From: an uncultured Spartobacteria bacterium
GTDB taxonomy: Bacteria > Verrucomicrobiota > Verrucomicrobiia > Chthoniobacterales > Chthoniobacteraceae
Assembly (NCBI GenBank): GCA_903929475.1
Contig: CAIYUV010000071.1
Coordinates: forward strand, 1 to 33,586
Direction of reading: 5' to 3'
DNA: 33,586 bases
Of this stretch, positions 1-33,586 are shown piece after piece. Both the position numbers and the translations under genes were made by a program. The notes under the pieces are model-generated. The model did no database searches and had not been told where the DNA came from. It saw nothing but the letters and a program-made list of their open reading frames with translations. Every line of letters begins with the position of its first letter. Position 1 is the stretch's first letter.

Positions 1-786
1 CCCAAGATCCAACGCTCCACTGTCCCTCAATACCACATTGTTCCCACTCGTTATCGCCACAGTCCCAAAGTGATTCCCAACGTTGCTCAATGTAATGTTG
101 TTGCCGCTACCGGCTACAATCGTCGCCACTCCGCCAACACTCAGCGCTCCGCTCTGCGTCAATGCTCCTCCCACTGTCACGCCCAACGTCCCGCTCACCG
201 TCGATGCCCCAAGGATCAAAGCGTTGCTGTCGGTCACACTCACATTGTTCCCGCTCGTAATCACTACAGTCGAAAAATCATTCCCAACATCATCCAGTGT
301 CACATCGTTCGCTCCGGCCACCAAGGTCATCACTCCCGTAACGCTCAGCGCTCCGCTCTGCGTAATAGTCTCTGCATTAATAGTGAGACTACCCGTCATG
401 CTTAATGAAGAAATAAACGATATCGCGTCCGTGCCGTCATTGAGTTGAATGTTTAGAGAATTAAAAAATGATTTTTGAACACGGGCGGTGAAGCCATCAA
501 TTTGGGTAGCGTTAGACCCTGCAGTAATCCCGTTAGGATCAGTAAAATAATAGTAGAGCGTTCCGCTGACTGTAATGGCCTCTACACTTACAACATCATC
601 AAGGCCAACATTGTCAGTTACTGATACAGTTGTGCTGCTTCGAGAGACGATTGCAGCAGGCGCAATGCGACTTTCCAGCACTTCGATGCCGCAGTAGCCG
701 GCAACAGGTGACGCCTTGGGCGTATGTTGCTTAAAAAATTGCGCAATCCGGTTCCAGCGTTTGGGATTTAAGAGACGTGAGATCAT
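1..786 (-). CDS. LEPR-XLL-type beta-strand-repeat surface protein, 5' part only
   Basis: The reverse strand is open from an ATG at 786 to the left edge of the window, giving 262 codons with no stop. The gene is cut by the window, so its size and C-terminus are unknown. The N-terminus is basic and is followed by the segment VLESRIAPA at about residues 41-49. This matches the LEPR-XLL signature near the start of very large repeat proteins of Planctomycetes and Verrucomicrobia. From about residue 145 the protein is made of Gly/Ser/Thr/Val-rich beta-strand repeats. The phrase TQSGALSV recurs exactly 68 residues (204 bp) later and SGNNV also recurs. By analogy it is probably an exported or surface protein of parallel beta structure; the cargo route is not known. 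No good ribosome site is seen before the ATG. Confidence is high that it is coding and moderate for the class. Confidence 0.8.
   Translation of the reverse strand, partial: MISRLLNPKRWNRIAQFFKQHTPKASPVAGYCGIEVLESRIAPAAIVSRSSTTVSVTDNVGLDDVVSVEAITVSGTLYYYFTDPNGITAGSNATQIDGFTARVQKSFFNSLNIQLNDGTDAISFISSLSMTGSLTINAETITQSGALSVTGVMTLVAGANDVTLDDVGNDFSTVVITSGNNVSVTDSNALILGASTVSGTLGVTVGGALTQSGALSVGGVATIVAGSGNNITLSNVGNHFGTVAITSGNNVVLRDSGALDLG
140..363 (-). repeat. 204-bp in-gene tandem repeat (68-residue beta-strand unit)
   Basis: The 20-mer beginning ctcagcgctccgctctgcgt occurs at 140-159 and again at 344-363, exactly 204 bp apart. Both copies read TQSGALSV on the reverse strand. The second unit continues to the window edge, so the array probably extends outside. 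Confidence 0.75.
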
Positions 787-1056
787 ATAAGGTGCTTTTT
801 AGTGGTAACAACGAATGGCTGGCAGCGGGATGGGATAAGTAAATTTTCAGACTCAGTGGAAAGAATACAGCAAATTTAGAGATGAGTGATTGTCAAATCG
901 TTATTTGTCCTTAATTTTCTAAAAATTTCCATCGGAATTCCATACTTTCTAGCTTGCGCCAAGCCAATTGCCGGGAAATCCGTGCCGGATAAAAATTGCC
1001 GGGCTTTTTCTTGCAGTCCCTAAGCAAGCGCCGCGCACATGGTTTTTCACGCACGC

Positions 1057-3633
1057 ATGAAACGCTCACACTTCACCCGCCTTCTCTCAATCACGATGCT
1101 CCTCGCTGCATCGCGCTTCGCTTTCGCCGAAACTGCGGTGCAATTGCCGCCGGATTTCAAGGCCGAGCTGCTCTACAACGTTCCTAAAGAGACGCAGGGT
1201 TCTTGGGTGTCCATGACGGTGGATAAAAAGGGACGCCTCATCGTGTGCGACCAATACGGTGGGCTTTACCGCGTGACGGTGCCTGTGATTGGCACCAGCG
1301 AAGGAACGACCGTCGAGCCGCTGAAAACCCCGAACGGCAATAATGGCAAACCGCTCGGCGGCGCGCACGGGCTGCTCTATGCGTTCGATTCGCTTTATTT
1401 GATGAACAACGAAATGGCCGACCCCGGTCTCTGGCGTTTGCGCGACACCGATGGCGACGACCAGTTCGACAAAGCCGAGTATTTGCTGAAAGTGGACGGC
1501 CACGGCGAACACGGGCCCCACGGCATCGCGCTCGGGCCGGATGGAAAATCCATCTATTTTGCCTCCGGAAATCACACCAAGCAGCCGGAACACGTCGAAT
1601 ATGCAAACCCCGTGGCCTTCGGCGAAGACCACCTCATCACTCGCTTGTGGGACGCCAACGGCCACGCGAAAGGCATCCTCGCTCCCGGCGGCCACATCAT
1701 CAAAACCGACCCCGACGCCAAACGCGTTGAACTTTTCTGCGGCGGCTTCCGCAACCAATACGACATTGCCTTTGACGCCAACGGCGAGCTTTTCACCTAC
1801 GATTCCGACATGGAGTGGGACATGGGCACACCGTGGTATATGCCCACGCGTATCAACCACTGCGTGAGCGGCGGAGACTACGGCTGGCGCTCCGGCGCGG
1901 GCCGCTGGCCGGCGTATTACGCGGACTCGCTGCCCGCCTCCGTGAACATCGGACCGGGTTGCCCGACTGGCACTATTTTCGGCACCGGCGCGAAATTTCC
2001 TGCCAAATACCAGCGCGCGTTTTTCGCGTGTGACTGGACCTACGGCACGCTTTGGGCAATCCACCTCACCGCGGACGGCGCGAGCTTCCGCGCGGAAAAA
2101 GAGGATTTCTTCGGCGGAAAACCGCTGCCACTCACCGACGTGGTCATCAACCCGAAGGACGGCGCGATGTATGCAACCATCGGTGGTCGAAAATCGCAGT
2201 CCGCGCTCTATCGCGTCACCTACACCGGCAAGGAAAGCACCGCGCCCGTCGCCGCGCTACCGCCCACGCCCGAGGCAAAAACCCGTCACGAATTGGAAGC
2301 ACTGCAAGCACAGGGCATCGGCCCCGAGGCAATCGCTAAAGCATGGCCGCATCTCTCCAGTAAAGACCGCTTCATCCGCTTCGCCGCGCGCATCGCGCTC
2401 GAACACCAGCCCGCAGCACAATGGGCCGACAAAGCGCTCACCGAAAAAGATCCACAAGCCTCCATCGAGGCGCTCATCGCCCTCGCCCGCGTCGGCGACA
2501 AGACACTCCAGCCAAAAATCCTCGAAGCCCTCGGAAAACTCGACTTCGTCAAACAGCCCGCCGAACTCCACCTGCCGCTGCTCCGCGCATGGGAACTTGC
2601 TTTCACCCGCATGGGCAAGCCCACCCCCGAAATCTGCACTCCAATCGCTGCAAAATTCGACGCCATTTTTCCGCAGGCCGATCCTTTCGCAAATCGCGAA
2701 CTGGTGAATCTCCTCGTTTATCTCGGCTCGCCCACAGTCGTCGCTAAAACCGTCCCCTTGCTCGACACCGCCAACGACGGCGACATCACCGTGGACAACG
2801 CCGCCGTCATCGCCCGCAACGACAGCTACGGCAGAGCCGTCAACGGAATGCAAAACAGCCGCCCGAACCGACAGGCCATCACCTACGTTTACGCTCTGCG
2901 CGAAGCCAAAGCCGGCTGGACCCCCGCGCTCAGCAAAGCCTACTTCGGTTGGTTCGCACGCACACGCGAATGGCGCGGCGGCAACAGCTTCTCCAAGTTC
3001 CTCGACAACATCCGCAACGAAGCCCTCAACAACACCGTCACCGACGCCACCGAACGCAGCGCCCTCAACACCCTCTCCCGCCAGGCTCCGCCCGCGCCGC
3101 CTGCAAATGTGGTCGCCCCAAAAGGCCCCGGCAAAGCCTACACCGTGGACAACATAGCCACACTCACCAAGGACGGCCTGCATGGTCGCAATTTCGAGCA
3201 AGGCAAAGCCATGTTCACCTCCACGCTCTGCATCAAATGCCACCACATGGCGGGCGAAGGCGGCAACATCGGCCCCGATCTCACCGGCGCGGGCAGCCGA
3301 TACAATATCCGCGACCTTGCGGAAAACATCATCGAGCCAAGCAAAGTCATCAGCGATCAATACGGCAGCGAGCAGCTCGAAATGAAGGATGGCAGCCTCA
3401 TCATCGGCCGCGTCGTCGTGGAGGAAAACGGCAAGCTCTTTGTCATGTGCAGCCCGCTCTCGCCCGACGACCTCACCACCGTCACCGCCGCCGACATCAA
3501 GAGCCGCAAAGTCTGGAACATCTCGATGATGCCGCCCGGACTCATCAATTCACTCAACGAAGAAGAACTCAAAGACCTCCTCGCCTACCTCCTCAGCGGC
3601 GGAAACGAAAAAGACAAAGCCTTCGCGAAATAG
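1057..3633 (+). CDS. PVC-type heme-binding dehydrogenase-like protein (beta-propeller + CxxCH domain)
   Basis: This is an exported protein of 858 residues. I chose the ATG at 1057 over the in-frame ATG at 1039 because it begins a clean signal peptide (MKRSH..., cleavage near AFA-ET). Roughly residues 30-390 form a glucose/sorbosone-dehydrogenase-like beta-propeller, with calcium-loop-like acidic segments such as DTDGDDQFD and GPHGIALGPDG. A helical, HEAT-like middle follows. The C-terminal 140 residues are the Planctomycetes/Verrucomicrobia heme-binding domain, with C725-I-K-C728-H729 and a downstream MMPPGL that can supply the axial Met. The family is assumed to perform periplasmic oxidation of sugars or other substrates with electrons passing to heme c; the actual substrate cannot be read from sequence. 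The gene stands alone and converges on ilvH 40 bp away. Confidence 0.88.
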   Translation: MKRSHFTRLLSITMLLAASRFAFAETAVQLPPDFKAELLYNVPKETQGSWVSMTVDKKGRLIVCDQYGGLYRVTVPVIGTSEGTTVEPLKTPNGNNGKPLGGAHGLLYAFDSLYLMNNEMADPGLWRLRDTDGDDQFDKAEYLLKVDGHGEHGPHGIALGPDGKSIYFASGNHTKQPEHVEYANPVAFGEDHLITRLWDANGHAKGILAPGGHIIKTDPDAKRVELFCGGFRNQYDIAFDANGELFTYDSDMEWDMGTPWYMPTRINHCVSGGDYGWRSGAGRWPAYYADSLPASVNIGPGCPTGTIFGTGAKFPAKYQRAFFACDWTYGTLWAIHLTADGASFRAEKEDFFGGKPLPLTDVVINPKDGAMYATIGGRKSQSALYRVTYTGKESTAPVAALPPTPEAKTRHELEALQAQGIGPEAIAKAWPHLSSKDRFIRFAARIALEHQPAAQWADKALTEKDPQASIEALIALARVGDKTLQPKILEALGKLDFVKQPAELHLPLLRAWELAFTRMGKPTPEICTPIAAKFDAIFPQADPFANRELVNLLVYLGSPTVVAKTVPLLDTANDGDITVDNAAVIARNDSYGRAVNGMQNSRPNRQAITYVYALREAKAGWTPALSKAYFGWFARTREWRGGNSFSKFLDNIRNEALNNTVTDATERSALNTLSRQAPPAPPANVVAPKGPGKAYTVDNIATLTKDGLHGRNFEQGKAMFTSTLCIKCHHMAGEGGNIGPDLTGAGSRYNIRDLAENIIEPSKVISDQYGSEQLEMKDGSLIIGRVVVEENGKLFVMCSPLSPDDLTTVTAADIKSRKVWNISMMPPGLINSLNEEELKDLLAYLLSGGNEKDKAFAK

Positions 3634-3673
3634 CGTCTGCTCGCAGCGAACCCTGCACTCGCACTGCGAAAAT

Positions 3674-4153
3674 TTAGTCCCCTTTTCGCGGGAGCGCGAC
3701 CTTGCCGGTGCGCGTCAGTGCGGCGATGCCGAAAGGCTCCATCAGCGCGATGAACTTCGTGATCTTGCTCTCGTTGCCCGTCACCTCGATGGCAAAATTT
3801 TTCGCCTGCACGTCCACAATCTTCGCGCGGAAAATATCGCAGATTTGCATAATCTCCGCGCGCGTCTCGCGACTGATGTTCACGCGCATCAACACTAGTT
3901 CGCGATCCACATATTCGCCGTCGCGGAAATCCTGCACGTGAATCACATCAATGAGTTTCGCGAGCAGCTTGGAGACTTGCTCCAAAACGCGGTCGTCGCC
4001 ACGCACCACGATGGTCATGCGTGAAGTCGCGGGATCGAGCGTCGGCCCCACGTTGAGCGAATCAATGTTGAACCCGCGTCCGCTGAACATCCCGGCGATG
4101 CGGGTGAGCACGCCGAATTTGTTTTCGACTAAAACCGACAATGTATGGCGCAT
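3674..4153 (-). CDS. ilvH: Acetolactate synthase small (regulatory) subunit
   Basis: This is a 159-residue protein, the usual IlvH/IlvN length. The frame is open further upstream to 4405, but that extension has no family similarity. MRHTLSVLVENKFGVLTRIA at 4153 is the classic start. An N-terminal ACT domain (about residues 3-77) carries the GRGFNIDSL segment, where valine binds in characterised homologues. The C-terminal domain includes ELVLMRV and a NFAIEVTG segment. It binds the catalytic subunit IlvB and confers branched-chain amino acid feedback inhibition. The partner ilvB is at 8925-10784 on the opposite strand, so the two are not co-transcribed here. No attenuator or leader peptide was recognised. 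Confidence 0.93.
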   Translation of the reverse strand: MRHTLSVLVENKFGVLTRIAGMFSGRGFNIDSLNVGPTLDPATSRMTIVVRGDDRVLEQVSKLLAKLIDVIHVQDFRDGEYVDRELVLMRVNISRETRAEIMQICDIFRAKIVDVQAKNFAIEVTGNESKITKFIALMEPFGIAALTRTGKVALPRKGD

Positions 4154-4244
4154 ATTCAAAGGGCGCGGAAGTTGGCGGGCCGCCCGCGCACCGTCAAATG
4201 CAAATCTCCTCCCCGCCATTTCGCGAGAACACGCACTTACAGCG

Positions 4245-7220
4245 TTAAGGCAGTTGCGGCGTGACGGCGCGATAGAACCTCTGCGTCGGTGCACCAGCGT
4301 CCACGATGTCAACGGCCTGCGAATTTGCGGTCGCTGGCACGTCACTGAGCTTCGTCCAGTTCGCATCCGTGAGTGCGTCTTTGTATTGCACGGTGTAGCC
4401 GACATTCGGTTGAGCGGTGAATGTGATATGAACCTGACCGGCTATGACGTTCGCCTTCAGCGCAAACACACTCTGCGCGTTGGTGGGCACGGTGCCCGCG
4501 AGAAATTCGCTCTGGTTGTCCTGCCCGTCGCCATCGGGATCGTCGGTGGGCAAACCGATGCCGGGCGTGTTCGCATTCGCGCCGAAATTTGTGAAGCGCC
4601 ACGCATTGAGTGGCGTCTGGGTGATCGTCACGGTGTTCACCGTCGTCGCGCCGAGCGAGCCGTAGAGCGGATTGGAAAGCGTAACGCCGAGCGTCTTGCT
4701 CGCTGCGACCACCGGGTTGTTCAACAGCGGCACCGTGATTGTTTTCGGCGCGGTGTCACCGTCGGCCCAAGTGAGCGTGCCGTTTGTCGTGGTGTAATCG
4801 GTGCCCGCGAGCGCGGTGCCGTTTGCCGTCGTGAAATCCACGTTCACAGGCCCGGTGCTGCCGCCACTGCGCGTCACGCTGAGCGTCGCAGTGCCCGAAT
4901 TTTTTAACACCGACGACGCGGGCGCGGCATGCTGCACGGAGCCGGGCGGATTGTTGCCTTTCCAAAATTGCAGCAGCGCGCGAAGCGCGAGCGGCTTGTT
5001 CGTCGGCGCGCCGGAATTGCCCGCCTGATCCTGCGTGTTCACACCATGGCACACTGCACACGTTCGCACTTCGCCAGGTGCGAAAGTCACCCAATAGCGT
5101 TCCTTCACCTGGCTCTTCGTGCCTGCGCCGTCGAGCAGGTGCCATGTGAGCGCGCGTCCTGCGGGCAGCATCGCGGCCCACGAACCGTCGCTTGCAAGTT
5201 GCACAGCACCACTGGGCGCGCCGCTCACCGCCGGCATTTCGCTGAGTGTGTCGTGCAACGGCACAGGCATGTTCCGGCGCCCCGGCTGCGGCGACGCATT
5301 TGCATTCGCACTCAGTGTGAAGCCGCGGATTGCATCCGCCTGCATGATTTGCAGCCATCCGATGTCGTAGATTTTTCCAGCTGCACCGAGCGTCTGCGTG
5401 GTCGAGGTCGCGACCTTGAGGTTGAACGGCTGCTGCTTGTCCGCCGCGTCGCGCCGCGTGGAGTTGCGATTCACGGCGACGGCAAGGTTGTGCGTGCGCA
5501 GGTAATTTTGAAACGTCGGCGCGTGGACACCCTCCTCGTCGAACACGGTCTGCTCGACACTTGCGATGCTGGTCGTGAGCTGCGCGGGCTTGAAAGGAGC
5601 GGTGACTTCCACGGGATCGAGTTCCCACAGCGGCGCGCTGGAGTATGTGATGAGCGTGCCGTTCGCATAGTAGCTGAGGCTCACGTTCGGTTCGGTCGTG
5701 AGCGTGACGCTATTGTCCGGCGCCATGTTAGGAGCCGTGCCGGTGAGCATTTTGAGTTTGAAATCGTAGCGCGAAAGCGGGTGCTGCGCGTCGGCACCGT
5801 TGTTCGAGTCGTATTGCTTCACGGCGGCGTGGACGGCGAGCAGGTTGCCATCGCTGAGCGGCAGCGGATTTCGGAAAACATCCACGGGATTCGTGAGCGG
5901 CGTCTGGCCCAGCGCGGGGTTCGGCACATTCACATTTGGCGTCACGAGAGCGATAGCCATCGAGCCGGGGTTCGTCGTCGTCGCACCGTTGAACCGCACG
6001 AGCGTCCCTGCCGAGTGCAGGCCGAGTTCCTGCGTGTTCACGCCGTAAAAAATTCCCGGCGATGTCGGCGACTCGATGAGGTGCATCGTCGAGAGGACGA
6101 CGGGGTTCGTAAAGGTCGGATTAATGAGATTCGTATCGTCCGTGAAACTTTTCTTCAAACTCGATCCGCCGAACTCATGCCGCCCGACGTGGTTGATGAT
6201 TTCATGGCTCGCCCCGTCCTCGCGACATTCCCACGGGAAGAACTGATTGATCGAATTCCCCTGCACATTCACGAGTGCATTCAGCGCCGTGATGTCGAAA
6301 TTTCTCGGCTCCGGAATCGTGTTGAACGTCGCGTAGTTCGCCGCCGTGCCGTGCGTGAAACTTGCGCCCGCCGTCTCGTCCGCGAAGGTGCCGTCGCCAT
6401 TGAACATCTGCGTCCAGTTTTCGCCGATGGCCGTATTCGGCGCACGATCGTAGGTCGCGCTTACGTCGCGCGAAAGATGATCCCATTGCACAAAAAGCAC
6501 GCGGCCCGCGCTGTCGAGGAACGGCGAGAACGCACCCGACGGCGCGTGGATGATCTGCTTGATCTGGTTGCTGTTCGCGCGGTCGAGACGCCACAGGCCC
6601 GAGTTCGTGGGCACATTCATATACTCGTCGAGCTGCGGATAAAGGTGCGACTGCAAGCCGTGCGGCGCGTCGGAGACAAAGATGATGCGATCCTGCGTGT
6701 CGTAGCACGCGGCGAGGTTGTTGTAGTTCGCGAGCTGCCCGGCGACCGCCGCGATCACCGGCGTCTGCCCCTGCGCGAAGTTCGTGATTTCGTAGAGCTG
6801 CCAGTGGAAAACCGTCGTATCCGTCGCGCTCGTCGGCGCGCCCACCACCATCGAGAAAATCGCCTTCGTCCCGCTCCAGTGCATCGTCGGGTGATGCACC
6901 GAAATGCTGTTCGCGCCCTGAAAGCCTGTCGCATTTCCATTCGCATCCACCGCACCGCCGAAGCCCGCTGCTGCCGTGAGATTCCTGCGCGAACCATCCG
7001 CATAGCGAATCCACAGCGCCCCGCCGCGCCCCGCGTGCGCCGGGTCCGCCAGCGGACTCTGCATCGTGGTGGTGATGTTCATCTTCGTCTGCGTGATGTC
7101 ATGCGTGAGCACCTCGTCCGGGATCGGCATCTGCGTGACGTAAAGGATCGGCTTGCTCGGAGTCGCAGCGCGAAGCGGGAACACGATGGCGAGGAAAAAG
7201 GCAACGATCCGCATTTTCAT
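4245..7220 (-). CDS. HzsA-related exported c-heme protein with Calx-beta domain
   Basis: This protein has 991 residues from the ATG at 7220, which begins a signal peptide (MKMRIVAFFLAIVFPLRA). An in-frame ATG at 7289 would add 23 basic residues and seems unlikely. The first 700 residues resemble the middle region of hydrazine synthase alpha subunit (HzsA) relatives: ILYVTQMPIPDE near the N-terminus, HPTMHWSGTKAIFSMV, and many beta-propeller-like strands. One heme motif, C721-A-V-C-H725, follows. Then come a Calx-beta domain (about 765-865, with GTALAGTDYTTTNGTLTWADG), a Ca-binding thrombospondin-type DPDGDGQDNQSE segment near 890, and a C-terminal beta domain. Hydrazine synthesis itself is not implied; such relatives are widespread in Verrucomicrobia and are uncharacterised. 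It lies divergently from the ROK kinase gene. Confidence 0.78.
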   Translation of the reverse strand: MKMRIVAFFLAIVFPLRAATPSKPILYVTQMPIPDEVLTHDITQTKMNITTTMQSPLADPAHAGRGGALWIRYADGSRRNLTAAAGFGGAVDANGNATGFQGANSISVHHPTMHWSGTKAIFSMVVGAPTSATDTTVFHWQLYEITNFAQGQTPVIAAVAGQLANYNNLAACYDTQDRIIFVSDAPHGLQSHLYPQLDEYMNVPTNSGLWRLDRANSNQIKQIIHAPSGAFSPFLDSAGRVLFVQWDHLSRDVSATYDRAPNTAIGENWTQMFNGDGTFADETAGASFTHGTAANYATFNTIPEPRNFDITALNALVNVQGNSINQFFPWECREDGASHEIINHVGRHEFGGSSLKKSFTDDTNLINPTFTNPVVLSTMHLIESPTSPGIFYGVNTQELGLHSAGTLVRFNGATTTNPGSMAIALVTPNVNVPNPALGQTPLTNPVDVFRNPLPLSDGNLLAVHAAVKQYDSNNGADAQHPLSRYDFKLKMLTGTAPNMAPDNSVTLTTEPNVSLSYYANGTLITYSSAPLWELDPVEVTAPFKPAQLTTSIASVEQTVFDEEGVHAPTFQNYLRTHNLAVAVNRNSTRRDAADKQQPFNLKVATSTTQTLGAAGKIYDIGWLQIMQADAIRGFTLSANANASPQPGRRNMPVPLHDTLSEMPAVSGAPSGAVQLASDGSWAAMLPAGRALTWHLLDGAGTKSQVKERYWVTFAPGEVRTCAVCHGVNTQDQAGNSGAPTNKPLALRALLQFWKGNNPPGSVQHAAPASSVLKNSGTATLSVTRSGGSTGPVNVDFTTANGTALAGTDYTTTNGTLTWADGDTAPKTITVPLLNNPVVAASKTLGVTLSNPLYGSLGATTVNTVTITQTPLNAWRFTNFGANANTPGIGLPTDDPDGDGQDNQSEFLAGTVPTNAQSVFALKANVIAGQVHITFTAQPNVGYTVQYKDALTDANWTKLSDVPATANSQAVDIVDAGAPTQRFYRAVTPQLP

Positions 7221-7353
7221 ATGTTTGGGTGGATAATCGGAGCGTTTTCTACGCCAGAAATCCCATCGCCGCAACTTGCTTGAAAACATCTCGCATCACC
7301 CGCAGCGCAGAAACGCCTCGCTTCCCGCAGCAGACAGGTATCCCATCGCACCC

Positions 7354-8112
7354 ATGAACACACCTTCCAAAAAAACCGCCGCACCCGGCCCCGTCACCCT
7401 CGCCATAGACATCGGCGGCACCGGCCTCAAAGCCTCCCTCCTCGACGCCAAAGGAAAAATGATCACCGAGCGCCTCCGCATCCCCACCCCGCCCAAGTGC
7501 GGCCCTGCGAAAATGGTCGCCACCCTCGCAAAACTCACCGCCCCACTCACCGGCTACGACCGCGTCTCCGTCGGCTTCCCCGGCCTCGTCCGCCGCGGCA
7601 AAATCCTCACCGCCCACAACCTCGGCCAGCGCGCATGGTTCGGCTTTGATCTCGACCTCGCCCTCACCCGCAAACTCCGCAAACCCGTCCGCATCCTCAA
7701 CGACGCCGACATCCAGGGCCTCGGCGCCATCTCCGGCAGGGGCGTCGAAATGGTCATCACCCTCGGCACCGGCTTCGGCTCCAGCCTCGCCGAAGACGGA
7801 CGCCTCTCCGCCCACCTCGAACTCTCCCACCACCCCTTCCGCAAAGGCCAGACCTACGAAGAACAACTCGGCAACGCCGCCCTCGAAGAAGTTGGCAAAC
7901 GCCGCTGGAACCGCCGCGTCCAAAAAGCCATCGAAACCCTCCGCATCCTCACCAACTTCACCCGCCTCTACATCGGCGGCGGCAACGCCCGCTGCATCCA
8001 ATTCCAACTCCCCGCCGACGTCCAACTCGTCTCCAACGAACTCGGAATGCGCGGCGGCATCTGGCTCTGGAAAGAACGCAGCCCCGGCAGCACCGACATC
8101 TTCCGCAGATAA
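7354..8112 (+). CDS. ROK-family kinase, polyphosphate glucokinase-like
   Basis: This protein has 252 residues. The ATG at 7354 is chosen because the frame upstream (to 7276) has no family character. The phosphate-binding motif is D19-I-G-G-T-G-L-K. The catalytic-base region is LNDAD (N116/D117), and LGTGFGSSL matches the second phosphate loop. LELSHHP corresponds to the LELGHHP element of polyphosphate glucokinases. The cysteine zinc site typical of other ROK sugar kinases and repressors is absent, as in PpgK. The likely reaction is phosphorylation of glucose with polyphosphate (or ATP) as donor. The phosphate donor cannot be decided from sequence. The gene is monocistronic and is followed by a long non-coding stretch. 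Confidence 0.82.
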   Translation: MNTPSKKTAAPGPVTLAIDIGGTGLKASLLDAKGKMITERLRIPTPPKCGPAKMVATLAKLTAPLTGYDRVSVGFPGLVRRGKILTAHNLGQRAWFGFDLDLALTRKLRKPVRILNDADIQGLGAISGRGVEMVITLGTGFGSSLAEDGRLSAHLELSHHPFRKGQTYEEQLGNAALEEVGKRRWNRRVQKAIETLRILTNFTRLYIGGGNARCIQFQLPADVQLVSNELGMRGGIWLWKERSPGSTDIFRR

Positions 8113-8176
8113 AGCCCGGCGCTCCGCTAATAGTCAGACGGTCCCTACTTCCCGCGCGGAGGAAAAAGAGAGTAGA

Positions 8177-8512
8177 GCATTCGGCGCTTGGTTGGGGATG
8201 AAAAAGAACGGTTCCGGCGTGTTCCGCAGGTGTTTTTGGGAGCAAAAAATGGGTGCCGGAGAGTTCGTTTGTTATTTTTGGTGGCTAAAAATGAGCACCG
8301 GAGCCTTCGGTGGTCATTTTTCGCCTCAAAAAACCAGTGCCGGAGGCTTCGGCTGTTATTTTTCGGAGCAAAAAATGAGTTCCGAAGGCTTCGGCAGCCC
8401 TTTTTGGGAGCAAAAAAAAGCCACCGAAGGCTTCGTTGGTCATTTTTGGTGGCTAAAAAAGAGCACCGGAGGCTCCGGCAGTCATTTTTGGGAGCCAAAA
8501 AGGGCCTCCGAA
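8177..8512. repeat. Eight tandem 42-bp units, each with two small palindromes
   Basis: There are eight back-to-back units of exactly 42 bp, starting at 8177, 8219, 8261, 8303, 8345, 8387, 8429 and 8471, with a decayed ninth after 8513. Each unit has a GC-rich quasi-palindrome at the junction (type CCGGAGGCTTCGG) and an AT-rich quasi-palindrome in the middle (CATTTTT, four to eight spacer bases, AAAAATG). The units have diverged by point changes but show no length change. Because the unit is almost self-complementary, both strands give similar peptides of the RSLRxSFFAxKN type, so translation is weak evidence for coding. It is not a CRISPR: there are no unique spacers. Confidence 0.9.
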
Positions 8513-8654
8513 CACTTCCTAACGAAACAAAATGAACCAATAACACCTAGGAAAACGCTGAAATGGAAATAGTGCCAGAGAGATATCCACCCCATCGTGC
8601 AGAGACGGCAACGCAGGCGCGATAAGCCCTAGAGCGTCTCCATTCCAGCCTATC

Positions 8655-8783
8655 TAAGGAAACGCAGATTTAATCAGGTCTTGGTTTTTGAACCGCTAAT
8701 CCGCGCTGATTAGCGGCTCAAGAGCACCCCTTCGATTTATTCAGCGGTTCCCTAATCTCGGCCTGTCCCTCCGGGACATATTG
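8655..8783. repeat. Mosaic of short inverted repeats (MITE-like remnant)
   Basis: The motif GGAAACGCAGATTTAA at 8658 faces a degenerate inverted copy (TTCAGCGGTTCC region, about 8738-8751). Between them is a perfect hairpin, CCGCTAATC (8693-8701) and GATTAGCGG (8708-8716). Directly after comes CTGTCCCTCCGGGAC (about 8764-8778), a 5-bp stem with a 3-base loop. The first motif recurs as GGAAACGCTGATTTAA after the SulP gene near 33437, and the last motif recurs next to xerD near 22096. This suggests dispersed non-coding repeats; no transposase is associated. Confidence 0.5.
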
Positions 8784-8924
8784 CCCACATCGCTGCAACG
8801 GCTGCCCACGGCACCGCAAACACTCAAGCCGTGCAAGCGTCGGGACGACACGTCACTTTAGCGAAAGCCGTGCTTGTCGGCGGGGGATGTGTCCGCTAGG
8901 TTGCGCGGCCTTTTCCACAAGTCT

Positions 8925-10784
8925 ATGAGCAAGAAAACCACATCCAAATCCGCCAAGAAAGCCGCCGCGCCTGCCGCGCAGCACAACGAACTCGGCAAGG
9001 TCATGACGGGGGCGGACATCCTCGTGGAGGCGCTGGAGCGCGAGGGCGTGACGACCATTTTCGCGTATCCCGGCGGTGCGAGCATGGCGATGCATCAGGC
9101 GCTCACGCGCTCGAAAAAGATCCGCACGATTCTGCCGCGCCACGAGCAGGGCGGGGTGTTCGCCGCCGAGGGCTATGCGCGGGCAACGGGGCGCGCGGGC
9201 GTGGTGATGGCGACGAGCGGGCCGGGGGCGACGAATCTGGTGACGGGAATTGCGGATGCGTTTCTCGACAGCACGCCGCTGGTGGCGATCACGGGGCAGG
9301 TGCCGCAGGCGTTCATGGGCAAGGGGGCTTTTCAGGAGACGGATGTGTTCGGGGTGACGGCGCCGATTGTGAAGCACAATTACCTCGTGATGGACATCAA
9401 CGACATCCCGCGCGTGGTGAAGGAGGCTTTTTATATCGCGCAGACGGGGCGTCCGGGGCCGGTGCTGATTGATATTCCGAAGAACATCCAGATGGGCAAG
9501 ACGCAGCCCGTCTGGCCGAAGGAGATCAAATTGCGCGGCTACAACCCGGACGTGCGCGTGGGCGACGCGGAGTTGAATGAATTGATCGGGCTGATTCGCG
9601 GTGCAAAAAAGCCGATGCTTTATGTGGGCGGCGGCATCATCAGCGGCGAGGCGCACGCGGAGTTGCTGGAGTTTGCCGAGCGCGCGCAGATCCCGGTGGC
9701 GACGACGCTGATGGGCGTGGGTTGTTTCCCGGAGACGCATCCGCTTTCGCTCAAGTGGCTGGGGATGCACGGCACCGTTTACGCGAACAACGCGGTGAAC
9801 GAGGCGGATCTGCTGCTGGCGTTTGGCGTGCGTTTCGACGACCGCGTGACTGGCAAGCTCGAGGCGTTCTGCGAGCACGGGACAATCGTGCATCTCGAAA
9901 TAGACAACTCCGAGATCAACAAGAACAAGATCGTGAAACTCCCGATGCTCGGCGATGTGCGCGATGCGCTGACGCGCGCAAACAAGATGCTCGCCACTGC
10001 GGGTTACGAGCGCGTGAAGAAACACGCATACTCGCTTTACGCACCGTGGCGCGCGCAAATCGCAGCTTGGAAGAAGGCGTTTCCTTTTTACTACGAGGAC
10101 ACGGAGGTCGCGATCCAGCCGCAGTATGTCATCGAGCAACTCTACAAACTCACGAAGGGCGAGGCGATCATCACGACGGGCGTGGGCCAGCATCAGATGT
10201 GGGCGGCGCAGTTCTACAATTTCGACAAGCCGCGCACGCTCATCAGCAGCCTCGGCCTCGGCTCGATGGGCTACGGCTACCCGAGCGCGCTGGGCGCGAA
10301 AATGGCGCGGCCCGACAAAGAGGTCATTGATATTGATGGCGACGGTTCGTTCGTGATGAACATCCAGGAACTCGCCTGCGCGCGCGTCGAGGGCATCGCC
10401 GCAAAGGCGCTCGTCTTGAACAATCTTCACCTCGGCATGGTGGTGCAATGGGAAGATCGGTTCTTTAAATCGAACCGCGGCCACACATTCCTCGGCGTCT
10501 TTAAAGACGAGAAACACGAGGTGCCGGACATGAACACGATCTACCCCGACTTCCAAAAAATCTGCGAGGGCTTCGACATCCCGAGCAAGCGCGTGTCGCA
10601 CAAGAAAGACCTCGATGCCGCGCTGAAATGGTTCCTCGCGCAAAAGACCGCATGCGTGCTCGAAGTGATGGTGCCATATTCCGAGCACGTGCTGCCGATG
10701 ATCCCGAGCGGCGCGACCTACAAGGACGCGATCTACCGGGACGCGGAAAAGCGCGAGACGCTTTCGCCCGGCGCAGGGCTGTAA
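8925..10784 (+). CDS. ilvB: Acetolactate synthase large (catalytic) subunit
   Basis: This is a 619-residue ThDP/FAD enzyme, somewhat longer than many homologues because of a basic Lys/Ala-rich N-terminal tail of about 28 residues. I start at ATG 8925, since the upstream frame is not family-like. It condenses pyruvate to acetolactate, or pyruvate with 2-ketobutyrate, in valine, leucine and isoleucine synthesis. The N-terminal PYR domain has the catalytic glutamate in LPRHEQGG and the GPGATNLVTGIADA segment. The central FAD/NAD-like domain covers about residues 215-360. The C-terminal PP domain has GDGSF followed by LNNLHLGMVVQWEDRFF, the Mg-ThDP motif. The regulatory partner ilvH sits at 3674-4153 on the other strand. 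Transcription ends at the terminator at 10809-10857. Confidence 0.95.
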   Translation: MSKKTTSKSAKKAAAPAAQHNELGKVMTGADILVEALEREGVTTIFAYPGGASMAMHQALTRSKKIRTILPRHEQGGVFAAEGYARATGRAGVVMATSGPGATNLVTGIADAFLDSTPLVAITGQVPQAFMGKGAFQETDVFGVTAPIVKHNYLVMDINDIPRVVKEAFYIAQTGRPGPVLIDIPKNIQMGKTQPVWPKEIKLRGYNPDVRVGDAELNELIGLIRGAKKPMLYVGGGIISGEAHAELLEFAERAQIPVATTLMGVGCFPETHPLSLKWLGMHGTVYANNAVNEADLLLAFGVRFDDRVTGKLEAFCEHGTIVHLEIDNSEINKNKIVKLPMLGDVRDALTRANKMLATAGYERVKKHAYSLYAPWRAQIAAWKKAFPFYYEDTEVAIQPQYVIEQLYKLTKGEAIITTGVGQHQMWAAQFYNFDKPRTLISSLGLGSMGYGYPSALGAKMARPDKEVIDIDGDGSFVMNIQELACARVEGIAAKALVLNNLHLGMVVQWEDRFFKSNRGHTFLGVFKDEKHEVPDMNTIYPDFQKICEGFDIPSKRVSHKKDLDAALKWFLAQKTACVLEVMVPYSEHVLPMIPSGATYKDAIYRDAEKRETLSPGAGL

Positions 10785-10808
10785 AATTTAGACACTTCCC
10801 GCAAGAAG

Positions 10809-10857
10809 CAACCGCCACCGTCGGCACCCCGCGCCGGCAGTGGCGGTTGGCTTTTTC
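10809..10857 (+). terminator. Rho-independent terminator after ilvB
   Basis: A perfect 10-bp stem CAACCGCCAC (10809-10818) pairs with GTGGCGGTTG (10840-10849). The intervening 21 bases can form an inner GTCGGC/GCCGGC stem, and the outer stem is followed at once by CTTTTTCT. It starts 25 bases after the ilvB stop. The reverse-strand gene ending at 10860 has no equivalent T-run on its side. Confidence 0.85.
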
Positions 10858-10859
10858 TG

Positions 10860-12992
10860 TCATCCCTGTGCTCCGTATTTTTTCGCCCACCTCGCGAACG
10901 AAGCGCGCAACTCGGAAAATAAATTCACACCGAGCGGGCTGCGGAATTTTACGCGGGCCAGTTCGCCATCCGCCAGTTCCACCGCCGCGCCCAGTTTCAC
11001 CGTCGCGATGAATTGCGGCTCGGCGAGTTCGTAGTGCCCATGCTCATCTTCCGAGCGCCGCACGGGCAGCGGACCATCCGCCAGCGCGGTGAGTGCGGCG
11101 TGCGGCAGCGTCCGTGTTGCGCTGTCGTCAAGGCGGTCGAGTATCGCATCGAAAATTTTACCACGCCCGGCCACGCGCACTCGCACCGCACCTTTTCCTG
11201 CTGCGCGAAAATGCGGCTCCGCATCCTGCCCCACGGCCAGCTTCACTTCGCGTCCTTCGCTCTCGCCGATGCTTAGCACTTCCTCTCCGCGACCGATAAA
11301 CGCCCCCGCTTTTTGCGACAGCAGCCGTGACGAAACCCGCCCCGCGATGGGCGCGCGGATTTGCAGCGTCGCGAGAAAGGCCTCCATCTCGTGCATCGTC
11401 TTGCGCGCCGATTCCACCCGCGCCTGCTCCGCTTGATACGAAGCCACGTCGCCGCGCGTGTAGGCCAGTCGCGCTCGCTGCGACTGTGCATCCAAATCGC
11501 GCCGTGCCTTCGCAAGATCGGCTGCGGCTTCGTCATTGCGCAATTCAACAAGCAACGCTCCGGCGGCAACCACATCGCCATCGCGTGCGTGAATCTTTTC
11601 CACAAAACCGGGGCAGTCCGCGCGCAGCACATGAGTGTCTCCAAATTCAACCACGCCCGGCGCGACCACCGTCTTGTGATACGGCACAAACAACACCGCC
11701 CCCACGAACGCCAGCGCCAGCGCCAGACGCACTCCCACCGCAGGCAGACGCCCGCCGCCGCCACGCAACGAATCCGCCATTTGCCGCACAAATCCGAAAA
11801 GCGGAACGCCGATCCACATCACGCCCGCGAGCACGGCAAACACCAGCCCGCCCCCGCGCAACAGCACGCTCGCGCCCATCAAAATCCCCGCAAACACAAG
11901 GATCTGCCAGGCCCACGCCGCCGCACCGTAGCCGGCGACGAGCCATTCACGATGCGTGTGCGGCCGCTCGGGTTTCATTTTTTTTGCGCCAAGCAACAGC
12001 CAGCCGCACGCGCGCATGAACCACCCCCGCCCGCGCGTCGCGAGATTCGGGATGCCGAGCAAATCGCTCATCACGTAGTAGCCGTCGAATCGCATCAGCG
12101 GGTTTGCGTTGAAAAAAAGCGTCACCACCGAGCCCATCACGATCGTGTTGTGCAGCAGCGTCGCCGCCGGCCCGTCCGGCGTGCCACTCCACCACAGCGC
12201 CGCGAGTGCCGCGAGAAACAACTCCACATACACGCCCGCGCACGCCACCACGATGCGACGCCAGCGCGACGCGAGGCCGAGGCTCGCCGTCGCATCCACG
12301 TAGCCCATCGGCATGAGCATGATGAAAATCAAACCCACCTCGCGCACACGCGCACCGAAATGCCGGCAGAAAATTCCGTGTCCACATTCATGGACGATTT
12401 TCAGCCCCGCCCAGATGAGCAGCAGCCAAAGCCAGTTGTCGCTCGCAAGAATCCCGTCGAAGCCATGCTGGAATCGCTGCCAGTCCACCGCCACGTGCGC
12501 CGCGCCCGCCATCACCACGCAAAGCCAGATCAAAAAACCCGTCCAGCCGAGCAGCAGTCGCAATTTCGTGGCGAGCCACGCAAACAAACGATCCGGCCTG
12601 GCGAGCGGCACGCGCACTGTGAGTGGATTCAGCCACGTCGCCGCGCTCTGCCACGCGCGTTGCTTGTGCTCGGCATCGCTTGTCGTGCGGTCACTCTCGA
12701 CGGCGAGGAGATGATTATCCTTCAGCCATCGCAGCATCTGCAAAGCCTCGTGCTCCGTGTAGCTGTCGCCCCCTCCATCGCGCGCCAGCCGCGCAAGGAT
12801 CGCCGCAACCGTCTGCGTTCCGTCGAGCGAGCGGAAGAAACGGTATTCGCCAAAGCCGACGCGAAAAAATCGCGACGAAGCCATGTCCTCAAGCACACAC
12901 ACGCGCTCCCCTCCTTGTTCCTGCACGGAAAAACTCAACCCGTCGCGCAAGCGCGGCCTCAGCGATTCAAGTTCGCGGATGGAAAAGTTCAT
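10860..12992 (-). CDS. PqqD-like / M50 zinc metalloprotease / HlyD fusion membrane protein
   Basis: This protein has 710 residues with three parts. Residues 1-100 resemble a PqqD-type peptide-chaperone domain (VLEDMASSRFFRVGFGEYRFFRSLDG). Residues 130-420 hold several membrane segments with an intramembrane M50/site-2-protease active site: H201-E-C-G-H205, and the third zinc ligand in N297-P-L-M-R-F-D303-G. Residues 430-700 form a periplasmic HlyD-like barrel-sandwich adaptor with a short coiled coil. Similar proteins occur beside ABC or RND-like exporters and RiPP clusters. Here the gene follows the GAF-HlyD gene by 4 bp, so it is the last gene of an operon. A role in export or maturation of a peptide or envelope protein is inferred; the cargo is unknown and no ABC ATPase or TolC gene is nearby. 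Confidence 0.82.
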   Translation of the reverse strand: MNFSIRELESLRPRLRDGLSFSVQEQGGERVCVLEDMASSRFFRVGFGEYRFFRSLDGTQTVAAILARLARDGGGDSYTEHEALQMLRWLKDNHLLAVESDRTTSDAEHKQRAWQSAATWLNPLTVRVPLARPDRLFAWLATKLRLLLGWTGFLIWLCVVMAGAAHVAVDWQRFQHGFDGILASDNWLWLLLIWAGLKIVHECGHGIFCRHFGARVREVGLIFIMLMPMGYVDATASLGLASRWRRIVVACAGVYVELFLAALAALWWSGTPDGPAATLLHNTIVMGSVVTLFFNANPLMRFDGYYVMSDLLGIPNLATRGRGWFMRACGWLLLGAKKMKPERPHTHREWLVAGYGAAAWAWQILVFAGILMGASVLLRGGGLVFAVLAGVMWIGVPLFGFVRQMADSLRGGGGRLPAVGVRLALALAFVGAVLFVPYHKTVVAPGVVEFGDTHVLRADCPGFVEKIHARDGDVVAAGALLVELRNDEAAADLAKARRDLDAQSQRARLAYTRGDVASYQAEQARVESARKTMHEMEAFLATLQIRAPIAGRVSSRLLSQKAGAFIGRGEEVLSIGESEGREVKLAVGQDAEPHFRAAGKGAVRVRVAGRGKIFDAILDRLDDSATRTLPHAALTALADGPLPVRRSEDEHGHYELAEPQFIATVKLGAAVELADGELARVKFRSPLGVNLFSELRASFARWAKKYGAQG

Positions 12993-12996
12993 CCGA

Positions 12997-14814
12997 CTAC
13001 CACCATAGCGTCGTCTGCACCCATTCGATGAAACGATGACCGATGATCCAAGCGAGCGGACGGCGGTCGCCTTCGATGGTCGCGCGGCCTCTCATGCCGG
13101 GGCGCAGTTCCGGCGCTGTGCCGACGGTTGCCTCAGCGACGAAAACGTTTTTGCCATCGCGCTGTTCGCTCTGCGGATAGACTTTTTCCAAGCGGCTCTC
13201 GCCGTTCCAGCCGCTGTGTGCTTCGAGGCGGAATGTGACCGGCATCGCGGCGCGCACACGACTGACTTCGCGGTCGGGCACGTCAATTTCGACGAGCATC
13301 ACTTCGAGAGGCGCAATTTCAAACAGCACTTGTCCCTGCCGCACCGGCTGTCCTTCGGCGCGACGGAGATCGCCGCTCACGACGACGCCCGCCAACGGAG
13401 CGCGCACTTCGAGCATTTCGATTTTGCGCTTCACGAGCGCCAGCTCTTGACCCGTGCCCTCGGCTTCAAACGCGGCGACCTGTGCGGCGGCGAAATCCGC
13501 GCCGTCGGGCGCACTCATCGCACGGTCGCGTTTTTTTAGCGCCTGATCGCGCGCTGCGGTCAGCTCGGCCTCTTTGAGTTTCAATTCGCGACTGTCGAGC
13601 GCGACGAGTGAATCCCCTTCGGCCACGCGGTCGCCGGGCTGGACGCGCGTGCGCCCGAGCTGTCCATCAAACGGTGCCGCGATGACGCGCTTCGTCTTCG
13701 GCACGAGGCGGCAGTCGCACTTGATCGAGTAGTGAAATGGAAATGCGAGCAGAGCGAAGAGTGCGATGCCGGCGGTGATGATTGCGCGTCGGCGGTTCGT
13801 CGTGGCGCGCTTCCACGTGCGGCGGAAAAAGAACGTGAGCGGGTTTGGCTTTGCGCGCTCCAGCAGCTCGAAGAGCGGCGCGACGAACGGCAGCGCGGCA
13901 TCGAGCAATGCGGGCGTGCGAGGGTCGGGTTCCCCGCTCCATTCACAAAGGACTGCAGTGCGATTTTCTCGCACGGGCAGCGAGGTGATGCGCACGGATT
14001 TCGTCTGCTGCGCGAGTAACTCGTGTGCGATGGCAGATTTGTTTTCGGGAAAATTCACGCGCGCTCCAGCAAGCATCGCCTCGCGCAATGCGGCTTCGAT
14101 GGGCTGGTGCGCGGTGCTTTTCGTATCGAGCTTTGCGACGCCGCTCATCGCGCGGAGCCGCACACCGTCGCGCGTTCGTGTGCCATAAACGACGCGGGAG
14201 CAGCCGAGATAGTCGCGCAACGCATCCACTGCGATACGCGCGGCTTTTTCAAAATCCTCCTCCATTCCCGCGCGGCGGAAAATATCGAGCAACCCGCTCG
14301 TGCGCGCTAGCACCCAGTGGATGTCTGCGGTGACGAGCCTTTGCTCGCGATAGAGCAGATAGCCGGCGACCGTTTGCAGGATGACGAGGAACGCCTGCAA
14401 ATCGCGCGCGTTCGGAACGACAAGCTGGGCAATGAGCACCCACAGCGGATGCTCGTCGCGCCGCACAGGCACTGCGAGCGTGTAACCCTCATCGCCGAGC
14501 GATGGCGCGGGTTCCACGACAGCGGCGCTCGTATTCGCCAGCCGCTCACCGATTGGCGCGAGTGCCGTGGCGAGGATGCCGCGTGTGGTGACGACGACAC
14601 TCACCGCACCCGCATTTTCAGAGCCCGGAAAAATTGCGAGCGCACGCGCATTCAGCATCGCACGGAGAAATTCGAGCAGCGGGCGTAGCTCGCCGGATTC
14701 GGTGAGCGCGGCGAGTTGCTCCTGCACACGCGGCCCGTCGGGAAGACCCGGAGACGTCGGAGCGGCGGGCTTCCCTGCTTGTGCTGATGAGGTTTGCGAG
14801 GCGGGGCTGTTCAT
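12997..14814 (-). CDS. GAF-domain HlyD-type membrane-fusion (periplasmic adaptor) protein
   Basis: This protein has 605 residues. The first half is cytoplasmic and looks like two GAF-like modules (about residues 35-155 and 180-325). A single membrane helix (about 344-360) precedes a periplasmic HlyD-like part. In that part, the barrel-sandwich halves VIAAPFDGQLGRTRVQPGDRV and EVRAPLAGVVVSGDLRRAEG flank a coiled coil, followed by a beta-barrel to the C-terminus. Classical adaptors lack the N-terminal sensory half, so ligand- or partner-dependent control of an envelope complex is an inference. The start at 14814 is the only ATG compatible with the N-terminal domain. The next gene (PqqD/M50/HlyD) begins 4 bp after this stop, so the two are almost surely co-translated. 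Confidence 0.8.
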   Translation of the reverse strand: MNSPASQTSSAQAGKPAAPTSPGLPDGPRVQEQLAALTESGELRPLLEFLRAMLNARALAIFPGSENAGAVSVVVTTRGILATALAPIGERLANTSAAVVEPAPSLGDEGYTLAVPVRRDEHPLWVLIAQLVVPNARDLQAFLVILQTVAGYLLYREQRLVTADIHWVLARTSGLLDIFRRAGMEEDFEKAARIAVDALRDYLGCSRVVYGTRTRDGVRLRAMSGVAKLDTKSTAHQPIEAALREAMLAGARVNFPENKSAIAHELLAQQTKSVRITSLPVRENRTAVLCEWSGEPDPRTPALLDAALPFVAPLFELLERAKPNPLTFFFRRTWKRATTNRRRAIITAGIALFALLAFPFHYSIKCDCRLVPKTKRVIAAPFDGQLGRTRVQPGDRVAEGDSLVALDSRELKLKEAELTAARDQALKKRDRAMSAPDGADFAAAQVAAFEAEGTGQELALVKRKIEMLEVRAPLAGVVVSGDLRRAEGQPVRQGQVLFEIAPLEVMLVEIDVPDREVSRVRAAMPVTFRLEAHSGWNGESRLEKVYPQSEQRDGKNVFVAEATVGTAPELRPGMRGRATIEGDRRPLAWIIGHRFIEWVQTTLWW

Positions 14815-14854
14815 TTGCCGAGGTAAAAATCAGCCCGCGTTTTCACGGGCGCGA

Positions 14855-15139
14855 CTACTTTTTCGCCTCTGTCTTGGCAGCCGCGGCCTGCTCTTGTTTT
14901 GCGAAAAGCTGACCGAGCGTCTGGTAAAGACGGCGCACTCCGCCGGCGGTCATCGCGATGCGCGTGTGAACGGGAAGCACGCTCACGCCCGATCCTTGGT
15001 CGGGGATGATGCCGCTGGAAAAATCGAGGAACACTTCCTCCTGCCCTGTTGTGAGCACGACCTGATTCGCATAGCGCGCGGTCATGTCCTCATACTTGAC
15101 CTGAAGTTGCTGTTGTTTGGGTTTGGGTTCGTTTGCCAT
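14855..15139 (-). CDS. DUF3467 family protein
   Basis: This is a small cytoplasmic protein of 94 residues. ATG 15139 (MANEPKPK) is preferred to an upstream in-frame ATG at 15175. The core, KYEDMTARYANQVVLTTGQEEVFLDF, then SVLPVHTRIAMTAGGVRRLYQTL, is the full length of the DUF3467 family, whose function is unknown. The C-terminus is Ala/Lys-rich. It lies 40 bp before the GAF-HlyD gene on the same strand, so it is probably the first gene of that operon. This association may be meaningful, because the family is usually found as a single small gene. Confidence 0.85.
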   Translation of the reverse strand: MANEPKPKQQQLQVKYEDMTARYANQVVLTTGQEEVFLDFSSGIIPDQGSGVSVLPVHTRIAMTAGGVRRLYQTLGQLFAKQEQAAAAKTEAKK

Positions 15140-15232
15140 GGGCGGATTGCTAGACGCGAAGCGGGCGCTTGGCAAGCGGTGTGCCGCGTCTTGCGCAGCG
15201 GGCGGCTGCTGCTAACGTCCGCGCCCTTCGCC

Positions 15233-16387
15233 ATGGGCAACGACATCATCTATCTCGATAACAACGCGACCACACAGATCGATCCGACGGTCGTGGAGGA
15301 GATGCTGCCCTTCCTCACGGAAAACTACGGCAATCCTTCGAGCGGCTACCGTTTCGGACAGCGCGTAAATGATGCGCTCGAGATCGCGCGGGCGCGGGTC
15401 GCGGGACTGCTCGGCTGCGAGCCGGGCGAGATTTTGTTCACGAGCTGCGGGACGGAAAGCTCGAACACGGCGATTCATTCCGCGCTGCAAATGGATCGCG
15501 ACCGCCAGCACATCGTAACGACGCGAGTCGAGCACAGCGCGACGTTGAAAACGTGCGAGGGACTCGCAAAACGTGGCTACGCAGTGACGTGGCTCGGCGT
15601 GAACAGCGAGGGTCAGATTGACCTCGGCGAACTGGAGCGCGCTGTTACGGACGAAACAGCGCTCGTCTCGATCATGTGGGCGAACAACGAAACCGGCGTG
15701 ACTTTTCCCATCGAGAAAATATCGGAAATCGTGCGGGCGAAAGGCGCTGTTTTTCATACCGACGCAGTGCAGACCATCGGAAAGCTGCCGGTGAAGCTCG
15801 ATGCGATGAAGGTGAATTTCCTCTCGCTGAGCGGACACAAACTCCATGCGCCAAAAGGCGTCGGCGTGCTCTACGTGAACCGTCGCACGAAATTTTTCCC
15901 ATTCGTCACCGGCGGCGGTCAGGAAAACGGCAAACGCGCCGGCACGCAAAACGTCGCGAGCATCGTGGCGCTCGGCAAGGCGTGCGAAATCGCCGCGCAA
16001 AACATCGCGCACGAAGCCACGGAAGTGCGGGCGATGCGTGATGAATTTGAAAACGCCATCCTCGCAAAAGTGCCCGGCGCGCAGGTGAACGGCGACCGCA
16101 TAAATCGTCTGCCCAACACGACGAGCCTCGCATTTTCCGGCACCGAGAGTGAGGCAATGCTGATGCTGCTCGATCAACAGGGCCTCTGTTGCTCCGCAGG
16201 TTCTGCCTGCACGACGGGCCAGCACGAGCCCTCGCACGTCCTGCGCGCGATGGGCTTTGACGACACGCGCGCACGCGGCAGCCTGCGTTTTTCCTTCGGA
16301 CGCTTCAACACGCACGCCGAAGTCGCTCGCGCGCTGGAACTGGTGCCGCAGGTCGTCGAGAAAGTGCGTCGCGTGACTGCGGCGTAG
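15233..16387 (+). CDS. nifS: Cysteine desulfurase, NifS/IscS-type
   Basis: This is a 384-residue PLP enzyme that takes sulfur from L-cysteine for Fe-S cluster assembly or other thio-cofactors. MGNDIIYLDNNATTQ at 15233 is the canonical start; the longer frame reaching upstream to 14567 is not similar to the family. K203 in SGHKLHAPKG is the PLP Schiff-base lysine. C326 in GSACTTGQHEPSHVL is the persulfide-forming cysteine on its flexible loop. Both positions match NifS-type enzymes almost exactly. No iscU, nifU or suf scaffold gene follows; galE does, so the cellular role (Fe-S, thiamin or tRNA thiolation) is open. The gene is divergent from the DUF3467 operon. Confidence 0.92.
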   Translation: MGNDIIYLDNNATTQIDPTVVEEMLPFLTENYGNPSSGYRFGQRVNDALEIARARVAGLLGCEPGEILFTSCGTESSNTAIHSALQMDRDRQHIVTTRVEHSATLKTCEGLAKRGYAVTWLGVNSEGQIDLGELERAVTDETALVSIMWANNETGVTFPIEKISEIVRAKGAVFHTDAVQTIGKLPVKLDAMKVNFLSLSGHKLHAPKGVGVLYVNRRTKFFPFVTGGGQENGKRAGTQNVASIVALGKACEIAAQNIAHEATEVRAMRDEFENAILAKVPGAQVNGDRINRLPNTTSLAFSGTESEAMLMLLDQQGLCCSAGSACTTGQHEPSHVLRAMGFDDTRARGSLRFSFGRFNTHAEVARALELVPQVVEKVRRVTAA

Positions 16388-16447
16388 TGGAGAAGCGGGT
16401 TTTCGCGCTTTCCACTCCGTAGCTGCGCGCTTAAATGCCCCGCATCC

Positions 16448-17419
16448 ATGAAAGTTTTCGTCACCGGCGGTGCCGGCTACATCGGCAGTGTGTGCGTCGA
16501 GCAACTCCTCGACGCCGGGCACACGGTCACCGTTTTTGACAACCTCACCGAGGGACATCGCTACGCCGTGGACCCGCGCGCAACGCTCATCGTCGGCGAC
16601 CTCCAGCAGCGCTGCGACATCGAGGATGCGATGGAAAAAGCGCGCCCCGATGCTGTGATGCACTTCGCCGCGAATGCCCTCGTCGGCGAGTCCATGACGA
16701 ATCCCTCGAAGTATTTTCGCAACAACGTCAGCGGTGGAATCAATCTGCTCGATGCGATGGTGGCCGTGGGCTGCAAGCGGTTCGTTTTTTCGAGCACCTG
16801 CGCGACGTTTGGTGTGCCGGATCGCGTGCCGATTGATGAAACGCAGCCGCAGCAACCCATCAATCCCTACGGCGAATCGAAGCTGATGTTTGAAAAAATT
16901 CTGCGCTGGTATGACGAAATCCACGACCTGCGCTACGTGGCGCTGCGCTACTTCAACGCAGCCGGTGCGAGCGAACGCTTCGGCGAAGATCACCGCATCG
17001 AGACCCACCTCATTCCCAACGTCCTCCGCGTGGCGCTCGGGCAAAAATCACACGTCGAGATTTTCGGCACCGACTATCCCACGCCCGACGGCACGTGCAT
17101 CCGCGACTACATCCACATCCTCGATCTCGCGCAGGCGCACATGCTCGCGCTGAACGCACCTTGGAGCGCACGCTACAATCTCGGCACCGGCGGCGGCACG
17201 AGCGTCCGCGAAATCATCGCCACCTGTGAAAAAGTCACCGGCAAGAAGATCGCCGTCGTTGAAAAACCTCGCCGCCCCGGCGACCCGCCGCGCCTCATCG
17301 CCGGCTCGGAAAAAGTCCGCGCCGAACTTGGCTGGAAGCCGCAATTTCAGGACGTGGAAAAAATCATCGCCAGCGCCTGGGCCTGGCACCTCGCGCATCC
17401 GAATGGCTACGGAGACTAG
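16448..17419 (+). CDS. galE: UDP-glucose 4-epimerase
   Basis: This is a 323-residue short-chain dehydrogenase/epimerase. It interconverts UDP-glucose and UDP-galactose using bound NAD+. The Rossmann motif is TGGAGYIGS at residues 6-14. The catalytic elements are SSTCATFG (Ser/Thr) and NPYGESK (Tyr-x3-Lys). FNAAGA, the IPN segment and DGTCIRDYIHILDLAQAH are GalE signatures. The gene lies 60 bp after nifS on the same strand and may be co-transcribed. The product would feed galactose-containing envelope glycans. Activity on UDP-GlcNAc cannot be excluded from sequence. Confidence 0.93.
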   Translation: MKVFVTGGAGYIGSVCVEQLLDAGHTVTVFDNLTEGHRYAVDPRATLIVGDLQQRCDIEDAMEKARPDAVMHFAANALVGESMTNPSKYFRNNVSGGINLLDAMVAVGCKRFVFSSTCATFGVPDRVPIDETQPQQPINPYGESKLMFEKILRWYDEIHDLRYVALRYFNAAGASERFGEDHRIETHLIPNVLRVALGQKSHVEIFGTDYPTPDGTCIRDYIHILDLAQAHMLALNAPWSARYNLGTGGGTSVREIIATCEKVTGKKIAVVEKPRRPGDPPRLIAGSEKVRAELGWKPQFQDVEKIIASAWAWHLAHPNGYGD

Positions 17420-17486
17420 CTCTTCATGCTTTCCTACTTCATTGTTTCCTCCATGAAGCCGACGACGACGAAAGTATTGTTAGATC

Positions 17487-18092
17487 ATGATCTCCTCTGA
17501 CGATACCTACGCGCTCAAGAGCGAAGATGAGAGGCAGCGCCGACTGGCGATGTTATCTCAACCACATATGCGTCCGCTCATGGAGTATTTGAAATGGGTC
17601 AAGAGCGATTGCGGTCATGATATTCCCTCCTTTGACCCGTGTGACGCTGGCGTGAACGCAAGGGTTTTGTTTTTACTCGAGGCACCAGGACGCAAGGCTG
17701 TTGGTTCGACATTCATATCTCGGAATAACCCTGATCAAACTGCGAGCAACATGAATGAGTTACTCATGAAGGCGGGGATTCCGCGGTCTATTACTCTACT
17801 ATGGAATATCGTCCCGTGGTATATCGGCGATGGGAAAAGAATACGTGGAGCGAGGAAATCCGATATTGATCAAGCGATGCCGTATTTCCAAAAACTAATC
17901 CACCGCCTCCCAAGGCTTCGAGAGATTGTGTTGGTAGGTAAAAATGCTCAGAGCGCCAGAGCCGTTATTCTAAGACATACGAGCGTTCCGCTTGTTGACG
18001 CACCTCATCCCAGCCCAAAAAACTTCAACACACGCCCTCACACAAAAACAGAGGCCATCCAGATCTTCAGCGAGCTGGCAACACGTCTTTAG
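17487..18092 (+). CDS. Uracil-DNA glycosylase superfamily protein
   Basis: This protein has 201 residues. LFLLEAPGRKA (about residues 60-70) resembles the GEAPG-type active-site motif I of family 4/5 uracil-DNA glycosylases. VDAPHPSPKNFN near residue 175 resembles motif II (HPSP). ATAR-like iron-sulfur cysteines are not evident, so it is not a typical family 4 enzyme. It may excise uracil or another deaminated base, but activity is inferred from two motifs only. Base composition and codon use are clearly more AT-rich than in the neighbouring nifS and galE, which suggests acquisition by transfer. The ATG at 17487 is the first of the frame. Confidence 0.7.
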   Translation: MISSDDTYALKSEDERQRRLAMLSQPHMRPLMEYLKWVKSDCGHDIPSFDPCDAGVNARVLFLLEAPGRKAVGSTFISRNNPDQTASNMNELLMKAGIPRSITLLWNIVPWYIGDGKRIRGARKSDIDQAMPYFQKLIHRLPRLREIVLVGKNAQSARAVILRHTSVPLVDAPHPSPKNFNTRPHTKTEAIQIFSELATRL

Positions 18093-18099
18093 TTAGTAA

Positions 18100-18130
18100 C
18101 CCAAAAAAACCGTCGCCTATTTCTAATAGG
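18100..18130 (-). terminator. Probable terminator after the GYF gene
   Basis: A perfect 6-bp stem CCTATT (18116-18121) and AATAGG (18125-18130) has a 3-base loop. On the reverse strand it is followed after six bases by a run of T (the AAAAAAA at about 18103-18109 on the plus strand). It sits 22 bp past the reverse-strand stop at 18152. The stem is short and AT-rich, so it is only a moderate candidate. Confidence 0.45.
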
Positions 18131-18151
18131 AATAAAGATTCCGGCTCTTCC

Positions 18152-18676
18152 CTACTCCGCGCCGAACTCCGCAATTCTCTCCTCCAGCTTTTGCACGAGC
18201 CTCTCTGCGGTTTCGCGGGCTCGGCGTTCCTGCATCAGGGCTGCTTCGAGTTCGCGGATGCGCTGCTGGAGATTGATGCGGACGCGGTTTCGCACGTTGA
18301 TCGCGTTGGCTGCGTCGCTGCCCACGTCATCGCTCTCGGCCTCGACGGGAGTGAGAATGTCTTTTACACGATGCTGAGTGGTGTCCTTGCAATTGGTGAT
18401 GATGGATTCCGCCGTGATTTCACCGGCATCGAGGAATTCCTGAATCGCGCCGACTGTTGTGGGGCCGTAAAATTGATCCGGGCCGACTTCGATAAGGTAA
18501 TCCATCGCCAGCTCGGGCACCATCGGCGCTTTCAGCCAGGTGCGCTCATCGGTGGAGACGCGATCCAGAGGCGAAACCTGCGCATCCGCCGCCCACTGGC
18601 GGAGTTGCTGGAATGGGATGGGGCCAAATGTGGAACCGTCGTGCGCCTTGCGAAGATACCATTTGGTGTCGTCCAT
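18152..18676 (-). CDS. GYF_2 domain coiled-coil protein
   Basis: This protein has 174 residues with no signal peptide. Two GYF-like modules occur in tandem. The first, about residues 5-55, has W6-Y-L-R, DGSTFGPIPFQQLRQWA and TWLKAP. The second, about 60-100, has YLIEVGPDQFYGP and IQEFLDAGEI. Residues 128-172 form a charged coiled coil (LQQRIRELEAALMQERRARE). GYF_2 domains bind proline-rich peptides. The upstream neighbour, transcribed first, contains an Ala/Pro-rich linker and ends 5 bp before this start. Interaction between the two products is therefore a reasonable but unproven idea. Confidence 0.8.
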   Translation of the reverse strand: MDDTKWYLRKAHDGSTFGPIPFQQLRQWAADAQVSPLDRVSTDERTWLKAPMVPELAMDYLIEVGPDQFYGPTTVGAIQEFLDAGEITAESIITNCKDTTQHRVKDILTPVEAESDDVGSDAANAINVRNRVRINLQQRIRELEAALMQERRARETAERLVQKLEERIAEFGAE

Positions 18677-18681
18677 AAAAA

Positions 18682-19134
18682 TTACTGTCCTTTCTGTTCG
18701 GCGGGCGGCAGCAGCAATTGCTGGCCGATTTGGAGTTTCTTGGGGTCGGTGATCTTGTTGATTTTCTGCAAATCCACAGCCGTCGTGTTGTGCTGCTTGG
18801 CGATTTTATCGAGCGAATCACCCTTCACCACGATGTGGACGTTGGCGGGTTTTGGAGGAGTGGATGGCGGAGTGAAATCAGCGGCTGCTGGTGCTGGTGC
18901 CGGTGCGGGAGCGGCGACTGGCGCCGGCGCGTTCGCGGTGCGGCCATCGAGCTGCGCGCTGAGCCGTGCGACCTGCGCGGAAAGCATTTCAATTTTCTGC
19001 GCCTGCTGCTCGATGCGCTGGCGAAGCGCCTTGAGTTCGTTTTGCACCGCGTCTTCTGCGCGGGCGCGGGGTGTGAAAATGCCGGACAGCGACAGTGCGC
19101 TGACGGCGACGATTGTGAAAATACGGGGCGTCAT
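18682..19134 (-). CDS. Exported LysM protein with coiled coil
   Basis: This protein has 150 residues. A signal peptide covers residues 1-26 (ARA-ED cleavage), followed by a coiled coil (about 28-64), an Ala/Pro-rich linker (69-97) and a single C-terminal LysM domain (about 99-143, VHIVVKGDSLDKIAKQ...INKITDPKKLQIGQQLLLP). LysM binds GlcNAc in peptidoglycan, so the protein probably sits in the periplasm on the wall. It is the first gene of a two-gene unit with the GYF protein, 5 bp apart. It is divergent from UBact, with 125 bp between the starts. Confidence 0.85.
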   Translation of the reverse strand: MTPRIFTIVAVSALSLSGIFTPRARAEDAVQNELKALRQRIEQQAQKIEMLSAQVARLSAQLDGRTANAPAPVAAPAPAPAPAAADFTPPSTPPKPANVHIVVKGDSLDKIAKQHNTTAVDLQKINKITDPKKLQIGQQLLLPPAEQKGQ

Positions 19135-19259
19135 CGCGTTTTAGATTCCACTTTCACCGCCACATGGCAAGGACGGGTGCATCTGCGGAACAAAAATTTT
19201 CGCAATCGCCTTGCTGTGGACGCCCTTGCTTTCGCCGCGACCGACGCTATTTTTCGCCC

Positions 19260-19436
19260 ATGCCAGACCGGACGCAAAAACCAACCGGACCCGCGCCGTG
19301 GGAGCGCAAAGAAGGCGGCGGCGACGGGCCGAAAGCACCCGACGTGAAAAAGCCGGACACCAAAAGCATCCTCGACCGCATGCGCAAAGTAGATCCCGAT
19401 CAGGCGCGACGCTACCGCCAGCGGACGGGGCAGTGA
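19260..19436 (+). CDS. ubact: UBact, bacterial ubiquitin-like protein
   Basis: This is a 58-residue, highly charged, probably disordered protein starting at ATG 19260. An in-frame ATG at 19164 would add an unrelated 32-residue extension. The N-terminus PDRTQKPTGPAPW, a Gly/Lys-rich middle, and the C-terminal block DTKSILDRMRKVDPDQARRY ending RQRTGQ match the UBact family, described in Nitrospirae, Verrucomicrobia and others as a Pup-like modifier. The terminal Gly-Gln is as in Pup before deamidation to Glu, after which ligation to lysines can occur. prcB follows 21 bp downstream (57 bp if the later start is used), so the pair is surely functionally linked. No Dop, PafA, Mpa or PrcA gene is in the window. 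Confidence 0.92.
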   Translation: MPDRTQKPTGPAPWERKEGGGDGPKAPDVKKPDTKSILDRMRKVDPDQARRYRQRTGQ

Positions 19437-19457
19437 TGGGAAAATGACGGATATCGA

Positions 19458-20315
19458 ATGACGAATTTGCGCTTACTGAACTCAAATCTTTTCATGCAAT
19501 ACTCCGCCGCTCCCACGACGCTCGCCGACACGAGCGCGCCCGATTTTTCCACACTCCTCCAGCGCCACGGTCTCGCCCCGCAACCTCCCGCCAGCGTCGC
19601 GCCGGCATACGACATTCAGCATCCGGCATTCGTCATTCCCACCGCAACCACCATCCTCGCGTTCAAATTTGCCGACGGCGTCCTCATCGCCGGCGACCGA
19701 CGCGCCACCGCTGGCAACACGATCATGTATGATCGCGCGGACAAGGTGCTGGAAATTGACCGCCACTCCATCATGGCCATCGCCGGAGTGCCCGCGACCG
19801 CTTGGGAAATGGCGCGCGTCCTCGAACACAGCTTCCACTTTTTCCGCCGCACGCAGCTCGCCGAGATGAGTCTCGAAGGCAAAGTCCGCGCGCTCTCAAA
19901 ACTCCTGCGCGACAACCTCGGTCTCGTCCTCCAGGGCGTCGGCATGGTCGTTCCCATCTTCGCCACGTTCGACGCCGCCGCAGGCGTGCCACGCGTTTAT
20001 TTCTACGACCCGATGGGCGCACAATTCGAAGCCGCCGATTTCAGCGCCACCGGCAGCGGCAGCCCCGCCGTCCGCGCCGTGCTCCATCACGAAAACACCT
20101 ACGCCAAACGCCCGCTCCGCAAACTCAAAGCCTCCGAGGCCGTGCTCCTCGCCCTCCGCGCGCTCGACACCGCCGCCGAAAGCGACTCCGCCACCGGCGG
20201 CGTGGATCGTCATGCACGTGTTTTTCCCATCGTGAAAATGATCACCTCCCGCGGAATCGAAACTCTCCCCGACGCGAAACTCGCGCGCCTCTACAAAGGC
20301 AATCTCAGCGCGTGA
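19458..20315 (+). CDS. prcB: 20S proteasome beta subunit (PrcB-like)
   Basis: This protein has 285 residues from ATG 19458; ATG 19494 would give 273. A 63-residue propeptide ends in IPTA, and the mature enzyme starts T64-T65-I-L-A-F-K (codon at 19647). Numbering the mature chain from T64, the catalytic triad T1, D17 (in AGDRRAT) and K33 (in RADKVLEID) is fully conserved, as in mycobacterial PrcB. SATGSGSPAVRAVL and DDSATGG-like ESDSATGGVD are further family marks. It degrades proteins threaded in by an ATPase. The C-terminus is shorter than in actinobacterial PrcB. It ends 6 bp from the convergent coiled-coil gene, so no prcA follows, which is unusual. Confidence 0.93.
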   Translation: MTNLRLLNSNLFMQYSAAPTTLADTSAPDFSTLLQRHGLAPQPPASVAPAYDIQHPAFVIPTATTILAFKFADGVLIAGDRRATAGNTIMYDRADKVLEIDRHSIMAIAGVPATAWEMARVLEHSFHFFRRTQLAEMSLEGKVRALSKLLRDNLGLVLQGVGMVVPIFATFDAAAGVPRVYFYDPMGAQFEAADFSATGSGSPAVRAVLHHENTYAKRPLRKLKASEAVLLALRALDTAAESDSATGGVDRHARVFPIVKMITSRGIETLPDAKLARLYKGNLSA

Positions 20316-20321
20316 TTTTCG

Positions 20322-21974
20322 TCACTTCGTAGATTTCTCCGGCAGGCGGTCGAAGTATTTTTGGATGGCGCTGTGGTAGCCGGGGGGAACTTGCTCGTTG
20401 CGGATGGCTTCGGAGACGCCTTGTTTCACGGCGCGGACGGCTTGCTGGTAGTCACTGGCTTTTTGTCCGGTTTCGCCAACTCCCTCCTCCTTCCATTCCA
20501 TCAGCAATTTGCCCGCGCCGAGCTGCACCTTGTCCTTTTCTTTTTTAAAATCCGACTTCGCGGTGTCGTCTTCTCCCACAGTGCCGCCGTTGCCGGTTCC
20601 GGGATTTTGTCCCGCCTTGCCTTTGCCATTTTTCCCCTTCCCTTGTTGTCCCTCTCCCTCTCCCTCGCCTTCGCCGCCCTCCCCCATTTGTGCGAGGAGA
20701 TCCTTGTATAGTTTTTCGTAGTCCTGCTGTGAATTCGCGCCGGCTTGCTGGGCTTTGTCACCATCGAGTTGTCCCTTGTCATTGAGCTGCTTGGCGGCGG
20801 CGAGATTCTTCAGCGCGTCCTCGAGGTTTTGCGCGTCCTTGAACATTTCGCCGAGGCGTTTCAGTTCGTCCTCGCCGAGTTTCATGGATTCGTTCGCGCC
20901 ATCGAGCGCGTCCTTCGCGAGGTCTTTTAGCTTCGACATGTCCATCTGCTCCAGCGCGCGCTGGAGGGCTTCGTTGACTCCCTTGTCGCCGAGTTGTTCG
21001 CGCATCTGGCTGGCCATCTGGCCGAGTTGCTTTGCGATTTTTTCGAGCTGTTCGCGTTTGTCCGCGCCCTCGGGCTGCTGCGCGATTTTCTGCATTTCCT
21101 GACGGAGTTTTTCCATCGCCTGCTTGAGACCCTCGGAGTCACCTTTCTTCAATTTGTTGATCAGGTCCTTCATCTCCTGTCGCTGCTGCGCGTCGCCGAA
21201 TTGCTGCGCTGCTTTTTCGAGCACTTCCTTCGGCAGACTGGCCGTGGTTTTTTTCCACAGCTCGCTGAAATCCTGCGCCTCCTCATTGAGTTTCTTCGCG
21301 TTGATGTCGCGTTCGCCGGGCTTCACTTCCTTGAGCGTCTTGTCGAGTTTCGCGAGCGCCTGCTCGACTTGCTCGGAAAGCGCGGAGCCTTTTTCCTTCA
21401 GCTCCTCTTTGCGCAATGCGGTGATTTTTTTTGTCTCGATGAGCCGCTCCGTCTGCTTGCTCGTCTCCTGCCGCTTCGCGTCCATTTTAAATGGATCGAG
21501 CTGCGGCAGCCACAGCACGGCGGCGTAGAGCGCGGCGAATGCGAGCAGCACGTCGCGCGCGCCGGGCATCCAGCGCAGGGGCATCAACTTCGCGACGCTG
21601 AGCTGGCCCGCGCGCTCCTCGGCTTGATCGAGCACGATGTCGCGAAATTCGCCGGGCGATTGTTCGATGAGCGTGGCGGTGAGGAAAAGTTCCTTGCTCC
21701 CGGCACGTGCATCCACAGTGCGGGCTACCTGCGCAGGCGCGGGGCGGCGGAAAAATGCGAGCGCCACGGCGAGCGCGAGCGCAGGCACGGCAAGAAGCGT
21801 GAGCGGTGTGAGCCAGTGACTCGGCAGCAGAGCGAGAAGTCGTGAACAAAGCAGTGCGATCAACGCGACACCTGTGAGAGTGAGCACGGCGATGCGAAAG
21901 TTTTTTCCCAGCGCGGCGAGACGCAGACGCGAATCAGCGGAGCGGAGGAGCCGGGCTGTTGCGCTGGTTTTCAC
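20322..21974 (-). CDS. Membrane-anchored long coiled-coil protein of the BatA/MoxR-locus type
   Basis: This protein has 550 residues. Two or three membrane helices lie in the first 165 residues (about 30-50, 56-75, 142-158), with an extracytoplasmic-like segment between. A very charged Lys/Glu/Gln coiled coil follows, to about residue 430. Next come a low-complexity Gly/Glu/Lys linker (EGGEGEGEGEG, KGKNGKGKAG) and a conserved end, QAVRAVKQGVSEAIRNEQVP and GYHSAIQKYFDRLP. Proteins of this architecture in PVC bacteria usually sit beside MoxR ATPase, DUF58 and BatA genes. None of these is in the window unless outside the reading range. Function unknown; the domain call is by architecture only. 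Confidence 0.72.
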   Translation of the reverse strand: MKTSATARLLRSADSRLRLAALGKNFRIAVLTLTGVALIALLCSRLLALLPSHWLTPLTLLAVPALALAVALAFFRRPAPAQVARTVDARAGSKELFLTATLIEQSPGEFRDIVLDQAEERAGQLSVAKLMPLRWMPGARDVLLAFAALYAAVLWLPQLDPFKMDAKRQETSKQTERLIETKKITALRKEELKEKGSALSEQVEQALAKLDKTLKEVKPGERDINAKKLNEEAQDFSELWKKTTASLPKEVLEKAAQQFGDAQQRQEMKDLINKLKKGDSEGLKQAMEKLRQEMQKIAQQPEGADKREQLEKIAKQLGQMASQMREQLGDKGVNEALQRALEQMDMSKLKDLAKDALDGANESMKLGEDELKRLGEMFKDAQNLEDALKNLAAAKQLNDKGQLDGDKAQQAGANSQQDYEKLYKDLLAQMGEGGEGEGEGEGQQGKGKNGKGKAGQNPGTGNGGTVGEDDTAKSDFKKEKDKVQLGAGKLLMEWKEEGVGETGQKASDYQQAVRAVKQGVSEAIRNEQVPPGYHSAIQKYFDRLPEKSTK

Positions 21975-22060
21975 GGGCGGAACGGTAGCTGCGGATTGTC
22001 AGTGTTCAAGCGCGCTCACTCCCCTGCCCTGCCGACTACGAATTCACGCTGATTTTTTGA

Positions 22061-22113
22061 CCACGGATGACACGGATGTTCACGGACGAGGCCGACTGTC
22101 CCTCCGAGACAAA
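22061..22113. repeat. Short dispersed repeat after xerD
   Basis: Three imperfect copies of an ACGGATG-type heptamer follow each other (CCACGGATG, ACACGGATG, TTCACGGAC, 22061-22087). They are followed by ACTGTCCCTCCGAGACAAATT ending at the xerD stop codon. The second part matches 8764-8778 in the ilvB upstream region. Read on the reverse strand this is the ATCCGTGTCATCCGTGGTCAA type of sequence found scattered in many bacterial genomes. It is non-coding; function unknown. Confidence 0.5.
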
Positions 22114-23004
22114 TTACGCGCGCGGGTGAAATTTCCGGTGCGTTTCCTTGAGGCGTTTTTGTTCGACGTGCGTGTAGATTTGCGTGGTCGAGATGTCGGC
22201 GTGGCCGAGCATTTCCTGGATGACGCGCAGATCCGCGCCGCCTTCGAGCAGATGCGTGGCGAAGCTGTGGCGGAGCAAATGCGGATACACACTCGTTTCT
22301 ATACCTGCGCGTTTCGCGCTCTCTTTCACGATCTGCCAGAGCCGCGTGGTGGTGAGCGATTTGCCGTGGCGCGAAAGAAAGATGTGGCTGCCGGTGCGCT
22401 TGCTGACGAATTGCGGGCGCTCCTTTTCCAGATACGCGGTGATGGCCTCGCACGCCTTCGTGCCGACGGGAACAAGGCGCGTCTTGCCGCCCTTGCCGGT
22501 GACGCGAATGACGCGCGCATCGAGATCGAGATTTTCCAGACGCGCGCCGGTGAGTTCGCCCGCACGGAGGCCGCTGGCGTAAAGAAGTTCGAGCATCGCG
22601 CGGTCGCGCAGGCCGCGCGGAGCATTCACGTCCACGGCAGCGAGCAGTTGCTCCGCAGCCTGTTCGTTGAGCGTCTCGGGGAGGTATCGCTCAATGCGCG
22701 GGAGTGGGAGCACCTCGGCGGGATCGTGCGTGATGCGCGAACGCGACGCCAGCCAGCGGAAGAAAATTTTCAGCGCGACGACTTCGAGTTTCACGCTCGC
22801 AGCAGCGAGACCGCAGCGTTTGCGAAATGCGAGGTAGTCGTGCAGATGCGCGAGCGTGATGGTGCGCGGGTCGCTGAGTTGCTGCGTCTTTTCCGCCCAC
22901 GCAGTGAAGGACTCCATTGTGCGGCGCGTAGAGAGTTGGTAGTTGTCCGAGAGGCCGCGCTCGGTGGCGAGGTGGAGGATGAAATCTTCGAGCGAAGCAC
23001 GCAC
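22114..23004 (-). CDS. xerD: Tyrosine site-specific recombinase XerD
   Basis: This protein has 296 residues, the standard Xer length. The N-terminal SAM-like core-binding domain is followed by the catalytic domain. All catalytic residues are present: R147 (ASGLRAGEL), K171/K174 (TGKGGKTRLVP), H242 and R245 (PHLLRHSFATHLL), H268 (LGHADISTTQ) and Y277 (IYTHV). It resolves chromosome dimers at dif with its partner XerC. The single Xer family gene here may serve both roles or pair with another gene elsewhere. It begins 3 bp after the small membrane protein gene, forming a thiG-membrane protein-xerD operon. The length and neighbours argue against a phage or integron integrase. Confidence 0.9.
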   Translation of the reverse strand: MRASLEDFILHLATERGLSDNYQLSTRRTMESFTAWAEKTQQLSDPRTITLAHLHDYLAFRKRCGLAAASVKLEVVALKIFFRWLASRSRITHDPAEVLPLPRIERYLPETLNEQAAEQLLAAVDVNAPRGLRDRAMLELLYASGLRAGELTGARLENLDLDARVIRVTGKGGKTRLVPVGTKACEAITAYLEKERPQFVSKRTGSHIFLSRHGKSLTTTRLWQIVKESAKRAGIETSVYPHLLRHSFATHLLEGGADLRVIQEMLGHADISTTQIYTHVEQKRLKETHRKFHPRA

Positions 23005-23007
23005 GAT

Positions 23008-23460
23008 TTACGATTCTCTCTCGCGTTCCCACCACGGGCGATCGGCGGCGGCGAAATATTCGTTCGCGCCCCGGCGGAACAGCGCGAACAGCACGGCGAA
23101 ACCAAAAAACAGCAGGCCCGGCACCATCGCTCCACGGAAGCACAGAAACTGGAGTCCTTCACGCAAATGGTCATCCGCGAGCAATGCGATCGCGAGCACG
23201 TGACGCGCACCTGTCGTGATGACGTAGAGCCAGCGCGCCCAGTTGCGCGCTTTCAAAATGAAGTAACACGCGAGCAGCGTGATCCCGGAATGCACGTAAT
23301 GCAGCGCGAGTTGCAGACGTGCGGAGTTGATGTGCTCGGCCATCCATTGCGCGTTGCCCACTTCACTGAGATCGGTAAAGAAAAACACCGCATCAATGAG
23401 CGCGAACAACATCGCGAGGAAACAAACGAAGGTGACGGCGAACGGGCGGTTGGGGTTCAT
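23008..23460 (-). CDS. Small four-helix membrane protein of unknown function
   Basis: This protein has 150 residues with about four hydrophobic helices (about residues 8-28, 52-70, 76-96, 108-128). The ends are charged, and the C-terminus is [10 protein letters not shown]. The start ATG at 23460 overlaps the thiG stop (ATGA type), so translation is probably coupled to thiG. It also ends 3 bp before xerD. No domain is recognised. The middle helices have Arg-rich linkers, as in small integral membrane proteins. It is not a thiamin transporter that I can recognise. Confidence 0.72.
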
Positions 23461-24248
23461 GCGGCGGTGTGGAGAAAGGCGGTGAGCGGCGAAGTCGCGC
23501 TAGCGGAAACACCCCGCGCGGCAAGCCCGGTCTCGAACGCCTCGCGCCCAGCCTCGACAGCCATCCGAAACGCACGCGCCATGCGTTCGGGGTCCGGCGC
23601 GATGGCGATGGCGGTGTTCACAAGCACGGCGGACGCTCCCATTTCGAGCGCCTCCGCTGCGTGGCTCGGCGCGCCGATGCCCGCATCCACAACGACGGGC
23701 ACGCTGCATTGGTTGAGGATGATTTCAATTTGTGCACGCGTCTCGATGCCGCGATTGCTGCCGATGGGCGAGCCGAGCGGCATCACCGCAGCGGTGCCCA
23801 CGTCCTCGAGGCGGCGCGCGAGCACCGGATCGGCGTTGATGTAGGGCAGCACCGTGAAGCCTTCCTTCACCAAAACCTCCGCCGCCTTCAGCGTCTCAAT
23901 CGGATCCGGTAGCAAGTAGCGCGGGTCGGGATGGATTTCGAGTTTCACCCAGTCGCTGATGCCCGCCGTGCGTGCGAGCCGCGCCAGGCGCACGGCCTCC
24001 TCCGCGTTCATCGCGCCGCTCGTGTTGGGGAGCAGCAGGTATTTTTTCGGATCAATAAAATCGAGAATGTCGGCGAAAGGATCGCCCTTGCCTGAGAGGT
24101 CCGCACGCCGCAGCGCGACGGTGACAATCTCGGTGCCGCTTTCCGCGAGTGCGGCCGCCATGGCGTGGTTGGAGGAAAATTTTCCCGTCCCCAGCAACAG
24201 CCGCGAACCAAAGCTGCGGCCTGCGATTACGAGTGGTTGAGTTGGCAT
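23457..24248 (-). CDS. thiG: Thiazole synthase ThiG
   Basis: This is a 263-residue TIM-barrel enzyme. It builds the thiazole phosphate of thiamin from deoxyxylulose phosphate, dehydroglycine and the ThiS thiocarboxylate. K102 (WVKLEIHPD) is the expected Schiff-base lysine. [56 protein letters not shown] and [19 protein letters not shown] are the conserved barrel segments. The gene stands without thiS, thiF, thiC or thiH, so those must be elsewhere. No thiamin riboswitch is recognisable in the 76 bp before it. The overlap with a small membrane protein and xerD is unusual. Confidence 0.93.
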
Positions 24249-24324
24249 CGAATCGCGGACTATACCGCGACACTCCGCGCACGCACGCGGGAAGTTCAGC
24301 GATCAACGATAAACAAGGGCTGCG

Positions 24325-25896
24325 CTACTCCGCCGGAAAGTCCCACACCCAGTCGCCGACGTAATCGGCTTTGTGAAACTGCGTATTCTCGGGCTTCTTT
24401 TCATTGAGTGTCCGCTTTCCGCCGTCGTCCTTGCCATCGAAACCGACGCTCCACAGCGTGTATTTGCCATCGGCGGATTTGCGATAGCCCATCGGCTTTT
24501 CGTTGATTGGATCGAGCGGGAGCGGCTTGCCGTCCGCGAGCTTCACGGCGTCGAGCGAATCGGGATAGCTCCCCTTTTCAATCCGGTAGCGCTCCAGCGC
24601 ACAGGCGATGATGGATTGGTTCACGAGCGCGTCCGTGTATATAAAGTGGCTGATGAAACTGTTGAGGGCTGGGGCCATTAGCTTTAGCAGGATGTAGGAA
24701 CGATGTGTGAATACAGATGACTTCATATCGTCCAACAGCTTCTCCAGTTCCTGCGAAGACTGATAGGCCGCCTGCCAGCCCTTTTCCTTCAAAGGTTTGA
24801 TGATATATTTGAATTCGTTTTCTGCGATCACGGCGGCGCTTGCGTCAAAATAGCCGGATGCGATGGCGCGTTCGGGCGAATGGCTGAAAATGCCATCATC
24901 AGCCTGGTCGTTCTGCAGCCCTCCTGTCATTTTTCGAATGTTCTCGGGCTTACGTTTCATGCATAGGGCTACATTTACGCCCATCGCCATCTCACTGCGG
25001 AATGCGAGCAGTGCCGAGCGCCGGAAATCGAGAGCCGTCAGTGCGGCTTCGAGCCTAGCAAAATCCTCCGCATTGCCTGCGTGTGCAGCAAAGAGTTCCC
25101 AAATAGCGTCGTGGAGTATTGCTGCTCCAGAGGTGCCTACGAGCAGACCGATGAGGCATGGCTCGTTGAGGCTCGCCTGATTGAAACGAGCCAGTATTAG
25201 TGCAGCCTGATGCGCCTTGTCCGCATCCCCTGCTTGCGCTGCCGCGTCAACACGAAGAGAGAGAGACCGAGCCACGGCCAGAACACTCGAATAGTGTGGT
25301 TGGTGGAGAGAGATGAGCATCTCCGGCAGGTCGCGCGTCTGCCACTCAGGCGTCCATTGGGCCTTTGGGCGGTTGAGACCGGCGGCGAGTTCCTGCACGA
25401 TTGCATCGTATTTTGAGAGCGCGGCGAGCACATCGCGCGCAGCGTCGCCGGGTTCCATTGGCATCGAAAACGAGCCGTCCTTTCTCAGAAAATCTGCCCA
25501 AGCCTTGAAGTCGGCGTGCTTGCCCATCGCCGCATTCGCATACTTCGGCGGACGCACACCGTCCTTTCCGCTGGAAGGCAGTTTCATTGCCTCCAAGCGT
25601 TTCCGATTTTCTCCCGGTGCGCCCTTGCTCTCGTCTTTGTCCACGACGAGCGCGATGTCTTTTAGCAGCGGAATCGCGCAGAAGTTTTCTGCCTCGGGAA
25701 CCGGCTCGTTCATCATCTCGCGGAAGTCGAGCGTTTCACCCTCGGCCTTCAGCATCGCTTCCACGTTGCGCAATTGTCGCGCACCGCTCCAGTTCACCCA
25801 CGCATACAGCGATGCGATGAGCGTGGTGAGTGTCACCACGGTCCATGTCAGGCGGCGAAGCCAGCGTTTCTGCCAGCAGCGTTTGAGGAAGTTCAT
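24325..25896 (-). CDS. Membrane-anchored hypothetical protein with pseudopilin-like C-terminus
   Basis: This protein has 523 residues. After a basic N-terminus there is one membrane helix (about residues 16-34); the remainder is extracytoplasmic and mostly helical. The last 100 residues contain ALERYRIEKGSYPDSLDAV, LPLDPINEKPMGYRKSADGKY and TLWSVGFDGKDDGG. These resemble the C-terminal part of type II secretion pseudopilins, where an ordered YPxSL/DP-type and WSxGxDG segment is typical. It has no prepilin cleavage site. Such proteins are common in Verrucomicrobia genomes, but their function is unknown. It lies in the same direction as thiG, 76 bp before it, and is probably a separate unit. 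Confidence 0.7.
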   Translation of the reverse strand: MNFLKRCWQKRWLRRLTWTVVTLTTLIASLYAWVNWSGARQLRNVEAMLKAEGETLDFREMMNEPVPEAENFCAIPLLKDIALVVDKDESKGAPGENRKRLEAMKLPSSGKDGVRPPKYANAAMGKHADFKAWADFLRKDGSFSMPMEPGDAARDVLAALSKYDAIVQELAAGLNRPKAQWTPEWQTRDLPEMLISLHQPHYSSVLAVARSLSLRVDAAAQAGDADKAHQAALILARFNQASLNEPCLIGLLVGTSGAAILHDAIWELFAAHAGNAEDFARLEAALTALDFRRSALLAFRSEMAMGVNVALCMKRKPENIRKMTGGLQNDQADDGIFSHSPERAIASGYFDASAAVIAENEFKYIIKPLKEKGWQAAYQSSQELEKLLDDMKSSVFTHRSYILLKLMAPALNSFISHFIYTDALVNQSIIACALERYRIEKGSYPDSLDAVKLADGKPLPLDPINEKPMGYRKSADGKYTLWSVGFDGKDDGGKRTLNEKKPENTQFHKADYVGDWVWDFPAE

Positions 25897-26049
25897 TGCG
25901 CGTCGTCAGGTTGTAGTTCGCGCATGGCGAAAGGCGAGCGTCGTCCTCGAATTTGTCATTTTCCCTGATGAGGAAAATACATCATGAAGATATCCCCGTT
26001 TCGTCCTGACACACACTTGAGTGCGAGAAGCTGGAATCGCCGGCTGCTA

Positions 26050-26760
26050 TTATTTCCGCCTGCGTCCTTCGCTGGAATCGGGATCTTTGAGGTGCGGCGA
26101 GACGAGCGAGGTGGACGACTTGGGCGGAGAGGATTTGTGGTAACTGGATGAGGACTGCGAGCGGCGGGCGGTGAATTCCGCGAAGGTCACTTTGCCGTCG
26201 TGATCGGCGTCGAGTTTCTTGAAATATTCCTCGGCCATGCGGGGGTTGTTTTGCCCCATGGGGCTGGCTTTGAACTCGAGAAGGCTGATGGTGCCGTCGC
26301 CGTTGATGTCTATTTTTTTGAAAAAGGCTTCGATTCCCGAGGTCTGCGGGTTTGTGGTGGGTGCGGCTGGCGCGACGGGGGGATGCTGGATGGGTTCGCT
26401 TCTTTTCGGCGGTTCGCTTTCCTGAGGTGTATTCGCCAGGGGGGCTGATGGCGTCTGTTCGTGTTGGGCTGGTGTGGCGGCGGGCTTAATCTGCTTGGTG
26501 TATTCGTCGAGGGTGAGTTTGCCGTCGCCGTTGGTGTCGAGTCTGTTGAAGTATTCCTCGACGGCGGCGGAATCTTTCTGCGCGGAGAGACCGGCTTTGA
26601 ATTCTTCGAGGCTGACTGTGCCGTCGCCGTCAGTGTCCATTTTCTTGAAGAATTCGCTGCTCTTTGTCGCGGTATGCTGATCCTGCTGGGTCGTTGTTTC
26701 AGCTTTCGGGGTGGAGAGCAGAACGCCAAGCATACACAGTAAGACGAGGAGTTTTTTCAT
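26050..26760 (-). CDS. Secreted protein with four EF-hands
   Basis: This protein has 236 residues. A signal peptide (residues 1-20, MKKLLVLLCMLGVLLS) is followed by two EF-hand pairs. The loops are at about 42-53 (DTDGDGTVSLEE), 75-86 (DTNGDGKLTLDE), 151-162 (DINGDGTISLLE) and 184-195 (DADHDGKVTFAE). A Pro/Thr/Gln-rich linker separates the pairs, and the C-terminus is Ser/Lys-rich. All four loops keep D1, D3, D5 and E12, so Ca2+ binding is likely; loop 4 has His at position 4. Probably an exported calcium-binding protein; the partner is unknown. It is paralogous to the next reverse-strand gene, 125 bp away. Confidence 0.85.
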   Translation of the reverse strand: MKKLLVLLCMLGVLLSTPKAETTTQQDQHTATKSSEFFKKMDTDGDGTVSLEEFKAGLSAQKDSAAVEEYFNRLDTNGDGKLTLDEYTKQIKPAATPAQHEQTPSAPLANTPQESEPPKRSEPIQHPPVAPAAPTTNPQTSGIEAFFKKIDINGDGTISLLEFKASPMGQNNPRMAEEYFKKLDADHDGKVTFAEFTARRSQSSSSYHKSSPPKSSTSLVSPHLKDPDSSEGRRRK

Positions 26761-26885
26761 TGGTGTGCTCGTGTGTGGATCGTGAGGCGCTTCTGCTGCG
26801 GACTCAAGCTTGGTTAAAGCCGGTCGTATGAAAAACGTTGTGAAAGATTTTCTCCATGTCTCGATGAGAGCGATGGAGCGCCTTT

Positions 26886-27530
26886 TTACGAAGACGCGGG
26901 GGCTGTGCCGGGAGCGTTTTTGCCCTTGGATTTTGTCCCCTTCTTCGTTGTCGTGAGACTTGCAGGGCCTGGTGTTTTCTGAAGGCTTGTCGCTTTACCC
27001 GAGGGTGCGGGTTTGATGTTTTTGGCGGCTTTCGACGAGGCTGCCGGCACTTCAACCGTTCTGATGTGGGTAGGCGTTAAACTCGTCGTGGGCTTGGCAG
27101 CTGTGGTGCTGCCTGTGGTCGGCTGCTTCTGGGCCTGCGTGCGCGTCGGCGGCAGGTAGTAATAACGTCCGTTATAGTTCTCTGGTCTGCGAACTGTTGA
27201 CGACTTCGGAATGCTTTCCGGTTGTTTTTTGGGATAATCCCCCGGCGAGGTGGAAGCGGCGCGCGCGGTGAATTCGTCCAGCGTCAGTTCGCCGTCGCCG
27301 TTCGTATCGAGTTTATTGAAATAGTCCCCGGTGCTGAGCGGATTTTTTTGAAATTCGGGTGACGCCATGAATTCATCGCGTGTGACGACGCCGTCTCCAT
27401 TGGCATCAAGTTTTTTGAAGAATGCTTCGCGCGATGATTTTTGTGTCCGGCTTGTTTCGGTGTTCGTTTGTGCGAGGGCGCCTGAAAGTGCGATCGCGAT
27501 TGTATTCAGAATGGTGACAAAAGTTTTCAT
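26886..27530 (-). CDS. Secreted protein with an EF-hand pair and basic tail
   Basis: This protein has 214 residues with a signal peptide (residues 1-20, cleavage ALA-QT). One EF-hand pair has loops at 42-53 (DANGDGVVTRDE) and 75-86 (DTNGDGELTLDE). From about residue 95 it is a Thr/Pro/Lys-rich, low-complexity, strongly basic tail with KKGTKSKGKNAPG. The EF-hand part aligns with the first half of the upstream neighbour, including the phrases FFKKLD and YFNKLDTNGDG. This suggests a duplication followed by replacement of the second half. The tail may bind envelope polymers; that is a guess. Confidence 0.8.
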   Translation of the reverse strand: MKTFVTILNTIAIALSGALAQTNTETSRTQKSSREAFFKKLDANGDGVVTRDEFMASPEFQKNPLSTGDYFNKLDTNGDGELTLDEFTARAASTSPGDYPKKQPESIPKSSTVRRPENYNGRYYYLPPTRTQAQKQPTTGSTTAAKPTTSLTPTHIRTVEVPAASSKAAKNIKPAPSGKATSLQKTPGPASLTTTKKGTKSKGKNAPGTAPASS

Positions 27531-27959
27531 GGTGGTGATTGTAGCTGGCAGGAAAGATCAATCTTTCCCGTTGATACACCTTTGAAGCATTAAAGAACCA
27601 AAAAGTTGCGTGTGTATTTCGACATTCATCACCCCCTCGCATGGCCCGTTGTTTCCACGTAAAAAAAGTGCGGCTCCCCGCAGCCGATAGGCTAACGGAG
27701 AGCCGCTGTTCCCCCCAGAACGATGAAGAAAATATACGTGTTCGTATTTATTGCAAGAAAAATCTCCGGTTTTTAAAAAAAAGTTTTTTTCCTGTGGTAA
27801 ACACCATCTGCCTTTAAAAAGTGCTTACTCGCTACAAACGGAACATTCCATCGCCAACGTTTGACTTCACCAGAAAACACCCATTGAAAAGAATGAACTA
27901 CACGCGCACTATATTCAGTTCAATACTATCAATAGATATTGATAAGCTAATCCATCTGA
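27531..27959. other. 429-bp intergenic region, no gene
   Basis: I see no protein gene here; the short reverse frame reaching 27642 is a shadow. It holds the terminator at 27661-27711, an A/T-tract zone at about 27772-27797, a perfect palindrome TATCAATA-GA-TATTGATA at 27927-27944, and a short hairpin CTAATC/GATTAG at 27947-27963 overlapping the end of mnmG. The distance from the mnmG stop to the terminator would allow a 3'-UTR or a small RNA. Confidence 0.6.
27661..27711 (-). terminator. Rho-independent terminator downstream of mnmG
   Basis: On the reverse strand, GCGGCTCTCC and GGGGAGCCGC form a 10-bp stem with one mismatch. An inner AGCC-GATA-GGCT-type hairpin sits in the loop, and a run of seven T follows (AAAAAAA at about 27661-27667 on the plus strand). 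It is a textbook terminator, but about 250 bp after the mnmG stop. Confidence 0.8.
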
Positions 27960-27989
27960 TTAGTGTTTTCTGCAATAAACACTAATCAG
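27956..27989 (-). terminator. Perfect 13-bp hairpin containing the mnmG stop codon
   Basis: CTGATTAGTGTTT (27956-27968) and AAACACTAATCAG (27977-27989) are perfect inverse complements around an 8-base loop. The hairpin covers the last eight or so codons and the stop of mnmG. No T-run follows, so it is more likely a 3'-end stabiliser or weak terminator than a classical one. It overlaps an alternative hairpin at 27947-27963, and the two cannot form together. Confidence 0.55.
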
Positions 27990-29810
27990 AGCAATGTCTG
28001 TGGGGCCAACCCCTGTGATGCGGGATGCTTCGAGAGTCGTTTTTGGGCGCTTCTCTATCAGTTTTTGCCGCGCTTCATTGCTGAGGCTGTGTATTTTACA
28101 ATAATCAATGTCGTTAGGAATCTTTTTCTCCTCCTCAAGATTTCTTGCAACACTTGCTTCCTGCCGCTGAATATAACCAGCGTATTTTGATTCGATATCA
28201 ATCGCTTCCCAATGTTCCATGTGGAACTGACGACGTAATTCATCTGGCAATTGATCGGGATGGTTATTGGGACGTTTTAGCCATTGATTCAATCGGATAC
28301 CATCAAAGTTGGTAGTGGCCGCCAGTTGACGAATCTGCTCCAGTGACTCCAGCTTTCCGTTCAGCTTAGCAATTCGGAACGCATCCACCAATCCAATTTG
28401 ATAGCCTAAGGTCGTAAGCCGCAAATCTGCGTTATCCTGCCTGAGCAAGAGTCGGTGTTCTGCGCGGCTGGTAAACATACGATAAGGCTCGTCCGTGCCT
28501 TTGGTCACCAAGTCATCAATGAGCACACCGATATAGGCCTGCGAACGTTCGAGCACAAATTCCGATTTCCCGAGAACCTTTCGAGCCGCGTTGGCTCCAG
28601 CCACAAGGCCTTGCGCGCCGGCTTCCTCATAGCCTGAGGTTCCGTTGATTTGACCTGCAAAATACAGCCCAGAAATGCGCCGGGTTTCCAAAGTATGTCG
28701 AAGCTGGGTTGGCGGACAGTAATCATATTCCACTGCATAGCCCGGCCGAATCATGTGGGCATTCTCCAATCCAGGGATGGTTTTAATAAACTCCAGTTGC
28801 ACCTCCATGGGCAGGCTTGTGGAGACACCGTTCACGTAGTATTCCTCGCTATGCCATCCCTCGGGCTCCAAAAATATTTGGTGTGCAGTCTTGTCGGCAA
28901 ACTTAACGACTTTATCCTCAATGGAAGGACAATATCGCGGTCCTACACCCTCGATCCGACCTGCATAAAGTGGCGATTGATGCAAATTGGCCTTGATGAT
29001 TTCGTGAGTCTTCTGGTTGGAGTGCGTAATCCAGCAAGGGCGCTGTTCCACGTGGAACTGACCATTTTCCCAATAATTCAGATTGTAGTTCTGATGGGGC
29101 TTCTTGGTCAAAAGCTCGGGACAATAGGAGAAAGGGCGCACCGGTGTATCTCCCGGCTGCGACTCGCATTTAGTGAAATCAATCGTTCTTCCGTTGAGTC
29201 GGCAAGGAGTTCCAGTTTTGAATCTTTGAACCTCAAATCCCAGCTCTCGCAATGAATCGCTTAATGTGGAGGCTGCGTCTCCCATCCGTCCTCCGGTTTG
29301 ATTCTGCATTCCAATATGCATGAGTCCTCGCATAAAGGTGCCGGTCGTAATCACCACCGTTTTCGCTAAAATTCGCAGCCCGAGATTCGTCTCAACACCC
29401 TCAACCCCGTCAGCATTCACCAATATACGTATGGCGTTCCCTTGAATAATATCTATCTGCTCCTGTTCCTCCAAAGTCACCTTGGCCCGGAACTGATACG
29501 CCTTCTTGTCGCACTGCGAGCGCGGTGCACGAACGCTCGGGCCTTTTTGCCCGTTCAACATCCGGAACTGAATACACGTCGCGTCCGTATTTAGCCCCAT
29601 AAAACCACCCAGCGCATCAATCTCGCGCACGATCTGCCCCTTGGCCTGACCGCCAATCGCCGGGTTACAAGACATCTGCCCGATTGTGTCCAAATTCTGC
29701 GTCATCACCAAAGTCTCGCACCCCAGCCGGGCAGCAGCCATCGCTGCCTCTATGCCGGCATGACCCGCCCCAATCACGGCGACATCATACTTTTTCGGAT
29801 AAATGAACAT
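27960..29810 (-). CDS. mnmG: tRNA uridine-5-carboxymethylaminomethyl modification enzyme MnmG (GidA)
   Basis: This is a 616-residue FAD protein. With MnmE it installs the cmnm5 or nm5 group on wobble U34 of tRNAs. The dinucleotide-binding motif is G14-A-G-H-A-G19. [50 protein letters not shown] and [15 protein letters not shown] are MnmG signatures. The C-terminal helical domain ends in the tRNA/MnmE-binding region. It is more AT-rich than its neighbours. In many bacteria it lies near oriC with rsmG, parA and parB; here those genes are missing, but parS-like sites are present inside and just upstream. Start ATG 29810 gives the standard length. Confidence 0.95.
28213..28228. other. parS-like 16-bp palindrome, inside mnmG
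   Basis: TGTTCCATGTGGAACT is a near-perfect match to the ParB site TGTTCCACGTGGAACA (as in Pseudomonas). It lies in the mnmG coding region, where it encodes the residues Q-F-H-M-E. Confidence 0.7.
29044..29059. other. parS-like 16-bp palindrome, inside mnmG
   Basis: TGTTCCACGTGGAACT matches the ParB site TGTTCCACGTGGAACA with one end change. It encodes Q-F-H-V-E in mnmG, the same peptide frame as the site at 28213. Confidence 0.75.
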
Positions 29811-29864
29811 ACTCTAGGCTTAGGGAGCCTCCTCCTCAAATTCAATACAAATGAAGGCCGAGAC

Positions 29865-29880
29865 TGTTCCACATGGAACA
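29865..29880. other. parS-like 16-bp palindrome, upstream of mnmG
   Basis: TGTTCCACATGGAACA lies 55 bp before the mnmG start and 58 bp before the GH123-like gene start, in the non-coding divergent region. It differs from the perfect palindrome by one base. Confidence 0.75.
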
Positions 29881-29937
29881 CTCCATTCTGCGCTTTCTGA
29901 CTTGCCTACAGCCCATTCTTACTCAAAGAAGACCACC

Positions 29938-31662
29938 ATGAATCCATTCACCCCGACCTCCATCGCCACGATCTCTCTCTTCCTCATCGCATCACTGGCA
30001 AACGCCATCGAGCCCAACGCCTTCTACGAACCTCCCGACAAACCTCCCGTCGCCACCGCAAACGACAACCTCGGACTCCAAGGCTCGTTCGTCTCCACAG
30101 ACCTCCGGTTCCCGAAAAACGACATCGTCGCCCCGGCACTCCGGCAAACCAGCACCACCACCGCAGTCACCGCATGGCGCGGCGAGCGCGTCAACGTCCA
30201 GCTAGCCCTCTGGTCCACCACGAATGTCAGCCAGCTCCGCATTGAGGCGAAAAGCGGCGGCACATTCCCGGAAAACGCCCAGCCCCACTTCATCCGTTAC
30301 ACAAAAGGGGAGGGTGGGGCGCTTACTGGCGAGATCCTCGATTCCGCTAAAACCCTCGACCTCCCCGCCGGCACCACGCGGCCCGTCTGGATCAGCCTCG
30401 ACGTGCCGCGCGACACCAAACCCGGCCCCTACACCATCCCCATCAGCGTCGCCTTCAGCGGTGGCAAACGCCTCTCCTTTGAAATCAAACTCGACATCCA
30501 GAACGCCACCCTCCCTCCGCCGCACGACTGGCATTTTCACCTCGACCTCTGGCAAAACCCGTTCGCCATCGCCCGTTACCACCGCGTAAAGCCTTGGTCA
30601 CCAGAGCACTTCGCCATCCTTGAGCCCCACATGAAAATGCTCGCCGGCGCCGGGCAAAAAGTCCTCACCACCTCCATCGTCCATCAGCCCTGGGGCGCCC
30701 AGACCTACGACCCCTACGAATCCATGATCGAATGGATCAAAAAACCCGACGGCACCTGGCGCTACGACTACACCATCTTCGACCAATGGATCGCCCTCGG
30801 CACCCGCTGCGGCATTGACTCGCAAATCAACTGCTACTCCCTCATTCCCTGGTCCAACCGCTTCCGCTACCTCGACGAAGCCACCGGCGACTATCGCACC
30901 GTGGACGCCGCCCCCGGCACGCCCGCCTACGAAAACCACCTCCGCCCATTCCTCCACGACTTCGCCGCGCACCTCAAAGCCAAAGGATGGTTCGAAAAAA
31001 CGCACATGGCCATGGATGAACGCCCCATGCCCGTCATGCTGCAACTGCTCGCTTTTCTGAAGCAAGAAGCTCCTGGCCTTAAAGTTGCATCAGCAGCCAA
31101 TTACACCACCGAGCTGTCCGACGACATTGCCGACCTCTCCATCGCCATCCGCGACGGCCTCCAACTCACCCCCGACGCGCTCAAAAAGCGCTCAGCATCC
31201 GGCCACCACACCACCTTCTACATCTGCTGCGTCCCCGACAAACCCAACACCTTCCTCCGCTCCACCCCCGCAGAAGCCGAATGGATGGGCCTCCACGCCG
31301 CCGCGCGCGGCTTCGACGGCCTCCTCCGCTGGGCCTTCGACTCCTGGGTCGCCGACCCCCTTCAGGACGCCGCCCACATCAACTGGCCCCCCGGCGATTG
31401 CTTCCTCGTTTACCCCGGCGCCCGCAGCTCCATCCGCTTCGAACGCCTCCGCAAAGGCATCGAAGACTTTGAAAAAATCCACATCCTCCGCGCCACCGCC
31501 GCCAGCCCCGGCGCCACCCCAGCCTTCACCGAAGCCATGAAAAAACTCGACACCGCCCTCGCCGAAATCCGCTTCGACAAAGCCCGCCACGGCCATGTCG
31601 AAACCGACGTCCAAGCCGTGCGCGACGCCATAGACGCCGCGACCGCAGCACTGCCGAATTAA
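29938..31662 (+). CDS. Secreted GH123/DUF4091-like glycoside hydrolase
   Basis: This protein has 574 residues. ATG 29938 is chosen because it begins a signal peptide (MNPFTPTSIATISLFLIASLANA, cleavage before IEPN). The in-frame ATG at 29851 would translate through the parS-like site. An N-terminal beta-sandwich (about residues 60-185) is followed by a TIM-barrel-like DUF4091/GH123 domain (about 190-520) with WHFHLDLWQNPFAIARYH, DPYESMIEW and DSQINCYSLIPW. D360-E361 in AMDERP is the acidic pair expected for the substrate-assisted mechanism of GH123 beta-N-acetylgalactosaminidases. Substrate specificity is not certain. It stands alone and is divergent from mnmG. The last ~70 residues are a helical tail. 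Confidence 0.8.
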   Translation: MNPFTPTSIATISLFLIASLANAIEPNAFYEPPDKPPVATANDNLGLQGSFVSTDLRFPKNDIVAPALRQTSTTTAVTAWRGERVNVQLALWSTTNVSQLRIEAKSGGTFPENAQPHFIRYTKGEGGALTGEILDSAKTLDLPAGTTRPVWISLDVPRDTKPGPYTIPISVAFSGGKRLSFEIKLDIQNATLPPPHDWHFHLDLWQNPFAIARYHRVKPWSPEHFAILEPHMKMLAGAGQKVLTTSIVHQPWGAQTYDPYESMIEWIKKPDGTWRYDYTIFDQWIALGTRCGIDSQINCYSLIPWSNRFRYLDEATGDYRTVDAAPGTPAYENHLRPFLHDFAAHLKAKGWFEKTHMAMDERPMPVMLQLLAFLKQEAPGLKVASAANYTTELSDDIADLSIAIRDGLQLTPDALKKRSASGHHTTFYICCVPDKPNTFLRSTPAEAEWMGLHAAARGFDGLLRWAFDSWVADPLQDAAHINWPPGDCFLVYPGARSSIRFERLRKGIEDFEKIHILRATAASPGATPAFTEAMKKLDTALAEIRFDKARHGHVETDVQAVRDAIDAATAALPN

Positions 31663-31717
31663 TTCTCCTCCATTCACTCGGCCAGGGGCGGAAAATGTTC
31701 CGCACGCTGCGCTGGTA

Positions 31718-33436
31718 ATGGCCGTTGCCATGCGCATAGTGTGCCTTGTGAAGGTCGAGTCCCGTCCGTTCTTTTATCCAAAATTTGTTCGCCTACTGCG
31801 TGGCTACAGCCGCGCGGCTTTTTTCAACGATCTCAGCGCTGGGCTCACGGTGGGCATCATAGCGCTGCCTCTGGCGATTGGCTTTGGCATCGCGTCGGGC
31901 GTCACGCCGGGGCAGGGGTTGTGGACTGCGATTGTCGGCGGGCTGCTCATCTCGCTGCTCGGCGGATCGCGCCACCAGATCGGCGGGCCGACCGGCGCGT
32001 TCGTGCCCGTGCTTGCGGCTGTGACGGCGGCGCACGGCTACGACGGTCTCGCCCTTGCGACAATGATGGCCGGCGTGCTGCTCGTGCTGATGGGAGCATT
32101 CCGGCTGGGAGCGCTGCTGAAATACATTCCTTATCCGGTGGTCGCCGGGTTCACTGCGGGAATCGCGGTGATCATCTTTCTGGGGCAGGTGCCGGAATTT
32201 CTTGGCCTTGTCCTGCCGCACACCGGGCATACACCCGCGCTGTTTATGGAAATCGTGCGCCACGCCACCGCCGTGAACTGGCACACGGCGGCCATCGGTG
32301 CACTCGCGCTGACAATCCTTTTTCTGTGGCCGAAGCTGACCCGAAGGGTGCCCGCCTCGCTCGTGGCGGTCGTGGCGACGACGGTGATCGCGGCGTGGCT
32401 GCGCTGGGACGTGGCGACGATCCAGACAAAATTCGGCGGCATCCCGTCCGGCCTGCCGGGTATTCACTTTCCCAGGGTCTCCCTCGCCCTCATCCGCGAG
32501 TTGCTTGCGCCCGCGCTCACGATCGCGGCGCTGGGCGGCATCGAGAGCCTGCTCTCGGCGACCGTCGCCGACGGCATGGCGGACACGCGGCACGACTCGA
32601 ATCAGGAACTCCTCGGCCAGGGCCTCGCCAACTTTCTGACGCCGCTCATCGGCGGCTTCGCGGTGACCGGCGCGATAGCGCGCACTGCGGCGAACATCCG
32701 CAGTGGCGCACGCACGCCGGTTGCAGGCATCGTGCATGCGCTGGCGCTGATGCTTTTCGTGCTCGCGGGGGCAAAATACGCCTCGATGATTCCGCTCGCG
32801 GCGCTTTCCGCCGTGCTCATCGGTGTCGCCCTGCGAATGGGGGAGTGGGACACGTTTGGCGAGATGTGGCGGGCCTCGCGCACCGACTTCGGGGTGCTGC
32901 TTGCGGCATTCGCGCTCACGGTGCTTTTCGACCTCACCATCGGCGTTGGCGGCGGGCTGCTCATCGCCGCCGTCCTTTTTCTCCGCCGCATGGAGAGCGT
33001 CACGCAGGTGCGCCTGCTCACACCGGAGAATGACACCGAGACAGGCGCGAACGCCGTGCGCGGCAAGGACGTGCCGGATGGCGTGGTGCTGTTCCGCTTC
33101 GAGGGCCCGCTCTTTTTCGCCGCCGCCGAAAAGCTCGAGTCCGCACTGAGCGCGCACTCGGGCAGGCCGCGCATCATCATCCTTCGCATGCGCCACGTCC
33201 CCATGATGGATGCGACCGGCATGAAGGCCATCGAGGTCGCGTGGGAAAAAATGCACCGTGACGGCGTGGCCGTGCTCGTCACCGCCGTCCAGCCGCAGCC
33301 GATGAAAGTGTTGTTCGAGTCCGGCCTCGCCGACCGCATCGGACTGGAAAATTTCTGCGCCGACATTGACGACGCCCTGAACCGTGCGCGCAAAATCCTC
33401 GGTGCCGCACAGGACGGGAATCCGGGCGCGCGCTAG
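31718..33436 (+). CDS. SulP-family anion transporter with STAS domain
   Basis: This is a 572-residue membrane protein with about 12-14 helices. FFNDLSAGLTVGIIALPLAIGFGIASG is the classic SulP start. GGSRHQIGGPTGAFVPVL and YIPYPVVAGFTAGIAVII follow, and GGFAVTGAIARTAANIRSGARTPVAGI is the conserved core. The C-terminal STAS domain (about residues 450-560, VVLFRFEGPLFFAAAEKLE, MRHVPMMDATGMKAIE) is present. The ions may be sulfate, bicarbonate or other; this cannot be decided here. No carbonic anhydrase or cys gene is adjacent. Alternative starts at 31730 or later are possible. It lies 55 bp after the GH123-like gene on the same strand. Confidence 0.92.
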   Translation: MAVAMRIVCLVKVESRPFFYPKFVRLLRGYSRAAFFNDLSAGLTVGIIALPLAIGFGIASGVTPGQGLWTAIVGGLLISLLGGSRHQIGGPTGAFVPVLAAVTAAHGYDGLALATMMAGVLLVLMGAFRLGALLKYIPYPVVAGFTAGIAVIIFLGQVPEFLGLVLPHTGHTPALFMEIVRHATAVNWHTAAIGALALTILFLWPKLTRRVPASLVAVVATTVIAAWLRWDVATIQTKFGGIPSGLPGIHFPRVSLALIRELLAPALTIAALGGIESLLSATVADGMADTRHDSNQELLGQGLANFLTPLIGGFAVTGAIARTAANIRSGARTPVAGIVHALALMLFVLAGAKYASMIPLAALSAVLIGVALRMGEWDTFGEMWRASRTDFGVLLAAFALTVLFDLTIGVGGGLLIAAVLFLRRMESVTQVRLLTPENDTETGANAVRGKDVPDGVVLFRFEGPLFFAAAEKLESALSAHSGRPRIIILRMRHVPMMDATGMKAIEVAWEKMHRDGVAVLVTAVQPQPMKVLFESGLADRIGLENFCADIDDALNRARKILGAAQDGNPGAR

Positions 33437-33456
33437 GGAAACGCTGATTTAACCCG

Positions 33457-33483
33457 AACGCCGCGATTGAATAGAGGCGTTTT
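33457..33483 (+). terminator. Weak terminator-like hairpin after the SulP gene
   Basis: AACGCC (33457-33462) and GGCGTT (33476-33481) form a 6-bp stem running into TTTTG, 20 bp after the stop. The GGAAACGCTGATTTAA repeat motif precedes it. The T-run is short, so this is a weak call. The last 100 bp of the window show no recognisable gene. Confidence 0.35.
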
Positions 33484-33586
33484 GCGCGGCGAGGACGGTG
33501 GTATGGGAGTTTGTGAAGACATTCCACACTCCGCCTGCCGCACAAAACGTTGACATAGATTTTGCTCCGCTTTCGGGCTCGGGCCA

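Follow-up and report, generated by a model that had tools for sequence, protein, structure and literature searches.

Pup-proteasome genes of Actinobacteria are gathered in one PPS locus (PMC8223512). Outside that phylum, Iyer et al. (2008) recorded Pup and PafA homologues in Verrucomicrobia, with Chthoniobacter flavus among the organisms listed, and described PafA homologues and Pup as neighbours in all lineages seen at that time (PMC2588565). The genus studied here is an exception to this neighbourhood rule.

Two described systems provide the closest comparison. The Pup-proteasome of Mycobacterium tuberculosis resembles the present system, by homology, in its small Gly-Gln tag, its paired ligase and deamidase, its ARC ATPase and its alpha and beta subunits; it differs in the tag itself, which is of the Pup family there and of the UBact family in the source genome. 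Chthoniobacter flavus Ellin428 (L025/G036) encodes UBact, PrcB, PrcA, Dop, PafA and ARC proteins closely similar to those described below, and its PrcB is 69% identical to the source PrcB over the best segment. In C. flavus, however, UBact, prcB, prcA and an amidase gene are contiguous and pafA lies at most 2 kb from UBact, whereas in the source genome the genes beyond the UBact–prcB pair are found on other contigs.

The stretch of DNA analysed here (the window) comprises 33,586 bases and is the entire contig C71 of genome G000, a 4.5-Mb draft in 295 contigs that is 100% complete and 1.79% contaminated. Because the window is a whole contig, the sequence just outside it, where the first-pass annotation had allowed for a prcA-dop-pafA-mpa cluster as a refutation, lies beyond the contig ends, and the remaining components were sought on the other contigs. 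Loci were surveyed with one genome per species over 84,980 species, from which 80 loci with Verrucomicrobiota names were kept, and gene content and adjacency were compared across 57 related genomes.

The UBact–prcB pair

The features of the window that bear on the analysis are as follows.

18152..18676, minus strand: GYF_2-domain gene (PF14237, 7.5e-9); ancestral left flank
18682..19134, minus strand: divergent LysM-domain gene (PF01476, 5.6e-13); ancestral left neighbour of UBact
19260..19436, plus strand: ubact, 58 aa, C-terminal Gly-Gln (PF20513, NF033388, 14-sequence alignment)
19458..20315, plus strand: prcB, 20S proteasome beta subunit, 285 aa with a propeptide of about 63 residues (PF00227, TIGR03690)
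19647..19649, plus strand: codon of the catalytic Thr1 (residue 64), from alignment to mature PrcB chains
19695..19697, plus strand: codon of Asp17 (residue 80, D80), from alignment to solved PrcB
19743..19745, plus strand: codon of Lys33 (residue 96, K96), from alignment to solved PrcB
20316..20321, no strand: 6-bp spacer behind prcB, where relatives have prcA; breakpoint of the ancestral prcB–prcA order
20322..21974, minus strand: convergent gene, 550 aa, new neighbour of prcB; in the same place in the sister species G017 and G019

The upstream gene passed the cut-offs of both UBact profiles, Pfam PF20513 (5.4e-23, 80.9 bits against 27.8) and NCBIfam NF033388 (1.4e-23, 82.9 bits against 35). 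Its product ends in ...YRQRTGQ and thus has one of the two C-terminal ends, Gly-Gln or Gly-Glu, required of such a tag, in agreement with the first-pass annotation, which had described a 58-residue UBact ending in Gly-Gln. A genome search found this to be the only UBact copy in the source genome; two copies (C5 and C227) are present in genome G051. The end of the tag varies between Gly-Glu and Gly-Gln among close relatives, even inside one genus (14-sequence alignment; UBact genes of loci L017, L018, L023 and L051), and deamidation would be unnecessary in those relatives whose UBact ends in Gly-Glu. No sigma-70 promoter was recognised in consensus scans of the DNA preceding UBact and prcA.

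The product of prcB matched PF00227 at 5.3e-28 (98.4 bits; cut-off 22.4) and contains the Thr1, Asp17 and Lys33 by which members of the proteasome family are recognised. TIGR03690 was its best family by far (1.1e-50), with a score of 172.4 bits that lies below the equivalog cut-off of 191.9; judged by its sequence, the protein is a bacterial-type beta subunit, and we do not attach the TIGR03690 equivalog label to it. Mature-chain numbering was derived by alignment to the solved PrcB of Rhodococcus and M. tuberculosis, which sets the start of the mature chain at residue 64. The conservation of T1, D17 and K33, originally proposed from the sequence by itself, was confirmed by this alignment and by 15 relatives in which all three residues are invariant. 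Translation could also begin at a second ATG at 19494. Two prcB genes (C41 and C519) occur in genome G067.

The stop codon of prcB ends at 20315 and the convergent gene extends from 20322, leaving the 6 bp reported in the first reading of the sequence. The 550-residue product of the convergent gene had no Pfam match.

Remaining components of the system

Family searches of the 33,586-base window detected no prcA, dop, pafA or arc gene, as had been reported from the open reading frames. Two explanations had been offered at that stage: either the system was split across the chromosome, or PrcB acted alone or with some other alpha-type partner. The second reading, in which prcA is missing and PrcB would form beta-only rings or use another partner, is in keeping with the absence of prcA from the whole of contig C71. 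The search of the rest of the genome for prcA, dop/pafA and ARC/Mpa that the first-pass annotation had proposed recovered every component, each on a different contig, so that the system is spread over five contigs, C71 and the following four.

C52:16203-16979 (L009:9704-10480): prcA, 258 aa, second proteasome-family protein in the genome
C217:31125-32495: dop, Pup_ligase family, best score with TIGR03688
C122:82423-83730: pafA, Pup_ligase family, best score with TIGR03686
C155:17452-18942: arc/mpa ATPase (TIGR03689, 5.9e-132), with an AAA domain and both proteasomal OB domains

UBact, prcB, prcA, dop, pafA and arc are all full-length, intact open frames in the source genome. Tag, ligase, deamidase, ATPase, alpha subunit and beta subunit are therefore present in one genome, which is the composition that defines a UBact/Pup-proteasome system; the genes do not form a single contiguous Pup-proteasome locus, a feature that is not used to define the system. 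Dop and PafA matched PF03136 at 3.8e-160 and 3.6e-126, respectively.

The identity of the alpha subunit was assessed by sequence and by predicted structure. The C52 protein scored 8.2e-20 with TIGR03691, its 71.2 bits falling below the equivalog cut-off of 139.05, and a profile built from 65 relatives matched only bacterial PrcA in the PDB (best 9e-19). An earlier AlphaFold model from 12 sequences was poor (pLDDT 57) and was redone with 65 sequences, yielding a pTM of 0.78 with a weak stretch at residues 83-115. The best match of this model was M. tuberculosis PrcA (Foldseek 1.3e-9; Z 18.1 over 201 residues, 3.0 A), which ranked above archaeal and eukaryotic alpha subunits. Sequence and predicted fold agree in assigning the protein as a bacterial-type PrcA, the sole copy in the genome. 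A weak match to PF00227 on contig C110 (E 0.69) was rejected as noise. The presence of a single intact prcA of bacterial type argues directly against a PrcB that works alone or with another alpha-type partner.

PrcA, PrcB, Dop, PafA and ARC all scored under their curated NCBIfam equivalog cut-offs, and UBact scored above. ARC proteins of the relatives likewise fell under the cut-off, and these scores probably reflect how far the UBact group lies from models built on actinobacterial proteins.

A further difference from Actinobacteria concerns the C-terminus of the ATPase. Actinobacterial ARC has a GQYL-type C-terminal end, whereas the source ARC ends in the hydrophobic sequence ...SAVV and the order as a whole has hydrophobic ends without GQYL. 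Across the ARC proteins of the order (L010:9309-11000, L146-L157, L161), a variable tail is followed by a conserved hydrophobic pair, VI, VV or II. Since the end differs from the GQYL type, docking of ARC to the alpha ring may differ from that in Actinobacteria in this order.

Gene order across Chthoniobacterales

UBact lies 5' of prcB in 79 of the 80 related loci, demonstrating that the pairing seen in the window is not due to chance. Behind prcB, prcA follows in 76 of 80, and an Amidase_3 gene lies behind prcA in 63 of the 69 loci long enough to tell; on the left of UBact, the divergent LysM gene is present in 68 of 80 loci and the GYF gene in 46. The usual layout in Chthoniobacterales is UBact–prcB–prcA–amidase, which is the ancestral order as well.

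Of the 57 related genomes, 29 contain both prcA and prcB, and the two genes are adjacent in 26 of these; the three with non-adjacent genes are the source genome, G013 and G018, all from one genus. By comparison, arc is on the same contig as dop in 15 of 27 genomes of the order, and pafA is near UBact in few genomes only, such as C. flavus. Dispersed dop, pafA and arc are thus ordinary in this order, and it is the unlinked prcA that stands out. The initial statement that UBact and Pup loci usually keep these genes together is accurate for Actinobacteria and only partly so for this order, in which prcB and prcA are linked and arc, dop and pafA are often dispersed. Comparison of gene order in related Verrucomicrobiota, also proposed at the outset, established prcB–prcA adjacency as the rule and the source genome as an exception to it.

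The two halves of the usual layout can both be recognised in the source genome. The window holds the ancestral left side (GYF, LysM, UBact and prcB) and contig C52 holds the right side, prcA followed by an adjoining amidase gene (298 aa), which places the break between prcB and prcA. The chromosome of the source species was rearranged at this point, with the prcA–amidase link kept. In this draft of 295 contigs, even with C71 and C52 adjoining, prcA and prcB would be separated by at least about 29 kb.

Three other members of the genus show a related arrangement. In G013, G018 and G021, a TauE-like gene and a YqgE-like gene (names read from the sequence) lie behind prcB; in G013 and G018, prcA is present and located elsewhere. 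A search of the G021 genome, which is 86% complete, found UBact and PrcB and no match to prcA, a result that would suit a PrcB functioning without PrcA. The source species groups with G013, G018 and G021 in the PrcB tree (83/94) and does not do so in the PrcA tree; the gene trees are compatible with either a single break of the prcB–prcA link within the genus or several.

The survey yielded several further observations. Loci L022 (4520-6641) and L091 (4793-6237), from Chthoniobacter-type genomes, have 1.4-2.1 kb of extra DNA between prcB and prcA, which is another loosening of the prcB–prcA link. A second prcA in G014 was considered as a duplicate and rejected; because each of the two prcA pieces follows a prcB end, two strains are probably present in one bin. 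UBact, prcB and prcA are present in G023 (96% complete) at about 8000-9960 of L159 (G023:C66:4500-24000), with a PrcA whose nearest relative found shares only about 56% identity with it, and no Pup_ligase protein and no ARC were detected in this genome at the thresholds used. Possible readings are a core that truly lacks a ligase, a gap, and a contig that comes from a contaminant. In G049, pafA occurs as two adjacent pieces (C23:60423-61723), and in G029, prcA contains an in-frame TAG (C27:160345-161097).

Joint loss in two sister species

An assembly error separating prcA from prcB had been named beforehand as an outcome that would overturn the first reading; it would imply a chimeric contig. 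The fragmented state of the draft genome lends such an error some plausibility, as does the fact that prcA does follow prcB in 26/29 genomes. The sister species G017 and G019 decide the matter: these separately assembled genomes match the window at about 90% to the left and to the right of the UBact–prcB site and carry the same flanks, including the convergent gene (92% identity). Since the sister flanks match on both sides, the junction is real and an assembly error is excluded. In addition, both sisters carry the prcA site itself, with its FlgD_ig and amidase genes but with a deletion in place of prcA, and prcA is not behind prcB in three other genomes of the genus. The chance that the separation is an artefact is accordingly negligible.

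Genome searches of G017 (76% complete) and G019 (96% complete) found no UBact, PrcA, Dop, PafA or ARC, and nothing of PrcB except a remnant in G019. In G017, the stretch corresponding to positions 19177-20325 of the window is deleted. In G019 (L158/L181, G019:C62), UBact codon 21 is fused to prcB codon 246, with a premature stop; the fusion spans a short shared GGCGGCG repeat, was formed by deletion, and is followed by an insertion of about 2.9 kb. At the prcA site of both genomes, the FlgD_ig and amidase genes adjoin each other, and the last few prcA codons persist as a deletion scar.

UBact–prcB and prcA, though unlinked, were thus lost together in G017 and G019, from two separate sites, as would be expected of PrcA and PrcB as parts of a single machine. 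The wider distribution is consistent with this: with kinship ignored, also in Fisher's test on these counts, 29 of the 57 genomes have both PrcA and PrcB, one has only the first, one only the second and 26 have neither, so that the two occur together in 29 of the 31 genomes with either. Joint loss and co-occurrence argue for PrcA and PrcB still working together. A further point is that PrcA of the source species does not have an unusual branch length. Taken with the single prcA found on C52, these observations render a beta-only or differently partnered PrcB highly improbable.

The same sister species raise another possibility, namely that the system is present but already decaying in the source species, on the way to the complete loss that the sisters show. 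The whole system is gone from G017 and G019, the closest relatives of the source species, and several links are broken within the genus. Against this stand the six full-length open frames of the source species, the intact catalytic residues of PrcB, and PrcA and PrcB branch lengths that match those of relatives with linked genes. We therefore consider ongoing decay unlikely.

A complete system with unlinked genes

Of the two original options, the split across the chromosome stands, with all the genes recovered on other contigs, and a PrcB acting alone or with a different alpha-type partner does not, because one bacterial-type PrcA is present and is kept or lost with PrcB. The UBact–prcB pair very probably belongs to a complete UBact-proteasome system whose genes are unlinked. 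The system is a known one, of which this is an ordinary member; what is unusual is the arrangement of the genes.

Homology with the Pup pathway (PMC8223512, PMC2588565) predicts that Dop would convert the C-terminal Gln of UBact to Glu and that PafA would attach UBact to lysine residues of its targets. Proteins tagged in this way would be unfolded by the ARC/Mpa ring and degraded by the 20S core, composed of PrcA alpha subunits and PrcB beta subunits with Thr1; PrcA and PrcB are predicted to assemble as an alpha7-beta7-beta7-alpha7 particle. Dop may remove the UBact tag as well. The putative function of the system, by analogy, is the tagging of substrates and their ATP-dependent degradation.

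The arrangements found within the genus invite a tentative proposal, for which we have limited confidence: the genus may be dismantling its UBact-proteasome cluster stepwise, with the arc–dop and prcB–prcA links broken first and the whole system lost afterwards. If so, the unlinking of the alpha and beta genes, with separate control of the two, would be an intermediate before proteasome loss. With the present results, the suspicion of a bacterial beta subunit that works independently of PrcA falls away. They also turn the genus into a comparison set: its UBact-proteasome systems may be linked, unlinked or deleted, the deletion scars can still be read, and the manner in which a dispensable proteolytic system of several genes disappears can be tested on them. 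For Chthoniobacterales more broadly, gene neighbourhood is a poor guide to the completeness of the UBact-proteasome system.
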